From: an uncultured Cryomorphaceae bacterium
GTDB lineage: Bacteria > Bacteroidota > Bacteroidia > Flavobacteriales > Schleiferiaceae
Length of the DNA: 64,000 nucleotides
Reading direction: 5' to 3'
Assembly (NCBI GenBank): GCA_937120475.1
Contig: CAKZJV010000007.1
Coordinates: forward strand, 1,938,068-2,002,067
Every line of letters begins with the position of its first letter. Position 1 is the stretch's first letter. Below the pieces are notes generated by a model. That model saw only the letters and a program-made list of their open reading frames with translations. It did no database searches and was not told where the DNA came from. The position numbers and the translations under genes were made by a program. Positions 1-64,000 of this stretch are shown here, one piece after another.

Positions 1-378
1 GCGGTACAGGGCATCCGAAATAACGGTTCCGCACAGGGTAAGAATGACCACCAGGCCAATAGTCAACGGCCATCGTGCCGGAAAATCGTTGATCTGTAAA
101 TAATCAGAAGGGTGGCGTGAAATAAGATAAGCCCCAAACAAGCCCGGTATTAAAAAGGTGCCAATGGTATTAAAGCCCTGCAGGAACTTTAATATTTCGG
201 TGGCTCCGGCATTGCCGGGCTCCTGCAGAATGGTCATCATATCTTCCAGGGCTACCGGAAAAAACAACGGCAGTAGCAAAACACCCAGCATCAGGAAAAC
301 GAGGGTACCCCCTAATGCTATCAGGAAAATGATGAAAAGCTGGAACCAGGGACTTTCTCCAATTAAACTACCTCTCAT
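1..378 (-). CDS. CPBP-family intramembrane protease, N-terminal part (runs off the window)
   Basis: An ATG at 378 on the minus strand opens a frame that stays open to base 1, giving 126 codons of the amino end. The visible protein starts MRGSLIGESPWFQLFIIF and has three hydrophobic segments: about residues 13-40, a weaker one near 65-85, and one near 103-122. Bacteroidota CPBP (Abi, type II CAAX protease-like) membrane proteins commonly begin with this pattern, a short polar start, an early transmembrane helix and a soluble loop. The catalytic EExxxR and H motifs would lie beyond the window edge, so activity cannot be judged. It is divergent from dusB with a 50-bp gap. The family call rests on the N-terminal pattern only. 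Confidence 0.55.
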   Translation of the reverse strand, partial: MRGSLIGESPWFQLFIIFLIALGGTLVFLMLGVLLLPLFFPVALEDMMTILQEPGNAGATEILKFLQGFNTIGTFLIPGLFGAYLISRHPSDYLQINDFPARWPLTIGLVVILTLCGTVISDALYR

Positions 379-428
379 AGAGCCGTTTAAGTTTTAGTAT
401 TTTTGCAGTCCAAAAATAAGAGGAATAG

Positions 429-1424
429 TTGGTACGGATCGATACAATTGACGTGGGAGAGTTTCCCTTACTGCTGGCGCCCATGGAGGACGTTAGTGAC
501 CCACCTTTTCGGGCTCTTTGCAAAAAACACGGTGCTGATGTAATGTACACGGAGTTCATCTCGTCCGAAGGCCTTATACGGGACGCAGCTAAAAGTGTGC
601 AAAAGCTGGATATTTTTGAATATGAACGCCCTATTGGCATACAGATTTTCGGAAATGAAATATCTTCTATGCGGGAGGCAGCCGCCATTACCGAAGAGGC
701 CAATCCTGATATTATCGATATCAACTACGGTTGCCCGGTGAAAAACGTGGCTTGTAAAGGAGCTGGAGCCGGTATTTTACAGGATATCCCCAAAATGGTT
801 TCCATGACCCGGGAGATTGTAAAATCGGTAAACAAGCCGGTAACCGTTAAAACCCGTCTGGGGTGGGATGAAAACACCAAATACATTGTAGAAGTAGCAG
901 AAAGGTTACAGGATGTGGGTATTAAAGCCATATCCATTCACGGGCGAACGCGCCAGCAGATGTACAAAGGCCAGGCCGACTGGAGCCTGATTGCCGCTGT
1001 GAAGAATAACCCCCGTATGCACATTCCGGTTTTTGGCAATGGCGATGTAGATTCTCCCGAAAAAGCCCTGGAAATGAAAAACCGCTACGGTGTGGATGGC
1101 ATTATGATCGGCCGGGCCAGTATTGGTTATCCCTGGGTTTTTAATGAAATCAAACATTTTTTGGAAACCGGTGAAAAGCTAGATCCTCCCAGCATGAAAG
1201 AACGGGTTGAGGCCTGTCGCCAGCATTTGAAAATGGCACTGGACTGGAAAGGCGACCGGGTGGGTGTTTATGAAACCAGACGCCATTACACCAACTACTT
1301 TAAGGGTATTCCCCACTTTAAAGAGTACCGTACGCAACTGGTTACCACCGAAGAGCCGGAAATACTTTTTGCGATACTCGATGAGGTGGAAGAACGGTTT
1401 TCCGAAGTCAATTTAGCCATTTAA
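429..1424 (+). CDS. dusB: tRNA-dihydrouridine synthase DusB
   Basis: This 331-residue TIM-barrel flavoprotein reduces uridine to dihydrouridine in the tRNA D-loop. The family landmarks are in order: the FMN-binding start LLAPMEDVSDPPFR (residues ~15-28), the NYGCPVKNVACKGAGAG segment with the catalytic cysteine (~98-114), KTRLGWD, ISIHGRTRQQMYKG, and the phosphate-binding GNGDV and GIMIGRASIG near residues 200-235. The start is a TTG at 429, preceded by AAGAGGA at 417-423. Homologues also begin with the short MVRI-type leader, which supports this codon. The stop TAA at 1422-1424 overlaps the stop of the convergent permease gene by four bases. Confidence 0.93.
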   Translation: MVRIDTIDVGEFPLLLAPMEDVSDPPFRALCKKHGADVMYTEFISSEGLIRDAAKSVQKLDIFEYERPIGIQIFGNEISSMREAAAITEEANPDIIDINYGCPVKNVACKGAGAGILQDIPKMVSMTREIVKSVNKPVTVKTRLGWDENTKYIVEVAERLQDVGIKAISIHGRTRQQMYKGQADWSLIAAVKNNPRMHIPVFGNGDVDSPEKALEMKNRYGVDGIMIGRASIGYPWVFNEIKHFLETGEKLDPPSMKERVEACRQHLKMALDWKGDRVGVYETRRHYTNYFKGIPHFKEYRTQLVTTEEPEILFAILDEVEERFSEVNLAI

Positions 1425-2644
1425 ACCGCTCGTACTGCTCCGAACAATTCGTAACTCAACCGCCTGGAAGTAAGCCAGGAGGTGATGCCGCTCAGGCTAA
1501 AAACCGTTGCGGAAACCAAGAGCAGGTCGGTCCATTTTAGCTTTACCGGGTAAGAGTCGATTACGTAACCGGGGCCAAGGGATAAAATGCCATAGTGCTC
1601 CTGTAGCAGTATAATCAGGGTTCCCAAAAAAAGACCGGTTAAGGCCCCAACGGAACTGATCAAAATGCCCTCCTTAAAAAATATTTGCCGCAATTTTTCG
1701 AGTGGTGCACCCATGGCCCAAAGGGTAAACAGGTTCTCCTTTTTATCGAGCATCAGCATAGTAATACTCCCCATAATAGTAAAGGTGGAAATGGCCAGTA
1801 TTAGCGCAAAAACGATAAAAGTGAAGAGGTTCTCACTCTTCATCACCTTGAAAAAAACCTCCTGCTGCTCATTGCGGTCCTGAACTTTAAAACCATTGCC
1901 CATGTGATTTTTAATGAGCCTTTTCACTTGGTTTAAGGAAGCACCGGGTTTCAGTTTAAATTCAAAAGAAGTGACTGCCTCTTCACGGCCTATTAGCTGG
2001 CGGGCAAAGTCAAGCGTAGTAACGGCATACTTCTCATCAAAATCAGGTTGTATGGAAAATACTCCTGAAGGATACAGCAGTTCAGAGGCGAACGCACTGC
2101 TAAAATCGAGTCCGGTTTTTTCACGGGGCACAAAAGCCGAAATGGGCGATTCAAAATCTACCCGGCTATATCCTAAAAAATAAGCCACTCCTGCTCCCAA
2201 AATAGCGGTGGGCACCTGTTGGCCCTCTTGCAACTCGTATTCACCGGCTACCACCGATTCCGCGATTCCCGATACCTTCCGATAATTATCATCCACTCCC
2301 TTTAAAGTGGCGATGTATTCTTTTTCACGGAAGGTTAAAAGCACCCGGTCTTCCAGTACGGCTGACACCTGCTCTACTCCTTCTATTTCACGCAACCCGC
2401 TGATAAAAGCCGGTGTGGTATCGTAATACTTACCCTCTACCAGGCTAGCCTTGATGTCAGGGTCAAAGGTTTGATAAAAACCCTTCACTAAGGTTTCCAG
2501 TCCGTTAAAGGCACTTAAAACTATAATGAGCGCGGACGTACCGACCATAATTCCCAGCATGGAAACCGCGGAAATGATGTTCACTGCATTTCCCGACTTA
2601 CGGGAGAAAAAATACCTGCGGGCAATATGGGTGGTGAGGTTCAA
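1421..2644 (-). CDS. FtsX-like ABC transporter permease of the LolC/LolE type
   Basis: The protein has 407 residues with the MacB/LolC layout: an N-terminal transmembrane helix (~23-47, after HIARRYFFSRKSGNAVN), a periplasmic domain of about 220 residues, and three C-terminal helices (~270-295, 320-345, 370-390). LolC/E proteins form the membrane part of the complex that releases lipoproteins from the inner membrane, and Bacteroidota genomes carry several such permeases. No ATPase gene is adjacent, so a LolD-like partner must be encoded elsewhere. The start is a TTG at 2644 that overlaps the rbfA stop codon (TTGA), which implies translational coupling. The 3' end overlaps dusB by four bases. 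The exact substrate is inferred from the family. Confidence 0.85.
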   Translation of the reverse strand: MNLTTHIARRYFFSRKSGNAVNIISAVSMLGIMVGTSALIIVLSAFNGLETLVKGFYQTFDPDIKASLVEGKYYDTTPAFISGLREIEGVEQVSAVLEDRVLLTFREKEYIATLKGVDDNYRKVSGIAESVVAGEYELQEGQQVPTAILGAGVAYFLGYSRVDFESPISAFVPREKTGLDFSSAFASELLYPSGVFSIQPDFDEKYAVTTLDFARQLIGREEAVTSFEFKLKPGASLNQVKRLIKNHMGNGFKVQDRNEQQEVFFKVMKSENLFTFIVFALILAISTFTIMGSITMLMLDKKENLFTLWAMGAPLEKLRQIFFKEGILISSVGALTGLFLGTLIILLQEHYGILSLGPGYVIDSYPVKLKWTDLLLVSATVFSLSGITSWLTSRRLSYELFGAVRAV

Positions 2645-3000
2645 CGAATAGGACTTTCTCCCTCGCCCCTGAGGAGGCGGTCAATATCGTCACGATGCTT
2701 CATACTATCATCCAGGAAAAATTGAAGGTCAGGCATAACCCTCAATTGACCTTTAAGCCGCTGCACCAGTTGATCTTTAATGTAAGATTTTTGATTTTTG
2801 GTCCAATCCATAATTTCTTCCTGTGCCTGGGATGGAAAGATGCTTAGTGCAACGCGTGCCAATCCCAGGTCAGGGGTAACCTTTACCAATGATACCGTTA
2901 TTAATACCCCCTTAAACTGTTGTTGGGCTATGCTTCGGAACACCTCCGAAAGATCCTGTTGTAACAGGCGATTTACCTTTTTTAAACGATTGGAATCCAT
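2641..3000 (-). CDS. rbfA: Ribosome-binding factor A
   Basis: The 119-residue protein has the short KH-like fold of RbfA: an N-terminal helix with NRLKKVNRLLQQDLSEVF, then ITVSLVKVTPDLGLARVALSIF, and the closing pattern LRVMPDLQFFLDDSMKHRDDIDRLL. RbfA binds the small ribosomal subunit late in maturation and is needed for 16S rRNA 5'-end processing and cold adaptation. It starts at ATG 3000, lies 25 bp after the acylphosphatase gene, and is translationally coupled to the downstream permease. In many Bacteroidota rbfA also sits directly upstream of a LolC/E-type permease. Confidence 0.93.
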   Translation of the reverse strand: MDSNRLKKVNRLLQQDLSEVFRSIAQQQFKGVLITVSLVKVTPDLGLARVALSIFPSQAQEEIMDWTKNQKSYIKDQLVQRLKGQLRVMPDLQFFLDDSMKHRDDIDRLLRGEGESPIR

Positions 3001-3025
3001 AACGCAAAGCTACAAAAGGCTTTGA

Positions 3026-3301
3026 TTAGCGTATTATTTCGAATGAATGGAAAGGAGGTTTTTCCAACTCGGTAAGTTTTACCTGATCTACCCTCGCCCC
3101 CGGAGGCCCCTGCCTGCACCAGGCTATAAACTCCTGTACCTTACCCTTATCTCCTTGCACCTCTGCGCTAACCGAGCCATCAGCTTCATTTTTTACCCAA
3201 CCCTTCAATTCCAGCTTGCGGGCCTCCGCCTGGGTACTCTTTCGGTAGTAAACTCCCTGTACTTTACCGGTAATCTGCAAATGATAGGTGGGCTCTTTCA
3301 T
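3026..3301 (-). CDS. acyP: Acylphosphatase
   Basis: At 91 residues this has the usual size of acylphosphatase, which hydrolyses carboxyl-phosphate bonds of small acyl phosphates. The signature is visible: the phosphate-binding loop GKVQGVYYRKS (residues ~12-22, including the catalytic Arg) and GWVKNEADGSV with the catalytic Asn (~34-44), followed by the VEVQG-type strand. It is the first gene of the acyP-rbfA-permease run and is divergent from dps across a 205-bp gap. In this family the loop residue after GVG/GVY is often Phe; here it is Tyr-Tyr, a conservative change. Its cellular substrate is not known. Confidence 0.9.
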   Translation of the reverse strand: MKEPTYHLQITGKVQGVYYRKSTQAEARKLELKGWVKNEADGSVSAEVQGDKGKVQEFIAWCRQGPPGARVDQVKLTELEKPPFHSFEIIR

Positions 3302-3506
3302 TTTGAAAAACGTTTCCTTTCAAAAAGAAATGAATCCAACAACCTTTTAGTTCACAATGGCACATGTTATTTTATAAGTTACTGCATTCCAGCGTACTAA
3401 AAGTGCCATCTAAATTTCGGCACGGTTCTACCATTATAGTCCGCACTTACTTACCAAAAAACATCTTTTAGAAACAACTCATTATTAACCAGAATAAATA
3501 AAGCTG

Positions 3507-4028
3507 ATGGAAAAAGTAGAATTAAAAGAAATACAGTTCCCCAACTCGCACCGAAAAATTGAATTGCACACCGGACTAGACGAAGAGGGACGTGAAAAAG
3601 TAGCGAAGCAGCTTTCATCCGTGTTAGCTGACAGCTACCTGTTAATGTTAAAAACACACTATTATCATTGGAATGTGAGGGGCACTTTATTTAAGTCGCT
3701 TCATGATTTAACCGAAGAGCAATACACTGAATTGTTTGAAGCTATTGATGATGTTGCCGAGCGTATCCGCGCACTGGGTTTTGAAGCCCCGGGAACCTTT
3801 AGCGTGTTTAATAAAATTAGCAGCGTTAAAGAAGCAAAAGGAGGATTATCAGACCTGGAAATGTCAGCCGACCTTTTGGAAACGCATGAAAATCTGATCT
3901 TAAAACTTCGCGAAACACTGAATATTGCTGACGAAATTGGTGATGAAGTAACCGTAGATATGATGGTGGCCCGCCTCACCGTTCATGAAAAAAGTGCCTG
4001 GATGTTGCGGAGTTTTATTGAAAGATAA
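3507..4028 (+). CDS. dps: Dps-family ferritin-like DNA protection protein
   Basis: The 173-residue protein fits the Dps four-helix bundle, which assembles as a dodecamer that oxidises and stores iron and shields DNA in starvation and oxidative stress. The first helix carries the ferroxidase pattern LMLKTHYYHWNVRG (residues ~47-60) followed by FKSLHDLTEEQYTELFEAIDDVAERIRALG (~62-91), with the His, Asp and Glu iron ligands in place. The N-terminal tail is longer than in many Dps proteins and mixed in charge. It stands first in a plus-strand run of stress and envelope genes, 11 bp upstream of a lipoprotein gene, which suggests co-expression under stress. Confidence 0.9.
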   Translation: MEKVELKEIQFPNSHRKIELHTGLDEEGREKVAKQLSSVLADSYLLMLKTHYYHWNVRGTLFKSLHDLTEEQYTELFEAIDDVAERIRALGFEAPGTFSVFNKISSVKEAKGGLSDLEMSADLLETHENLILKLRETLNIADEIGDEVTVDMMVARLTVHEKSAWMLRSFIER

Positions 4029-4039
4029 AAATAACCATT

Positions 4040-4498
4040 ATGCATCGCCAAATTTGCAACAGCTTACTTATACTCCTGCTTTTAGGGCTGGTCTGGGGTT
4101 GCAATGAAAATTTTGACAACAGATATCCAACCAGTTATTCACAAAATGCGGGCTCATCGGATCAACGACCTTCACAGGTAGATGAAATTGAGCTTAAGGA
4201 TCGTATTTCTGAAGATCTATCCTACGTTGAAGAACGTTTGGAAGAATTAGAAGAAGAAACCAAGGCGGAAATAGACCAACTTAACGATCAGGCCCAAGCT
4301 AAATCTGAAGAACTCCAGGATGATCTTATCCGATTAAGAAACGATCTCCAGGAGAGGTTGGATAGCCTGAAAGATGGTTCCAGGGAAGGTTACGCTGAAC
4401 TGAAGCGATCTTCCTCCAAAAGCCTGGAACGCCTCGAAGACGAGATGAAGCAGATTAATGAGGAGATCGAAGAGTGGATAGATTTATACATTGAATAA
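4040..4498 (+). CDS. Small coiled-coil lipoprotein, function unknown
   Basis: A 152-residue predicted lipoprotein. The hydrophobic signal LLILLLLGLVWGC puts the lipid-modified cysteine at residue 21; the -2 residue is Trp, which is atypical for a lipobox. After a polar linker, residues ~45-145 form an almost continuous charged heptad-like helix rich in Glu, Lys, Leu and Arg (for example SYVEERLEELEEETKAEID), so a long coiled coil is expected. This is reminiscent of envelope spacer or membrane-stress proteins, but I recognise no family. It lies 11 bp after dps. Confidence 0.7.
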   Translation: MHRQICNSLLILLLLGLVWGCNENFDNRYPTSYSQNAGSSDQRPSQVDEIELKDRISEDLSYVEERLEELEEETKAEIDQLNDQAQAKSEELQDDLIRLRNDLQERLDSLKDGSREGYAELKRSSSKSLERLEDEMKQINEEIEEWIDLYIE

Positions 4499-4502
4499 TA
4501 AC

Positions 4503-4844
4503 ATGGAACTGAATACGCCTAGAAAAGATCCTTATTCTTCCCTTAGTCAATTGGAAGAAACGCTTAACAAAAAAGGTTTTGAACAAAAATTTTCAGTAGC
4601 CGATGAAGATTCGGCTCACAATGAAAAAAACGAAGTTTTTAAGGCCAGTGAAATGAGCATTATAGAGTTGCACCGATTGAAGGATGAAAAGAACAAAACC
4701 GAATCTACAATGGTTATTGCTTTAGAAGCAGATAATGGAACCAAAGGAATATTGATTGCTCCTTTTGGAGAGGGAAGCGATGCAACTGTAGATCGTTTTC
4801 TCCAAAATGTAGATGCTGGACAAGAATTGAATAAGAAGTATTAA
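4503..4844 (+). CDS. Small conserved-looking soluble protein, function unknown
   Basis: I chose the ATG at 4503 (113 residues). A TTG at 4491 would add four residues and overlap the lipoprotein gene. The product has no signal peptide or membrane segment. It begins with a short helix (SSLSQLEETLNKKGFEQKF), then an acidic region, then a strand-rich end (STMVIALEADNGTKGILIAPFG). This order vaguely resembles small Bacteroidota proteins of about 100 residues that pair a GYxxDF-type helix with a KGxLVxxYG strand, but the match is too weak for a family call. It sits between a lipoprotein and a YtxH gene in a stress-type run. Confidence 0.55.
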   Translation: MELNTPRKDPYSSLSQLEETLNKKGFEQKFSVADEDSAHNEKNEVFKASEMSIIELHRLKDEKNKTESTMVIALEADNGTKGILIAPFGEGSDATVDRFLQNVDAGQELNKKY

Positions 4845-4879
4845 ATAGATTTTTCGTTAACCATAAATATAAATTAGAG

Positions 4880-5116
4880 ATGAGCAAACAAGCTGGAAAT
4901 GTAATTTTAGGAACCCTGATTGGTGTAGCAGCCGGTTTGGCGGCAGGTGTTTTATTAGCTCCTGCCAGTGGAAAGGATACCCGTAATATGTTGGGGGAAA
5001 AAGCCAATGAAGCCAAAGACGCTATCAATGATGCCGCCAACAAAACCATTGCTTCCCTTAAAGAAGTAAAAGAGTCTGCCGAAAGAGTTATCAAAAACGG
5101 CAGCGTGAAGGCGTAA
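4880..5116 (+). CDS. YtxH-domain general stress protein
   Basis: The 78-residue protein has the YtxH layout: an N-terminal glycine-rich transmembrane segment (VILGTLIGVAAGLAAGVLLAP, residues ~8-28), the characteristic LLAPASGKDTRN turn, and an amphipathic Ala/Lys/Glu helix to the end. YtxH proteins are small membrane-anchored proteins associated with general stress. In Bacteroidota they usually occur next to a holin-like DUF gene, as here. A strong terminator-like hairpin follows 18 bp after its stop. Confidence 0.85.
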   Translation: MSKQAGNVILGTLIGVAAGLAAGVLLAPASGKDTRNMLGEKANEAKDAINDAANKTIASLKEVKESAERVIKNGSVKA

Positions 5117-5134
5117 GCCTTTGAGATATTATCG

Positions 5135-5163
5135 AATGCCGGCCCAAGGCCGGCATTTCTTTT
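5135..5163 (+). terminator. Intrinsic-terminator-like hairpin just upstream of the next gene
   Basis: The arms AATGCCGGCC (5135-5144) and GGCCGGCATT (5148-5157) pair perfectly around a 3-nt loop and run into TTTCTTTT. The hairpin ends only 5 bp before the ATG at 5169, so it must either end transcription after the YtxH gene or act as a processing or attenuation element inside the operon. Confidence 0.75.
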
Positions 5164-5168
5164 ATCCG

Positions 5169-5540
5169 ATGGATTTTAGCAAACATATCAAACAACTTAC
5201 CGAGCACCTCAAGGAGTATCTCAAGCTTGAGGTTGAGCATGCCAAGTACGAGGCTATTGAAGAAGGCAGTAAAATCATCGGTAGCCTGTTCGCTTTTATA
5301 TTTATTCTCCTCTTCGGGTGCATTGCAACCCTTATTATTGGCATTTTCAGTGGCCTTTATCTTTCGCAGGTTTTTGATAGTTATCTCTACGGTTTTGGGG
5401 CCGTCTCTCTTTTTTACATTTTCTCCTTGCTATTAATGTTGATTTTCAGGAAGCAGTTTCTTGAAAAACCCTTTATCAGTACTGCGGTTAAACATATATT
5501 CAAACACATTCGTGAAAAAGAAGAACGGCATACGAAATAA
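5169..5540 (+). CDS. Holin-like (phage_holin_3_6 / YqjE-type) membrane protein
   Basis: I take the ATG at 5169, giving 123 residues beginning MDFSKHIKQLTEHLKEYLKLE. The longer frame from 5121 would translate through the terminator stem. After an N-terminal amphipathic helix come two long transmembrane segments (~39-65 and ~73-97) and a basic tail. This is the layout of the DUF1469/phage_holin_3_6 family. Despite the name, these are ordinary chromosomal envelope proteins in Bacteroidota, typically beside YtxH, and nothing else here suggests phage. The following gene overlaps its end by 29 bp in another frame. Confidence 0.8.
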   Translation: MDFSKHIKQLTEHLKEYLKLEVEHAKYEAIEEGSKIIGSLFAFIFILLFGCIATLIIGIFSGLYLSQVFDSYLYGFGAVSLFYIFSLLLMLIFRKQFLEKPFISTAVKHIFKHIREKEERHTK

Positions 5541-5844
5541 AAAACAACTGGATCAGCATATTCGGGAGCTCCGACTTCAAAAAGAGATACAGAAACAAAA
5601 GCTCCTGGCCGATGTGGAAATCCTTAAAAATGGAGTTTCTACGCTGGAGGCCGGGTTGCAAACTTTCAATGCCATAGCCGAATTTTTCCGAAAAAGTAGC
5701 GCCACCGGAATGAGCCCCAAGGAACGTCTTAAGAATATGGGCTTGAACCTGGGGCTTGATATTTTGGCGGAATACCTCGCCCAGAGAACCAGCCCTCCCA
5801 AATCGGAAAACCCCGAAACCGAAAAAAACCAGGAACACTTATAA
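5512..5844 (+). CDS. Small basic coiled-coil protein, function unknown
   Basis: The frame is open from 5461, but the likely start is GTG 5512, giving 110 residues beginning MKKKNGIRNKKQLDQH and overlapping the holin-like gene by 29 bp. The first half is a highly charged helix (IRELRLQKEIQKQKLLADVE). The second half has the weakly hydrophobic stretch LKNMGLNLGLDILAEYL and a polar Pro/Glu tail. Genes of this kind follow YtxH and holin-like genes in Bacteroidota, making a recurrent trio, and a role with those membrane proteins is inferred. It lies 10 bp upstream of mscS. Confidence 0.6.
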   Translation: MKKKNGIRNKKQLDQHIRELRLQKEIQKQKLLADVEILKNGVSTLEAGLQTFNAIAEFFRKSSATGMSPKERLKNMGLNLGLDILAEYLAQRTSPPKSENPETEKNQEHL

Positions 5845-5854
5845 AACAGGAGAT

Positions 5855-6811
5855 ATGGAAACCACCGCAAAAATCAATTTTGGGATAGATCAGGCTTATG
5901 ATCTGGTAACCGATAAAATACAAGACTGGTTAGAGCTGGCCGCTAAAATGCTTCCCAACTTTGTGATTGCCATTCTCATTCTGTTGGCCTTTGTATGGGT
6001 GGGCAAATTCCTGAAAAAAATAATTTACAAGCTTACCGGCCGTATTACGGATAACCTCAGCTTACGCAAGCTCATCAGCAGCATTTTTTACATTGTGGTA
6101 GTGGCCTTAGGTACCTTTATTGCCCTCTCTATTTTAGAGTTGGATGGGGCGGTGACTTCCCTACTGGCGGGAGCCGGAGTAATTGGTCTGGCCCTGGGTT
6201 TTGCCTTCCAGGATATAGCTTCCAACTTTATTGCGGGTACAATGATGAGCATTCGCAGGCCTTTCCAAACCGGTGATCTTATTGAAACCAACTCTTTCTT
6301 CGGAAAGGTTTCCAGCATACACCTTCGTACTACTCAAATTGAAACCTTGCAAGGGCAACTGGTGATGATACCCAATGCCGAAGTATTCAAAAACCCTATT
6401 ATCAATTATACCGTACTCGGTAAACGAAGAGTAGATTTAGCCATAGGGGTTACCTACGATCAGGACTTGCCGTTTGCCAAAAAGATAGCCAGGGAAGCGG
6501 TTGAAAAATTAGAAGGCGTTCAAGGCGAGGTCACTATTTTCTACACAGAATTTGGTGATAGTTCCATCAATTTCTCCATCCGCTATTGGATGAATTTCAC
6601 CAATAAGCAGTTTGAGTACTGGGATATGGTGGATCGTGGAATTATCTCCATCAAAAAGGCTTTTGATGAGAATGGTATCGGTATTCCATTCCCCATCCGT
6701 ACCCTGGATTTTGGAGATGTGGATTTCAAAGACATTTTCAAAACTTATTCTAAAACCCTGGGTCCTAATTCCTCAGGTTCGGAGAAAGGTTCTTCAGGAC
6801 CAGATCAATAA
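5855..6811 (+). CDS. mscS: Small-conductance mechanosensitive channel (MscS family)
   Basis: The ATG at 5855 follows AGGAG at 5848-5852 and gives 318 residues. An amphipathic N-terminus is followed by three transmembrane helices (~25-50, 68-92, 98-125). The third contains the pore motif GAGVIGLALGFAFQDIASNF, followed by the MscS middle-beta signature RRPFQTGDLIE and the PNAEVFKNPIINYT segment. MscS channels open under membrane tension to release osmolytes during hypo-osmotic shock. The length and the single-core layout fit the minimal MscS type. It is embedded in the envelope-stress run with YtxH and the holin-like protein. Confidence 0.92.
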   Translation: METTAKINFGIDQAYDLVTDKIQDWLELAAKMLPNFVIAILILLAFVWVGKFLKKIIYKLTGRITDNLSLRKLISSIFYIVVVALGTFIALSILELDGAVTSLLAGAGVIGLALGFAFQDIASNFIAGTMMSIRRPFQTGDLIETNSFFGKVSSIHLRTTQIETLQGQLVMIPNAEVFKNPIINYTVLGKRRVDLAIGVTYDQDLPFAKKIAREAVEKLEGVQGEVTIFYTEFGDSSINFSIRYWMNFTNKQFEYWDMVDRGIISIKKAFDENGIGIPFPIRTLDFGDVDFKDIFKTYSKTLGPNSSGSEKGSSGPDQ

Positions 6812-6831
6812 ATAAGGCGTTAGCTGAAGCC

Positions 6832-7959
6832 ATGCGGAAATTCTGGAAAGTTCTTGGGATAATTATACTTGTTTTTGTCCTCCTGCACCTCGCTCTGGAG
6901 CCGGTTGCCCTGTATTATGCCAATAAGGCTCTGGATAATATGGAGGGTTACAAAGGCCGAATAAAGGATGTGGACATCCATCTATACCGCGGTGCTTACC
7001 GCATAGACTCCCTGAGTATTGTTAAAGTAAATGGTGAAAACCGGGAACCCTTCTTTTATACTAAGGCCATTGACCTCTCCGTACAGTGGAGCGCCCTTTT
7101 TAATGGCCGCGTAGTGGGCGAAATAATATTGGAGTCTCCCAACCTGAACTTTGTGGTTGTTGGAGATAAGGTGGAGGCCGGTGGCGATAATGATTGGGTA
7201 CAAACGGTTAAAGACCTCATGCCCCTTCAGATCAACCGCTTTGAGATTGTGAGCGGTGAAGTTCATTATATCGATAATACTTCCTCTCCTAAAGTAAATC
7301 TGGGTGTTTTTAAAATCAATGCCCTGGCCACCAACCTGGGTAATGTGAATGAGAGCCAGGAAATTTTGCCTTCCAGGGTAAACTTGAGCGCCAGTACCAG
7401 TGGCAACGGAGTCTTAAATTGTGAAATGGGTATTAATCTTCTGAAACAAAATCCCGATTTCGACCTTTCTGCCCAATTGGATAAGCTGGAACTACCTTAC
7501 ATCAAAGATTTCACCGATGCTTATGCCAATTTTACCTTTAAGGAAGGGCAAATGTCAGTATCATCCGAAGTGGCCATGAAGGATGGGGAGTACGAAGGCT
7601 ATGTAAAACCGGTACTCACCAACATACAGGTAATTGATCTTAAGAATAAAGAAACCACTTTTTGGCGAAAGGTTTGGGAGTTAATGGTTGGCACACTGCT
7701 GGAATTATTTGAAAATCAGAAAAAAGAACAGTTTGCTACCAAAGTACCTTTTTCGGGCAGCGCCAAAGATGCTGATGTTGCCCTGTTACCGACCATCGGC
7801 AATGTTCTTCGAAACGCTTTTATAAAGGCCTTTAACAACCAAATTGATCAAAGCGTAAACCTGGAAAGTGTAGATAAAAAGGAAAAAGACAATCGGGGCC
7901 TATTTGATTTTCTCAAATCGGACGAGGAAACACAAAAGGGTGATGAGAAAAGTGAATAA
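6832..7959 (+). CDS. DUF748/AsmA-like envelope protein
   Basis: The 375-residue protein has a single N-terminal membrane anchor (residues ~6-25, VLGIIILVFVLLHLALEPVAL) and a beta-rich periplasmic part. It contains the patterns typical of AsmA/DUF748 proteins: YYANKALDNMEGYKGRIKDVDIHLYRGAY near residues 27-55 and a later repeat of short extended strands such as INRFEIVSGEVHYID (~125-140). AsmA-like proteins are thought to shuttle lipids or affect outer membrane assembly. The last 40 residues are polar and charged. The gene ends at 7959 directly against the stop of the convergent HAD-like gene at 7960. Confidence 0.75.
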   Translation: MRKFWKVLGIIILVFVLLHLALEPVALYYANKALDNMEGYKGRIKDVDIHLYRGAYRIDSLSIVKVNGENREPFFYTKAIDLSVQWSALFNGRVVGEIILESPNLNFVVVGDKVEAGGDNDWVQTVKDLMPLQINRFEIVSGEVHYIDNTSSPKVNLGVFKINALATNLGNVNESQEILPSRVNLSASTSGNGVLNCEMGINLLKQNPDFDLSAQLDKLELPYIKDFTDAYANFTFKEGQMSVSSEVAMKDGEYEGYVKPVLTNIQVIDLKNKETTFWRKVWELMVGTLLELFENQKKEQFATKVPFSGSAKDADVALLPTIGNVLRNAFIKAFNNQIDQSVNLESVDKKEKDNRGLFDFLKSDEETQKGDEKSE

Positions 7960-8640
7960 TCAGCCTGCTTTTACCGGCTGGCGAAAAATATCGGCAAACT
8001 TGGGGTAGGAAAAATAGTTGAGCGTACTGCGCCTAAGGCTTTTTAAACTAATAAAGTGAACTGGGTTTTTAAGCTGTATGGAAAGGTGTGATTGGCGGCT
8101 GATGAGATATACTTCCTTCGCGCTTTTACTCAGGTAACGCCTGGCGGTAATCTTATTGATAATATCCTGAGAGCTCAAGCCATCATCTGCCGAATATAAC
8201 TCAATGTTCTTGCGGTAAATACCACAACTGTCCAGCATAAAATTGGTAGCCTCTGCCCAATAGTCGGAAACTACACAAAAATGCCATTCCGGTGAGGCCT
8301 GCAACTGCATTAAAATATTCTGAACCCCGTGCTGCACATCGTAGAGGTTATCACGGGTCATAAAGTGCAATCGCAAACGGTTGTTGAAGTTATCCTTAAT
8401 AGCCTGAAATTCTTCGGTTGAAGGAAAACGATCAAGTTCTCGTTTATATACATCCAACAAAACGCCTGAGCAGTTTTCTTCCCATGAAATCCGATCCATT
8501 GTAACCGGCCGGCCTATGGTTTCCCTAATTGCTTCACTTAGCAGCGGCCGCAAATCTTCCTGTGTGTAATCGATTACAGCCGGTAAATCAAAAATGACCA
8601 GTTTCAAGTTCTCTCGGTAACGATGTGTTATGGACTTCAA
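7960..8640 (-). CDS. HAD-superfamily-like protein with degenerate catalytic motifs
   Basis: The 226-residue protein has the fold pattern of a HAD-IA hydrolase: a first strand VIFDLPAVID (residues ~15-24), an alpha-helical cap, a motif II strand CVVSDYW (~123-129), and a late Rossmann-type strand VYLISRQ. Motif I normally reads DxDxT/V; here the second aspartate is replaced by proline (DLPAV). No motif IV Asp pair is seen in the last third. It therefore looks like a pseudo-enzyme, perhaps with a binding or regulatory role. No partner is evident. A short palindrome, TTACGC-CA-GCGTAA, lies at 8665-8678, 25 bp upstream of its start. Confidence 0.55.
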   Translation of the reverse strand: MKSITHRYRENLKLVIFDLPAVIDYTQEDLRPLLSEAIRETIGRPVTMDRISWEENCSGVLLDVYKRELDRFPSTEEFQAIKDNFNNRLRLHFMTRDNLYDVQHGVQNILMQLQASPEWHFCVVSDYWAEATNFMLDSCGIYRKNIELYSADDGLSSQDIINKITARRYLSKSAKEVYLISRQSHLSIQLKNPVHFISLKSLRRSTLNYFSYPKFADIFRQPVKAG

Positions 8641-8720
8641 ATTTAAATAATTCTTAAATTATCATTACGCCAGCGTAAACCTGTAATAACCAGATTGTCA
8701 CCTTTTATTAATCTCCGCTA

Positions 8721-9941
8721 TCAACTCTCCCTCAAGCGGGTTTCTATAGTTACTCCTTGTTCCAGTGTTTTATGTACCGGACATTTATTGGCAATGCTTA
8801 AAACGCGTTCTTTTTGCTGGTCATCCAGGTCGCCTTTGATTTCGATTATCCTTTCAAAACGGCCTATTTTACGCTCCTCCTTTTCACAATTTTCACAATC
8901 TTCGAGGTAATCGTTATCAAAGTTGAGGTGCACAACTACCTCGTCCAGTTTCCACTTCTTACGGTCGGTGTACATTTTAATGGTCATTGCCGTGCAGGCT
9001 CCTAAACCGGCCGTGAGCAATTCGTAGGGCGATGGCCCTAAATCCTGTCCACCCACTTCAAGCGGTTCATCGGCCAGCAAATGATGGTGCCCCGCCAGTA
9101 TTTGGGTAAGGAAAGGCCCTTCGGTGAGCCGGGCCATCACCTGCTCCTCTGATTTTGGAGTTTCTCCTTCTTCAAATTCGGGCAAGTAACGTTGTACCCA
9201 GCAGGCTATAAGGTCTCCGGCATAAAGGGAGTCTTTCCGGTCGCTCAACAGGTGGTCGGCCCCATCAAGGCTCACAAAGCTCTTAGGGTGATGGGCCGCT
9301 TCATAAATGGCCCTGGCGTCAATCAATTCAACGGTTTCATCCTGCGGAGAGTGCATCACCAATAATGATTTTCCACGCATATCTTCCAAAATACGTTGCA
9401 TACCCTGTGCTTCCAGGTCTTCCACAAACTGGCTTTGAATGGAAAAATCACGACCTGCGAGGGTTACAGTGGCTTTTCCTTGTTTGCGGATTTCGTCAAT
9501 ATCCTGTTTCAGTAGTTTCAGCACATGATCCGGCTCACAAGGGGCACCAATGGTGGCAATGGCTTTAACGGAATCCATTTGGCTACCCGCCATTAAAACG
9601 GCCGTTCCACCCAGCGAATGGCCTACCAGCAGTTGGGGCCTTTCATAATTTTCAGCCAGAAAGTCGGCAGCGGCACTTATATCGTTAACGTTGGAGGTAA
9701 AATTGGTGTCTTCAAACTCACCTTCAGACTCGCCCAGCCCGGTAAAGTCAAACCGCAACACTCCAAAACCTTTTTGTGAAAGGGCCAGGGTAATGTTGCG
9801 TGCCGCCTTTAGATCCTTACTGCAGGTAAAGCAGTGCGCAAAAATGGCGAAGTGGGTGACCCGGCTGTCTAAAGGAAGTTCTAAAATGCCGGTGAGGCGA
9901 TCTCCTTCCTTATTTTTAAAATATACCCGTTCTGCTTTCAT
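8721..9941 (-). CDS. Alpha/beta hydrolase fused to an OsmC-type peroxiredoxin domain
   Basis: A two-domain protein of 406 residues. Residues ~1-255 are an alpha/beta hydrolase with the oxyanion HCF motif near residue 36, the nucleophile elbow GHSLGG (~107-112), an acidic residue near MHSPQDETV (~197-205) and the catalytic His in GADHLL (~228-233). Residues ~265-406 are OsmC/Ohr-like, with redox cysteines in LGACTAMT and NKCPVHKTLEQG. OsmC proteins reduce organic hydroperoxides. This exact fusion is known across proteobacteria and Bacteroidota. A plausible reading is that the hydrolase frees acyl or ester peroxides for the OsmC domain, but that is inference. The gene stands alone. Confidence 0.88.
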   Translation of the reverse strand: MKAERVYFKNKEGDRLTGILELPLDSRVTHFAIFAHCFTCSKDLKAARNITLALSQKGFGVLRFDFTGLGESEGEFEDTNFTSNVNDISAAADFLAENYERPQLLVGHSLGGTAVLMAGSQMDSVKAIATIGAPCEPDHVLKLLKQDIDEIRKQGKATVTLAGRDFSIQSQFVEDLEAQGMQRILEDMRGKSLLVMHSPQDETVELIDARAIYEAAHHPKSFVSLDGADHLLSDRKDSLYAGDLIACWVQRYLPEFEEGETPKSEEQVMARLTEGPFLTQILAGHHHLLADEPLEVGGQDLGPSPYELLTAGLGACTAMTIKMYTDRKKWKLDEVVVHLNFDNDYLEDCENCEKEERKIGRFERIIEIKGDLDDQQKERVLSIANKCPVHKTLEQGVTIETRLRES

Positions 9942-10075
9942 AGGACACGTAACAATCAGGAATTTAAAGGAACAAAAAATAAAAAGCTCTAAGAAAAATT
10001 GTTATACACACCGTTGTTAAATACAAGGTTAAGCCCAGATTAAATAAGCGGCTAGCCCTTTAACGGCTGCAACCA

Positions 10076-11263
10076 CTACATCCAGCTTTTCCAGGCCTCA
10101 GTAGCTTTTTTATGAGACCATCGTTTGATTATACCCAGGTTGGAGAGGCTAATGGCAGAATTGAGCAGGGCGGGATATTTGAAGGATTTCAACAGGGCAT
10201 GCCCAATCCGCATTTCTATCCGGTAATAGCGATAAATGTGTTCCTGGTAAGGCATCAAATCGTATTTTTTTTTCAGCAAAGCTTCTTCAATATATTGGGC
10301 GCAAAGCCTACCCGATACCATTCCCGGACCTATGCCTTTCCCGGTATGAGGTTCTATCATACCGGCCGCATCTCCCAGTAAGGCATAGCGCTCACCGGCA
10401 ATGGTACGTTGCGGAGTCATTACCGGCAAACCCCATCCCCGGGGCTTTTCCAATGCTTCTGCTTCGGCAAACATTTCATTCAGAACCGGATTCCGGTTCA
10501 CTATTTCATGAAATGCTTTCTTGAGGTTTAATTTCTTTTGGCTTATCCGGCTACTCGTCATGCCCAGGCCTATGTTGGCCTCGTTATTGGGTAGGGGGAA
10601 AACCCAAAAATAACCTGGTGACAGCTTTTTGTCCATAAAAAACTCCAAGTGACCGTTGGGATGGAAACCTTTAACATTTTTATAATAAATACGGATCGCA
10701 CCCATAAGGTGCTGTTTTTCGCGGTAATGATCCAAACCCAGGTACTTGGTTACTATCGGCTTTTCACCTTCGGCACCCACCACAATGTTTGCCCGTACAT
10801 CACTCTCATTGCCTTGGCTGTTCTTCAATTGTACGATAATACCATCCGGAGTTCGTACAACATTTGAAACCAATGTGTCCTGCCTGAAATCACAATAGGC
10901 CGGATTGAGGTTACGAACCAAAAAATTATCGAGGTCTAGCCTTTTCCCGGTAAAAAAGGGAGCATAAGGCAATCCATTTTCACGAAAATCATAGCGTATT
11001 TCATGGCCGTTACTGGTACGGAGACCCAGCCCCCACGAAGGTTGAAGAGAAGATTCATTTATAAACGAATGCAGTAATTCAGGGCTGATTCGTTTCAGGG
11101 TATTCATTACATCAACCGCAATACCGTCACCACACACCTTGTCCCGGGGAAAGGACGCCTTATCAATAAGCGTATGCGAAATTTTTCTTGCTGAAAGGAA
11201 ATGCGAAAGACTGGCCCCTGCCGGTCCGGCTCCAACTATGCAAACCTCAGTATCCTTAATCAT
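10076..11263 (-). CDS. FAD-dependent oxidoreductase, geranylgeranyl-reductase type
   Basis: The protein is 395 residues long. It opens with an FAD-binding Rossmann motif (CIVGAGPAGASLSHFL, residues ~8-23), then PRDKVCGDGIAVDVM (~40-54), the CGDG hallmark of the geranylgeranyl reductase family. A second FAD-contact motif, YALLGDAAGMIEPHTGKGIGPGM, lies near 290-312. Family members reduce isoprenoid double bonds or act as lipid or pigment oxidoreductases; the substrate here is not determined. It is divergent from hemJ across a 104-bp region that holds a perfect inverted repeat, so the two may be co-regulated. Confidence 0.8.
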   Translation of the reverse strand: MIKDTEVCIVGAGPAGASLSHFLSARKISHTLIDKASFPRDKVCGDGIAVDVMNTLKRISPELLHSFINESSLQPSWGLGLRTSNGHEIRYDFRENGLPYAPFFTGKRLDLDNFLVRNLNPAYCDFRQDTLVSNVVRTPDGIIVQLKNSQGNESDVRANIVVGAEGEKPIVTKYLGLDHYREKQHLMGAIRIYYKNVKGFHPNGHLEFFMDKKLSPGYFWVFPLPNNEANIGLGMTSSRISQKKLNLKKAFHEIVNRNPVLNEMFAEAEALEKPRGWGLPVMTPQRTIAGERYALLGDAAGMIEPHTGKGIGPGMVSGRLCAQYIEEALLKKKYDLMPYQEHIYRYYRIEMRIGHALLKSFKYPALLNSAISLSNLGIIKRWSHKKATEAWKSWM

Positions 11264-11302
11264 AAAGCCTTTAAATGGTGGTGAAAATACTATATATGCC
11301 GC

Positions 11303-11324
11303 TTACAGATGCCTTTATCTGTAA
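11303..11324. promoter_or_regulatory. Perfect inverted repeat between divergent genes, possible operator
   Basis: TTACAGAT (11303-11310) and ATCTGTAA (11317-11324) form a perfect 8-bp inverted repeat with a 6-nt spacer, in the 104-bp gap between the divergent flavoprotein and hemJ genes. The size and symmetry fit a dimeric repressor or activator site. There is no run of T after it, so a terminator is unlikely. The cognate regulator is unknown. Confidence 0.4.
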
Positions 11325-11355
11325 ACTATATTGAGTGCAAGCCGCATCATCGTTT

Positions 11356-11363
11356 TATATTTG
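11356..11363 (+). promoter_or_regulatory. Bacteroidota -7 promoter element for hemJ
   Basis: TATATTTG matches the Bacteroidota -7 consensus TAnnTTTG exactly. A TTG at 11331-11333 could serve as the -33 element, although the 22-nt spacing is a little long. The element ends four bases before the hemJ ATG, so transcription would begin at or very near the start codon. Confidence 0.45.
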
Positions 11364-11367
11364 TTTT

Positions 11368-11910
11368 ATGAGCTACCTATTTTTTAAAGCACTCCATATA
11401 ATTGGCTTTGTAAGCTGGTTTGCCGGACTTTTCTATATCGTAAGGCTTTTTGTTTACCATCGCGAGGCCTGGGAAAAGCCAGGAGAGGAGGGGCCCATAC
11501 TGCGCAGGCAGTACAGTATTATGGAGAAGAGGTTGTACAACATCATACAAACCCCGGCCATGATTATTACCTGGATAGGAGGTATTGGAATGCTAATCCT
11601 GAACCCCGCCTGGCTGCAAATGCCCTGGATGCACGTTAAGCTCACCCTGGTGGCAGGCCTTGTTTTTTATCATATTACATGTGGAAGAATGATTCGTAAA
11701 ATGGAGCTGGGCACCCTTAGTTGGAGCAGTTTTCGCCTACGCCTTTTCAATGAACTGCCCACCCTGGTATTGATTGCCATCGTAATGCTGGCCGTTTGGA
11801 AAAACCTCAACGGCCTCTGGTTGGGGCTTGTATTATTATTGGGTTTGGGTGTGTTATTCTTTATAGCTGCCAAACTGTATAAAAGAAAAAGAGAACAAAA
11901 ACCCGATTGA
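11368..11910 (+). CDS. hemJ: HemJ-type protoporphyrinogen IX oxidase
   Basis: With the ATG at 11368 the protein has 180 residues. HemJ (UPF0093/CopD-like) oxidises protoporphyrinogen IX to protoporphyrin IX, the penultimate step of heme synthesis, in the inner membrane. The family pattern is present: KALHIIGFVSWFAGLFYIVRLFVYH with the conserved heme-ligand His at residue 10, the MEKRLYNIIQTPAM segment (~53-66), WMHVKL near residue 91, and four or five hydrophobic helices. An upstream in-frame TTG adds an unlikely leader. The promoter element placed right before the ATG suggests a very short or absent 5' leader. Confidence 0.88.
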   Translation: MSYLFFKALHIIGFVSWFAGLFYIVRLFVYHREAWEKPGEEGPILRRQYSIMEKRLYNIIQTPAMIITWIGGIGMLILNPAWLQMPWMHVKLTLVAGLVFYHITCGRMIRKMELGTLSWSSFRLRLFNELPTLVLIAIVMLAVWKNLNGLWLGLVLLLGLGVLFFIAAKLYKRKREQKPD

Positions 11911-12211
11911 ATACGCTTAAAATTTTAACTCTTTTTTACTTGCCTAATTATCTTGTATTTCAAAATATTATAAAATTATACGGGCCAAAAAGTTAGCATA
12001 AGATTCATTTTAGTTTCAATATTTTAAAAGGCAAAACTTGCGTTGAATGGTGGTTGTTATTAAATTTAGCAACAGTCAATCAACCATTTACCTACTTATG
12101 AACTCTACCTCAACTCTCTTGGATAACTATATTCCAATTCTTCTTTTACCGGATATATAAGTCTTAACCTTTCCTATTTAACAACCCATTTTTTAACTCA
12201 AACCTTTATTC
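11911..12211. other. 301-bp AT-rich intergenic region with a candidate micro-ORF
   Basis: This region separates hemJ from the giant T9SS gene. TAAATTTA at 12061-12068, with a TTG at 12038-12040, is a possible promoter of moderate quality. An ATG at 12098 opens a 20-codon frame ending at 12160; nothing supports its translation beyond a clean start and stop. I see no convincing hairpin terminator after hemJ and no other gene. Confidence 0.35.
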
Positions 12212-15200
12212 ATGAATTATTTAAAACAAACTCACTGGGTGAGGTCTGTTTTGGCCTTGCTTTTTTTGTTCTGTTGCACTACAGTTCAAGCTCAAAACAA
12301 TTTACCGCATCATCACTGCGGTGATCTTGATCACCATGACCAACCGTTGGATGACATCCACCATAATTTCGAATGGCAGGAGGATGGTGAAGGCGGGTTT
12401 ACCAAAAAGGTAACCTATAAATGGTTCGACCGTTTCGGTAACCGCTATGCCGACTTACGCCTGCAGCGTGAAGCAATGCCCAACCTTATGGACCCACATG
12501 GCACGGAAAGCAATGTGCCTACGCACAATTACACTACGCCCGACTGTCAAAGCAGCGGTGGTCTTTTCAACCTTTATTTTGTAGACATTCAAACCGGCTC
12601 GGGCACTGGCTTTGACCTGGCTGCCAATGCTCCCATGGTAGAGATAATCTGCCAGGTATTCAGCGACATTGATGCGTTGCTGGTGCAGAGCAATTCCGCC
12701 TGTGGTGGTTCAGCCGATCCGGTCAATATCGAAATCCGATCAATAAACAGTCCCGGTAGCGGTATTTTAGGTTCCGCCACCTCTTACTATGAATTTTACG
12801 GTGAAACTACCGGTATCAAACACGGTGAGGTTTGGAAAGCCATCAACACCGGACAAAACGACCCCAACACCTGGGATGGTTTTATCAACATTAATACCGC
12901 TTACAATTGGTTTACCGGCTACACCGGCACAGTACCTTCCGGCCAGGTGGACCTTTACTCGGTAATGTTACACGAGGCTATGCACGCTTTAGGCTTCGCC
13001 TCACTTATTGGCCAGACGGGTGCCAGCAAGTTTGCACCCACAGCCAACAACTACTCTGCCTTTGACGAGTTTTTAAGATTAAGTACCGGCACCGATCTGA
13101 TTGCTAACTCTGGTGGTTACACCTGGAATTACAACACCGGTTCTCCGGCTACCGATCTTACATCCGGCTGCCAAAACCCCAGCCCTACCGGGCCTGATGT
13201 ACAGTTCAACGGGAATGTTAACACCGCTTTATCCCCCGTATATGCCGCTTCCACCTGGTCCAATGGTTCCAGCCTGTCACATTTCGTAATCGGTTGCGAT
13301 GGTGCCAGCACCCCGCAATACATCATGAATGCCGGTATCTCCCCGGGGGTAGCCCGCAGGCTTACCCAGCAAGAAGTTAATACGCTTTGTGACCTGGGCT
13401 ACCGCACCAGCGGAACGTATGGTACTCCTACATTAACCATAGGCGGTGGTGCCAATCCTAATGTACAGAGCTTCACTACCTGCGGAAGCCTTTTTGCCGC
13501 TACCGATGATTTTGGGCCTTGCTGTACCAGCAATGAATTTTCAGTAACACTCTGCTCCAGTGCTACCCTGAATATAAATGCCTCCCAACTTACGTGTAAT
13601 GACATAGGAGCAGGCGGAACGAGTATTGTGGACTTTGAAGTGATCTCCACCGGAACCCTTTTACCCCAAAGTGGTAGCAATTTTACGTTTACCCCTACCC
13701 AGCCCGGTACTGAAGTACTGCGGTATAAACTGGAAGACGGCAGCGGAAACCAAAGTAATTACGCTTACGTGTTCATTACCGTTTATCCCTGCCCCGGCTT
13801 CAACTGCACCAATACTGATCCTTGCAACCTGATTTGTAACCCGATATTTGATGATGGAGGAAGTTGTAGCCCCTCTACTACCTGCAGAAGACAGATGAGC
13901 CCGGGAGGAAGCTGCCCGGGAGGCTATGCAGCCGTGGATGGATGGTATCCCTGTTTCGGAACCGCAGATTTTTTCCCCAGTGGCTGTGCCGGAGGTGGTA
14001 CTTACAATAACCCAACTCCCATTACCTCTGACGGCCATACATTCCTTTGGGATGGGTACGGCTTTCAGGAAGGTCTCATGACCGCAGTCCCTGTCCAACA
14101 GAACCGCAACTACATCCTGAGTTATTTCAGGGAGGAAGGTGCCGGAAATGCCGGAGCCAGCCATACCCTGAGAACTAACCTTACCAATCTATCAGAGTTT
14201 ACCAGTCATCCTAACCCTCCGGGCTCTTCATCCATAGGTTCAAATGTTCCGGCTAACCGTCAGATTGTTTTCACAGAAACCTTTACGGAAGCAGGAGATT
14301 GGGAACAAAGCATCGTTTGTTTCTCTTCAACGGATGATTGGGACATCCTTTATTTTGAAACGATCACCCCTAACAACAACTATATTTCCGGGGTTTTCAT
14401 GGATCAATTTGAGTTGATTGAAGACCTGATGCAAGACATTCAAACCGAGTTTATAGTAGGATGTCAGCAATCGGTGGTTATTGGCGAGCAGCTTTGTGAT
14501 GTTACCAATATGGTTTATTCCTGGTGGGATGTTACCGATGCCGGGAGCCCGGTTCAATTGACCGATGGAACTACCGTTTTAGCAGCCGGAATTTCAGCAG
14601 GCGTTAGCATACCCGTTGGAAATACCAATGGCTCAGCAATGCAGGTTCCGGTAACTTCCGACAAAGTGTATGAATTGCGCAGGAGGTTTGTATCCAGCAA
14701 TGGTTTTGCCATTGCTAACAATAGCTGTGATAGTGAGGTGCAGGTGAATGTGATCCTGGCTCGCGACATCGAAGTTGAGAAAGTAGCGCTTAACGGCCCC
14801 AATATTCCCAACGGTGGTACCGTTCAGTACCAGATCAATGTGACCAATGGCTCAGGTGTACCGGTAACCAACCTTTTGGTTTCCGATGTACTCGGTCCCA
14901 ACTTTAACACCGGTTCGGTAAGCTTTACGCCTAATGCCAACGTTAGCTTCTCTCAAACCGGTTCACTGCTGGAGTTCACGGTACTCAACCTACCCGATGG
15001 AGATTCGGAAACCATCGAGTTCAGCGTTCAGGTAACCGGAAATGTGGGTGACACCATTGAGAACTGTGCTTCCGTTGAGTTCCTGGGCTGTACCTATGAA
15101 GACTGCACGGATATTATCATTATAGATGCCCCGCTGTGTGAAGTGAACGCCAATTACTATGTGGCGATCAGTATTGATAATCACTGTAAGTATATTTTTA

Positions 15201-17380
15201 GTGATGCCACTACGGTAGGGTCAAATTGTACTATTATAGGGTGGAACTGGGACTTCGGTGACCCGGCCTCAGGAGCCAATAATACTTCTACATTGCAAAA
15301 TCCCACTCACCTTTTCTCTTCTCCGGGAATCTACAATGTATGTCTTATTGTGGAAGTGCTTTGCGGAGAAACCACCTGCTACGATACTATATGCTACCGT
15401 ATGCCGGTTGAGTGCGAGACCGAACCCTGCGAGGCAGATCCTCAATTTTACATAGCAATTAACGAAGATCGTTGCACCCATTACTTTACCGATGCATCCA
15501 GCGTTGGCCCCGGTTGTATCATTACCAACTGGTACTGGAATTTTGGGGATGGAACCACCTCCAATATGCAAAACCCCGTTCACTCCTACACTGCCGATGG
15601 TGTTTATACGGTTTGCCTGACCATTACGGTACAATGCAAGGGGGGTATTATTTGCAAAAAACAAATATGCCAGACCTTCCCGGTAGAAGGTTGTAAAAAG
15701 TCCTGTGACGTAACACCTGATTTCGACTACCAGGTGAATGCCGACTACCCTTGTACTTTCAACTTTACTGACCTTACCGTACTGGGGCGTGGTTGTAATT
15801 TTGTGGGATGGCACTGGAATTTTGGGGATGGAAATACCTCCAGCCTGCAAAACCCCACTCATACCTATACCGCTGACGGTACTTATACCGTTTGCCTAAC
15901 CGTGGTTGCCCAGTGCGGCCAACAATGGTGCAAGGAAAAAATCTGCTACCAGGTTACGGTTAAAGGCTGTGAAGTAGAATGCGAGGTTAAGCCCAACTTC
16001 TACGTATATACCGATGCCAGCAATGGTTGCCTGCACTACTTCTACGATCTTACCAACGTGGGTCCCGGTTGCAACATCGTTTCCTATAATTGGGATTTTG
16101 GCGATGGAACTTCCAGCAACCTGGCCAATCCGACCCATGTTTTCCCCGCTAACGGAACTTACTTAGTATGCCTTACGGTAGTTGCACAGTGTGGACAGCA
16201 ATGGTGCCGTGAGCGTTACTGTTATAAGGTTACGGTAAACGATTGTAATCCTTGTCCTTGTGGAATCAAACCCAACTTCTCGTACAGCGTTAATGAGTGT
16301 ACGGTGCAGTTCCAGGATCTTAGCTTGACTAACGAATGCACCAAGATTACTAATTGGAGCTGGGATTTTGGGGACGGAACCTCATCCAGTGCTGCCAACC
16401 CCACCCATACTTACTCTTCTCCCGGCACCTATCTGGTATGCCTTACCATTACGGGTAACAGCGGATACGAAGCTTGTAAAAAGAAGATTTGTTACGAGGT
16501 TACGGTGAGGGAATGCAATGAGGATTGTCACTGCGACATTGATCCGGCCTTTGATTTTGACATCAATGGTTGCAGGGTTGATTTTGTGGACAAGACCCAG
16601 CTTTCTGCGGACTGTGATATAATCGGTTGGAGTTGGAATTTTGACGACCCTGCTTCAGGTACGTCCAATACTTCCAATGCCCAATACCCCACGCATATCT
16701 TTACTGCCAGCGGCTCTTATAATGTTTGTCTTACGGTAACTTATACCGATGGTCAAAATGTTTGCACCAAAGAAGTTTGTCAGTACATTGACGTAAGCTG
16801 CTCGCAAGACTGCCACTGCGAGATAGATCCGACTTTCAAGATTGAACTGAGACCGTGTGCCGTGGATTTGACGGATTACACCTATATCTCAGACAACTGC
16901 GAAATTCTGTCGCGCTACTGGAGTTTCGGTGATGGCAACTCAGCCTACGGTGCTAATGTTTATCATCAATATGCCGGTAGTGGTACTTATGAAATTTGCC
17001 TTACCATTACCTACACAGATGGTGAAGCTATTTGTACGGTCGAAATTTGCGAAACCGTGGATATTGATTGTCGTAAATCAGCCATTGCAGAGCCCGTAGA
17101 GGATGTTGTACTGGAAAACATGGCACTCAGTATTTACCCCAATCCATTTGCTGGCGAGTTATTCATCGACCTGGATCTGGTGCAGGAAGAGCGTGTTTCC
17201 ATTGATGTGTACGATGCTTTCGGCAAGCACATTGCGCAGATTTCCGACCAGCAGCTCGTAAACTCCGGAAAGCATACCTTTAAATGGAATGCCGGAGGAA
17301 AAGGAGTTGCCACGGGCATCTATTTTGTACGAATCCAATCCGGTGAAAAGGAACAGTACAGGAAAGTGATTTTTAAATAA
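12212..17380 (+). CDS. Giant T9SS-secreted protein: zinc-protease-like domain, DUF11, seven Cys-rich PKD domains
   Basis: The protein has 1722 residues and a cleavable signal peptide (residues ~1-27, ending VQAQ). Residues ~90-400 look like a metzincin-type protease, with HEAMHALGF at 254-262. The third zinc-ligand position expected in HExxHxxGxxH is Ser, not His. Residues ~550-720 are a beta-rich domain with many cysteines, and ~850-968 is a DUF11-type repeat (VALNGPNIPNGGTVQYQINV). Residues ~976-1620 hold seven tandem PKD domains with WxFGDG and VCLT motifs, each also carrying about six conserved cysteines. Residues ~1640-1722 are a type A T9SS sorting domain starting LSIYPNPF. It should be exported by T9SS and bound to or released from the cell surface. 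A strong terminator follows. Confidence 0.85.
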   Translation: MNYLKQTHWVRSVLALLFLFCCTTVQAQNNLPHHHCGDLDHHDQPLDDIHHNFEWQEDGEGGFTKKVTYKWFDRFGNRYADLRLQREAMPNLMDPHGTESNVPTHNYTTPDCQSSGGLFNLYFVDIQTGSGTGFDLAANAPMVEIICQVFSDIDALLVQSNSACGGSADPVNIEIRSINSPGSGILGSATSYYEFYGETTGIKHGEVWKAINTGQNDPNTWDGFININTAYNWFTGYTGTVPSGQVDLYSVMLHEAMHALGFASLIGQTGASKFAPTANNYSAFDEFLRLSTGTDLIANSGGYTWNYNTGSPATDLTSGCQNPSPTGPDVQFNGNVNTALSPVYAASTWSNGSSLSHFVIGCDGASTPQYIMNAGISPGVARRLTQQEVNTLCDLGYRTSGTYGTPTLTIGGGANPNVQSFTTCGSLFAATDDFGPCCTSNEFSVTLCSSATLNINASQLTCNDIGAGGTSIVDFEVISTGTLLPQSGSNFTFTPTQPGTEVLRYKLEDGSGNQSNYAYVFITVYPCPGFNCTNTDPCNLICNPIFDDGGSCSPSTTCRRQMSPGGSCPGGYAAVDGWYPCFGTADFFPSGCAGGGTYNNPTPITSDGHTFLWDGYGFQEGLMTAVPVQQNRNYILSYFREEGAGNAGASHTLRTNLTNLSEFTSHPNPPGSSSIGSNVPANRQIVFTETFTEAGDWEQSIVCFSSTDDWDILYFETITPNNNYISGVFMDQFELIEDLMQDIQTEFIVGCQQSVVIGEQLCDVTNMVYSWWDVTDAGSPVQLTDGTTVLAAGISAGVSIPVGNTNGSAMQVPVTSDKVYELRRRFVSSNGFAIANNSCDSEVQVNVILARDIEVEKVALNGPNIPNGGTVQYQINVTNGSGVPVTNLLVSDVLGPNFNTGSVSFTPNANVSFSQTGSLLEFTVLNLPDGDSETIEFSVQVTGNVGDTIENCASVEFLGCTYEDCTDIIIIDAPLCEVNANYYVAISIDNHCKYIFSDATTVGSNCTIIGWNWDFGDPASGANNTSTLQNPTHLFSSPGIYNVCLIVEVLCGETTCYDTICYRMPVECETEPCEADPQFYIAINEDRCTHYFTDASSVGPGCIITNWYWNFGDGTTSNMQNPVHSYTADGVYTVCLTITVQCKGGIICKKQICQTFPVEGCKKSCDVTPDFDYQVNADYPCTFNFTDLTVLGRGCNFVGWHWNFGDGNTSSLQNPTHTYTADGTYTVCLTVVAQCGQQWCKEKICYQVTVKGCEVECEVKPNFYVYTDASNGCLHYFYDLTNVGPGCNIVSYNWDFGDGTSSNLANPTHVFPANGTYLVCLTVVAQCGQQWCRERYCYKVTVNDCNPCPCGIKPNFSYSVNECTVQFQDLSLTNECTKITNWSWDFGDGTSSSAANPTHTYSSPGTYLVCLTITGNSGYEACKKKICYEVTVRECNEDCHCDIDPAFDFDINGCRVDFVDKTQLSADCDIIGWSWNFDDPASGTSNTSNAQYPTHIFTASGSYNVCLTVTYTDGQNVCTKEVCQYIDVSCSQDCHCEIDPTFKIELRPCAVDLTDYTYISDNCEILSRYWSFGDGNSAYGANVYHQYAGSGTYEICLTITYTDGEAICTVEICETVDIDCRKSAIAEPVEDVVLENMALSIYPNPFAGELFIDLDLVQEERVSIDVYDAFGKHIAQISDQQLVNSGKHTFKWNAGGKGVATGIYFVRIQSGEKEQYRKVIFK

Positions 17381-17406
17381 CCTCCATTTTTCACCTGTCA
17401 TAATTA

Positions 17407-17440
17407 AAAAGCGGCCCCCTTGGGGCCGCTTTTGTTTGAA
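17407..17440 (+). terminator. Strong intrinsic terminator after the giant T9SS gene
   Basis: AAAAGCGGCCCC (17407-17418) pairs with GGGGCCGCTTTT (17422-17433) around a 3-nt loop and is followed by a T-rich stretch. It starts 26 bp after the stop codon. The flanking A and T tracts would let it act in both directions. Confidence 0.85.
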
Positions 17441-17458
17441 GGTTAATGTGTTCATCAA

Positions 17459-17500
17459 AAAAAAGCCATCCTGATATACAGAATGGCTTTTTTGTTTTTA
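17459..17500. terminator. Second terminator-type hairpin
   Basis: AAAAAAGCCAT (17459-17469) pairs with ATGGCTTTTTT (17483-17493). The 13-nt loop contains a further CTG/CAG pairing. T-rich sequence follows on the plus strand, and the A tract makes it functional in reverse, so it probably insulates the T9SS gene from the two-component operon. Confidence 0.7.
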
Positions 17501-17586
17501 GGTTAGGGAGGGGTCAGAGTCACAGATTTACTGTTCGAGTTTTCAAATAATCTGCAAAGCAGCTAACCGCGCCTGTTTAGGTTCTC

Positions 17587-17641
17587 ATTCTAAGTAAATT
17601 TTGGCCCATATACAGGTTAGGACTTTGGCCATACTTAGAAT
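17587..17641. other. Extended stem-loop of unknown role
   Basis: ATTCTAAGTA (17587-17596) is a perfect inverted match to TACTTAGAAT (17632-17641). Inside, TGGCC (17602-17606) can pair with GGCCA (17627-17631), leaving a 20-nt loop and a one-sided bulge. No T tract follows, so it is not a standard terminator. It could be part of an untranslated RNA or a protein-binding site. Confidence 0.3.
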
Positions 17642-17748
17642 TATTTTCAAACTTACCCGTAAAAGTAGCAAAATATGTGAAATTTTTCTTACAACTTCAC
17701 CAAGTCCCGATGGCCAGTTTGTGAAACACCCATATCAATTGACGAGCA

Positions 17749-18465
17749 TCAAGACAAAAAGGCTAAAATCTCTTCACGGTAGTTCTCCGACATCGGAATC
17801 TGGGTTTCATCCTCCAGTTCTACAAAACCCCCGTCCTTTTTCGAAATACGGGTTACCCGGGTACCGTTAATGACATATGAGCGGTGTACTCTAAAAAAAA
17901 TGTTTCCCGGTAGTGCGTCTTCCAGGCTTTTTAAAGTTTTGGATACCAGAATTGAACTCCCGTCCACCAGGCTAACCTGGGTATAGCTACCATTGGCTTT
18001 GCAGTATAACACTTGTTCGGGCCTTATTATATGCAGCCCTTCCATGGTGCTCAATTTTATTGTTTTGGGAACCCGTGCTGTTTCGGTTGCGGACTTCATC
18101 AAGGCAACCCTCACATTTTCAACACTTTGCCTCACCTCTCTAAAATCAATAGGCTTTAAAATATAGTCAAAGGCTTGCCTTTTAATGGCCTTAAGACTAT
18201 GGTCTTCATGAGCCGTTACAAATATTATCAGGAAATTGCGTTTGGGAAAAGCCTCCAGAAGGTCGAAACCTTCACCCTCAGGGGGCATTGAGATATCCAG
18301 AAAGACCAGATCAGGCTGGTGTTTTATAATGGTTTTAATACCCGCAGCAATGGAAGTTTCTGTGGCCAGAATCTGAACCTCAGGGCAATAATCTTCCAGT
18401 ATTTGACTCAGATTTTCAATTGCGGCTTCTTCATCATCAATCAAAACTGCCTTAATCTCCATCAT
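17749..18465 (-). CDS. LytTR-family response regulator
   Basis: The 238-residue protein has an N-terminal receiver domain with the acidic pair DDEE (residues ~10-13), the phospho-acceptor Asp in LVFLDISMP (~56), Thr/Ala in VTAHED and Lys in YILKPID. The C-terminal LytTR DNA-binding domain (~130-235) has the typical YCKANGSYTQV and FFRVHRSYVIN segments. LytTR regulators bind short direct repeats upstream of target genes. It starts within the last four bases of the sensor kinase gene (overlap 18462-18465), so kinase and regulator are translationally coupled. Targets cannot be deduced from this window. Confidence 0.93.
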   Translation of the reverse strand: MMEIKAVLIDDEEAAIENLSQILEDYCPEVQILATETSIAAGIKTIIKHQPDLVFLDISMPPEGEGFDLLEAFPKRNFLIIFVTAHEDHSLKAIKRQAFDYILKPIDFREVRQSVENVRVALMKSATETARVPKTIKLSTMEGLHIIRPEQVLYCKANGSYTQVSLVDGSSILVSKTLKSLEDALPGNIFFRVHRSYVINGTRVTRISKKDGGFVELEDETQIPMSENYREEILAFLS

Positions 18466-21308
18466 CCGGTAGTTTTATACGGTATGGTAAATACAACTCT
18501 TGTACCCACATAATCATTGCCCGGGTAAGCATCTTCAATCCTTATTTCCGAAGAAACATCACCCTCTGCCAGCAAGCTAATCCTTTTTCGTGTAATAGCG
18601 GTGGCATAGGATGAGTGATCATTCATCCTCTTTCTTTTAGACGCTTTTCTGCCAATGCCGTTGTCCACAATCTCCACCTTTAATTGCACCCCCTCCCGTT
18701 TTACATTTAGCTGTATTTCTCCATCCACACGTTTGTGTATGTTACCATGCCAAATGGCATTTTCCACAAAAGGCTGGATCATTAAAGAAGGAACCAGGCA
18801 TTTTTTACGGGGTAAATCAGGGTCAATATTCTCAGTATATTTAAAATCGTTACGTACCCGCTTTTTCTCAAGGTCAACGTATAGCCTTATCATTTCAATT
18901 TCTTTTTCAAACACGGTTTCCAAAGAGTCGGAATTTTGCAAAACCAAGCGGATCAGGCGCGAGAATATGATCAGAAACTCGTTGGCCTCTTCCTTTTTAT
19001 TTTTAAGAATATAATTCTGAACCGAATTGAGGGAGTTGAAAATAAAGTGAGGATTCATACGTGCTCTTAGCGAAAGAGAGCGCAACTCATTGATACGGTG
19101 TTCCATTTCCGCCTGGTATTTATAGCGATTAATGATGGCACGTACCACCAGGTAAATGACCAGGGCACCTAACAAAATCAATATTCCGCTAAACCACCAG
19201 GTTTGCCAAAAAGGTGGCTTTATCTTGATGAAAATATTTTCCTCGGCACTTTCTACGCCCTGGGTATTCACCGCCTTTATCCGTAACATGTAGTTTCCCG
19301 GAGGCACGGACCCGTAATTGATCTTAGTCTCCCGGGTTTCCAGCCATTCATCATCTACCCCGTCCATCATATACCGGTAGCGGATATCACCTCTTGAGGC
19401 ATAAGAAATACCCTGGTACTGGAAAGAGAGGTCGTTATTATCATAAGATAACTGGACAAAATCACCGGGATTATACCGGGACTTACCCACACGTATTTCA
19501 TCTAAATATAATAGCGGAGATTGGTAACGATCATTCGTTTTATCAATAGATACCTGAATAACGCGATTTCCCGAACCGGCAAACAGAAAGTTTTTGTACA
19601 ATGCTATTTGCCGGATATCCACTGCATTTAAGCCATCACTACGGTCTAAAATATCCTGTGGTTCGTAACGGCCCGACCCCTTGTGGCTTAAACGGTTTAA
19701 ACCTCCACTGGTAGCAACCCATATTACATCACTTTCAGCATCATACAACAACCGGTTGATGGTATTGCTCAACAAGCCATGCTCTTCGGTAATCTGAAGA
19801 ATAGAGTCTGTATCTCTGTTCCAGAGAAAAACCCCCCTGCCTCTTGTGGCCAAAACCAAAAGACCATCTTTGGTTTCCACCATATCCTCTATGCGCGAAT
19901 TAAATACAGGATCTTCTTTAAGTAATTCTACCGGCTCCTTTTCGGGTAGTTTGTATTTATACAAACCCAGAATGGTGCCCAACCATACTTGACCATCTGC
20001 AGTTTGTACAATCTTAAGCACTTTAGCGTAATTGCGGATATAATCATAACTATGCAGGTAATTACCTTCTATACGGGCTGAAAGAAAGAGGGAAGAACTC
20101 ATGGATAATAACAGAAGCGTGTCATAAACTTCCTTGGATACAAACAAACCCATGGTTTGATTATAAGCCAGTAGCGACTTTTGATCAGGCGGCAACAATT
20201 CCATTTCCAGCTTATATTCGAACTTTAAGCCTTCTTCAGCTCTATATTTTTCAGGAATCTTAAAGTAGCTAATAGGTTGTTTTATCTTCTCAAAAATGCC
20301 TTTACCCTCGTCATACTTAAAAGCATTGGAGGCGGTCAAAAAAGCAATCAATGAAGTATCCTGAAATACAAAGGATACATCTTTATTAACCTGGCTGGTG
20401 TTGGTGAGATCATAGGTTAACACGTCTGGATTAGGAATATAAAAAATGCCATTGGACAAAGTGGTGTACCATTCACCCCCTTCAATATCGCGGCAATAGC
20501 TGGTTACAAATTCCTTTTCAAGTATCGGCTTTACGGTTTTTGGCCTTGAGCTCACACGGACCGCCCCGTGTGGAGAAGTTAAAACATAGGTATTCTCATC
20601 TTCAAAAATTCGGAGTGAACCTCTGGACTTGGTGTAGGTGTAAGCTCCAACGGTCAGAAGTAATGAATCCGTCAGGTCCAGATAGGGAAAGCCTTCCCTG
20701 ATAAGTTTTACTTCCTTTTCATTCCAGGTATTTAAAAGCTTAGACTCCTCGGTAAAGCGCTCATGGGGAACGGTTTCACCTTTTGAATTAATACTTGCTA
20801 TTTCACCGGTAGTAGCAAGAGCAACAATGCTATCGTTGGCGTTAACCTTAAGATCGGTTATTATAAACACCAAATACTTTTGGGTGGCTTCAAGAATAGC
20901 ATCGTTAAAACGATGCTGATATATGCTATCCTTGTAAAAGTAGCTTAAGGTCCGGTTATAGCCTACAAACCATATTCTTCCCTTTGTATCTTCACTCAAC
21001 CGGAGTACTGAATTATCACTGAGCCCGTCTTTAGTGGTAAAGGTTATGAAGTTAGTACCATCAAAGCGGCATACCCCTTTATCTGTAGCAATCCATAAAT
21101 ACCCTTTCTGGTCCTGAATAATATCATACACCTCTGCACTGGGTAAGCCGTTTTCAATGGAATAATGCACCATTGCTTTTTTGCCTGAAATACTTTGCGC
21201 CCCTGACCAACCGGGAAAGAGCATTAAGGTAAAAAGCAGGGCAACCGCCTTTTGTAGCACGCACCTTTTTTGCACCAGGGTGAGTTTATTAAAAATGAGT
21301 TCGGGCAA
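18462..21308 (-). CDS. Hybrid-propeller sensor histidine kinase (Reg_prop, Y_Y_Y, LytS-type kinase)
   Basis: The frame gives 948 residues. After a signal-like segment (~20-37) come beta-propeller repeats of the two-component-regulator type, for example YDIIQDQKGYLWIATDKGVCRFDG (~61-84) and similar units to ~590. A Y_Y_Y-type module follows (RYRYMMDGVDDEWLET, ~645-660), then a transmembrane helix (~725-750) and a His_kinase domain with RMNPHFIFNSLNSVQNYI and an ATPase end including FVENAIWHG and DNGIGRK. Periplasmic ligands would be sensed by the propeller. The TTG at 21308 is the annotated start, but a GTG about 12 codons later is also reasonable. No sugar-use genes lie beside it. Confidence 0.88.
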   Translation of the reverse strand: MPELIFNKLTLVQKRCVLQKAVALLFTLMLFPGWSGAQSISGKKAMVHYSIENGLPSAEVYDIIQDQKGYLWIATDKGVCRFDGTNFITFTTKDGLSDNSVLRLSEDTKGRIWFVGYNRTLSYFYKDSIYQHRFNDAILEATQKYLVFIITDLKVNANDSIVALATTGEIASINSKGETVPHERFTEESKLLNTWNEKEVKLIREGFPYLDLTDSLLLTVGAYTYTKSRGSLRIFEDENTYVLTSPHGAVRVSSRPKTVKPILEKEFVTSYCRDIEGGEWYTTLSNGIFYIPNPDVLTYDLTNTSQVNKDVSFVFQDTSLIAFLTASNAFKYDEGKGIFEKIKQPISYFKIPEKYRAEEGLKFEYKLEMELLPPDQKSLLAYNQTMGLFVSKEVYDTLLLLSMSSSLFLSARIEGNYLHSYDYIRNYAKVLKIVQTADGQVWLGTILGLYKYKLPEKEPVELLKEDPVFNSRIEDMVETKDGLLVLATRGRGVFLWNRDTDSILQITEEHGLLSNTINRLLYDAESDVIWVATSGGLNRLSHKGSGRYEPQDILDRSDGLNAVDIRQIALYKNFLFAGSGNRVIQVSIDKTNDRYQSPLLYLDEIRVGKSRYNPGDFVQLSYDNNDLSFQYQGISYASRGDIRYRYMMDGVDDEWLETRETKINYGSVPPGNYMLRIKAVNTQGVESAEENIFIKIKPPFWQTWWFSGILILLGALVIYLVVRAIINRYKYQAEMEHRINELRSLSLRARMNPHFIFNSLNSVQNYILKNKKEEANEFLIIFSRLIRLVLQNSDSLETVFEKEIEMIRLYVDLEKKRVRNDFKYTENIDPDLPRKKCLVPSLMIQPFVENAIWHGNIHKRVDGEIQLNVKREGVQLKVEIVDNGIGRKASKRKRMNDHSSYATAITRKRISLLAEGDVSSEIRIEDAYPGNDYVGTRVVFTIPYKTTG

Positions 21309-21388
21309 TTTAAATAAAGCATATTAATATTGCCTATTGAACATTAAGGTTTAGTTCATCCGCCATATTCGTTTTTAAACGGCTTACC

Positions 21389-21420
21389 TTGGGCTGTATC
21401 ACTGAAAAGAATTAACTTCG
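21389..21420 (+). promoter_or_regulatory. Candidate promoter of the tRNA gene
   Basis: TTG at 21389-21391 and TAACTTCG at 21413-21420 (one mismatch to TAnnTTTG) are separated by 21 nt. This would place the start of transcription about 5 bases before the tRNA 5' end at 21432. Confidence 0.4.
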
Positions 21421-21431
21421 CAGCCCTTGTA

Positions 21432-21505
21432 GGGCCCTTAGCTCAGTTGGTTAGAGTAGATGACTCATAATCATTTGGTCCGGGGTTCGAGCCCCCGAGG
21501 GCCCA
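21432..21505 (+). tRNA. tRNA with CAT anticodon (tRNA-Met, or tRNA-Ile2 read after lysidine modification)
   Basis: A full cloverleaf can be drawn by hand. The acceptor GGGCCCT/AGGGCCC is perfect, the D stem GCTC/GAGT has one wobble pair, and the anticodon stem GATGA/TCATT has one wobble pair with loop CTCATAA and anticodon CAT at 21466-21468. The T stem CGGGG/CCCCG is perfect with loop TTCGAGC. The discriminator is A at 21505, followed by an encoded CCA (21506-21508). The C4-G69 and C5-G68 pairs and the overall sequence resemble bacterial tRNA-Ile2 (ileX type), whose C34 is converted to lysidine by TilS, at least as much as elongator tRNA-Met. Anticodon alone cannot decide. Confidence 0.93.
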
Positions 21506-21514
21506 CCAAAAAAA

Positions 21515-21541
21515 CCTCCGGTTAATGCCGGAGGTTTTTTT
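21515..21541 (+). terminator. Intrinsic terminator after the tRNA
   Basis: CCTCCGG (21515-21521) pairs with CCGGAGG (21528-21534) around TTAATG and is followed by seven T. A preceding run of seven A extends the stem. It starts 7 bp after the encoded CCA. Confidence 0.88.
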
Positions 21542-21735
21542 ATACCCGGATGTGGTGAATCCTGGAGGATAAACCTCCGCGAATTTATCCAAATACAGCT
21601 CTCCTGCCCTATTCAAACAGCGCTTTTCCAAACGGCTTGTTACAGGCAAAAACGCTCTTTATATACCTGTACCTTCATAATATTATTAGAATTCGTAATT
21701 CTTTTCCTAATTTTAAAATTTGAAACCAAGTATAA

Positions 21736-23448
21736 ATGTCGTCAGCACCGCTTAAATACCAGGCTCCTAATCTTCAAAATTGTGATCAGGAACCCATTCA
21801 TATTATTGGTAAGATCCAGTCCATAGGCTACGTACTGGTGCTTAACCGTAAAAGCCTGGAGATTGTACAGGCCAGTGAAAACGTTAGTAAGTTATTGGAT
21901 AGTCCCGTTGGTGAGCTCATCGGTAACTCCATCGAGTACTACTTCCCTTATTCCTTTTTAGAGTATATCAACAACCTCGCAAAAACGGAGTTTTTGGATG
22001 ACCTGCACTCCCTGAATTTTGAGTTGAATAAAAAACCCTACCTCCTCACGGCCCATCAATCCAAAAATTTTTGGGTGCTGGAAATTGAAAGCGATGATCC
22101 AAAAAAGAGAGATCATTCTTTCTTTCATTATTCCGACCTGGTGGAAAATATGGCTAACGAAATACGGGATTACGACCCGGTGGAGGTAATTGCCCAAAAA
22201 GTAATTACCAAAGTGCAGGAAATAACGGGTTTTAACCGCCTTATGGCGTACCGTTTTGATGAGGACGGTCATGGTGAAGTAATTGCTGAAAAAAAGGATG
22301 CTGGTTTACAATCCTACCTGGGTTTAAAGTTCCCCGATACGGACATACCATCCCAGGCTCGCAAGCTTTACCTTAAAAACCGTATCCGTGGTATTTTTGA
22401 CGTGGAGGACGAGCCGGTTAAAATTTACCCCGAAATACGTAAAGAGGACAATCAACCGCTGGATCTCACCCACTCGTTTTTGCGGAGTGTTAGCCCTATT
22501 CACATACAGTATCTCAAAAATATGGGGGTAAGGGCTTCCTTTTCTATATCAGTGGTTATTAAAGATAAGTTGTGGGGGCTGATACTTTGCCATCATACCG
22601 ATGCTCCGGTGCGCCTTAACCTGTACCAACGCAGGGCTTGCCAGTTTATAGGCCGTATGTTCTCGCACCGCATTGAATCCCGGCTTTTCGATCAACGCTT
22701 CGAAGGTTTCCGGAGCCGCCTTAAAATACTACAGTCCGTGGTAAATACCCTGATGACCTCCAGTGATCTTCATCACGCCATGGATATGACTACCTCGGGC
22801 CTTCTGAAAGCTTTTAACGCTGATTTTTTTGCATTGAAGTTTGAAGGTACGCTTAGTACCAGTCACCCTTCCATACGTAAAGAGTGGGTAAATCAACTTT
22901 TGGAAAAGCTTTCTCAAAAAGGGGGTGGCATTCAATATTCCATCAATGTGGCGGCTGACTTTGAGCTGGAAGGTCATGATCCAGAAGATCCTTCCGGAGT
23001 ACTGAGCATACAGCTTTCCAAAGAGCTGAATGAATACCTGCTGCTATTCCGCAAATCGCAAATGCAAAAGGTGAATTGGGCCGGTAAACCAGTTGGTAAA
23101 GACCTGGAAGACGGCACTCAAAACCTGGCACCCCGACATTCCTTTGATTCGTGGACGGAGATTATCCGCAATCAATCCCTGCGTTGGGAAGTTGATGAAT
23201 TACAATTTGCGAAGGAGTTCCGTATGCAACTGATCCAAAATATCATAACCGTGTTTCAAGGGCAGGAACGGAGTTCATCGTCCGGTTCACACATTAAGCT
23301 GAATTCACGCCTCCTGGAGCGAATTGCTGAACTGGAACAGAAAAACCGGGAGTTGGCTGAAAATCTCCAGAGCATGGAGCGCTCCAATGTACAAGACCGG
23401 ATGGCCAAGGACATTGCGCAGGAAAAAAACCGTGTAAAACCCGTTTAA
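21736..23448 (+). CDS. bphP: Bacteriophytochrome photosensory core (PAS-GAF-PHY) without a kinase domain
   Basis: The 570-residue protein is a red/far-red light sensor that binds biliverdin. The chromophore-ligand cysteine typical of bacterial phytochromes is C16 in NLQNCDQEPIHI. A PAS domain (~20-120) is followed by a GAF domain (~140-310) with the PDTDIP motif (~200-205, equivalent to PASDIP) and SPIHIQYLKNMGV (~255-267). The PHY domain (~325-500) retains the tongue motif PRHSF. The C-terminus (~510-570) is a charged coiled coil; no HisKA, GGDEF or other output domain exists. It must signal through a partner or through dimer rearrangement. It is followed 29 bp later by heme oxygenase. AGAATT-CGT-AATTCT at 21688-21702 is a possible operator. 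Confidence 0.9.
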   Translation: MSSAPLKYQAPNLQNCDQEPIHIIGKIQSIGYVLVLNRKSLEIVQASENVSKLLDSPVGELIGNSIEYYFPYSFLEYINNLAKTEFLDDLHSLNFELNKKPYLLTAHQSKNFWVLEIESDDPKKRDHSFFHYSDLVENMANEIRDYDPVEVIAQKVITKVQEITGFNRLMAYRFDEDGHGEVIAEKKDAGLQSYLGLKFPDTDIPSQARKLYLKNRIRGIFDVEDEPVKIYPEIRKEDNQPLDLTHSFLRSVSPIHIQYLKNMGVRASFSISVVIKDKLWGLILCHHTDAPVRLNLYQRRACQFIGRMFSHRIESRLFDQRFEGFRSRLKILQSVVNTLMTSSDLHHAMDMTTSGLLKAFNADFFALKFEGTLSTSHPSIRKEWVNQLLEKLSQKGGGIQYSINVAADFELEGHDPEDPSGVLSIQLSKELNEYLLLFRKSQMQKVNWAGKPVGKDLEDGTQNLAPRHSFDSWTEIIRNQSLRWEVDELQFAKEFRMQLIQNIITVFQGQERSSSSGSHIKLNSRLLERIAELEQKNRELAENLQSMERSNVQDRMAKDIAQEKNRVKPV

Positions 23449-23477
23449 TTATCGCGAAACTCACGCAGCGGGCTCTA

Positions 23478-24047
23478 TTGGAAGAGCTCAAAGAACGTAC
23501 GCGCCCCCTGCACGACCAGGTGGAGGCTACCCTTGATTCAGCAGCACTAATGCGGCCGGATTTTTCGAAGGAAGAATATCGCTTGCTTTTAAAACGCCTT
23601 TGGTGGGCACATAACGCCCTGGAACCTTCGTTGGAAGCCGATGAAAACCTCAACCGACAGACTGGCTTAACGCTGGAAAAGCGTTTGGGGAAACGCCATT
23701 TGCTGGAAAAAGACCTGGCCCTACTGGGTGTAAATGCAGAGGAGTTGGAACCAGTACCCCCGGCACTACTTTCGGACAAGGAAAAATGGGGAGCACTCTA
23801 CGTTCTGGAAGGATCTACCCTGGGTGGGGCTATGATTCATAAAAAACTAAGGGAGCAGAAGTCTCAATCCTTTCCCCTCAATTTTTACGGAGCCTACGGA
23901 GCTGAAACCGGTATGATGTGGTCGTCATTCCGGCAGGTATTCACCGAAAAAACCACCCCTTACAAAGAATGGTGTGAAGAAGTAGTAAACGGTGCGGAAA
24001 AGGCTTATCATTGTTTCCTGAAAGGAGCTCATCAGTTCCCCGTTTGA
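23478..24047 (+). CDS. bphO: Biliverdin-producing heme oxygenase
   Basis: The 189-residue protein fits the bacterial heme oxygenase (BphO/HO-like) family, which opens heme to biliverdin, iron and CO. The proximal heme ligand is expected in RTRPLHDQVE (His near residue 12). The distal-helix GALYVLEGSTLGGAMI (~109-124) is a hallmark of this bacterial branch. The start is a TTG at 23478; no better in-frame codon exists. It sits 29 bp after the phytochrome gene and surely supplies its chromophore, as in the known bphO-bphP operons. Confidence 0.88.
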   Translation: MEELKERTRPLHDQVEATLDSAALMRPDFSKEEYRLLLKRLWWAHNALEPSLEADENLNRQTGLTLEKRLGKRHLLEKDLALLGVNAEELEPVPPALLSDKEKWGALYVLEGSTLGGAMIHKKLREQKSQSFPLNFYGAYGAETGMMWSSFRQVFTEKTTPYKEWCEEVVNGAEKAYHCFLKGAHQFPV

Positions 24048-24090
24048 AAGGTACTGGCAGTTTAACCCGTAGCTTTTTTAATTTTGGCGC

Positions 24091-24711
24091 ATGATCAAAA
24101 ACATCATTTTCGACTTTGGTGGGGTGCTCATTCCCCTGGATGAATCCAAAACCTGGGCCGGCCTTGAAGCCCTCGGTGCTTCAGAGGAGTTGAAAGATCA
24201 GAAAGAGTTGTTCCGGAAGTATGAAACGGGTAAGATCGAAACCCGTGATTTTCTCAATGAGATGAAAACGCATTTTTTCCGAAAGAAGATTTTTGCGGGG
24301 GACATTGCCACGGCATGGAATGCCATGCTCTACACGCCCCTGCCGGGCGAGGTTATCGATCAATTGAGAAAGTGGCGGAAAAAGTATCGCTTGTTTTTGC
24401 TCAGCAACACCAATGATCTACATATTTCGGAAATAAAGAAAGCGGCCGGGCCTTTCGACTATAAAATGTTTACCTCCAGCTTCGAAAAGATCTATTACAG
24501 CTACGAAGTGAATGATCGTAAACCCAATGCCAGCATTTTTGAAAAGGTACTGGCCGAAAACGAACTAAAGTCCGAAGAGACTTTTTACATTGACGATAAC
24601 AAAAAGAATGTTAAAGCGGCCGAAAAGCTGGGTATCAAAGCCTGGCATTTAGATCCGGAGGAAAACTCTATCCTCGGTCTTGACAAAGTTCTATCAAAAC
24701 ACCATTCGTAG
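24091..24711 (+). CDS. HAD-IA family phosphatase, YihX-like
   Basis: The 206-residue protein has motif I as IIFDFGGVLIPLD (residues ~5-17), motif II as LLSNTND (~108-114), a Lys in NDRKPNASIFEKV (~141-153), and an Asp pair in TFYIDDNKKNV (~166-176). The DFGGV form, where Gly replaces the second Asp, is normal for this HAD-IA branch, which includes the sugar phosphatase YihX. The substrate is probably a small sugar phosphate, which is inference. Its last 44 bp overlap, tail to tail, the end of the methylmalonyl-CoA epimerase gene. Confidence 0.82.
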   Translation: MIKNIIFDFGGVLIPLDESKTWAGLEALGASEELKDQKELFRKYETGKIETRDFLNEMKTHFFRKKIFAGDIATAWNAMLYTPLPGEVIDQLRKWRKKYRLFLLSNTNDLHISEIKKAAGPFDYKMFTSSFEKIYYSYEVNDRKPNASIFEKVLAENELKSEETFYIDDNKKNVKAAEKLGIKAWHLDPEENSILGLDKVLSKHHS

Positions 24712-25069
24712 TTTTTGGGTGTAAAAAGGCCACCCACTTATTATCGGCACCCATTTTAGGCTCTTCGTTGAGCAACTGAAAACCTTCGCTGGCCAGGCGT
24801 TTCATTTCGGCTTTAATGTCATCAACGGCAAAGGCTATGTGATGTACTCCTTCGCCTTTTTTGGCAATGAATTTGGCAATAGGGCTATCGGGATTGGACG
24901 CCTCCAGTAACTCGATTTTATTGGGGCCACTCCTGAAAAAAGAAGTTTTTACCCCTTCGCTGGCCACCTCTTCCTCCTTATAAGGAGCCTCACCAAAAAG
25001 TTTAGCAAACAAGGCATTGGACTTTTCCAGGTTTTCAACCGCTATACCGATATGCTCGATTTTATCCAT
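24668..25069 (-). CDS. mce: Methylmalonyl-CoA epimerase
   Basis: The 133-residue protein has two glyoxalase-fold halves. The first begins KIEHIGIAVENLEKS with a metal-binding His (residue 6-7); the second carries GVHHIAFAVDDI (~75-86) with another His and a Glu in GVLIELCQ near the end. The family interconverts (2R)- and (2S)-methylmalonyl-CoA in propionyl-CoA and succinyl-CoA metabolism, which fits Bacteroidota. It lies 5 bp after the ABC exporter gene on the same strand. The 3' end overlaps the convergent HAD gene by 44 bp. Confidence 0.9.
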   Translation of the reverse strand: MDKIEHIGIAVENLEKSNALFAKLFGEAPYKEEEVASEGVKTSFFRSGPNKIELLEASNPDSPIAKFIAKKGEGVHHIAFAVDDIKAEMKRLASEGFQLLNEEPKMGADNKWVAFLHPKTTNGVLIELCQDRG

Positions 25070-25074
25070 AATAT

Positions 25075-26895
25075 TTAGTCAAATTTTTGCATTTCCACCA
25101 ACCTGCGATAAATACCATCCTTCGCCAACAACTGTTGATGGTTACCTCTTTCCGCAATCCTGCCTCCATCCATCACCACTATTTCATCGGCATGCTGAAT
25201 GGTGCTGAGGCGGTGGGCGATAACCAGCGAAGTACGGTTGGCCATAAGCTTATACAGTGCTTCCTGCACCAGTTTTTCGGATTCAGTGTCCAGGGCCGAG
25301 GTAGCTTCATCCAAAATAAGAATGGGCGGGTTTTTGAGCACCGCACGCGCAATACTGAGGCGTTGTTTTTGCCCTCCGCTAAGCTTGTTTCCACTGTCAC
25401 CTATATTGGTTTGGTAACCCTGTTCCAGTTTTTCAATAAACTCATGAGCATTGGCAATTTTGGCGGCCCGTACTACCTCTTCCAGGTTGGCCTCGGGCTT
25501 GCCCAGGGCTATATTGTAAAATATGCTCTCGTTAAACAAAAGCGACTCCTGGGTAACAATCCCCATCAGTGAGCGCAGGTCCTTGATTTTTAAGTCCCGA
25601 ACTTCCTGACCATCCAGGGTAAGTGAACCTCTGCTGATATCATAAAAGCGTGGTACCAGGTTGGTAAGTGTAGTTTTACCGCTCCCGGATTGCCCTACCA
25701 AAGCCACCATCTTTCCCTTCGGTACCTCCAGGCTCACCTCCCTCAAAACATCTTTTTCACCGTAGGCAAAGCTGACCTTATCGAGCTTAATCGATTCTTT
25801 GAAGTCATTGATGGGCAGCGCACCGGGTTTATCCTTGATGGGGTTTTCGGCATCCAGTATTTCAATCACTCTTTCGCTGGCCGCATTTCCTCTTTGGATG
25901 TGATAGGAGGCTTTGGACAGTGACTTGGCGGGTGGAATGATCTGGTAAAAGAACAGTACGTACGCAATAAACTGTTCGGCCGTAAAACCGCCCTCGTTCA
26001 GCACCAGGGTTCCCCCGTACCAAATGATTACAGCCATCACTACGGCACCCAGGAATTCGCTCAATGGTGAGGCCAGGTCATTCTTGCGCATTACACTGTT
26101 CATAAGGCGAAAGTATTGATCGATAGTACGCTGGAAGAGGTTCCCCTTGAGTTGTTCGGCATTAAAGGCTTTAATCACCTTAAGGCCGCTTAAGTTTTCC
26201 TCGGTTTGCGACATGAGCTCTCCCATTTTTTCCTGGGCTTTTACGGAGGAGCGCTTCAGGCTCTTGCCGATGGAGGTAACGATAAACGATACCACCGGGA
26301 GAAGAATAAACACAAACACCGTTAAAGCGGGGCTCATCCATATCAATATGGCCAGCGAGGCAATAATCATGATCGGTTCCCTGAAGAACATTTCAATGGT
26401 CATAAGCATGGACCATTCTATTTCCTTGAGGTCGGTGGTCATACGCGAAATAATGTCGCCTTTGCGCTGCTCGGTAAAAAAGGAAATCGGCAAGGCCAGT
26501 ATTTTGTGATGCAGGTCGGCCCGCAAGTCACGGGTTACTCCGTTGCGCAGTGGGGTAATGCTGAATAGGGCCAGGTAATTGAACAGGTTCTTAAAGAAAA
26601 AGGCAGTGACCACCCATATACATACGTAAAGCAGGGCATCGGACTGCCCTACTTCCTGGAAGCGGGTGCCTATTTCATAGTTCAGGTAATCCCGTGCATA
26701 GCTTATCAGGTCGCCATCCATTTGGGGCGGGCTGAGGTCACCGGTGGCGTTATTGAAAATAATGCCCAAAACCGGTATTACCAGCCCGATGGACACCAGT
26801 GAGAAAAGTATGGAAAGGAGATTGAACAGGACGTTGAAAGCGATATTTACCCGAAAGGGGCGGGTATATCGAAGTATTCTCCAAAAGGGTTTCAT
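25075..26895 (-). CDS. ABC exporter with fused membrane and ATPase domains (MsbA type)
   Basis: From the ATG at 26895 the protein has 606 residues, the usual half-transporter length. The frame is open further upstream, but a start at MKPFWRILRYTRP matches family members. Six transmembrane helices occupy about residues 15-320. The ATPase domain shows Walker A GQSGSGKTT (~395), Q-loop TQESLLFN, signature LSGGQKQR (~500) and Walker B ILILDEATSALD. MsbA-like exporters flip lipid A core or other hydrophobic substrates. The substrate is not set by the sequence. Confidence 0.92.
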   Translation of the reverse strand: MKPFWRILRYTRPFRVNIAFNVLFNLLSILFSLVSIGLVIPVLGIIFNNATGDLSPPQMDGDLISYARDYLNYEIGTRFQEVGQSDALLYVCIWVVTAFFFKNLFNYLALFSITPLRNGVTRDLRADLHHKILALPISFFTEQRKGDIISRMTTDLKEIEWSMLMTIEMFFREPIMIIASLAILIWMSPALTVFVFILLPVVSFIVTSIGKSLKRSSVKAQEKMGELMSQTEENLSGLKVIKAFNAEQLKGNLFQRTIDQYFRLMNSVMRKNDLASPLSEFLGAVVMAVIIWYGGTLVLNEGGFTAEQFIAYVLFFYQIIPPAKSLSKASYHIQRGNAASERVIEILDAENPIKDKPGALPINDFKESIKLDKVSFAYGEKDVLREVSLEVPKGKMVALVGQSGSGKTTLTNLVPRFYDISRGSLTLDGQEVRDLKIKDLRSLMGIVTQESLLFNESIFYNIALGKPEANLEEVVRAAKIANAHEFIEKLEQGYQTNIGDSGNKLSGGQKQRLSIARAVLKNPPILILDEATSALDTESEKLVQEALYKLMANRTSLVIAHRLSTIQHADEIVVMDGGRIAERGNHQQLLAKDGIYRRLVEMQKFD

Positions 26896-26931
26896 TGCGG
26901 CAAAGTTAAGGCTATTCGCCTTCGGCTTAAC

Positions 26932-26980
26932 AAAAAACAAAAGCAAAGAGCCTTGCAAACCCATCGGGCTCACAAGGCTC
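26932..26980 (-). terminator. Terminator of the susCD operon
   Basis: On the minus strand GAGCCTTG (26980-26973) pairs with CAAGGCTC (26955-26948), with a further CCC/GGG pairing inside, and T-rich sequence extends to about 26932. It lies 24 bp after the last gene of the operon. Confidence 0.75.
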
Positions 26981-27004
26981 AAAACCTCTCAGACTAAATC
27001 TTTA

Positions 27005-27868
27005 TCAGGGGCAATCCATCGTAAACCCAATAGCCGAGGTGCTACGGTCGGCTGAAGATGTGTATTGCCTGCGGATAACTGCCGCTTTGAATTCAATAAT
27101 GGTTTTTCCGGCTGGTACATTGAAAAACTCCAAAGGCTGAATTTGCTTTTGAAAAGTATTGTTACCCATGTACTCCATCTGCAGTTTAGGGTTGGTACCG
27201 GCTGTAAAGAAGGATGGCTCAATCAGTATTTTAGTACTGTCCGAAAGCAGGGCTTCGGGATAAAAATAGCAATCCCCGGGGGCCAGGTTTTGCATACTTA
27301 CCACGGTGTCTCTGCCATTTTCGTAAATAATGGTCATTAAATCCTCAGGCTTCGAAAAAGCCGGTACGTTGTAGAATGCCGGTTTTTCGGTATTGGGTGG
27401 ATCAATGGCTACTTTAAGGTCGTCTGATTTACGGTCAGGATCACCGTATCCTCCACCATCTTTGGGTTTTACCAAAAATTGAATGTCTTTGTTGTACACG
27501 GTAGCCGCATCCACCTCATAAAACTCCGTGGGGATCATAGAATAGCTGTAAATATTGGGGGCCTCTTTTTTCATTTTGAGCAGTTCGTTACTGCTTTTCC
27601 AGGCTTGCGCCCCGGTACCGTTGGTTTTAGGGTGTCCGGCCGGAAATTCGAAGGGGCTCCAGGTCCATATATAAAGATCGAGGCCACTGGCCGCATCGGC
27701 CTGTAGATTTTGCACGTACTCTTGAGAGCCGTCCAAAAGACTGATGTCCACTATGATTTTCAGGGAGTCTTCCGGGTCAATATCTTCAGCCGGAATGGTG
27801 CTTACCTGGGCAACCACCAAGGTTGAAAAGCTTACGCAAAGGCCTAATAAATATAAAATCCTTTTCAT
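27005..27868 (-). CDS. Secreted accessory protein of the starch locus, SusE/DUF4961-like
   Basis: The 287-residue protein has a type I signal peptide (cleavage near VVAQ, residue ~20). The rest is beta-rich with segments reminiscent of starch-binding accessory proteins, such as DLYIWTWSPFEF (residues ~65-76), EAPNIYSYSMIP, and FFNVPAGKTIIEFKAAV near the end. There is no lipobox and no T9SS sorting domain. It is the last gene of the SusC-SusD-DUF5004-like run, 3 bp after the previous gene, so a role in outer-surface maltodextrin handling is inferred from context. The family name is tentative. Confidence 0.6.
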   Translation of the reverse strand: MKRILYLLGLCVSFSTLVVAQVSTIPAEDIDPEDSLKIIVDISLLDGSQEYVQNLQADAASGLDLYIWTWSPFEFPAGHPKTNGTGAQAWKSSNELLKMKKEAPNIYSYSMIPTEFYEVDAATVYNKDIQFLVKPKDGGGYGDPDRKSDDLKVAIDPPNTEKPAFYNVPAFSKPEDLMTIIYENGRDTVVSMQNLAPGDCYFYPEALLSDSTKILIEPSFFTAGTNPKLQMEYMGNNTFQKQIQPLEFFNVPAGKTIIEFKAAVIRRQYTSSADRSTSAIGFTMDCP

Positions 27869-27871
27869 CGC

Positions 27872-28360
27872 TTATTTTCTTTTAAAGGTGTACTGGTACG
27901 CGGCATACTGCTTATCGCAGGCCGTAAGAACATTACTTATACCCATTACCGGGTCGATGGCACGAACCATGTTCAAAAGGTCAAAATTAACCGTGTCCTG
28001 CCCGTTGGTGATCATGCGTAAACCCGTTGGAAAACCCTGATCATTTACCTGGTAGCTAAATGTACCCGATGTACCGAATGGGCTACCGGCAAGAGTTCCG
28101 TTTTCAACGGAATAAGTATTGTCGGTTACGTCAAAATTTAAAGCCAACCGAGCAGACTGGTTTAAATAGTAATCGGATATTTCGGTTTTTTCAGGCACGG
28201 GCAACGAAAGGTCGTTCACCTCCACCTTCATAATTTCCCAACTACCGCTTATACCCTCGGTAAGGCTATAATATTCGCCAGCACCGCGTTCGGTTATATC
28301 CGGCTTACAGGCCACCAGGGCCCATAAAATTATCAGATTAAGAAAGTTTATCTTTTTCAT
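27872..28360 (-). CDS. Lipoprotein of the starch locus, DUF5004-like
   Basis: I use the ATG at 28360, giving 162 residues with a lipobox LVAC at residues ~15-18 (mature Cys 18). The mature part has GISGSWEIMKVEVNDLSLP and later SARLALNFDVTDNTYSV, a lipocalin-like strand pattern seen in DUF5004 proteins that accompany SusCD in Bacteroidota maltose loci. It lies 10 bp downstream of susD and 3 bp upstream of the next gene, so it belongs to the operon. It probably sits on the outer membrane. No catalytic motif is visible. Confidence 0.65.
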   Translation of the reverse strand: MKKINFLNLIILWALVACKPDITERGAGEYYSLTEGISGSWEIMKVEVNDLSLPVPEKTEISDYYLNQSARLALNFDVTDNTYSVENGTLAGSPFGTSGTFSYQVNDQGFPTGLRMITNGQDTVNFDLLNMVRAIDPVMGISNVLTACDKQYAAYQYTFKRK

Positions 28361-28370
28361 ACTCCGTTTT

Positions 28371-29765
28371 TTAATTGCAACCACCGGTGGGGTTCAATTC
28401 GAATAAGTCTGTTTTTTCAGAAATCGGGAATTGCAAAATCATACCGTTGCAATCCCAGGCATCACCACGCACTGAAATGTTTTCTCCTTCAATGGCTCCC
28501 ATTCTCTTCAATTGTGTAAAACGGTCGCCTTCACCAAACATTTCAATTCTTCTTTCATAACGGGCCGCCTCTATAATGGCCGTTGCGGATGCGCCTGCAC
28601 TTAGGTTCCTGGAGGGACCTCCGTAGGCACGTTCACGAACATCATTTACATCCTGAACAGCTGTGGCTAAATCCAGTCCGGCTTCAGCCAGAGCTTCAGC
28701 ACGCAGCAGTTTGAGATCGGTAAGGTGGAGAATAGCCACGTTAAAGTTTTGTTTATCGAATTTGGTGCACACCACCGTTTCATCCGGCTCCCCTTCTTTG
28801 GCAATCACAAAAAAGTCAAGCCTCTGATCGGAGGTATCAGCGGCATAAATATTATAAAAATCACGGGTGGGTTTCAATTGTGCATTGCCATTTATTGCCC
28901 GGTAATTGCCATTTAGCGCGGCCGATGCATTAAAGTTAATACCCGCGTCAATATCCAGGTAGCTATCCAACCACCAGATGGCTTCGGAGGGTACATCGTT
29001 GATCAAATGCCGATCAACACTAGAGCCCAGGCTATACCGGCCACTATTGATCACTTCAGATGCCGCCTGGGCCGCCTCGTTATAGTTGCCTTGCTGAAAA
29101 TAAACCTTAGCTAACAGGGCCCTGGCCGCATCCTGGGTAGCGTAAATGCTATTGGATACCGGCAATAAACTTATGGCCTCAGTAAGGTCGTTGATAATGA
29201 ATTGATAAACTTCCTCCACGCTACTGCGGCCGATCAGTTCGTTGGTGGAAACATCCTTAACAGCAATACCAGGGTGGGTATTGTCATTACTGTAACCATA
29301 GGTATGAGCAAAAATCTTTACCACTTCAAAATGACCCAATGCCCTCAGGAAATAGCACTCCCCCTTGATACGGTTGGCTTCCACCAAACTGAAATCAAAG
29401 TTATTCACTACCTCTAAAACCCGGTTTACCTTGAAAATGGAGGCATATGGGGCTCCATAAGTGTTTCCTACCGTAGAGTTAAAAAACAGTACGTTATGGC
29501 GGTAAATCTGATCGAAATCGGTATTGTCGGTTGGCTGTTGCAGGTCATCGGCCATCAGGTCGCTGAATACCTGGAAACTTCCTCCCAGGTAGCCGGGTAC
29601 TGAACCGTAAGCGCTGTTCAACAGGGATTCCACACCTTCCTTAGTGCTCAGCACTTCATCTTCCTCCAGGTTTGATCCTTCGGGGTCAAACTCCAGAATC
29701 TTTTCGCAGGAAACGGTAAGGCTTAGGGCAACTATACAACTAATGAAATAATATATCTTTTTCAT
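28371..29765 (-). CDS. susD: SusD/RagB-family starch-binding outer-membrane lipoprotein
   Basis: The 464-residue lipoprotein has a signal with lipobox LTVSC (Cys ~20), the SusD N-terminal pattern (EFDPEGSNLEEDEVLSTKEGVESLLNSAYG), the TPR-containing centre (RIKGECYFLRALGHFEVVKIF, residues ~134-154; ARALLAKVYFQQGNYNEAAQAASEVI), and the C-terminal RRIEMFGEGDRFTQLKRMG typical of SusD/RagB. SusD caps the TonB-dependent channel SusC and binds the sugar at the cell surface. The whole locus points to maltodextrins or starch. It is 5 bp after susC. The symbol is by family and context. Confidence 0.92.
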   Translation of the reverse strand: MKKIYYFISCIVALSLTVSCEKILEFDPEGSNLEEDEVLSTKEGVESLLNSAYGSVPGYLGGSFQVFSDLMADDLQQPTDNTDFDQIYRHNVLFFNSTVGNTYGAPYASIFKVNRVLEVVNNFDFSLVEANRIKGECYFLRALGHFEVVKIFAHTYGYSNDNTHPGIAVKDVSTNELIGRSSVEEVYQFIINDLTEAISLLPVSNSIYATQDAARALLAKVYFQQGNYNEAAQAASEVINSGRYSLGSSVDRHLINDVPSEAIWWLDSYLDIDAGINFNASAALNGNYRAINGNAQLKPTRDFYNIYAADTSDQRLDFFVIAKEGEPDETVVCTKFDKQNFNVAILHLTDLKLLRAEALAEAGLDLATAVQDVNDVRERAYGGPSRNLSAGASATAIIEAARYERRIEMFGEGDRFTQLKRMGAIEGENISVRGDAWDCNGMILQFPISEKTDLFELNPTGGCN

Positions 29766-29770
29766 AGGAT

Positions 29771-32700
29771 TTAGAAGCTTACGTTAAGGGAAAGACTATA
29801 GGTTCTCTCCTGGGGTGGAGTAAGATATGAGATGTTAGGGCTCATATTACGATCGGTAGGATTCTCAAAATCCCTGGCAATTTCCGGGTCAATACCGGGG
29901 TAATTGGTAAAGGTGAGCAGGTTGGTACCTATGAAGGCTATCCGCAACCCGTTAAGCCCCATTTTACGGGCGGCCTCGGGTTTAAAGTTATACGCAAAAG
30001 TGAGGTTGCGCAGGCGTGCGTAAGAGGCATCATGGAGCCAAAGTGTAGTATTGATCCACTCGGTAGTGGAACCCAGATTGGTAAAATCGAGGGTTAAACG
30101 TGGGTACATGGCCACATCACCGGGTTGCTGCCAACGATCGTAAATGTGCGGGGTTTTATTCCACCCGTCCATACGGCCCAATTGGCGCTTGGAAGAAGAG
30201 TCGTAAATATTACCCCCGATAGAATACACAAACAGGAAGCTCAGTTCAAACTGGTTATACTTAAAGGTGTTGGTAATACCACCGATGGCATCGGGCAGTA
30301 CTTTGCCCACGGGTACCCGGTTAACCGGGTCCCATTCCAGGGTTTCGTTACCATTTATATCAAGGTACACCGGTGCCCCGGTTTCCGGGTCAACGTGTGA
30401 ATGACGCACCAGGAAGTTGGTACCTACCGGGTAGCCGATCACCGTACGGGTATCGTTGGTACCCCCGGCTATGGCATCAGCACTGTAACCGCCCAGGCTG
30501 GTAATTTCATTGTAGTTGTAGGCGATGTTGAAGTTGGTGGTCCATTGCAAGCGCCCAGTAAGGTTGCGGGTCAAAATCTGGAACTCCACTCCCTCGTTAA
30601 GTATCTCTCCCACGTTATCCCAGTAAGTGGCAAAACCATTGTACCTGGGAATTCCAATCTCGAGGAAAACATCCGAAGAGGCTTTGCGGTAATAAGCCAG
30701 CTCACCGGTAATGCGATCTTCCCAAAGTCCGAACTCTAACCCCAAATCAAAATTTAGAGCCGACTCCCATTGGAGATTCGGGTTTTCCAGAACGTTGGGG
30801 GTAGCGGATGGTTGCTGGCCATAGGCAATACCCTGAACATTGTAGGTACTTCTCCATTGGTTAGGCTGTAAACCGGCACTACCCACGTAACCCAGGCTGG
30901 TTTTAAGTTTCAAGTAGTTGAATACCGGGCTGGTATTGAAAAAATCTTCTTCGGTTATAATCCAGCCTAAACCAACCGCAGGGAAAAAACCATATCGTTT
31001 GTTCCTGCCGAATTTGGAAGACCCATCGGCCCGCAGTGTTCCCTGAACAAAATACCGGTCTTTAAGGGAATAGTTAATCCGGGTAAAGAAGCTTAGAAAG
31101 TTGAACCTACGGTTATCTTCAGTATAAGTAGTATCAGGTTTGCGGGGATTATCCAGTTCGTAGTAGGGGCGGTCTACTTTAGGAATAACAAAGTCAGCAC
31201 CAACATTACCACTCTCATTAACGGTTTTAAAAGCCTGCAGGTAGTTAACACTCTGCTGGTACTCGGCCCCCAACATAATGTTCAGCTTGTTATCTTCATT
31301 GATCTTCAAGTCATAGGAACCGGTGGCAAACATGTTGTAATTATGTATCCACCTTGGAATATGAATGGCAATTCCATTGTCAGGAATAGAGTCCACCTGG
31401 TGAATATCGGGCTCCAGGAAGACATCTTCCGTTTGACGCATCAGGTCATAGGAGCCGGTAAAGTTGAAGGCCAGGTTATTAGTAGGGCTGTAAATAAAAT
31501 TCAAAGAGTTGATAGAGCGTATTTCACGAACCCGCCATTCCTTTTGTTCACGGAAAGCTACCGGGTTATTGCCGATACCAGCTTCCAGCCAGTAATCACC
31601 GGCCCTTACACTATCGCCATTACCGTTAACGCCATCTTCGGCCCAGTAAATGGGATAAATAGGTAGGGCCGTTGACATAGCAGCACCCAAGCCACCACTC
31701 CAGGCAGCATCCACACGATTGTTATCGCCCCTGGACAAGCTGGTAGAAACACCCAGCTTGAACTTCGGGCTTAAGCGGAAATCGGCATTGGCCCTACCGG
31801 AAAGTCGCTCGTAAGAGTTTCCTAAAAGGTAGCTTTCATTGCGGTCAAAAGAACCTCCCAGGTAGAAATTGTATTTCTCCGCTCCTTTCTGAACGTTGAA
31901 GTCGTACATCTGCTTTACTCCCGTACCTATGGTTTGGGAAACCCAATCGGTATTGTTTTGCTGGGCCTCTTCCCAACTGATGTTGGCAAAGGGAAAAGTG
32001 GGGGTGCCCACATTGCCGTCATTAACCCACGCCTCTTCGTACAGTTGAAGGTACTCAGGACCGGAAAGCATTTCGGGAACCCGGGTAGGCTCTGAAAAAC
32101 CTATGTTGGTATTGAACCCAAAGCGCAATCCTCCTTTTTTACCTCTTTTGGTGGTAATAAGGATTACCCCGTTGGCTCCCCGGGAACCGTAAATGGCCGT
32201 AGCCGAGGCGTCCTTAAGTATTTCAACCGATTCAATATCATTAGGGTTAATGGTAGCCAGCGGATTGGTATTCATACCCCCGCTATTACCATTAATAAAG
32301 TAATCCTGGGTAATAGGAATATTATCCACCACGTAGAGTGGATCACCGGCTGCACTGATGGAAGATATACCGCGGATACGCACTACCGATGGTGAAGCCG
32401 AAAGACCACTACCGGTTATAATCTGCACCCCGGGCGCTTTTCCCTGAATGGTATTTTCAAAACTGGGAGCGGGCATATCGGTAACATCCTTGGCACTCAA
32501 CCTTACAATGGAGCCAGTATTCTCCTTTCTCCTTTGCACACCATAACCTACAACCACAATTTCATCGAGGCTGTTGGACGATTCCACAAGTTGGATATCG
32601 AGGTTTTTTTGCGTGCTGGCCGTAACTTCAACCGGAATGGATTGGGTTTCAAACCCGATAAAAGATATCACAATAGTGATGGAGCCGGGTTGGATGTTAT

Positions 32701-32896
32701 CCAGCTTAAAGTAACCATCTGCATTAGTAATTGCACCTATGGAGGGTTGCTCCTTAACGGTTACGGCAGCGCCCGGTAAAGGGAGGCCGGTATCGTCAAT
32801 CACCTTTCCGCTGATAAGCTGTGCCACCGCAGAAAAATGGAGACCACTAAAAGCTAAAATGAAAACGAAAACAAAACGGGTAAATCTATTTTTCAT
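29771..32896 (-). CDS. susC: SusC/RagA-family TonB-dependent outer-membrane transporter
   Basis: From ATG 32896 the protein has 1041 residues. After the signal peptide (~1-25) come a carboxypeptidase-D-like N-terminal extension (ISGKVIDDTGLPLPGAAVTV), the DEIVVVGYG TonB-box region near residue 120, a plug with VVRIRGISSISAAGDPLYVVD, and a large beta-barrel ending in SLSLNVSF. It imports oligosaccharides with SusD. In front of the gene lie a perfect -7 element and a 21-bp palindrome matching the cluster operator, so it probably has its own regulated promoter. Confidence 0.93.
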   Translation of the reverse strand: MKNRFTRFVFVFILAFSGLHFSAVAQLISGKVIDDTGLPLPGAAVTVKEQPSIGAITNADGYFKLDNIQPGSITIVISFIGFETQSIPVEVTASTQKNLDIQLVESSNSLDEIVVVGYGVQRRKENTGSIVRLSAKDVTDMPAPSFENTIQGKAPGVQIITGSGLSASPSVVRIRGISSISAAGDPLYVVDNIPITQDYFINGNSGGMNTNPLATINPNDIESVEILKDASATAIYGSRGANGVILITTKRGKKGGLRFGFNTNIGFSEPTRVPEMLSGPEYLQLYEEAWVNDGNVGTPTFPFANISWEEAQQNNTDWVSQTIGTGVKQMYDFNVQKGAEKYNFYLGGSFDRNESYLLGNSYERLSGRANADFRLSPKFKLGVSTSLSRGDNNRVDAAWSGGLGAAMSTALPIYPIYWAEDGVNGNGDSVRAGDYWLEAGIGNNPVAFREQKEWRVREIRSINSLNFIYSPTNNLAFNFTGSYDLMRQTEDVFLEPDIHQVDSIPDNGIAIHIPRWIHNYNMFATGSYDLKINEDNKLNIMLGAEYQQSVNYLQAFKTVNESGNVGADFVIPKVDRPYYELDNPRKPDTTYTEDNRRFNFLSFFTRINYSLKDRYFVQGTLRADGSSKFGRNKRYGFFPAVGLGWIITEEDFFNTSPVFNYLKLKTSLGYVGSAGLQPNQWRSTYNVQGIAYGQQPSATPNVLENPNLQWESALNFDLGLEFGLWEDRITGELAYYRKASSDVFLEIGIPRYNGFATYWDNVGEILNEGVEFQILTRNLTGRLQWTTNFNIAYNYNEITSLGGYSADAIAGGTNDTRTVIGYPVGTNFLVRHSHVDPETGAPVYLDINGNETLEWDPVNRVPVGKVLPDAIGGITNTFKYNQFELSFLFVYSIGGNIYDSSSKRQLGRMDGWNKTPHIYDRWQQPGDVAMYPRLTLDFTNLGSTTEWINTTLWLHDASYARLRNLTFAYNFKPEAARKMGLNGLRIAFIGTNLLTFTNYPGIDPEIARDFENPTDRNMSPNISYLTPPQERTYSLSLNVSF

Positions 32897-32922
32897 ACAC
32901 CTCTTGTTAAGATTCGGTAACC

Positions 32923-32930
32923 CAAATGTA
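32923..32930 (-). promoter_or_regulatory. -7 promoter element of susC
   Basis: Read on the minus strand, TACATTTG matches TAnnTTTG fully. It lies 26 bp upstream of the susC ATG and 14 bp downstream of the operator at 32945-32965. Confidence 0.55.
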
Positions 32931-32944
32931 AATAAAAATTTTAC

Positions 32945-32965
32945 TAAGTGTAAAAAGTACACTTA
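32945..32965. promoter_or_regulatory. Cluster operator, susC promoter (perfect palindrome)
   Basis: TAAGTGTA (32945-32952), five spacer bases, then TACACTTA (32958-32965): a perfect 8-bp inverted repeat. The same pattern recurs at five more places in the starch cluster. It lies where the -33 region and just upstream of it would be, 14 bp from the -7 element. Confidence 0.65.
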
Positions 32966-33020
32966 AATTTTTGAGCATAAATCATTGGCTGTAAATCATT
33001 TCTGACTTAACGCTCTATTA

Positions 33021-35876
33021 TTATTGTATTACAAGTCTTCCGCTAACCTGACTCCGATCGTTCGTCAGGCGGTACAGGTACATACCCGGTTGCCATTTTT
33101 CCAGCCCTAATTTACCAGCTATATCCAGCTTTGAAATCCCGGCTTCCATATCTTTAAATTCAGCCTCACCCATCAATTGACCGGTAATGCTCAGCAATTG
33201 AAACTTTAAGTTTTCTATGGATTCATCGTGTTTTATACTCAGGTATAGCTCTCCCGAACTGGGGTTGGGAAACAGGCTGGCCTGCAGGAAATCATCCTTC
33301 ACCAAAATATCTTCATAACCAATACCGGTAGAAGGTGCCGCCACGGTTTTAAAGTCGGTGTAAATATGGTATTCGCCTGCGGTATAATTTCCGCTAAAGC
33401 TACCTCCGCTAACCTGTATGCTGTCACCGCTGAAATAGTCGTACCACCAACCGTCTGCCATAGGCACGCTAACCGTAACGCTGCTCACCCCAAAGTTTCC
33501 TACTACGGCTGCATTGCTATCGGCCTTGTTGAGAATAATGTACTTGGTCATACTATTCCAGTTGGCCGTGGTAATCTGGCCTTCTTCAAACACGTTGGGG
33601 TGTTGCCTGCGCAACCACATCAGGCCTGAAAATTTGTTGTACAGGTCGGCACGGTCGGGATCGTTCAGATAATCCCAGCGAATGGGTTTATTGGCCAGGC
33701 GGCAGCCAGGATCTACCGTTCCATCAGTACAGTGATTTATGGAGTAATCATAGCCCATCTCCCCGAATTGCCACAACATTTTAGGACCAGGTACGGTGTA
33801 AAAGAAGGCTGTGGAGAGCGCCATACGGTCCAGGGCTGTGCTAAGGTTTTTGGTGGAGTAATTGCCGTTGGTATTGCCGAAGTTTATGTTTTTATACATC
33901 AGCCGTTCTTCATCGTGGCTCTCCATATAACCCACCAAGTGCCTGGCACCAAAACCACGGTTGGCATGATAAACTCCGGAGAAATTACTGCTGTAGCCCA
34001 TACTAGCTTCGTTGTACTGATGGTTTTCATTACCCCAAAGCATAAAACCCCGGTTTGAAAGTTCCGTTTCCTCCGGATTATCGGCAAAGTGTTCCAGTAT
34101 CATGTACGCATCGGGATCGATGGCGTGTACGTCATCTTTCAGACGGGTCAATATATTAATGCGACTTTGATCGTATTGGGCCATGGCCGCTACATTACCC
34201 AGGGTGTTCTTTTGGGTAAGCCCCTTGGAAAGATCCAAACGGTACCCATCGATCTTGTACTCCGCAACCCAATGTTGCAGCACCCTTTTTGCAAAGTACT
34301 TGGTGGCCTCACTTTCGTGATTGAAGTCGAAGCCCACGTTAAAATCATGTTTCGGCACTTCATTAAACCAGGGGTTTTGGGGAGAAGGCCGACCGAATTG
34401 ACCGGCTGAAGGGTCAAAATACATGCGCACCATGGAGTTAAGGCCAAAAGCGTGATTCAACACCAAATCAAAAATTACCGCTATGCCACGCTGGTGGCAA
34501 CTATCGATCAACATTTTAAGATCGTTCTTAGTGCCGTAATATTTATCGGGGGCCAAAAAGAACATTGGGTTATAGCCCCAGCTTTCGTTACCCTCAAACT
34601 CCATAACCGGCATTAGTTCAATGGCATTTACGCCTAATTTATCCAGGTAGGGAAGGCGGTCGATAACGGAGCGATACGTGTGCTTTGCATCAAAATCACG
34701 GATCAACAGTTCGTATATAATAAGGTCTTCCTGGTCAGGCCTTTGGTAGGAACTTCCACTTTGCCAAACGTAATCCGGCTCGTCAATTTGAAATACACTT
34801 ACCGGAAAGCTGGTTTTGTTAACCGGGTACGGTTTTAAGTTTGGATAAACCGTAGCCGAAATAGAAGGATCATTCCAGGGGTCCAGAACTTTTTCGGCAT
34901 AAGGGTCCCCAACCCGCAACCCCTCCTGGTCAATATGGTATTGAAAACCGTATTCGGTTTGTGCATCCAAACCGGTAATTTCCAAAAAGTAATATTTACT
35001 GTCGGGGGTTTTGAACATTTCATAATCCGGATCAACCTCCCAGTTATTGAAATCACCCACAACGTATATAAAGTTTTTAAAAGGTGCCCTTAGCTTCAGG
35101 AATACGGTGGAGTCATTGAGAATGGTAATGCCTTCTCCCGCGTTGTAGGGGTCAACCCCAATATTAGGACCACTGCGGGCCAGGTAGCTGATGGTATCGT
35201 AAATCACATTACCGTTGAGCACGGCCTGAAGTATAACATGGTAACGGCCTTTGCCATAATTTACCAGCGGAAGGTCATAATTTAGCGTACTTACCCCGCT
35301 TTCCTGGGTTAATTGGGTGCTTTCGTGAAAAAGAGTAATGCTCCCGGATATGGAAGTTTGCACTTGTATCTTAAGGGTATCGTTTAAATCGTAAATACCA
35401 AAGTCATCGGGTGCGCTGAATATAGCCTGTACACCCCCGGAATAAATGGGCACGAAAATATCACCTCCACCGGTTGCGCGGCCCACTTTGGAACCATCCT
35501 GATTGCGAAAAACAAAAGCCAGGCTTTGCACCGTCTCCCCGGAGGGTACATTGTAAAAGGAATTGATATGGTATTTAATACTGTGTTTATCATTCCCCAA
35601 GTTGGTCATTTGCACCTTGGCATCTGCAGTGCCCCAGGTACCCTGCACATGGCGCCAATCGGTTGGGCCGCTGCTGGCACTGGTAATAACCCCCGTATGG
35701 GCATATACCTGATTTACACCTACCAGCTCAGCATTACCCTGGGTGGCATCAAAAATAACCTCTACCGTATCGTTTTGAGTAACAAAGGTGGGCACCAGGG
35801 TTACCTGGGCTGTAGTGGGCTTAGCCATAAGGCTTACCGCCAATAAAGGTATAAGTCGCAGTAATCTTTTTTTCAT
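33021..35876 (-). CDS. T9SS-secreted GH13 alpha-amylase-type enzyme
   Basis: From ATG 35876 the protein has 951 residues with a signal peptide (~1-24). A long beta-rich N-terminal part includes a CBM48-like module (IYVVGDFNNWEVD, ~265-277). The GH13 barrel (~375-770) has region I DLVLNHAFG, region II DGYRLDLSKG with the nucleophile Asp, region III ILEHFA with the acid/base Glu, and region IV ESHDEER. The C-terminus is a T9SS sorting domain (FPNPSSGELYL). It should degrade starch or glycogen outside the cell or on its surface. It lies 4 bp downstream of the NUDIX regulator gene and is read with it. Confidence 0.9.
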   Translation of the reverse strand: MKKRLLRLIPLLAVSLMAKPTTAQVTLVPTFVTQNDTVEVIFDATQGNAELVGVNQVYAHTGVITSASSGPTDWRHVQGTWGTADAKVQMTNLGNDKHSIKYHINSFYNVPSGETVQSLAFVFRNQDGSKVGRATGGGDIFVPIYSGGVQAIFSAPDDFGIYDLNDTLKIQVQTSISGSITLFHESTQLTQESGVSTLNYDLPLVNYGKGRYHVILQAVLNGNVIYDTISYLARSGPNIGVDPYNAGEGITILNDSTVFLKLRAPFKNFIYVVGDFNNWEVDPDYEMFKTPDSKYYFLEITGLDAQTEYGFQYHIDQEGLRVGDPYAEKVLDPWNDPSISATVYPNLKPYPVNKTSFPVSVFQIDEPDYVWQSGSSYQRPDQEDLIIYELLIRDFDAKHTYRSVIDRLPYLDKLGVNAIELMPVMEFEGNESWGYNPMFFLAPDKYYGTKNDLKMLIDSCHQRGIAVIFDLVLNHAFGLNSMVRMYFDPSAGQFGRPSPQNPWFNEVPKHDFNVGFDFNHESEATKYFAKRVLQHWVAEYKIDGYRLDLSKGLTQKNTLGNVAAMAQYDQSRINILTRLKDDVHAIDPDAYMILEHFADNPEETELSNRGFMLWGNENHQYNEASMGYSSNFSGVYHANRGFGARHLVGYMESHDEERLMYKNINFGNTNGNYSTKNLSTALDRMALSTAFFYTVPGPKMLWQFGEMGYDYSINHCTDGTVDPGCRLANKPIRWDYLNDPDRADLYNKFSGLMWLRRQHPNVFEEGQITTANWNSMTKYIILNKADSNAAVVGNFGVSSVTVSVPMADGWWYDYFSGDSIQVSGGSFSGNYTAGEYHIYTDFKTVAAPSTGIGYEDILVKDDFLQASLFPNPSSGELYLSIKHDESIENLKFQLLSITGQLMGEAEFKDMEAGISKLDIAGKLGLEKWQPGMYLYRLTNDRSQVSGRLVIQ

Positions 35877-35880
35877 AAGT

Positions 35881-36582
35881 CTATTCATTTTGGACAGCCA
35901 GTTCCTCCGGGTTCACCTCGTACAAGCGGGCCGGTTTGTGCAGCACCCCTTTTTGTTTTTCATCGGTGGGAGTAACCAGATTCTCCTTTAAAATTTTCTT
36001 GCGGAAGTTGCGCTTGTCCAGTTTTTTACCCAGGATGATTTCGTAAAGCTTCTGTATTTGGCTAAGGGTGAACTTTTGGGGCAACAGCTCGAAACCGGTT
36101 TTCTTATTCTCAAAATCTTCCTTCAGCCGGGCTAGTGCCGTATCCAGGATTTCATTGTGGTCGAAAGCCAGGTTGGGAACATCTTTCATATCACACCAAA
36201 AAACTCTTTCGGCAAAACTGGATGCGGCCGTTTCAAAATCACCCATTTTAACCAGGGCGAAATAGGCCACGGTAATAACTCGCGCCTGCGGATTTTCCCG
36301 GTAACTCTGTAACCATTCCAAATCCTTGATATCACTTACGCGATTCGGGTCACCAAAGGTTTTGAATTGCTGGAGAAAGATTCCCTCAACCTGGGTTAGC
36401 TCTTTTAAAACCCGGGTTGCCGCCTCGTCCAGGCTTTCATCATCCAATATCAGGTCGCCTGGCAAGGCTTGCTGACTTTTACCTTTTTCCAGTTTTTGTT
36501 CAATCAACATCACGTTCAGCTTCTCATTATCGAAGCCAAAAACCACGCAGTCCACCGAAACATTGGGATTAAGATTTTTCAT
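35881..36582 (-). CDS. NUDIX-fold transcriptional regulator (NrtR/AraR-like) of the starch cluster
   Basis: From ATG 36582 the protein has 233 residues; a GTG at 36597 would add five. Residues ~8-150 are a NUDIX fold (VVFGFDNEKLNVMLIEQK, LPGDLILDDESLDEAATRVLKELTQV). In the Nudix box the REUxEE core is replaced by RVLKEL, so hydrolase activity is probably lost. The C-terminal ~70 residues are a winged helix (FTLSQIQKLYEIILGKKLDKRNFRKKIL) as in NrtR regulators. NUDIX regulators control NAD synthesis (NrtR) and, in Bacteroides, arabinose use (AraR). Here it sits in the middle of starch genes, divergent from pfkA, with a perfect 21-bp palindrome in the gap. It is the only DNA-binding regulator in the cluster. 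Confidence 0.85.
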   Translation of the reverse strand: MKNLNPNVSVDCVVFGFDNEKLNVMLIEQKLEKGKSQQALPGDLILDDESLDEAATRVLKELTQVEGIFLQQFKTFGDPNRVSDIKDLEWLQSYRENPQARVITVAYFALVKMGDFETAASSFAERVFWCDMKDVPNLAFDHNEILDTALARLKEDFENKKTGFELLPQKFTLSQIQKLYEIILGKKLDKRNFRKKILKENLVTPTDEKQKGVLHKPARLYEVNPEELAVQNE

Positions 36583-36653
36583 AATTGGTTCAATCACAAT
36601 TTTTTGCCGTTACTAAATCTTTGTGATCGCAAAAATGAGTTTTTTTGAGAAGC

Positions 36654-36661
36654 TAAAGATA
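36654..36661 (-). promoter_or_regulatory. -7 element for the regulator-amylase operon
   Basis: On the minus strand TATCTTTA has one mismatch to TAnnTTTG. It lies exactly 14 bp from the proximal edge of the operator at 36676-36696, the same distance as at susC. Confidence 0.4.
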
Positions 36662-36675
36662 AAAGAAATTTTCAA

Positions 36676-36696
36676 TTAGTGTATTTTTTACACTAA
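36676..36696. promoter_or_regulatory. Cluster operator between regulator and pfkA (perfect palindrome)
   Basis: TTAGTGTA (36676-36683), five T, then TACACTAA (36689-36696). Both 8-bp arms are perfect. It lies between the divergent regulator and pfkA genes and overlaps the pfkA -7 element, so the regulator could control itself, the amylase and pfkA. Confidence 0.65.
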
Positions 36697-36701
36697 GTTT
36701 G
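36694..36701 (+). promoter_or_regulatory. -7 promoter element of pfkA
   Basis: TAAGTTTG matches TAnnTTTG fully and overlaps the last three bases of the operator's right arm. The pfkA ATG lies 20 bp downstream. Confidence 0.5.
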
Positions 36702-36721
36702 CTCAAGTCGATTTTTAAAAT

Positions 36722-37705
36722 ATGACACAACCCATCAAATCTATTGGCGTATTAACCTCCGGTGGTGATGCCCCGGGAATGAACGCTGCTATACGTGCTG
36801 TAGTGCGTTCAGCCGCTTTTTACGACAAGAAGGTATTCGGCATATACGAAGGTTACGAAGGCCTTATTCAAAACCAGATTCACGAATTGAACGCCCGTTC
36901 GGTAAAAACCATTCTCAACCGGGGAGGCACCATCCTGAAATCTTCGCGTAGTGAAGAGTTTAGAACCAAAGAAGGCCGTAAAAAGGCCTATGACAATCTG
37001 AAAAGCCACGGCATAGACGGACTGGTATTAATAGGTGGTAACGGAACTTTTACCGGGGGTCATATTTTTTGGGAAGAGTTCGGGATACCCGTAATCGGTG
37101 TGCCGGGTACTATTGATAATGACCTGTTCGGCACCGACTACACCATTGGCTTCGACTCAGCCACCAATACAGTCGTTGAATGCATCGATAAGCTGCGGGA
37201 CACAGCAGAATCACATAACCGCCTATTTTTTATTGAGGTTATGGGGAGGGATTCCGGCTTTATAGCCTTACGTTCGGCCGTGGCCTCCGGGGCACTGGAT
37301 GTGATCCTTCCCGAGGAGAGTGCCCCCATGGAAGACCTTATTTCCGAGCTGAAAAAAGGGGTGGAAAACCAAAAAACCAATAAACTGGTAGTGGTAGCGG
37401 AAGGCAATAAACTGGGCGATACCTTTTGGATAGCTGAACAGATACGCAAAGAGTTCCCCAAAATGGAGTCGAAGGTTACCATACTGGGCCACTTACAAAG
37501 AGGAGGTTCACCCAACTGTCATGATCGAATATTGGCCAGCCAGTTAGGCGTAGCAGCCGTGGAAGCCCTGCTAAACGGAAAAACCGATATGATGGTGGGC
37601 GTGGAAAATAACGTGGTGAGTCTCACCTTTCTGCAAAAGGCCATCAGCAACAAAGCAGTGCTCAATACCGAGCTCCTGCGCATCAGCAAAATATTATCTA
37701 TCTAA
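36722..37705 (+). CDS. pfkA: ATP-dependent 6-phosphofructokinase
   Basis: The 327-residue protein is a typical bacterial PfkA, which phosphorylates fructose 6-phosphate. Visible motifs are IGVLTSGGDAPGMNAAIRAVVR (ATP site, residues ~7-28), GLVLIGGNGTFTGG (~99-112), PGTIDNDLFGTDYTIGFDSA with the catalytic Asp (~126-145), EVMGRDSGFIAL, and LGHLQRGGSPNCHDR. In the usual GGDGS motif the Asp is Asn (GGNGT); this Asp/Asn can mark altered phosphoryl-donor preference, so ATP use is likely but not certain. It heads the catabolic operon, 13 bp before gap, with the cluster operator on its promoter. Confidence 0.93.
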   Translation: MTQPIKSIGVLTSGGDAPGMNAAIRAVVRSAAFYDKKVFGIYEGYEGLIQNQIHELNARSVKTILNRGGTILKSSRSEEFRTKEGRKKAYDNLKSHGIDGLVLIGGNGTFTGGHIFWEEFGIPVIGVPGTIDNDLFGTDYTIGFDSATNTVVECIDKLRDTAESHNRLFFIEVMGRDSGFIALRSAVASGALDVILPEESAPMEDLISELKKGVENQKTNKLVVVAEGNKLGDTFWIAEQIRKEFPKMESKVTILGHLQRGGSPNCHDRILASQLGVAAVEALLNGKTDMMVGVENNVVSLTFLQKAISNKAVLNTELLRISKILSI

Positions 37706-37718
37706 AGCATAAGAATAT

Positions 37719-38708
37719 ATGAGAATTGCCATTAATGGTTTTGGTCGTATTGGAAGACTTACTTTCAGAAAGCTCCTGGAAAAAAGCAATATACAGGTGG
37801 TGGCTATAAACGACCTGGCCAAACCTGAAACTCTGGCGCACCTGCTGAAGTACGACTCGGTGCACGGTAAACTACCCTGGCCGGTTCAAACGGAACAGGA
37901 CACCTTGAAAGTGAGAGATCAAAGTATCCGTATGTTTTCACAGCGCAATCCTGAAGAACTGCCCTGGAAAGACTTGGAGGTGGACTTGGTTTTAGAGTGT
38001 ACCGGTATTTTCCGCGATGCCGAGGGTATGGGCAAACACATCAAGGCCGGAGCCAAAAAGGTTCTGTTAAGCGCACCCGCCCAGGGCGGTATCAAAACAG
38101 TAGTGATGGGTGTGAATGACGGTGAAATTACCGCAGAAGACACCCTGGTGAGTAATGCATCCTGTACCACTAACTGCCTGGCTCCCATGGTAAAGGTGCT
38201 GCATGACCATTATGGAATTGTAAAAGGTTATATGACTACTACCCACGCCTACACGGCCGATCAGAACCTGCAAGATGCTCCACATTCTGATCTCCGCAGG
38301 GCAAGGGCTGCTACCTTAAGTATTATTCCTACTACCACAGGGGCAGCTAAAGCCGTAGGCCTGGTTATCCCTGAAATGAAAGGACGCCTGGATGGTTTTG
38401 CCTTGCGGGTGCCTACACCTACCGGTTCGGTTACCGACCTTACCGTGGAACTGGAGAAGGAAGTAACGGCTGAAGAGATCAACAACCTGATGAAAACCGC
38501 TGCCGGATCATCGCTTCAGGGCATCCTGGAATATTCTGAGGAGCCACTGGTATCAGCAGATATCGTGGGCAACCCTCACTCCTGTATTTTCGATAGCGAG
38601 CTTACTGCCACCAATGGTAAAATGGCCAAAGTAGTAGGCTGGTATGATAATGAGATGGGTTATTCAGCAAGGTTGGCAGATATGGCCGAGAAATTGATGA
38701 AAATGTAA
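37719..38708 (+). CDS. gap: Glyceraldehyde-3-phosphate dehydrogenase, type I
   Basis: The 329-residue enzyme oxidises glyceraldehyde 3-phosphate in glycolysis. The NAD-binding start is INGFGRIGRL with Asp in AINDLAKPETLAHLLKYDSVHG (NAD preference), the catalytic Cys lies in SNASCTTNCLAPM (~146-158), and the C-terminal WYDNEMGYS is present. Gene order pfkA-gap within a maltodextrin cluster is unusual, since gap is normally housekeeping, and suggests a sugar-dedicated copy. Its stop codon lies inside a cluster operator (38701-38719). Confidence 0.95.
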   Translation: MRIAINGFGRIGRLTFRKLLEKSNIQVVAINDLAKPETLAHLLKYDSVHGKLPWPVQTEQDTLKVRDQSIRMFSQRNPEELPWKDLEVDLVLECTGIFRDAEGMGKHIKAGAKKVLLSAPAQGGIKTVVMGVNDGEITAEDTLVSNASCTTNCLAPMVKVLHDHYGIVKGYMTTTHAYTADQNLQDAPHSDLRRARAATLSIIPTTTGAAKAVGLVIPEMKGRLDGFALRVPTPTGSVTDLTVELEKEVTAEEINNLMKTAAGSSLQGILEYSEEPLVSADIVGNPHSCIFDSELTATNGKMAKVVGWYDNEMGYSARLADMAEKLMKM

Positions 38709-38719
38709 AAAGTACACTT
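38701..38719. promoter_or_regulatory. Cluster operator over the gap stop codon
   Basis: AAATGTA (38701-38707), five spacer bases, then TACACTT (38713-38719): one mismatch from a perfect 7-bp inverted repeat. A second partial copy, TTAGTGTA at 38718-38725, follows and runs into the -7 element at 38724-38731, so this may be a double site. Confidence 0.55.
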
Positions 38720-38723
38720 AGTG

Positions 38724-38731
38724 TATATTTG
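38724..38731 (+). promoter_or_regulatory. -7 promoter element for the kinase-pgmB-GH65 operon
   Basis: TATATTTG is a full match to TAnnTTTG, 37 bp upstream of the ATG at 38769. No good -33 element is visible at the usual distance, as expected if an activator bound at the operator helps. Confidence 0.5.
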
Positions 38732-38768
38732 TTAAACTAAGGAAGAAGGAAATTTAATTGATTGGCCT

Positions 38769-39650
38769 ATGATTTACCTGGCAGAGAGTGGTTCTACCAA
38801 AACAGATGCAGTTATCCTTAAGGATGATGGTGGTGAGGTATGCCGAGTTAACAGCATGGGCTTTAACCCTTACTTCCACTCGTCAGAGCTTATCGGAAGC
38901 GAACTGAAAAAAATCGACACCCTTCGCGATTATGCTTCTCAAATTACGCAGGTGTATTTTTATGGTTCGGGTTGCTCTTCACCCAAGCTTTGTGAAGTAG
39001 TACGCAAGGGTTTACAAATGGTGTTTCCTAATGTGGAATCTATTGATGTAGATCACGACCTCAGGGCTTGTGCTTACGCTACCTATAGCGGTGAGCCTGC
39101 CATCAGTTGCATATTGGGCACCGGTTCCAACAGCGTTTATTTTGACGGTGAAAAAGCCAGCGGCTGCCAATCGGGCCTAGGTTTCATTTTAGGGGACGAG
39201 GGTTCGGCCAGCTATATCGGTAAAAAATTACTCACCTCCTACTTTTACCGGAAGATGCCCGAAAGCTACCGTACGGTTTTTGAAAAAACCTATTCCATTA
39301 GTCGCGACCAGGTGGTTAAAATGGTGTATCAAAACGATTTCGCCAACGTTTACCTGGCCAGTTTTGCGCCTTTCGCCAGCCGCAATGTTCATCATGATTT
39401 CTTCAAGAACCTGGTGCGGGATGGTTTCCGTGATTTTGTAGAGTACCACGTTATTTGTTTCCCACAGTCACATAAGGTTCCGGTACATTTTGTAGGCTCC
39501 ATTGCCTACCACTTCCAGGATATATTAAAAGAAGTGTGCGATGACTTTGGTATTGAGCTGGGCCAGGTAATACAAAAACCCCTGGAAGGATTGATAAGCT
39601 ACCACCGGAACTATATTCTCAATTCCGATAAACCCGTAAAAAGCGTTTAA
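38769..39650 (+). CDS. BadF/BadG-family sugar kinase (N-acetylglucosamine kinase-like), probable glucokinase
   Basis: The 293-residue protein has the ASKHA phosphate-1 motif YLAESGSTKTDAVIL (residues ~3-17), an adenosine-side motif AISCILGTGSNSVYFDG (~110-126), and FILGDEGSASYIGKKLL (~138-154). The family includes N-acetylglucosamine and glucosamine kinases and 2-hydroxyglutaryl-CoA dehydratase activators. In this setting maltose phosphorolysis releases free glucose, and no other hexokinase is present, so glucose phosphorylation is the likely role. It is directly followed by pgmB, with adjacent stop and start. Confidence 0.7.
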   Translation: MIYLAESGSTKTDAVILKDDGGEVCRVNSMGFNPYFHSSELIGSELKKIDTLRDYASQITQVYFYGSGCSSPKLCEVVRKGLQMVFPNVESIDVDHDLRACAYATYSGEPAISCILGTGSNSVYFDGEKASGCQSGLGFILGDEGSASYIGKKLLTSYFYRKMPESYRTVFEKTYSISRDQVVKMVYQNDFANVYLASFAPFASRNVHHDFFKNLVRDGFRDFVEYHVICFPQSHKVPVHFVGSIAYHFQDILKEVCDDFGIELGQVIQKPLEGLISYHRNYILNSDKPVKSV

Positions 39651-40316
39651 GTGGCCACAATCCGCGGATTCATCTTTGACCTGGACGGGGTGTTGGTGGA
39701 CACCGCACGCTATCATTTTCAGGCCTGGCAACGTTTGGCGGGGGAAATAGGGATAAAGTTCACCGAAAAAGAGAATGAACAGCTGAAAGGCATCGGCCGG
39801 AGAGAGTCCATTGAAAAAATATTGGGCTGGGGGCAAAAGCAAGCTTCCGAAGAACAGATAGAGGCCTGGATGCATCAAAAGAACCTGTGGTACCTGGAAC
39901 TGATCGAAACCATGGACGAAGATGAGGTGCTGCCTGGTGTACGCTCTTTTTTGGAAAGAGCAGCACAATCCGGCCTTAAAATAGCCCTGGGCTCAGCCAG
40001 CCGCAATGCGCCCAAAATACTGGATAAGGTAAAACTCACGCCTTACTTCGATGCTATCATAGATGGCAATGCTACCACGCGTTCCAAACCCGATCCGCAG
40101 GTATTCCTGCTCGGTGCCGAAGCCTTGAAAATCGCTCCCGAAAAACTAGTGGTATTTGAAGATGCTCAGGCCGGTATAGAAGCGGCCCTGGCTGGAAGCT
40201 TCCGGTGTATTGGTATCGGTGAAGCTAAAAATCTGAAAGGGGCGGAAATAGTACTCCCCGGCCTGCAGAACACCACACCCTCTAAAATTATCAATCAATT
40301 AAACTTCAACAACTGA
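39651..40316 (+). CDS. pgmB: Beta-phosphoglucomutase
   Basis: The 221-residue HAD-IA mutase begins at GTG 39651, immediately after the kinase stop. It shows motif I GFIFDLDGVLVDTARYHFQAW (both Asp present, nucleophile DLD), the cap residues GIGRRESIEKIL, motif II ALGSASRNAPKIL, and the acidic VVFEDAQAGIEAA. It converts beta-glucose 1-phosphate, the product of maltose phosphorylase, to glucose 6-phosphate. The next gene, for the GH65 phosphorylase, starts one base after its stop, so the two work as a pair. Confidence 0.93.
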   Translation: MATIRGFIFDLDGVLVDTARYHFQAWQRLAGEIGIKFTEKENEQLKGIGRRESIEKILGWGQKQASEEQIEAWMHQKNLWYLELIETMDEDEVLPGVRSFLERAAQSGLKIALGSASRNAPKILDKVKLTPYFDAIIDGNATTRSKPDPQVFLLGAEALKIAPEKLVVFEDAQAGIEAALAGSFRCIGIGEAKNLKGAEIVLPGLQNTTPSKIINQLNFNN

Positions 40317-40317
40317 T

Positions 40318-42624
40318 ATGCCCCGCATTACCGATGAATGGAAAATTATAGAAGAAGGCTGGAACCCTGCGCAGCACCAGGGCTCTGAATCGCTTTTTAG
40401 CCTGGGTAATGGCCACATGGGGCAACGCGCCAATTTTGAAGAAGATTATTCAGGAGAGCATTTGCAAGGCAGTTATGTGGCCGGTATTTACTACCCGGAT
40501 AAAACCCGCGTGGGCTGGTGGAAAAACGGTTACCCGGAATATTTTGCCAAGGTGCTGAACTCCGTGAACTGGATTGGCCTACGGTTGCAAGTAAACGGCA
40601 AAAACGTGGATTTACACCAACTCCCGGTCCGTGATTTTTACCGCGAACTCAATATGCGCGAGGGCTACCTGCTACGCTCCTTTACCGTGGAGGTGGAACG
40701 AGGTAAAAAAGTGAAGATAGAGGCGCAACGCTTTTTAAGCCTACAGCGAAAAGAAGTAGGGGCCCTGCGCTACTCGGTAAGTCCGTTAAATTTTACCGGC
40801 ACCCTGCGCTTTACCCCTTACCTGGATTTTGACGTGGTAAACCACGACAGTAATTACGATGAAAAATTTTGGGAAGGCCTTACCGAAAACGTGGCCAGTC
40901 AAAAAGCGGTGATTGTGGCCAAAACCAAAAAGCTGGATTTTGTAGTGGCCGCAGCCATGCGATATGAACTTTTTGCCGGTGATCACCACCTTACTTTATA
41001 TCCCGACTCAACCAAGCGCGATAAATACGCTGAGAATAGTTTTGAAGTAGAAGGCCGCGAAGGTGTTACTTACCACCTTTACAAGTACGCGGCTATCGTT
41101 TCTTCGCTCAACCATCCTAAAAAAGAGCTTTTAAGAGCAGCCGATGAAATTGCTTCCGATGCCATGCGTGATGGATATTCTCAACTGCTTGCCGAGCAAA
41201 AACAGCTGTGGCAGGAGCGTTGGCAAAACAGCGACATTCGCATAGAAGGTGATTCCAGTGCACAACAGGCCATCCGCTTTAACATTTTCCAACTCACCCA
41301 AACGTACACCGGTGATGACCCCCGCCTGAATATCGGACCCAAGGGTTTTACCGGTGAAAAGTACGGGGGTTCCACCTATTGGGATACAGAAGCTTACTGC
41401 CTGCCCTTTTACATGGCTTCGGCCGGACAGGAAGTAGCACGAAACTTACTGGTTTACCGCTACCGCCATTTACCGAAAGCCGTTGAAAACGCTGAGAAGT
41501 TAGGCTTTACCAACGGTGCGGCCCTGTACCCCATGGTAACCATGAACGGTGAAGAGTGCCATAACGAGTGGGAGATCACCTTTGAAGAGATCCACCGTAA
41601 CGGGGCTATTGCCTTCGCCATTTACAATTACGTGCGTTACTTCGGTGATGAGGCCTACCTGGCGGAATACGGCCTGGAAGTACTGATTGCCATCAGCCGC
41701 TTTTGGTCACAAAGGGTAAACTGGAGCGAGGCCAAGCAACAGTACGTAATGCTGGGCGTTACCGGGCCTAACGAGTATGAGAATAACATTAACAACAACT
41801 GGTACACCAGCTACATTGCTCGATGGACCTTGCAGTACACCCTGGAGAGCCTGGATACGGTGAAGAAGCTCAACGCGGGTCGTCACGATGAAATTCTGCA
41901 AAAAACCCATTTGAAGCTAGTGGAGGAAACCAACCGGTGGAAAGACATTATTACCTCACTTTTTTTACCGGAAAGCAAGGAGCTGGGTATTTTCCTGCAA
42001 CAGGAAAATTACCTGGACAAGGAACAACGCACGGCCGCTGACCTCGCTGAAAGTGAAAGGCCCATCAACCAACATTGGAGCTGGGACCGTATTCTCCGTT
42101 CCTGCTACATCAAGCAAGCGGATGTATTGCAGGGCATTTATCTTTTTGAAGATCACTTTGACCGGGAAACCATACAGCGGAACTTCGATTTTTATGAACC
42201 CCGCACCCTGCACGAAAGTTCCCTGTCGCCCTGCGTACACGTGGTAATTGCAGCTTACCTCAACCAGATGGACAAGGCTTATGAGCTATACCTGCGCACC
42301 AGCCGTTTGGACCTGGATGATTACAACAAAGAGGTACACGAAGGCTTGCACATTACCAGTATGGCAGGCACCTGGCTAAGTGTGGTGGAAGGCTTTGGTG
42401 GAATGCGCGTTCGAAACGGTCAACTGCATTTTAACCCCAAACTACCGGAAGGCTGGAAAAGCCTCGCCTTCAAAATACAGTTTCGCAATACCACCCTCGA
42501 ATTGGAGTGTAAACCCGATGGCTTCAAGCTTTACAAGCATTCTGGTGATGAGATCAATATTTGGATAAAAGGAAAGGAATATGTGCTGAAGGGTGAAAAC
42601 AAACTTCAATCTGCCTACACATGA
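40318..42624 (+). CDS. mapA: GH65 maltose phosphorylase (kojibiose/nigerose alternatives possible)
   Basis: The 768-residue cytoplasmic enzyme has the GH65 layout: N-terminal beta domain (FSLGNGHMGQRANFEEDYSG, residues ~23-42), linker, (alpha/alpha)6 barrel with NIGPKGFTGEKYGGSTYWDTEAY (~340-362) and the catalytic region HNEWEITFEEIHRNGA (~406-421), and a short C-terminal beta domain. It phosphorolyses maltose to glucose and beta-glucose 1-phosphate without using ATP. There is no signal peptide. Adjacent pgmB and an MFS maltose-type transporter support maltose as substrate. It overlaps the next gene by ATGA. Confidence 0.88.
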   Translation: MPRITDEWKIIEEGWNPAQHQGSESLFSLGNGHMGQRANFEEDYSGEHLQGSYVAGIYYPDKTRVGWWKNGYPEYFAKVLNSVNWIGLRLQVNGKNVDLHQLPVRDFYRELNMREGYLLRSFTVEVERGKKVKIEAQRFLSLQRKEVGALRYSVSPLNFTGTLRFTPYLDFDVVNHDSNYDEKFWEGLTENVASQKAVIVAKTKKLDFVVAAAMRYELFAGDHHLTLYPDSTKRDKYAENSFEVEGREGVTYHLYKYAAIVSSLNHPKKELLRAADEIASDAMRDGYSQLLAEQKQLWQERWQNSDIRIEGDSSAQQAIRFNIFQLTQTYTGDDPRLNIGPKGFTGEKYGGSTYWDTEAYCLPFYMASAGQEVARNLLVYRYRHLPKAVENAEKLGFTNGAALYPMVTMNGEECHNEWEITFEEIHRNGAIAFAIYNYVRYFGDEAYLAEYGLEVLIAISRFWSQRVNWSEAKQQYVMLGVTGPNEYENNINNNWYTSYIARWTLQYTLESLDTVKKLNAGRHDEILQKTHLKLVEETNRWKDIITSLFLPESKELGIFLQQENYLDKEQRTAADLAESERPINQHWSWDRILRSCYIKQADVLQGIYLFEDHFDRETIQRNFDFYEPRTLHESSLSPCVHVVIAAYLNQMDKAYELYLRTSRLDLDDYNKEVHEGLHITSMAGTWLSVVEGFGGMRVRNGQLHFNPKLPEGWKSLAFKIQFRNTTLELECKPDGFKLYKHSGDEINIWIKGKEYVLKGENKLQSAYT

Positions 42625-44972
42625 AGAAAGTCATTTTAGGCCTGGTGCTTACCTTAAGCACTCTTTCAACTATTAACGCGCAAGTGGCTCTGCATGGCCT
42701 CTACACCCCGGTTCATCTTAATGGTGACACCACGCGGCTTTACTTGCGAGATTACCTGGCCGACCGTACTTGTTCAGGCTTTACTCTGCCCACCGGGCTT
42801 CAGAACCACTCGTCCTCCAAAGATACCTTAATCCTCAGCGGGAAAATGCCGGTGAAAATGGATGTTCTTCGCCTGGAAACCGAGCAGGGCATTGAGGGTA
42901 TTTTATTGATCAATTCGGCTTTAAAGCCGGTGACCATTAAAGTAGCTGCCGATAAAGATTTTAAAGGAGAAGTGCGCTTAATTGGTGATTTCAACAACTG
43001 GAACCGCGGCAGTGTCCCCCTGGCTCTTGAAAACGGCTATTACATTGGCCGCTACCAGCTCAATCCCGGAAAATACGAATATAAGTTTTGGGCCAACCAA
43101 ACGGAACTGCTTAACCCCGCCAACACTACTAAGGTTAGCAACGGCATGGGCGGTTTCAATCATTCCCTGGAAGTGAAATACAACCAGGATGAGGGGCCTA
43201 ATCTATACAAGCCCTTGTCTTTTGAAAACAGAACACTTTTGCTCGAACCGCTTCCGGAAGAACAGAAAATACTGGGTTTTTGGAATAATAATCCCGTAGC
43301 TGTGCTGGTTCAAAATCAAAGTAACAGCCTGCAATACACCATCCCCGTTCCTGAAAAAGCTTCTGAGGTAAAACGCTCCTACCTGCGCTGCTACTCCTAC
43401 CGCGGTGAAAAAATGGCCAACGACCTGTTGATTCCCCTTGAGTATGGAAAGCCGGTAATGGATGTAAGTCAACTGGAAAGGCTGGACTGGCACCAGGCGC
43501 GGATGTATTTCCTGATGGTGGACCGTTTCAACAATGGCAATACCGGCAATGATTTACCAACGCCCGACCCGAAAATCCACCCCAAAGCCAATTACCTGGG
43601 GGGGGACCTGGCCGGGGTTACCCAAAAAGTAGAGGATGGCTTTTTCAATAATTTACATATCAATACTATCTGGCTATCCCCCATTACCCAAAACCCGGAA
43701 GACGCCTGGGGCAATTGGGATAAGGGTGAGGTGAAAAGTAAATTTTCAGCCTACCACGGTTACTGGCCGGTCAGCAATATCCGGGTAGATCACCGCTTTG
43801 GTTCTGCTGCTGAGTTGAAGAAACTTTTGGAAGATGCTCATGGCGATGAAAAGAATATGATACTGGATTATGTGGCCAACCACGTACACCAAAACCACCC
43901 GGTTTATCAAAAAAATAAGGATTGGGCCACCGCCCTATACCTGCCGGACGGCAGCAAAAACACTGAAAAATGGGATGAGCACCGGCTCACCACCTGGTTT
44001 GACGATCATTTGCCTACCCTTGATCTCAGGCGTTGGGAAGTGGTAGATCCCATGGTAGATAGTGCCCTCTTTTGGGTAACACAATACGATTTTGACGGTT
44101 TCCGGCACGATGCTACCAAACACATTGATGAACTATACTGGCGAACGCTTACCTACCGCCTGCGCCAAAAAACCGACCGGCCCATCATACAGATCGGGGA
44201 AACCTACGGAAGTCCACAACTCATCAACAGCTACATCAGCACCGGTATGCTGGATGCCCAGTTTGATTTTAACCTTTACGATGCTGCGGTCGGTGCCTTT
44301 GCCAAATCCGGGGGCGACCTTAAAAACCTGGTAAACAAACTACAGCAAGGCCTGAGCACCTACGGCTACCATCACCTGATGGGTAATATTACCGGCAATC
44401 AGGACCGTTCGCGCTTTATCAGCCTGGCTTCGGGCGATGTGCTGTTTGAGGAGGACCAGAAAAAAGCGGGCTGGGATCGCCAGATTGGAAAACCTAAAAA
44501 AGAAGCCTACCAACGCCTGGCAATGCTCCACGCCTTCAATAATGCCGTGCCCGGAATACCTTGTATTTATTACGGTGATGAATATGGTATGCCGGGTGGT
44601 GGCGACCCTGATAATCGCAGGATGATGGAGTTCAGCGGCCTGGATGCGGACGAAGCGGCCTTACTCGATAAAGTGAAAAAACTGAATGAACTGCGGGCTA
44701 CCGAACTGGCCCTGATCTATGGTACTACCGAGGTGGAAATTATAGACCCCGCCCTACTGAAAATAACCCGCAGCTATTTTGACGAGCAGGTGATCATCTA
44801 CATTAATACCTCCTCGCAAGAAAAAACGGTAAAGCCTTCCCTGGCTGACCATACCCAGGGAAAGCTCCACTTTGGTGGAACTACCTTTCAGAATGTGAAC
44901 GCCCGCTTCATTCCTGTAAAAATTCCACCGCTCTCTTTTGAATATATAACTGTAAAACCATCCCTTCCATGA
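42621..44972 (+). CDS. Secreted GH13 alpha-glucan hydrolase with a CBM48-like module
   Basis: The 783-residue protein has a signal peptide (~1-21, NAQ cleavage). A CBM48/E-set-like module lies at ~115-190 (VRLIGDFNNWNRG, YEYKFWAN). The GH13 barrel (~300-700) has region I DYVANHVHQNH, region II DGFRHDATKH (nucleophile Asp), region III QIGETYG (Glu), and region IV GNQDRSR, where Gln stands in place of the usual His before the catalytic Asp. It probably cleaves linear or cyclic maltodextrins in the periplasm, since there is no T9SS domain and no lipobox. Start and stop codons overlap its neighbours (42621-42624 and 44969-44972), so it is translated with them. Confidence 0.85.
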   Translation: MKKVILGLVLTLSTLSTINAQVALHGLYTPVHLNGDTTRLYLRDYLADRTCSGFTLPTGLQNHSSSKDTLILSGKMPVKMDVLRLETEQGIEGILLINSALKPVTIKVAADKDFKGEVRLIGDFNNWNRGSVPLALENGYYIGRYQLNPGKYEYKFWANQTELLNPANTTKVSNGMGGFNHSLEVKYNQDEGPNLYKPLSFENRTLLLEPLPEEQKILGFWNNNPVAVLVQNQSNSLQYTIPVPEKASEVKRSYLRCYSYRGEKMANDLLIPLEYGKPVMDVSQLERLDWHQARMYFLMVDRFNNGNTGNDLPTPDPKIHPKANYLGGDLAGVTQKVEDGFFNNLHINTIWLSPITQNPEDAWGNWDKGEVKSKFSAYHGYWPVSNIRVDHRFGSAAELKKLLEDAHGDEKNMILDYVANHVHQNHPVYQKNKDWATALYLPDGSKNTEKWDEHRLTTWFDDHLPTLDLRRWEVVDPMVDSALFWVTQYDFDGFRHDATKHIDELYWRTLTYRLRQKTDRPIIQIGETYGSPQLINSYISTGMLDAQFDFNLYDAAVGAFAKSGGDLKNLVNKLQQGLSTYGYHHLMGNITGNQDRSRFISLASGDVLFEEDQKKAGWDRQIGKPKKEAYQRLAMLHAFNNAVPGIPCIYYGDEYGMPGGGDPDNRRMMEFSGLDADEAALLDKVKKLNELRATELALIYGTTEVEIIDPALLKITRSYFDEQVIIYINTSSQEKTVKPSLADHTQGKLHFGGTTFQNVNARFIPVKIPPLSFEYITVKPSLP

Positions 44973-46333
44973 AAGCATTAGTTTATGCCCTTAGCCTTAG
45001 TAGTTTGCTCATTGCCTGCAACGGACCACAGGCTGGAGAAGTTGAAAAGGCTGAAAAAGATTCTACGGCCGTGCTTCAACACCCGGACTGGAGCAAGCAC
45101 GCCTCTATTTACGAAGTGAATATTCGCCAACATACCCCTGAAGGAACGTTTAATGCGTTTCGGGAGCACCTCCCCCGGCTTAAAGAATTAGGGGTGGACA
45201 TCCTCTGGATTATGCCCATTCAGCCCATCGGTGAAAAAAATCGCAAGGGTGGCCTGGGGAGCTATTATTCCATCCGCGATTATACAGCCGTTAACCCCGA
45301 GTTTGGCACCATGGAAGATTTTAAGGCTCTGGTGAATGAGGCTCACGGTATGGGTCTTAAAGTGATACTCGATTGGGTGGGTAACCACACCGCCTGGGAT
45401 CACCCCTGGATGGAACAACACCCGGAATGGTACACCCGCAACGAAGCCGGTGAGGTTATACCCCCGGTAGAAGATTGGTCGGACGTGGCCGACCTCAACT
45501 ACGAAGGGGAGGGTATGCCCGAAGCCATGCTGGATGCTCTTAAATTTTGGGTACAGGAAGCTGATATTGACGGTTACCGTTGTGACGTGGCCATGATGGT
45601 GCCCATGGAGTTCTGGAATCGCAGCCGGGCGGCCCTGGATAGTATTAAGCCCGTTTTTATGTTAGCGGAAGCGGAAGGCCCCGAATACCATGAAAAGGCT
45701 TTTGATATGACTTACGGTTGGGAAATGCATCATATTATGAACCAGGTAGCCAAAGGTGAAGAGCCGGTAACGGCCTTCGATCGGTACCTCGCCAAAATGG
45801 ATAGTATCTATCCCAGGGATGCCTACCGCATGTATTTCACTACCAATCACGATGAAAACAGCTGGAACGGTACCATTGAAGAGCGTATGGGTGCCAATGG
45901 CCACAACTTTTTTGTGTTGGCCACCACCTTCCCATACGGGATGCCCTTGGTGTACAGCGGCCAGGAGGCGGGCTTAAACAAGCGTTTGGCCTTTTTTGAG
46001 AAGGATACCATCGATTGGAGCGACAGCAGCCGCTACGAATTTTACCAGCAAATGTTAACTCTGAAGGATCATCCGGCCCTGGCCAACGGCCATGAACAGG
46101 GTAGTTTTGACCGCGTAAGTACACCTGAAAAATCCGGAGTATATGCCTATACCCGCTCTAAGGGAAAAGATCAATTGCTGGTGGTACTCAACTTTTCGGA
46201 TGAGGCACAGGAAGTGAGCTACGCTGGCCTGCCCGGCAAAAAGCGTAACGTAGCAGCGGGAAGGGCCAAACCAGGGCTTACCGAAGCATCGGTGCAGGTG
46301 GCGGCTCATGACTTTGCCATACTACGCTTGTAA
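44969..46333 (+). CDS. GH13 alpha-amylase-type lipoprotein
   Basis: The 454-residue lipoprotein has lipobox LLIAC (Cys 17). The GH13 barrel covers nearly all the rest: region I DWVGNHTAWDHP, region II DGYRCDVAMMVP (nucleophile Asp), region III LAEAEG (acid/base Glu), region IV FTTNHDENS. It is short and lacks accessory domains. Location is the periplasmic face of the inner membrane or the outer membrane. It overlaps the previous gene (ATGA) and mgsA by one base (TAATG). Confidence 0.88.
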   Translation: MKALVYALSLSSLLIACNGPQAGEVEKAEKDSTAVLQHPDWSKHASIYEVNIRQHTPEGTFNAFREHLPRLKELGVDILWIMPIQPIGEKNRKGGLGSYYSIRDYTAVNPEFGTMEDFKALVNEAHGMGLKVILDWVGNHTAWDHPWMEQHPEWYTRNEAGEVIPPVEDWSDVADLNYEGEGMPEAMLDALKFWVQEADIDGYRCDVAMMVPMEFWNRSRAALDSIKPVFMLAEAEGPEYHEKAFDMTYGWEMHHIMNQVAKGEEPVTAFDRYLAKMDSIYPRDAYRMYFTTNHDENSWNGTIEERMGANGHNFFVLATTFPYGMPLVYSGQEAGLNKRLAFFEKDTIDWSDSSRYEFYQQMLTLKDHPALANGHEQGSFDRVSTPEKSGVYAYTRSKGKDQLLVVLNFSDEAQEVSYAGLPGKKRNVAAGRAKPGLTEASVQVAAHDFAILRL

Positions 46334-46701
46334 TGGTTATTGCCCTCATTGCCCATGATGGCAAAAAAGCCGAGATGGTTTCTTTTTTAAGGGACCACCT
46401 GGAGCTTTTGCACCGTGACGAAGTGGAGCTGATCTCTACCGGCACTACCGGAAAGCACGTTCAGGAAGCCGGTTTAAAAGTAAAGCGGGTACTATCCGGA
46501 CCCCTGGGTGGTGACGCTCAAATTGCAGCCCAGGTAGCCCAGGGTGATGTGGATGCCGTATTCTTTTTTCGCGATCCGTTGGATAAACACCCTCACGAAC
46601 CCGACATCCTTATGCTGATGCGAATTTGTGATGTACACAATGTACCACTGGCCACTAACCCCGCTTCGGCACGACTGATTTTCAGTGGCCTGCTTAGCTA
46701 A
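46333..46701 (+). CDS. mgsA: Methylglyoxal synthase
   Basis: The 122-residue protein has the residues of MgsA, which converts dihydroxyacetone phosphate to methylglyoxal and phosphate: IALIAHDGKKAEM (His and Asp, residues ~3-15), STGTTGKHVQ (~36-45), LSGPLGGDAQIAA with catalytic Asp (~55-67), FFFRDPLDKHPHEPD (~77-91) and ATNPASA. The length is slightly short of E. coli MgsA (152). Being the last gene of a maltodextrin operon, with a one-base overlap to an amylase gene, is unusual and suggests overflow control of triose phosphates when starch is abundant. Confidence 0.93.
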   Translation: MVIALIAHDGKKAEMVSFLRDHLELLHRDEVELISTGTTGKHVQEAGLKVKRVLSGPLGGDAQIAAQVAQGDVDAVFFFRDPLDKHPHEPDILMLMRICDVHNVPLATNPASARLIFSGLLS

Positions 46702-46719
46702 GTGTACTTTGAACACCAT
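46699..46719. promoter_or_regulatory. Cluster operator over the mgsA stop codon, upstream of the transporter
   Basis: TAAGTGTA (46699-46706) is identical to the left arm at susC; five bases later comes AACACCAT, which keeps the ACAC core of the right arm. TATTTTG (46719-46725) resembles a -7 element. The transporter ATG is at 46761. Confidence 0.45.
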
Positions 46720-46760
46720 ATTTTGCTACATTCGTCTGTTTCATCAAAACTTTAAACCAC

Positions 46761-48155
46761 ATGACCGCTAAACCCAAACTGAGTTTTTGGCAGATCTGGA
46801 ATATGAGCTTCGGCTTTTTAGGTATCCAGTTCGGCTTTGCCCTGCAGGGTGGATTTATGTCCCGTATTTTTCAGACCCTGGGAGCCAGCAAAGATGAAAT
46901 TCCGCTGCTGTGGATCGCGGCCCCCCTTACCGGCCTCATCGTTCAGCCCATTATCGGGTATATGAGCGACCGCACCTGGAGCTCCAGGCTAGGCCGCAGG
47001 CGGCCCTATTTCCTTATCGGGGCCATACTCAGTTCTATCACTTTGTTTTTTGTACCCCATTCTCCGGTGTTGTGGGTAGCGGCCGGGTGCCTTTGGGTCT
47101 TGGATGCCTCCATCAACATCAGTATGGAGCCGTTCAGGGCGCTGGTAGCCGATAAGCTGCCCGACTCGCAACGCAGCTATGGTTTCGTGATGCAAACCCT
47201 TATCATTGGTATCGGCACCTGGGTGGCCAGCAACCTTCCTCTTTTGGTGAATAACATGGGGGTTTCCAATGAAGCCTCGGCCGGTGTGGTCCCTCCTTCG
47301 GTAAAAATTGCATTCGCCATTGGGGCTTTTGTATTTCTAATCTCCATTTTATACACCGTTTTCACTACCAGTGAATACCCTCCGGAGGATATGGAGGCCT
47401 TTGAAAAGGAAAAACAAAGCAGTAAAGGAATAGGTAAAGCCACCCGCGAAATTATAGGCAACATTGTAAATATGCCCAAAACCATGGTGAAGCTGGGCGT
47501 GGTGCAGTTCTTTAGCTGGTTTGCCTTTTTTGCCATGTGGAGCCTGGCTACTCCGGCTCTTACGGAACATGTGTTTCAGTCGCCCAAACCGGTTGAGCTC
47601 AGTGTTCAGGAATCTACCGAAGAGAATTTATTGCAGTATCAGGAAGCTGATAAAAAGTACAATGATGCGGCTGACCTTGTAGGCTCCCACATGGGTTTTT
47701 ACGGCCTGTCATCCATGGCCTTTGCCTTGATTCTTACTTTTTACACCGCACGCAGACGCATTAACCGCAAGTTAGTACACCTCACCTGCCTTACGCTGGG
47801 TGGCCTGGGCTTTATATCCATGTACTTTGTGGAAAACCATCTTTTCCTAATTGGTTCTTTTGCCCTTATCGGGGTAGCCTGGGGGAGCATACTTTCCATG
47901 CCTTACGCCATGCTCTCCAGTTCCATTGATCCCAAAAAGATGGGCGTATTCATGGGTCTGTTCAATATGTTCATTGTAATCCCACAAATTATTGCCGCAA
48001 CAGGAGGGTTAAACTTTTTGTACCAGGCCATTTTCGGGGAAGCCTCCATCAACGCCATGTTGCTGGCCGGGGCCAGTTTAATAGTAGGCGGACTTTCCAA
48101 CCTGCTGATTACGAATAAAAAAGCCATTACTTACCAACCCGATGCAGAAGTTTAG
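46761..48155 (+). CDS. MFS sugar transporter (maltose/oligosaccharide type)
   Basis: The 464-residue protein has about twelve transmembrane helices. It carries the cytoplasmic loop motif GYMSDRTWSSRLGRRRPYFLIG (~73-94 with RxxGRR) typical of GPH/SLC45-like disaccharide permeases, and the SMEPFRALVADKLPDSQR segment. Such transporters bring maltose or maltodextrins into the cytoplasm, where maltose phosphorylase acts. It has its own operator-like site. Its stop overlaps the convergent SusA-like gene by four bases. Confidence 0.87.
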   Translation: MTAKPKLSFWQIWNMSFGFLGIQFGFALQGGFMSRIFQTLGASKDEIPLLWIAAPLTGLIVQPIIGYMSDRTWSSRLGRRRPYFLIGAILSSITLFFVPHSPVLWVAAGCLWVLDASINISMEPFRALVADKLPDSQRSYGFVMQTLIIGIGTWVASNLPLLVNNMGVSNEASAGVVPPSVKIAFAIGAFVFLISILYTVFTTSEYPPEDMEAFEKEKQSSKGIGKATREIIGNIVNMPKTMVKLGVVQFFSWFAFFAMWSLATPALTEHVFQSPKPVELSVQESTEENLLQYQEADKKYNDAADLVGSHMGFYGLSSMAFALILTFYTARRRINRKLVHLTCLTLGGLGFISMYFVENHLFLIGSFALIGVAWGSILSMPYAMLSSSIDPKKMGVFMGLFNMFIVIPQIIAATGGLNFLYQAIFGEASINAMLLAGASLIVGGLSNLLITNKKAITYQPDAEV

Positions 48156-49966
48156 AGCCGTAAAATGGTAATACTTTTGGGCTTCAGGCTTAGCTGATTC
48201 AAGTCTTCACTTTTACCGGTGAGAACGTTGATAGCCGTATTGGAAGACATCATTTCCCTGTAACGATCGAGTTTTACTTCCCGGCTGGCGTCAGGATGGC
48301 TGTTCATCAATACCATCACCGTATCACTTTCGGTATGCCGGAAAAAAACGTACACATCATTCTCTGGAATGTAGTGAGTCATTTTGCCCTCGGTAATGGC
48401 TTTTGAACCCTTGCGCCAGTTCAGCAACTTTGCAATATAATCGTGCATTTCATTCTCGGCCGGACTGCGGCCTTCCGCGGTAAATTTATCCTCGGGGTCA
48501 CCGGCCCATCCACCCGGAAAATCCTCCCGGATTAGTCCGTGATTGGCGGTTTCCTTCATCAAAATTTCCGTTCCGTAGTATACGCAGGGTATGCCCCGCA
48601 TGGTGAAGAGTAAGCCCAAAGCCGCCCTGAGTTTTTCGGAATCCTCACCAAAGGTTCCGTAAATACGCCCCAGGTCGTGGTTATCCAAAAAGGTAACACT
48701 GTTTTCAGGATGGTCATACAGGTAATCGGCCGCCAAGCGATAGTATAATTTTGAAAGGCCTTTGGCCCACTCCTGGTTTTGTGTAAAAGTTTCGTGTACC
48801 GCAAAGCAAAACTGGAAATCGGTAACCGCATCCATATAGGTAGCAATCGGGTTATGGCGATTGCCCTCCACAAAGTAGCTCTGTATTTCCGGAAAGTGCA
48901 CCCAGGTTTCGCCAAAAATGAAAAAACCGGGATACTCCTGTTTCACGGCTTTGGCCAGGTCGGCCATAAACTGCTGGTCGGGATACGTGTAGGTATCTAT
49001 CCGAAAAGCATCAATCCCAAACTCCTCAATCCACCAAATGGAATTCTGGATCAGGAAGCTGGCCATTTGCGGATTGCGCTGGTTTACATCCGGCATGTGG
49101 CCGTCAAACCAGCCATCGGTAAATTTCACCTTATCTGAAGGGGCTGCATGCGGATCAAAAAGGGTGGCCGCGCGGTAGTTGGTTTGCACAAAACCCTCGT
49201 GAAAATTAAAGAAATTGGAATCCGGAGGGTCCAGGAAAAGGTGGTGTTGTGAACCAAAATGATTATAAACCACATCCATCACCATCTTCATATCGCGTTG
49301 ATGCATTTTCTCAACCAATTGAGTATATAACTCATTGCTACCAAAGCGTGGGTCTATATTATAATGGTCGGTTATGGCGTAGCCGTGATACGAAGCCCGG
49401 GGCTGGTCATTGGTGAGCAAGGGGCAAATCCAGAGGCCGGTGTAACCCATATCCCCGATAAAATCCAGGTGGTCTATTATGCCCTGCACATCACCACCGT
49501 GCCTGCCGTAAATAGAGTCCCGGCTGTAATCGCGCTCAGCAAAGCCCTCCGGCTTATCATTATCAGGGTTGCCATTGGCAAATCGATCAGGGGTTATCAG
49601 GTAAAGGGCATCCGAAGGATCGAGACCTGCCGGTTCAACATCCTTCCGCGCTTTCAACGTGTAGCTTATGCCTCCCTCACCGGTTTGTATCACCAAACTC
49701 CGGGCTTCCCGGGTATCAGGTAGCTGTATTTGCAGGTAAGCATAGTTGGGGTTAGGGGCTAAGTTGGATGATAATACCCGCGCTCCTTCAGCCGAAGGTT
49801 TTTGGGTCCACCCATCGGGATTATAAACCAGTAAGTTTAAGGTGTCATTCTGCATTCCCGTCCACCAATGCGGGGGATAAATTTCAACCTGGGCCGAAAG
49901 GGAAAATGTAAATCCTAAAAGGCCTAAAGTGTACAAAACACACTTTTTGTAAGCAAATACTTTCAT
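48152..49966 (-). CDS. GH13 neopullulanase/cyclomaltodextrinase-type enzyme (SusA-like)
   Basis: The 604-residue protein has a signal peptide (~1-25) and an N-terminal cyclomaltodextrinase-type beta domain starting VEIYPPHWWTGMQNDTLNLLVY (~27-48). The GH13 barrel has region I DVVYNHFGSQ, region II DAFRIDTYTY (nucleophile Asp), region III FGETW (Glu), and region IV LDNHD, followed by a C-terminal beta sheet. These are the features of SusA-type periplasmic neopullulanases. It is divergent from the starch-binding-like T9SS gene; an operator lies between them and a second one lies inside its first codons (49926-49946). Confidence 0.9.
   Translation of the reverse strand: MKVFAYKKCVLYTLGLLGFTFSLSAQVEIYPPHWWTGMQNDTLNLLVYNPDGWTQKPSAEGARVLSSNLAPNPNYAYLQIQLPDTREARSLVIQTGEGGISYTLKARKDVEPAGLDPSDALYLITPDRFANGNPDNDKPEGFAERDYSRDSIYGRHGGDVQGIIDHLDFIGDMGYTGLWICPLLTNDQPRASYHGYAITDHYNIDPRFGSNELYTQLVEKMHQRDMKMVMDVVYNHFGSQHHLFLDPPDSNFFNFHEGFVQTNYRAATLFDPHAAPSDKVKFTDGWFDGHMPDVNQRNPQMASFLIQNSIWWIEEFGIDAFRIDTYTYPDQQFMADLAKAVKQEYPGFFIFGETWVHFPEIQSYFVEGNRHNPIATYMDAVTDFQFCFAVHETFTQNQEWAKGLSKLYYRLAADYLYDHPENSVTFLDNHDLGRIYGTFGEDSEKLRAALGLLFTMRGIPCVYYGTEILMKETANHGLIREDFPGGWAGDPEDKFTAEGRSPAENEMHDYIAKLLNWRKGSKAITEGKMTHYIPENDVYVFFRHTESDTVMVLMNSHPDASREVKLDRYREMMSSNTAINVLTGKSEDLNQLSLKPKSITILRL
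49926..49946. promoter_or_regulatory. Cluster operator inside the start of the SusA-like gene
   Basis: AAAGTGTA (49926-49933), five bases, then CACACTTT (49939-49946): an inverted repeat with a single mismatch (C for T at the inner end). It overlaps codons ~7-14 of the gene on the minus strand. Confidence 0.45.
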
Positions 49967-50037
49967 TTCAGTGGTTTAAGAGTCAAATTTTAAATGAATG
50001 TTATCTTCTCAATCAAATATTTTTTTACCTTGCCTCG

Positions 50038-50058
50038 TAATTGTAAAAGTTACACTAA
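50038..50058. promoter_or_regulatory. Cluster operator between divergent genes at 49966 and 50088
   Basis: TAATTGTA (50038-50045), five bases, then a perfect right arm TACACTAA (50051-50058). Two left-arm positions differ. A near-consensus minus-strand -7 (AATATTTG, 50021-50014) lies 16 bp away on the SusA-like side. Confidence 0.5.
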
Positions 50059-50087
50059 GTAAAGAATTTTAATTAAACCTATTGATT

Positions 50088-51770
50088 ATGAAGAACCTTT
50101 ATTCTCTTCTTTTGGTCTTTTTTGTGCTAGGCTCTGTGCATGCACAGTACAACGTGACCTTTCAGGTAGATATGAGTGGCCAAACGGTAAGTCCGAATGG
50201 GGTGCATGTTGCAGGTAACTTTCAGGCAGCAGCCGGATTCCCCAGTGACTGGACTCCCGGTGCAACTTCCCTGACTAACTCTGCCGGAAGCATTTATGAA
50301 GTAACCGTAAATATTCCTTCCGGTACTTATGAGTATAAGTTTATCAACGATAACGATTGGCCCGGTGTGGAAGCTGTTCCTGCTGCCGCTCAGGTAGATT
50401 TGGGCCAGGGTAATGACAACCGTTGGATGATGATTTCCAGCGATACTACCCTTCCCGCCTATATGTTTGGTGGGGCAGCTCCTGCCGGTATGAAAGGCCT
50501 CACTATGGTAGTGGACCTCAGCCAGCAGTCTTCTGTTTCTGACTCCGTAAGCGTGGCAGGTAGCTTCCAATCCCCCAACCAGTGGACACCCGGTGTAGAT
50601 ATTATGGCAGACCTTAAAGGAGACAGCGTTTTCCGTTATACCGCCTTTTTTATGCCCAACACCACTTACGAGTGGAAGTTTCTAAACGGCCCGGCCTGGG
50701 GCAGTGATGAGAGTGTTCCCGGAGGATGTGCCATGAACGGTAACCGCTTTGCCAGCATTGCCAACGATTCTATTTACGGACCGGTGTGTTTCGGTCAGTG
50801 TGCCTCTTGTTTTATCCCCGATACGTTCAACATTACCATTCAAGTGGATATGAATGGCGTTTGCGGTTTTAACGACACCGTGGATATCGCTGGCCCTTTT
50901 AACGGATGGCCCGGAACGCTTGATCCGGCCACTATGCTTACCGATGCGGATAATGATGGTATATGGGAAATCACCATTCGTGCTACTGCTCCTGAGTTTA
51001 CCTACAAGGCGCGCTACCACGCTAATGGCAACACCAACTGGGAAGGGGGTAACAACAAAGTGATCACTTTCTCCAAGGATACCGTGGTACCGGTTCGTTG
51101 TTTCAATAACGATGCATACGGGCTTTGCCCCAGCGTTCCCGCTCCGGCCGATATCACTTTTATGGTGGACGTAACCACCTTCCCCAATCCTACTGATTTA
51201 AATGATGTATATATTATAGGTGACTTTACCCAGCCGGCCTGGCAGGGTGGTAAAGTTTTACTGACTCCTGTAGCGGGAATGCCCGGTGTTTTTGGTGCCA
51301 CCATCAACGATGTTTGCCCGGGTAAAATCTCCTATAAGTTTATGAATACTACTTCAGCTAATGTTGATCAGGAAGAAGACTTTGCTACACTGGTGGATTC
51401 CTCTTGTACCGAGCCCAGTGGTGTGGGTGGTTTGAACCGTATTTTTGTGCGTCCTGACGCTCAGCCCCAAACCCTGGCTTTCAAATGGAATAGTTGTGAA
51501 GCACTTCCGGTAGGCCTGGAAGATCACTTTGCCCGTACTGATCTGAGTATTTATCCTAATCCATTCAATGGCCAAACTACCATTGAATTGAATGATGAAG
51601 AACTTTTCGACCTGAACATGATCGACATTACCGGTAAATCGGTTCATTCCGCTTCCGGTATTTCAGGCCAGTACACCCTTAACGTACCCAACGTTAAAGC
51701 CGGGGTTTACTACCTGAAGGTAACCAATGAAAAAGGCGAAACCAATATCAATAAGGTGATTGTGCAGTAA
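50088..51770 (+). CDS. T9SS-secreted protein of four starch-binding-like modules
   Basis: From ATG 50088 the protein has 560 residues. After the signal peptide (~1-20) four similar beta domains follow, each with a VxVDMS/VDM start and a GxFxxWxPG or VYIIGDFTQPAW core (about residues 20-130, 138-240, 248-345, 355-465), as in CBM20/CBM48 or SusE/SusF-like modules. The end (~480-560) is a type A T9SS domain (LSIYPNPFNGQTTIEL). There is no catalytic motif. It probably binds starch at the cell surface, taking the place of SusE/SusF. A TTG six bases upstream is in frame but a less likely start. Confidence 0.75.
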   Translation: MKNLYSLLLVFFVLGSVHAQYNVTFQVDMSGQTVSPNGVHVAGNFQAAAGFPSDWTPGATSLTNSAGSIYEVTVNIPSGTYEYKFINDNDWPGVEAVPAAAQVDLGQGNDNRWMMISSDTTLPAYMFGGAAPAGMKGLTMVVDLSQQSSVSDSVSVAGSFQSPNQWTPGVDIMADLKGDSVFRYTAFFMPNTTYEWKFLNGPAWGSDESVPGGCAMNGNRFASIANDSIYGPVCFGQCASCFIPDTFNITIQVDMNGVCGFNDTVDIAGPFNGWPGTLDPATMLTDADNDGIWEITIRATAPEFTYKARYHANGNTNWEGGNNKVITFSKDTVVPVRCFNNDAYGLCPSVPAPADITFMVDVTTFPNPTDLNDVYIIGDFTQPAWQGGKVLLTPVAGMPGVFGATINDVCPGKISYKFMNTTSANVDQEEDFATLVDSSCTEPSGVGGLNRIFVRPDAQPQTLAFKWNSCEALPVGLEDHFARTDLSIYPNPFNGQTTIELNDEELFDLNMIDITGKSVHSASGISGQYTLNVPNVKAGVYYLKVTNEKGETNINKVIVQ

Positions 51771-51789
51771 CACTTTCCAATCACATGCA

Positions 51790-51818
51790 AAAAGGCCCAC
51801 GCAATGCGTGGGCCTTTT
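51790..51818. terminator. Bidirectional terminator
   Basis: AAAAGGCCCACGC (51790-51802) pairs with GCGTGGGCCTTTT (51806-51818) around a 3-nt loop. It lies 20 bp after the starch-binding-like gene and 28 bp from the end of the convergent bacilliredoxin gene, so it can serve both. Confidence 0.88.
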
Positions 51819-51845
51819 CATTTGTCTCTATTATATTTTCAAGTA

Positions 51846-52256
51846 CTAACAGTACTCGTCAAAAGCATTCACCAAATTTTCAGCAATCATCTCGGCTGCA
51901 CGGCCTTCAATGTGATGCCTTTCGATCATGTGTACCAATTGGCCGTCTTTAAACAGGGCTATGGAGGGAGAAGAAGGCGGGAATGGTGCCATCATATCCC
52001 GGGCTGTTTTTACAGCTTCTACATCATTACCGGCAAAAGCCGTAATCATACGATCGGGAGTTTTACCGTGTTGAGTAGCCATTTTTACCGCGGGGCGTGC
52101 ATTAGCAGCAGCACAGCCACAAACGGAGTTGATCACTACCAGGGTAGTACCTTCTTTATTTATTTCGTTTTTTACATCCTCAGGCGTGCGGGTTTCTTTA
52201 ATACCTACTGAAGTAAGGTCTTCACGCATGGGAGCAATTAAGTCTTCAGGATACAT
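51846..52256 (-). CDS. Bacilliredoxin (BrxA/BrxB, YphP family)
   Basis: The 136-residue thioredoxin-fold protein has the family's CGC active site in NSVCGCAAANARP (residues ~43-55) and the APFPPSSPSIALFKDGQLVHMIERH segment. Bacilliredoxins remove bacillithiol mixed disulfides in Firmicutes; Bacteroidota also carry this family, where the thiol partner is less certain. Single gene, no operon partner. Confidence 0.92.
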   Translation of the reverse strand: MYPEDLIAPMREDLTSVGIKETRTPEDVKNEINKEGTTLVVINSVCGCAAANARPAVKMATQHGKTPDRMITAFAGNDVEAVKTARDMMAPFPPSSPSIALFKDGQLVHMIERHHIEGRAAEMIAENLVNAFDEYC

Positions 52257-52337
52257 ATTTCTATTTTTTTACAAAATTAAGATTCTGTTTGCAGTTCTTT
52301 TATCATTACGGGCTATACCTCCATTGAAAACAAAAAA

Positions 52338-52359
52338 AAGGAGGCTATACCACCTCCTT
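52338..52359 (-). terminator. Terminator of the small membrane protein gene
   Basis: On the minus strand AAGGAGG (52359-52353) pairs with CCTCCTT (52344-52338) and is followed by a run of T (A at 52332-52339 on the plus strand). It lies 20 bp after the stop of the gene at 52380. Confidence 0.75.
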
Positions 52360-52379
52360 CCTTATTTTCTAATACACGC

Positions 52380-52856
52380 TTATATAAAAAGCGGAGTGTT
52401 GGGAAAGTTCTTGACTTCGGCATCAATATCCCGAACCAATTGAGCCAGTTTCTCCAGCTTCTTCCTTCCGAGAAGACTCACACTGAATTTTTCCTTGCAC
52501 TCTTTTCCACCTTTAATATAATGAATGATCAATTTTTTACGGATGCCGGTTTTATCCAACTCCAGGGCTATTACATTTTTCCTCAAAATGTAGAGGTTTT
52601 TTCCCAAAATGCGATTCATTACCATGTGGCTCTTGATGTGCAACACATCTGATTTGGCATCAAAGCTAAACATGGGTAAACCCAGGTAAAAATAAGCTCC
52701 ACCGATAATAACCGGAACCACCAGGCTGGAATAACCGGAGAATAGATCACCCCAGTGATCAAGGATAAAAAGGAAGGCCAGATCGGCCAGAATTAAAAGG
52801 CCCAGTACGCCTAGCGTGAGGCCCAAATATTTGCGAATGTTGGTGTTAGTAATCAT
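52380..52856 (-). CDS. Two-helix membrane protein, function unknown
   Basis: The 158-residue protein has two N-terminal transmembrane segments (~9-32 and ~43-62) followed by a cytoplasmic strand-rich part (FSFDAKSDVLHIKSHMVMNR, LIIHYIKGGKECKEKFSVSLLGRKKLEKLA) that resembles a PH-like domain. No recognised family. It has its own terminator and stands alone between bacilliredoxin and tadA. Confidence 0.6.
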   Translation of the reverse strand: MITNTNIRKYLGLTLGVLGLLILADLAFLFILDHWGDLFSGYSSLVVPVIIGGAYFYLGLPMFSFDAKSDVLHIKSHMVMNRILGKNLYILRKNVIALELDKTGIRKKLIIHYIKGGKECKEKFSVSLLGRKKLEKLAQLVRDIDAEVKNFPNTPLFI

Positions 52857-52964
52857 ATTAAGTAATTGTATAACGACCTTGCGAAGGTACTAATAATCCT
52901 ACCAAAAATCAAGTAACTTTTTTATTGCTAAGCGTTTAGAGCTTTCAGCTCGATTTGATTGAGC

Positions 52965-53411
52965 TTACGCTCTCTTTCCCGCAAAAAAAGACTTGATCAA
53001 TTGGGAACATTCTTTTTCAAGCAAACCGTGTTCCATTTTGGTTTTGGGGTGCAGATAACCTCCGTGGTCCCGGAAGCCTCTTTTAGCATCGGGAGCTGCA
53101 AATACAACCCGGCCAATCTGGCTCCAGAAAAGAGCACCGGCACACATCGGGCAGGGTTCCAGCGTAACATAAAGGGTACACTCCTTCAGGTACTTCGAGT
53201 TCAGAAAGGAACTGGCCGCAGTAATGGCCTGCATTTCGGCATGAGCAGTAACATCGATAAGGCGTTCGGTAAGATTGTGACCCCTGCCTATTATTTTGTT
53301 TTTACTCACAATAACGGCACCGATAGGTATCTCATCTTCTTCAAAGGCCTTTTGCGCTTCGATGAGTGCCTGGCGCATAAAATATTCGTCACTGTAAATT
53401 TCAACGGACAA
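52965..53411 (-). CDS. tadA: tRNA-specific adenosine deaminase TadA
   Basis: The 148-residue protein is a zinc-dependent deaminase with HAEMQAI (His and catalytic Glu, ~57-63) and PCPMCAGAL (two Cys, ~87-95). The flanking DEIPIGAVIV and GRGHNLTE segments are those of TadA, which makes inosine at tRNA position 34. It is divergent from aspS. Some related proteins deaminate guanine or other bases; the motif set favours TadA. Confidence 0.9.
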   Translation of the reverse strand: MSVEIYSDEYFMRQALIEAQKAFEEDEIPIGAVIVSKNKIIGRGHNLTERLIDVTAHAEMQAITAASSFLNSKYLKECTLYVTLEPCPMCAGALFWSQIGRVVFAAPDAKRGFRDHGGYLHPKTKMEHGLLEKECSQLIKSFFAGKRA

Positions 53412-53492
53412 AGGGGTGGATTTTAGAGCGGTAAATATAACTATGCTCCTAATACTTTGTAATTTCGCCTGCTCATTAAAGGCTTAGCAAAA

Positions 53493-55241
53493 ATGCATCG
53501 TACACACACTTGTGGTGAACTAAACATTAACAACAAAGGTGAAAAGGTAACCCTGGCCGGCTGGGTTCAGCGGGTTCGTAATTTAGGGGGCATGACTTTC
53601 ATTGACCTTAGGGACCGATACGGGATTACCCAATTGGCCTTTAATGAAGAGTGGGATGCCGATTTGCTGGCAAAAGCCCGCAAAACCGGTCGGGAGTTTG
53701 TAATCAAAGCGGAAGGTGAGGTTATTGAACGCAGCAATAAAAATTCCAATATGCCTACCGGTGAAATTGAGATTCACACGCAGGTGCTCACCATTTTGAA
53801 CGCTTCGCAGGTTCCCCCTTTTACCATTGAAGACGAAACCGATGGCGGTGAGGAATTGCGCATGAAATACCGCTACCTCGACCTGCGGAGAAATCCGCTT
53901 CGGGATAATATGATGTTACGCCACCGCGTAAATATTGAAACGCGCAACTATTTGAGCTCGCTGGGCTTTTTAGATATAGAAACCCCTTTCCTTATTAAAT
54001 CCACCCCGGAAGGTGCCCGGGATTTTGTGGTGCCTTCGCGCATGCATGAGGGGCAGTTCTACGCTCTTCCGCAATCGCCCCAAACCTTTAAGCAATTGCT
54101 GATGGTTTCGGGTTTTGACAAATACTTCCAGATTGTAAAGTGCTTCAGGGATGAAGACCTGCGCGCTGATCGCCAGCCGGAGTTTACCCAAATAGACTGC
54201 GAAATGGCTTTTGTGGAACGCGAAGATATTTTGCAAACCTTTGAAGGTTACCTGAAACATATTCTTAAAACCGTTAAAGGCGTTGAGGTAGATTCCATAC
54301 CCCGTATAACCTATGATGAAGCCATGCGCCTTTACGGTAGCGATAAACCGGATATCCGTTTCGGCATGCAGTTTCGTGAACTGAATGAGCTCACCCAGAA
54401 CAAGGGGTTCCAGGTTTTTGACAAGGCCGAACTGGTAGTTGGTATTAATGCCGAAGGTTGCGCCTCTTATTCCCGTAAACAGCTGGATGCCCTTATCGAC
54501 TTTGTGAAGCGGCCCCAGGTAGGTGGTGGCGGCTTAGTTTGGTGTAAGTACAACGATGATGGCACCCTGAAATCATCCGTTGATAAATTTTACGGTGAGG
54601 AAGATTTAAAGGAGTGGGCCGCTGCTTTTGAGGCTAAACCCGGTGACTTGTTACTGATTATGGCTGGCCCTACCGCTAAAACCCGTAAGGCACTGAATGA
54701 GCTAAGGCTGCACCTGGCGGAAGAAGCGGGACTGCGTAAACCGGAAGAATTTGCTCCCCTTTGGGTATTGGATTTTCCCCTGCTGGAGTGGGACGAGGAC
54801 AGTGAGCGTTGGTACGCTATGCACCACCCTTTTACAGCTCCCTACCCGGAAGATATTCCCCTGCTGGACACGGACCCTGCCCAGGTACGGGCCAATGCCT
54901 ACGACCTGGTATTGAACGGTAACGAAATTGGTGGCGGTTCCATCCGTATCCATGACCGTGGCTTACAGAATAAAATGTTCGGCATACTGGGCTTTTCCGA
55001 TGAGGAGGCCAAAAAGCAGTTTGGCTTTTTGATGGATGCCTTCGAATACGGAGCTCCACCACACGGGGGAATTGCCTTTGGCTTTGACCGCCTGGTAGCG
55101 CTTTTGGGGGGAAAGGAAAGTATCCGTGATTTTATGGCCTTCCCTAAAAATAATGCCGGTCGCGACTTGATGATTGACACTCCCGCCACCATTAGCGAAG
55201 AGCAATTGAACGAACTGCGCATTCGTTTAATGACCGAATAG
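53493..55241 (+). CDS. aspS: Aspartyl-tRNA synthetase
   Basis: The 582-residue class II synthetase begins [33 protein letters not shown] (OB-fold anticodon domain). It contains [18 protein letters not shown] (motif 1 region), [21 protein letters not shown] (motif 2, ~218-238), the bacterial insertion domain (~285-430), and [15 protein letters not shown] (motif 3, ~527-541). Length and motifs are those of bacterial AspS. Its stop TAG is followed directly by the ClC gene start. Confidence 0.97.
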
Positions 55242-57020
55242 ATGGCAGGCACGCCTAACAGCCTCTTGGCAAGGTTTTTAATTTGGCGCGCCCGGCACCT
55301 TACGCAACGTCAGTTTGTATTAATCCTGAGTGTAGTTGTCGGTTTTTTAACCGGACTGGTAGCGGTTTTCCTGAAAAATTCCACCCACTTTATCCAGGGT
55401 CTGGTTACTTCGGATTACCTCACGGAATATTACAATCCATTCTATTTCGCCTTTCCCATTATCGGCATTCTTATTACTGTACTGATAAGGAGGATACTGA
55501 AAGGCACCAAGGTAGGTGAAGGGGTGCCTAACACCCTGTTTGCCATTTCGCGCAAAAACGGGATTATGCCTTCGGCCCAAATGTTCAGCCACATGATTAC
55601 CAGTATTTTTACCGTGGGCTTTGGAGGTTCGGTAGGGCTGGAAGGGCCTTCGGTAGGTACCGGGGCGGCCATTGGCTCCAACCTGGGGCGGTTGATGCAT
55701 ATCAACTACAAGTCGCGCATTTTACTGATCTCCTGTGCCGCGGCCGGTGCTATTGCTTCCATTTTTAACGCCCCTATTGCGGCCATCATTTTTACCATTG
55801 AAATTTTTAGCCTTGACCTCACCTTTGGTTCCTTGATTCCCTTGCTGCTGGCATCGGCCTCGGGGGCAGTTACCTCCATTTTCATCCAGGGGGGCGACTA
55901 TCTTTTTCACTATAAATCCATCGCCCCGTTTTCGGTAAAGGAAGTTCCCTTTTACATCCTCCTTGGAGTTTTAACCGCTTTTGTTTCCGTTTACTTTAAC
56001 CGCCTTTATTTTTACGTGGATGGCTTTTTCAGCCGCATCAACAAACCCGGTGTTCGAATAATAGTGGGGGGCGGCCTTTTGGGTTTACTCATTTTCTTAA
56101 TCCCTCCCCTTTACGGTGAAGGTTACGAAACCATCAACCACCTGCTTAACGGGAACCTGGACCAGGTAGTGGAGCGCAGTTTTCTCTACGATTATCTCAC
56201 CTCTGAATATCTGGTGCTGGCCCTGCTCATAGGTCTGGTACTGTTCAAGGGCTTCGCTACCACTTTTACCCTGGGTGCCGGGGGCGTGGGCGGTGTATTT
56301 GCTCCTTCCCTTTTTATAGGAGCTTCCTTTGGGTTTGTGTTTGCCCGTTTTTTGAATGAACTTAACTGGGTAACCCTATCTTCCACCAATTATGCCCTGG
56401 TGGGAATGGCCGGTTTAATGGCCGGGGTACTGCATGCGCCCCTTACGGCTGTGTTTATGATTGCGGAAATAACCGGAGGCTATGAGCTTTTCATACCCCT
56501 CATGCTGGTTTCGGCCATATCATTCCTGGTCACCCGTAAGCTTATGCCCCATTCCGTTTATACCATGCAGTTGGCACGCAGGGGCGATATCCTCACCCAT
56601 AACAAGGACCAGGTGATACTCACCTTATTGACCATTGACCGGGTATTGGAAAAAGACTTTAAAAAGGTGAACCCCGACATGTCGCTGGGAGAACTGGTAA
56701 AAGTGGTTAGCTCCAGCCGCAGAAACCTTTTCCCGGTGGTGGATGCAGAAGGCAAATTGGTAGGAGTGCTTACCCTCGATGACTTTCGCAATATCATGTT
56801 CGACCAATCTATTTACGAAACCACTTTTGTGTCGCAATTGATGAACCCGGCTCCAGCCATTATTGAGAAGAAAGAAAACATGAGCTCGGTGATGGAAAAA
56901 TTCCAGTCCACCGGTGCCTGGAACCTACCGGTCACAGAGGACGGCCGTTACCTGGGCTTTGTTTCCAAATCCAAGCTTTTCTCCGTGTACCGCAGAAAAT
57001 TACTCGAGTTTTCCGAGTAA
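55242..57020 (+). CDS. ClC-family chloride transporter with C-terminal CBS domains
   Basis: The 592-residue protein has a ClC membrane domain (residues ~20-440) with the three selectivity-filter motifs: GFGGSVGLEGPSVG (contains the gating Glu), GVGGVFAPSLFIGASFGF, and a Tyr-containing segment in the last third. Two CBS domains follow (~455-580, e.g. NLFPVVDAEGKLVGVLTLDDFRN and AWNLPVTEDGRYLGFVSKSK). It may be a chloride channel or a chloride/proton antiporter; motifs do not settle which. The ATG follows the aspS stop with no gap. Confidence 0.92.
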   Translation: MAGTPNSLLARFLIWRARHLTQRQFVLILSVVVGFLTGLVAVFLKNSTHFIQGLVTSDYLTEYYNPFYFAFPIIGILITVLIRRILKGTKVGEGVPNTLFAISRKNGIMPSAQMFSHMITSIFTVGFGGSVGLEGPSVGTGAAIGSNLGRLMHINYKSRILLISCAAAGAIASIFNAPIAAIIFTIEIFSLDLTFGSLIPLLLASASGAVTSIFIQGGDYLFHYKSIAPFSVKEVPFYILLGVLTAFVSVYFNRLYFYVDGFFSRINKPGVRIIVGGGLLGLLIFLIPPLYGEGYETINHLLNGNLDQVVERSFLYDYLTSEYLVLALLIGLVLFKGFATTFTLGAGGVGGVFAPSLFIGASFGFVFARFLNELNWVTLSSTNYALVGMAGLMAGVLHAPLTAVFMIAEITGGYELFIPLMLVSAISFLVTRKLMPHSVYTMQLARRGDILTHNKDQVILTLLTIDRVLEKDFKKVNPDMSLGELVKVVSSSRRNLFPVVDAEGKLVGVLTLDDFRNIMFDQSIYETTFVSQLMNPAPAIIEKKENMSSVMEKFQSTGAWNLPVTEDGRYLGFVSKSKLFSVYRRKLLEFSE

Positions 57021-57023
57021 ACC

Positions 57024-57795
57024 TTAAACGGATACCCTGGCCACCAGGATCACATAGTTGAAAATCCCTCCCGGTTTCGAAAGGTATTCATGAGTAATCG
57101 TACAACCCCTCTTGCTAAGCATAGAGCGATATTCCTTCAGGTCGTACTGATGGGGGTGTAAAACATCTCCGGGTATCAGGCGGAACAACCATTTGAGCAT
57201 ATTATAATTAAAGGTATTCATGAGTAATCGTACAACCCCTCTTGCTAAGCATAGAGCGATATTCCTTCAGGTCGTACTGATGGGGGTGTAAAACATCTCC
57301 GGGTATCAGGCGGAACAACCATTTGAGCATATTATAATTATGGGCATCTATGCTCAGTACCAAAGTAGAACCTTTTTTAGCGGCTGCCACCAATTTATCC
57401 GGGGCCAGTTCAATATCATGAACATGGTTAATAGCATTCAGGCAAAAAACATAGTCGAACATCTCCCGAAAATCCATCTCCTCCAGCGCTAAGGTTTGAA
57501 AATTCACATTGGGGTACCACCCCTTCTTAAAATGTGACAGTTCCTTATTATAAGTTTCCAGCAAAGGGTCAATAGCTGTTACGTTCTGCTGATCGAAAAT
57601 GGTAAATATCCCGGCTGGCCCACAGCCCGCATCCAGCACTTCGCCTTGCACCTGAGCACTTTTCAAATCGCATTCCTTTAACACTCTCCGCCAATAGGAC
57701 TTCTTATCGTGCAGGTATTGGTCCACCGGCTTTTGGCTGAGGTATTGTTTCCACCACCTTATTTCAAGGGCCTGAGCGAATTTCCATTTCATCAT
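57024..57795 (-). pseudogene. Class I SAM-dependent methyltransferase gene broken by a 130-bp tandem duplication
   Basis: Read on the minus strand, the gene starts at ATG 57795 with VLDAGCGPAGI (SAM-binding glycine loop, residues ~53-63), then VTAIDPLLETY and the motif region DYVFCLNAINHVHD. After 195 residues it ends at a TAA made at the junction of two identical 130-bp copies. The second copy continues in another frame as a 65-codon fragment (57024-57221), which supplies the missing C-terminal residues SKPGGIFNYVILVARVSV. Without the duplication a 213-residue methyltransferase would be read. Either copy number variation switches it off, or the sequence is misassembled. The substrate is unknown. 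Confidence 0.8.
57080..57340. repeat. Perfect tandem duplication, period 130 bp
   Basis: The 130 bp at 57081-57210 are repeated without any change at 57211-57340; with one shared flanking A the match covers 131 positions. 130 is not a multiple of three, so it shifts the reading frame of the methyltransferase gene. No other copy is seen in the window. Confidence 0.95.
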
Positions 57796-57993
57796 AGCTT
57801 GGGCAGGAAAGGAAGTTAGGTTCCGTAGTATATAGATAGCACCGATTCTCTTTGGCTGGCTAAATATATAGGTTTTGACTTGGATAACTTCGATACGATA
57901 AAATAAGGGTAACTGCCTATTAATTAATACACGTCAACTATCAGACAATCTTTAAGGTGTTCATTTACGTATATTTAGCCTCCCCTAAACAAT

Positions 57994-58020
57994 GGCTTAA
58001 TATTTGAACGGTATTAAGCC
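57994..58020. promoter_or_regulatory. Perfect inverted repeat upstream of the giant Asp-box gene
   Basis: GGCTTAATA (57994-58002) and TATTAAGCC (58012-58020) pair perfectly (9 bp) with a 9-nt spacer. The ATG is 28 bp downstream. It includes a sequence close to a -7 element (TATTTG at 58001-58006). It could be an operator or an RNA hairpin near the 5' end of the message. Confidence 0.4.
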
Positions 58021-58048
58021 TGCTAACTTGGAAAATAACTAATTGATT

Positions 58049-61000
58049 ATGAGATACTTTTTATCCGTTGTTGCTACGGTAATGAGCATGAGTTTAATCG
58101 TTGCTCAAAATGCTGATTGGGTGGATATGATGCAGGATCCCAATGTGAATTTTTACACGGTACAGAGTGAGTTTGAAGATTACTGGGAAGGCCGTGAGAT
58201 TGAAAAAGGAAAGGGATGGAAACAATTCAAACGCTGGGAGGCCTTTATGGAACCCCGGGTTTATCCCGAGGGTGTTCGCCCGAATCCTTCGGTACTCGCC
58301 ACAGCTTTTGCACAGTTCAAGGCCTCACAAAACGGGACGGTATATGGTTCATGGAGCCCGATTGGCCCTTATAATGGGAACGCTCTGAACGGGGTAGGGC
58401 GCGTAAACCACATTACCCTCGACCCCAGCGATCCCAATACTGTTTGGGCCGGTACCCCGGCCGGTGGGTTATGGAAAAGTACAGATGGAGGGCTGACCTG
58501 GAGCACCAATACCGACCTTCTTACCAACCTGGGTGTTTCGGACATTGATATCGACCCCTCCAACACCAATGTGATGTACCTCTGTACTGGTGACCATGAC
58601 GGTACCGACACTTACAGTTTCGGGGTACTAAAATCCACCGATGGTGGTGCTACCTGGAATCCTACCGGTTTGAGTTATGGTGTTAGTCAACAGGTGCGGG
58701 TGGCCAACCTCATCATCAACCCCAATCAAACCAACGTATTGATTGCCACCACTAGTGCCGGTATTCAGCGCTCTACGGATGGTGGTAATACCTGGACAAC
58801 CCGGCAAGGCGGATTCTTTAACGCACTGGAGCAAAAGCCCGGTGACCCGAATGTTCTTTACGCCACTTCCAATACTCGTGTGTACAAGAGTACCAACAAT
58901 GGTATTACCTGGTCACTGCTACAAGGTACGGGACTGCCCACTTCGGGCATACGCAGAATTGAACTGGGTGTAACACCCGATGATCCCAATTACGTATACG
59001 CTTTGTACGGGGCCAGTAATAACGGTTACCTGGGTATGTTTCGCTCCACCGACTCTGGTAATAACTGGACTTTGCGCTCCTCAACCCCCAACCTGTTGGG
59101 CTGGAGTTCTACCGGAAGTGATGCCGGTGGTCAGGCCTGGTATGATCTGGCCGTGGCCGTAAACCCCAACGATAAAAATGAAGTGGTTGTGGGCGGTGTT
59201 AACGTATGGCAGTCCAGCAACGGTGGTAGCTCGTGGAATATCATCGGGCACTGGACCGGTAGTGGTGCGGCCTTTATTCACGCGGATATTCATTATCTGG
59301 GCTATACTTCTGACGGTGGTGCTCTTTATGCCGGTTGCGATGGCGGTGTGTACCGCAAAGATGATAACCAGTTTACCTGGACGGAACTCAACGATGGCAT
59401 GAACATCACCCAATACTACAAGTTAGGGGCTTCAGCCACCAACCCTGATCTTATTATTGCCGGTGCCCAGGATAATGGTACCGATCTTTATACCTCCGGT
59501 AATTGGTTTGGTGTTCGTGGCGGAGATGGTATGGAATGTGCCATTGATCCCGAAGATCCCGGTATTATGTACTCTTCCGTTTACTATGGGAATTTCCGCA
59601 AGTCCAACAACGGTGGAGCCAGTTTTAACGCTATTTTCAATCTGCCACCATCGGGTACCGGTAACTGGGTTACCCCATTTCTGATCGACCCCTTACACCC
59701 GGACACCCTCTATGCCGGTTTTTCACGGGTATTTCGTTCTACGGACGGTGGTGCTTCCTTTTCAGGAATAGGCCCCAACAACATTGCCGGTGGTTCCAAC
59801 CTGGATCAAATGGCACTATCACCCACCCATACCAATGTTCTATACGTTTCAGAAGGTAGCCGCTTATGGCGCAGTGATAATCACGGAGCTAGCTTTACCA
59901 GCCTCTCCACACCGGGCAACCGTGCTATTACCTACATCGGGGTTTCCTACCATGATCCGATGCACGTGGTAATTACCCGGAGTGGTTATAGCGGTGGACA
60001 AAAAGTATATGAGTCTAAAGACGGTGGCAGTACCTGGACCAACATTTCTGCCAACCTGCCCAATGTACCGGCCAACTGTATAACGTTTGAGGACGGAACG
60101 GCCAACGGGATGTACGTGGGTACTGATATCGGTGTTTTTTACCGTGATAAAAACCGCTCAGAATGGGTTTCCTTCAACAACAATTTGCCCCGGGTAATCG
60201 TCAATGAAATTGAGATCAATTACGTGGACCGCAATCTTAAAATTGCCACCTATGGCCGGGGAGTGTGGGAATCACCCTTATTCTCCGACCTGTCCAAACC
60301 CTTCCCCGAAGCGGGTTTCCCGGAGCTGGTCTGTTCCGGTGATACCGTAAAGCTGGAAGATCGTTCGCATTATTTCCCCACCAGCCGCAGTTGGAATATT
60401 ACCCCGGCTACTTTCACTTTTGTGAACGGAACCAATGCAACCTCTGCTAATCCTGAAATTGTATTTAACCAGCCCGGTATTTATGATATTGAATTGACGG
60501 TGACCAATGCCCTGGGTTCCGATACACGCCATTACATTTCAGCTATTGCCTATGGTGGTTTGCCCTTACCCTTTGTGGAGGATTTTGAAGCCTCCAACAG
60601 TTTTGACCGCTGGAGAACGGACGGCACGGATCAGAATACCTGGAGTCGCAGTTCAGTTTCAGGTAACAACCCAGGCAGTTTTGCCGCCCGAGCCAGTCTT
60701 TATTTCAATTCCAACTCTTATGAATTGGTATCTCCCACCATCAGCTTTGTCGGTCATGATTCCGTAAGTATGAGTTTTGATTACGCCTACCGCGGCCGGG
60801 CTGGAAATACCAATGATACTTTAAGGGTTTACATTGCCACACAATGCCAAAACAATTGGGTTTTACTCAACGAATATTATGAGGACGGTAGCTCCAATTT
60901 TGTAACCGTTGGCAGCCCACAAAACTCTGACTTTGTGCCTGCCTCCTCCAGCGACTGGTGTGGAAATCCCGGTTTCGGAGCCTGCAAAACCATTGACCTC

Positions 61001-62557
61001 TCCACTTATGACGGATTGGAAGGCGTACGCCTTAAGTTTGAGGTAGGGCAAGCCGGTGGTAATAACCTGTACCTCGATAATATTAATATTAGTGGCAACA
61101 CCAACATTGCACCTACCGCTGCTTTTAGCGGACCACAAAGCAATTGCGCCTTGAAGCCCGTTACTTTTATCGATCATTCTTACGGGTCACCGGCTCTTTA
61201 CGAGTGGACCCTCACCGGGGCTACACCGGCAACTTCGGCCAGCCGTAATCCGCAGGTTACTTATACCGCTGCGGGTACCTACCCGGTAAAGCTTAAAGTT
61301 AGCAATGCCCTGGGTGAAGACTCCATAATAAGGACTTCGTATATCACTATCGACCCGGCCGACTCGGTGTTGGTTGACCTGGTAAGCAACAGCCCGACTA
61401 CCCTTTGCTATAACGATACTTTAAAGGTTACCCTCAATGCTTCCAACCCAGGCACGGATGCGGTATATTCCTGGTATCGTAATGGCTCTCGTATGGCTTT
61501 CGGTTCTGTACCGTCCTACAATTACCTGGGGCTAAACGATGGGGACTTTGTATATGCCACGGTAGAATCATCCGAGGAGTGTGCTTTCCCTGAAAATGTA
61601 TTTTCCGATACCATTTTTGTGAGTGTTTATGCCCGCCCTACGGTACAGGCCAATGCTGTACCCAGCCTTTGTGTTACCGACAGCGCCTACAGTCTTTCGG
61701 GTACCCCTGCGGGAGGAACATTTACCGGTTTTGGCGTACAGGCAAATGCCTTTGACCCTTCTGTAACCGGCTCCGGTTTTCATACCGTTACCTACAATTA
61801 TACCGATACCAATGGTTGTGTAAATACCGCCACCCGTACCATCAGGGTAGATGCCCCGGCCACGGTTAACTTTACCAGCCCGGGAGTATTCTGCGAAGGT
61901 GAGAGCCAGATATCCCTGAATACCGGTACACCTGCAGGTGGTACATATTCCGGTCCCGGGGTTTATGGTAACCTCTTTTACCCGGATTCCGTTGGAACCG
62001 GAACCTTCCCCATTACCTATGCCTACGCATCGGGTACTTGTGATACGGTAACTGCAAACAGCACGGTGGTAGTGGCCCCACAACCCGCTAAGCCCAGTGT
62101 TATTATGGTAGGCACCACCCTGCAATGTGTGCAAACCGGTTTTACCTATCAATGGTATCGCGGTAGCTCCCCTATTTTCAATGCCCGTTTCAGGAATTAT
62201 AATCCTACCGTTGACGGTAGCTATTGGGTTCAGATTACCGATGGGAACGGTTGCACCAATGTTTCCGATACTGTTCAATACTTCATTGGCCAGGAAGAGT
62301 TTGAAAATGTTCTTTCCTTCTCGGTTTTCCCCAATCCTGCTTCGGACATTCTGCGCCTGGAACTCGAAACCAGTACTGCGGTTGAGGCTAGCTTATTCAT
62401 CTTTAACAATGTGGGGCAATTGCTAATGGAAAAGAGGTTGGACAAATCCAGTCGTATTTCCGAAGGACTTAATGTTTCTGAATTGCCTTCCGGTCTTTAT
62501 ATACTTTCCATTGAAGGGAAAAGTCTGAACCTGAACCAAAGGTTTGTGATTGAATAG
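58049..62557 (+). CDS. Giant T9SS-secreted Asp-box (BNR/sortilin-like) protein with PKD domains
   Basis: From ATG 58049 the protein has 1502 residues. A signal peptide (~1-20) is followed by a charged N-terminal region and a propeller part (~90-750) with at least ten Asp-box units such as STDGGLTW, STDGGATW, STNNGITW and SKDGGSTW, as in sialidase/sortilin-like beta-propellers. Next come a PKD-like domain (~755-840), a jelly-roll of the MAM/cleaved-adhesin type (~845-1020, FVEDFEASNSFDRW), a second PKD (~1030-1110), Ig-like segments, and a T9SS sorting domain (FSVFPNPASDILRLEL). Asp-box propellers need not be sialidases; no catalytic set is evident. It is likely a surface glycan-binding or adhesin protein. 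Confidence 0.85.
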   Translation: MRYFLSVVATVMSMSLIVAQNADWVDMMQDPNVNFYTVQSEFEDYWEGREIEKGKGWKQFKRWEAFMEPRVYPEGVRPNPSVLATAFAQFKASQNGTVYGSWSPIGPYNGNALNGVGRVNHITLDPSDPNTVWAGTPAGGLWKSTDGGLTWSTNTDLLTNLGVSDIDIDPSNTNVMYLCTGDHDGTDTYSFGVLKSTDGGATWNPTGLSYGVSQQVRVANLIINPNQTNVLIATTSAGIQRSTDGGNTWTTRQGGFFNALEQKPGDPNVLYATSNTRVYKSTNNGITWSLLQGTGLPTSGIRRIELGVTPDDPNYVYALYGASNNGYLGMFRSTDSGNNWTLRSSTPNLLGWSSTGSDAGGQAWYDLAVAVNPNDKNEVVVGGVNVWQSSNGGSSWNIIGHWTGSGAAFIHADIHYLGYTSDGGALYAGCDGGVYRKDDNQFTWTELNDGMNITQYYKLGASATNPDLIIAGAQDNGTDLYTSGNWFGVRGGDGMECAIDPEDPGIMYSSVYYGNFRKSNNGGASFNAIFNLPPSGTGNWVTPFLIDPLHPDTLYAGFSRVFRSTDGGASFSGIGPNNIAGGSNLDQMALSPTHTNVLYVSEGSRLWRSDNHGASFTSLSTPGNRAITYIGVSYHDPMHVVITRSGYSGGQKVYESKDGGSTWTNISANLPNVPANCITFEDGTANGMYVGTDIGVFYRDKNRSEWVSFNNNLPRVIVNEIEINYVDRNLKIATYGRGVWESPLFSDLSKPFPEAGFPELVCSGDTVKLEDRSHYFPTSRSWNITPATFTFVNGTNATSANPEIVFNQPGIYDIELTVTNALGSDTRHYISAIAYGGLPLPFVEDFEASNSFDRWRTDGTDQNTWSRSSVSGNNPGSFAARASLYFNSNSYELVSPTISFVGHDSVSMSFDYAYRGRAGNTNDTLRVYIATQCQNNWVLLNEYYEDGSSNFVTVGSPQNSDFVPASSSDWCGNPGFGACKTIDLSTYDGLEGVRLKFEVGQAGGNNLYLDNINISGNTNIAPTAAFSGPQSNCALKPVTFIDHSYGSPALYEWTLTGATPATSASRNPQVTYTAAGTYPVKLKVSNALGEDSIIRTSYITIDPADSVLVDLVSNSPTTLCYNDTLKVTLNASNPGTDAVYSWYRNGSRMAFGSVPSYNYLGLNDGDFVYATVESSEECAFPENVFSDTIFVSVYARPTVQANAVPSLCVTDSAYSLSGTPAGGTFTGFGVQANAFDPSVTGSGFHTVTYNYTDTNGCVNTATRTIRVDAPATVNFTSPGVFCEGESQISLNTGTPAGGTYSGPGVYGNLFYPDSVGTGTFPITYAYASGTCDTVTANSTVVVAPQPAKPSVIMVGTTLQCVQTGFTYQWYRGSSPIFNARFRNYNPTVDGSYWVQITDGNGCTNVSDTVQYFIGQEEFENVLSFSVFPNPASDILRLELETSTAVEASLFIFNNVGQLLMEKRLDKSSRISEGLNVSELPSGLYILSIEGKSLNLNQRFVIE

Positions 62558-62580
62558 AAACGCTTAAGAAATGTATAACG

Positions 62581-62616
62581 AAAGCCCCTGCCGAAAGCAG
62601 GGGCTTTTATTTTTGA
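62581..62616 (+). terminator. Intrinsic terminator after the giant Asp-box gene
   Basis: AAAGCCCCTGC (62581-62591) pairs with GCAGGGGCTTT (62597-62607) around CGAAA and is followed by a T-rich stretch. It overlaps the stop of the convergent DinB-like gene. Confidence 0.85.
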
Positions 62617-63050
62617 CGCAGGTAAAAAATGTAATCGCTCACCGGGGGTAAAATTTGGTTTTGCCGCATGAGCAGGGCGATTTTAGCGCGGTGGTGAGTG
62701 CTGTGGTTGAGCACATGCTGTAAAATATCCCGTAGTGAATCTTCAAAGGGCTGTCCTTTCGAGTTTTTGTAGCCCACCCGGCTTTCGAGCGCGTTGGATT
62801 TAATCAGGTTGGAAGTTTCATTGTACAGTTCAATGTTGATGCCTTCCCAGGAATCGACTTCCACCTTTTCCCAAACCGAAGGCAGACTTCCCCGGCCATT
62901 AATACGGTGTAGCCAGATACGGTGAGCCGAAAGAAGATGCGACATTTCCCGGTGAATGTCTGGGGCCAGTTCATCCTGTTCCTTCAGGCGGATAATAAAC
63001 TGATCGTTTGCCCAAAAGTTGTATTCCAAAAATTGTAACAGTTCCTGCAT
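62607..63050 (-). CDS. DinB-family protein
   Basis: The 147-residue protein has the four-helix DinB/YfiT layout: LLQFLEYNFWANDQFIIRL near the start (helix 1), HLLSAHRIWLHRI (helix 2, conserved His), and HVLNHSTHHRAKIALLMRQ (~112-130) with the metal-binding His cluster typical of the fold. The DinB superfamily includes metal-dependent thiol transferases; no specific role can be given. It lies 37 bp after the ABC transporter gene on the same strand. Confidence 0.85.
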   Translation of the reverse strand: MQELLQFLEYNFWANDQFIIRLKEQDELAPDIHREMSHLLSAHRIWLHRINGRGSLPSVWEKVEVDSWEGINIELYNETSNLIKSNALESRVGYKNSKGQPFEDSLRDILQHVLNHSTHHRAKIALLMRQNQILPPVSDYIFYLRQK

Positions 63051-63087
63051 ATTCTAGGCTTCAGAAATAGATAACTGATTGGGAGCC

Positions 63088-64000
63088 TCAGCGTTCATCC
63101 AGGTAATTTTGGAGATCGCTGATCGTCTCAATCTTCAAACTTTCTGCCTGCTGCTCCCGCATCATTAGAGCGTAAGTATTGTTGAAGCCCAATGGGCATA
63201 TAAGCTGAAGGTCCATCCTTTCACCCAGTTTTTCCTGCACCAAGCAATACACTTCCTGCCGGTTTTCCAGCTTTCCGGTGTTCTCATTCAGTATTACCTG
63301 TAATGCGGTGCCACTGTATTCGGGATACAGGTCAATCTCCCCGGCCAACAAGGCATCCAGACATATTTTGGTACCCCCCAGGCCTTTGCGCGTTTCCACT
63401 TTGTAATCGGTATAACCCTCTATCAGCAGTTTAAAAATTTCAGTAAGCAGGTATTGCTCGGTAAATATTTTAGAACCCATGAGCAGAGTCTTGTTATGAG
63501 TTCCGGGTTCGTGGTACAGGTTCCGTTCCTTCAGAAAGTTGCGGGCCACATCGGTTACCCGCTCCTTTTGGTGATCTACCCGGTAATTGAGATACGTCAT
63601 TAGTGAATCGTCAATACTGCTTTCCAGGCGCTTCATCACCTCGGCCACCACGGGGTTTTCCAAGAGCCACTCCTTACGCACCAGCCAAGCTGCCTCGTAG
63701 GGTGGAAAGCACTTTTTATCGTCTTCGAGTACCCTCAGGTGGTAGGCCTTGATCCTTCCATCGGTACTATAACCGCTGATTACGTCCACATAGTTCTCAT
63801 GAATGGCTTTGTACATCAGGGCCGGACCTAAAATGAGGTGTGATATCCGCAGGTGATAGGTTTGTTCCACGGCCGGTAAGCCATCGCTTCTGCCGGTAAA
63901 CTCGGGAGCAAAACCGGCCTGCAAAGCCGTTTTTTGACCGGAGCCGAAAGCACTCAATACCAGGAATACACTGAGGGTAAGCACTGCAACAATTGATTTT
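63088..64000 (-). CDS. ABC transporter permease/substrate-binding fusion, OpuAC domain in permuted order (5' end outside the window)
   Basis: The frame is open to base 64000, so the N-terminus is missing. The visible part begins with a transmembrane segment (VLTLSVFLVLSAF), then a lobe with GFAPEFTGRSDGLP and VISGYSTDGRIKAYHLRVLEDDKK, which in ProX-type binding proteins lies in the second half. This is followed by LLMGSKIFTEQYLLTEIF and GLGGTKICLDALLAGEIDLYPEYSG, which are normally the start of such proteins. Circular permutation of OpuAC-type domains, and fusions to their permease, are known in other bacteria. It probably imports glycine betaine, choline or a similar osmolyte. Confidence 0.75.
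   Translation of the reverse strand, partial: KSIVAVLTLSVFLVLSAFGSGQKTALQAGFAPEFTGRSDGLPAVEQTYHLRISHLILGPALMYKAIHENYVDVISGYSTDGRIKAYHLRVLEDDKKCFPPYEAAWLVRKEWLLENPVVAEVMKRLESSIDDSLMTYLNYRVDHQKERVTDVARNFLKERNLYHEPGTHNKTLLMGSKIFTEQYLLTEIFKLLIEGYTDYKVETRKGLGGTKICLDALLAGEIDLYPEYSGTALQVILNENTGKLENRQEVYCLVQEKLGERMDLQLICPLGFNNTYALMMREQQAESLKIETISDLQNYLDER

Follow-up and report, generated by a model that had tools for sequence, protein, structure and literature searches.

The window analyzed here, a 64-kb stretch of DNA, contains four consecutive genes in the order aspartyl-tRNA synthetase, CLC-type channel, methyltransferase, and large secreted protein. The names of the synthetase and the channel, as well as the secreted and repetitive nature of the last product, are presumptive assignments made from the sequences. 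Within the methyltransferase gene lies an exact head-to-tail duplication of a 130-bp unit, the two copies of which are 100% identical and spaced by 130 bp (Table 1). Tandem Repeats Finder recorded it as a row at 57080-57340 with a period of 130 and 100% matches, the sole row that it returned for the 64 kb. An earlier note on this DNA, made from the letters alone, had described copies identical over 131 positions, and the self-match at an offset of 130 is indeed an exact run of 131 bases. The duplication breakpoints are consequently ambiguous by one shared base, and a chance origin can reasonably be ruled out for an exact repeat of this length. When the 130-bp unit was used to search its own 3.65-Mb genome at the DNA level (E ≤ 0.001), the only matches were the two copies themselves.

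Table 1. Genes, reading frames, and repeat copies at the methyltransferase locus (positions in the window)
Feature	Position	Strand	Basis
Presumed CLC-type chloride channel gene; convergent neighbor, conserved in relatives	55242..57020	+	
Other-frame ORF, 65 aa; product of the second copy plus the C-terminal 18 residues of the family	57024..57221	-	
130-bp unit, second copy in gene order, out of frame	57080..57209	-	
Class I SAM-dependent methyltransferase ORF, cut short to 195 aa by a TAA at the duplication junction	57208..57795	-	ORF list, PF13489, alignment
130-bp unit, first copy in gene order, in the frame of the gene	57210..57339	-	
Presumed large secreted repeat protein gene; adjoins the channel gene in several relatives	58043..62557	+	

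The reading frame ends exactly where the copies meet, as the earlier note had also stated: a TAA on the minus strand is formed by the last base of the first copy and the first two bases of the second. The resulting 195-aa product lacks the last 18 residues of its family, and these remain encoded in another frame, in agreement with the earlier claim that the duplication is out of frame. Residues 6-62 of the 65-aa ORF align to residues 154-210 of the homolog L015 at 61% identity. Since the missing C-terminus is encoded after the second copy and aligns to this homolog, it is the duplication that accounts for the truncation, rather than membership in a short family.

The methyltransferase family and the truncated product

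The 195-aa product scores above the Pfam gathering cut-offs of PF13489 (Methyltransf_23; 41.5 vs. 27, E 1.5e-10) and, for Methyltransf_25/11, of PF13649 (32.9 vs. 27) and PF08241 (32.7 vs. 21.2), and just under those of PF08242 (28.2 vs. 30) and PF13847 (26.4 vs. 27). With three Pfam methyltransferase families above gathering score, the earlier description of the gene as a methyltransferase is well founded. No NCBIfam equivalog profile placed the 195-aa product above its cut-off. The UbiG equivalog (TIGR01983) reached 41.4 bits against a curated cut-off of 102.95 and was rejected, as were BchM, BioC, and CmoB, for each of which the product scored under the cut-off. A sequence search of the PDB with the methyltransferase matched methyltransferases of other kinds, while plasmids yielded no match to the query. 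Among viral contigs, an exact search with a 32-base segment of the repeat gave 0 matches, and none of the 39 stretches that fitted a pattern was a relative.

A pattern scan of GTDB species genomes, the reach of which is confined to close relatives, returned 33 stretches, 21 of them encoding a relative at 44-56% identity. By their titles, all come from Bacteroidota, with numerous MAGs of Saprospiraceae and Chitinophagales among them. Every one of the 21 homologs extends past the truncation point, with lengths of 210-229 aa (the 229 of L021 includes upstream codons that lack a start), which fits the 213 residues that had been proposed for the undisturbed protein. We aligned the protein of the window with 20 of them, omitting L026 due to four X in its C-terminal tail, and obtained 46 invariant columns, including the block LHPHQYDLKEY. 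Upstream of the truncation lie both this HPHQYDLKEY block and the SAM-binding motif. Tail columns are missing from the invariant list because the row of the 195-aa product has gaps there; a tail phenylalanine at alignment column 208 is nevertheless conserved in 90% or more. Overall, all but one of the 26 other family members keep the tail in frame (the 21 from the GTDB scan, where that of L026 holds the four X, plus five further homologs). The remaining member, L130 of genome G255 (L130:1495-2145), is interrupted by an in-frame TAG, placed 21 codons short of the natural end and near the point where the 195-aa product is truncated, and its tail is still recognizable behind this stop.

The AlphaFold2 model of a full-length homolog, L018, has a mean pLDDT of 90.9 and closes with terminal strands at residues 188-197 and 202-211, the C-terminal strand pair by which we judged a fold to be complete. 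Its best solved-structure matches include NodS 3ofk (rank 1) and UbiG 4kdc (rank 4). In the corresponding model of the 195-aa product (mean pLDDT 86.8), neither terminal strand is present: the second is missing, coil stands in place of the first, and the last 10 residues are coil. Judged by these models, the 195-aa product appears to be a broken member of the class I methyltransferase fold, and without the terminal strand pair it is likely to be unstable or inactive. The earlier note had held that the duplication inactivates the gene, which the missing strand pair renders likely, although the step from the loss of just the last 18 residues to a loss of function is itself an extrapolation.

Genomic context and origin of the gene

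Compared with the congener G002, the synthetase-channel DNA is 77% identical over 3.0 kb and the secreted-protein DNA is 71% identical over 1.3 kb. The spacer between the channel stop and the start of the secreted protein is about 1022 bp in the window. The congeners G002 and G001 have about 135 and 155 bp there, respectively, and in both of them the syntenic spacer is devoid of a methyltransferase. The secreted protein was recognized in the loci of 14 of 29 relatives, with spacers of 116-181 bp in nine and 557-973 bp in five, where the starts of the secreted protein are extrapolated from alignments and two of the five long spacers rest on weak partial matches. None of the 29 channel loci, taken as ~1.5 kb on either side of the channel gene, contains a methyltransferase (best tblastn E 0.22). 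Of 59 other close relatives, nine have a match at E ≤ 0.001 (best E 2.2e-9), but at identities of 23-35% these matches are other methyltransferases. At the same threshold, the genome of the window itself has no further match besides the second copy, and in a sample of the phylum a relative is carried by 5 of 394 other genomes at E ≤ 1e-30.

The G+C content of the methyltransferase gene is 44.6%, compared with 48.8% and 49.3% for its neighbors and 46.4% for the window, which may be taken as weak evidence of a foreign origin. The simplest reading of the distribution is that the gene was gained laterally by the host species, while gene loss in the relatives is a less likely alternative. Against a lateral gain stands the variability of the spacer itself, given the five long spacers among the 14 relatives. 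In a tree of 23 rows, to which the motif filter admitted just L130 of the five loci L127-L131, no well-supported group holds the methyltransferase of the window and no donor was resolved. Several protein families recur beside the homologs. A family of ~340 aa adjoins the methyltransferase in at least 9 of 21 loci (L015, L017, L018, L019, L022, L025, L028, L029, and L030), with an Smr domain in the three members scanned. A 451-aa family lies beside it in at least 6 of 21 loci (an NtrC-like regulator in the one member scanned), and a family of 241-349 aa in at least 4 of 21 (DUF2279 in the two scanned). These counts are lower bounds because several homolog contigs are short. Such recurrence may be plain lineage synteny, and we set it aside as evidence of function.

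Origin and interpretation of the duplication

The breakpoints of the duplication share one base of microhomology. Within 20 bases of them, direct and inverted matches extend to at most 4 bases each and same-strand complementary matches to 5 bases; 99%, 98.7%, and 67.1%, respectively, of 1000 random pairs of positions 130 bp apart in the window did at least as well. As the matches are no longer than those of random pairs, no tested sequence feature marks the site. Slippage between flanking direct repeats was thus rejected as a visible cause, since there is only the 1-base microhomology and the rest is no better than random. The same applies to same-strand complementary sequences of the type described in PMC4169377, given the proportion of random pairs that match as well. 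With 0 differences in 130 sites, the divergence of the copies is under about 2.3% at 95%. The earlier note had read perfect identity as a sign of either a very recent event or a switchable locus. A very recent event is plausible but loosely bounded, given the limit of about 2.3% on divergence; repeated turnover between the copies would likewise keep them alike.

The duplication is not the sole exact tandem array with a unit >100 bp, although such arrays are rare. Counting exact arrays and leaving out imperfect ones such as that of L081, we found two in 864 kb of the contig (two 400-kb samples plus the window), none in 400 kb of the relative G005, and one in 324 kb comprising the 21 homolog loci. 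The second array of the contig (L084:2090-2388; G000:C7 near 2612090) is exact, with about 2.6 copies of a 114-bp unit, and starts inside the 3’ end of a tRNA-Leu(CAA) gene. The array among the homolog loci (L031:8236-8572; JAIBAX010000003.1, a Chitinophagales MAG) is intergenic and consists of exact 140-bp units with a diverged copy behind them. The imperfect array at L081:10644-11600 (approximate coordinates) has a period of ~120 bp and shows up as exact self-matches, 42-103 bases long, when the sequence is offset by 120 to 600.

In our assessment, a single frameshifting tandem duplication probably hit a non-essential, laterally acquired methyltransferase gene, as an ordinary loss-of-function mutation and not as a regulated switch. 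The 130-bp duplication in this presumably dispensable, foreign gene would have arisen by slippage during replication or by an illegitimate joining event at a single base of microhomology. The frameshift would then have led to the junction stop, the loss of the last beta strand, and an unstable or inactive protein, and the null allele could lose one copy again, like any perfect direct repeat of such length. Against this account, the remainder of the gene shows no visible decay following the duplication, the TAG of L130 close to the same position could indicate a dispensable last strand, and the duplication may be a minority allele or a product of assembly. The latter, in which overlapping ends were joined unmerged or a repeat was mis-resolved, is unlikely but carries appreciable weight, as perfect identity and a lack of breakpoint homology are expected from an unmerged overlap and the genome is a 9-contig draft. 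The position of the duplication inside a 3.04-Mb contig argues mildly in the other direction, as does the unit length of the other long exact array: 130 and 114 bp provide no recurring overlap length, contrary to a systematic overlap error, within a comparison covering 864 kb of the contig, out of a 3.65-Mb genome. Ns were counted in the first 400 kb of the contig and in the window, and none were present. It is rather improbable that the 195-aa protein is still functional, with a dispensable last strand and a nearly neutral duplication. Such tolerance is what the stop of L130 speaks for, and both the SAM-binding motif and HPHQYDLKEY lie ahead of the truncation; however, the other 25 members keep the tail with its conserved phenylalanine at column 208, and the truncated model lacks the terminal strand pair. 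A functional product would be compatible with the mutational account favored above, and the confidences we attach to the rival readings therefore overlap.

The earlier note had also suggested a switchable locus. A reversible phase-variable gene, toggled off and on by gain and loss of a 130-bp copy as in the pneumococcal capsule genes, seems to us quite doubtful, even though the duplication is exact, intragenic, and frameshifting in a gene otherwise without stops, and even though the reversion of perfect duplications is documented for penA and the pneumococcal capsule. The duplication was seen in a single genome, and the 21 homologs of the GTDB scan are free of exact tandem repeats in the gene; in the five further homologs, no tandem repeat was apparent on inspection of the translated frames. 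There are also no promoting repeats at the breakpoints, both neighboring genes are on the opposite strand, and the secreted-looking neighbor occurs in relatives that lack the methyltransferase. The suggestion of a switch is thus left with no positive support from homolog repeats, short-unit repeats, or notable direct repeats at the breakpoints. A simple-sequence contingency locus was rejected, because the sole Tandem Repeats Finder row in the window comprises two copies of 130 bp and not many short units. We consider it very improbable that the allele represents an evolved off or split state, in which one- and two-copy alleles are maintained or the second ORF is re-initiated to supply the missing strand pair. 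The ATG of the second ORF lies about 11 bases before the stop of the first, and if such a state did exist, the independent stop of L130 would point to a site near the end of the fold where splitting is tolerated. Most likely, then, the allele is an ordinary null mutation with the potential to revert, and loss of one copy is a likely further mutation by analogy with the precedents. More broadly, perfect frameshifting duplications are null alleles with a potential for reversal, which an annotation would list as pseudogenes. The present case offers a clean Bacteroidota example in a gene missing from the congeners searched and could serve to test the frequency of natural reversion.

Comparison with known systems

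The methyltransferase of the window has its fold and SAM motif in common with the class I SAM-dependent methyltransferases UbiG, NodS, and BioC, but differs from them in its own conserved block HPHQYDLKEY and in scores far below the equivalog cut-offs. For the duplication, pneumococcal capsule genes are one point of reference. Waite and colleagues are said to have reported, in 2001 and 2003, duplications in the type 3 locus, cap8E, and tts together with phase variation; the type 3 case presumably concerns cap3A. The defining feature of these cases, an exact tandem duplication within an ORF that interrupts its product, is present in the window as well. Sequence duplications arising within capsule genes of pneumococci are described (PMC4022640, PMC4243769), and capsule loss through spontaneous sequence duplication is contrasted with an irreversible mutation (PMC4243769). 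There, as here, a spontaneous duplication within an ORF abolishes the product, or likely does so in our case; however, phase variation is reported for the capsule genes, whereas the gene in the window has no known link to a capsule. The second point of reference is penA of Burkholderia thailandensis, the repeats of which, according to PMC4169377, are likewise exact, two-copy, intragenic, and revertible, some of them without bordering direct repeats. By the same source, those repeats have 9-60-bp units that leave the reading frame undisturbed and alter the substrate range, whereas the 130-bp unit of the window breaks the frame. A 60-bp penA duplication reverted at 3.6e-5 and a shorter unit at 9.3e-7 (PMC4169377), and from these precedents, together with those of the capsule genes, the allele in the window should work alike in principle.
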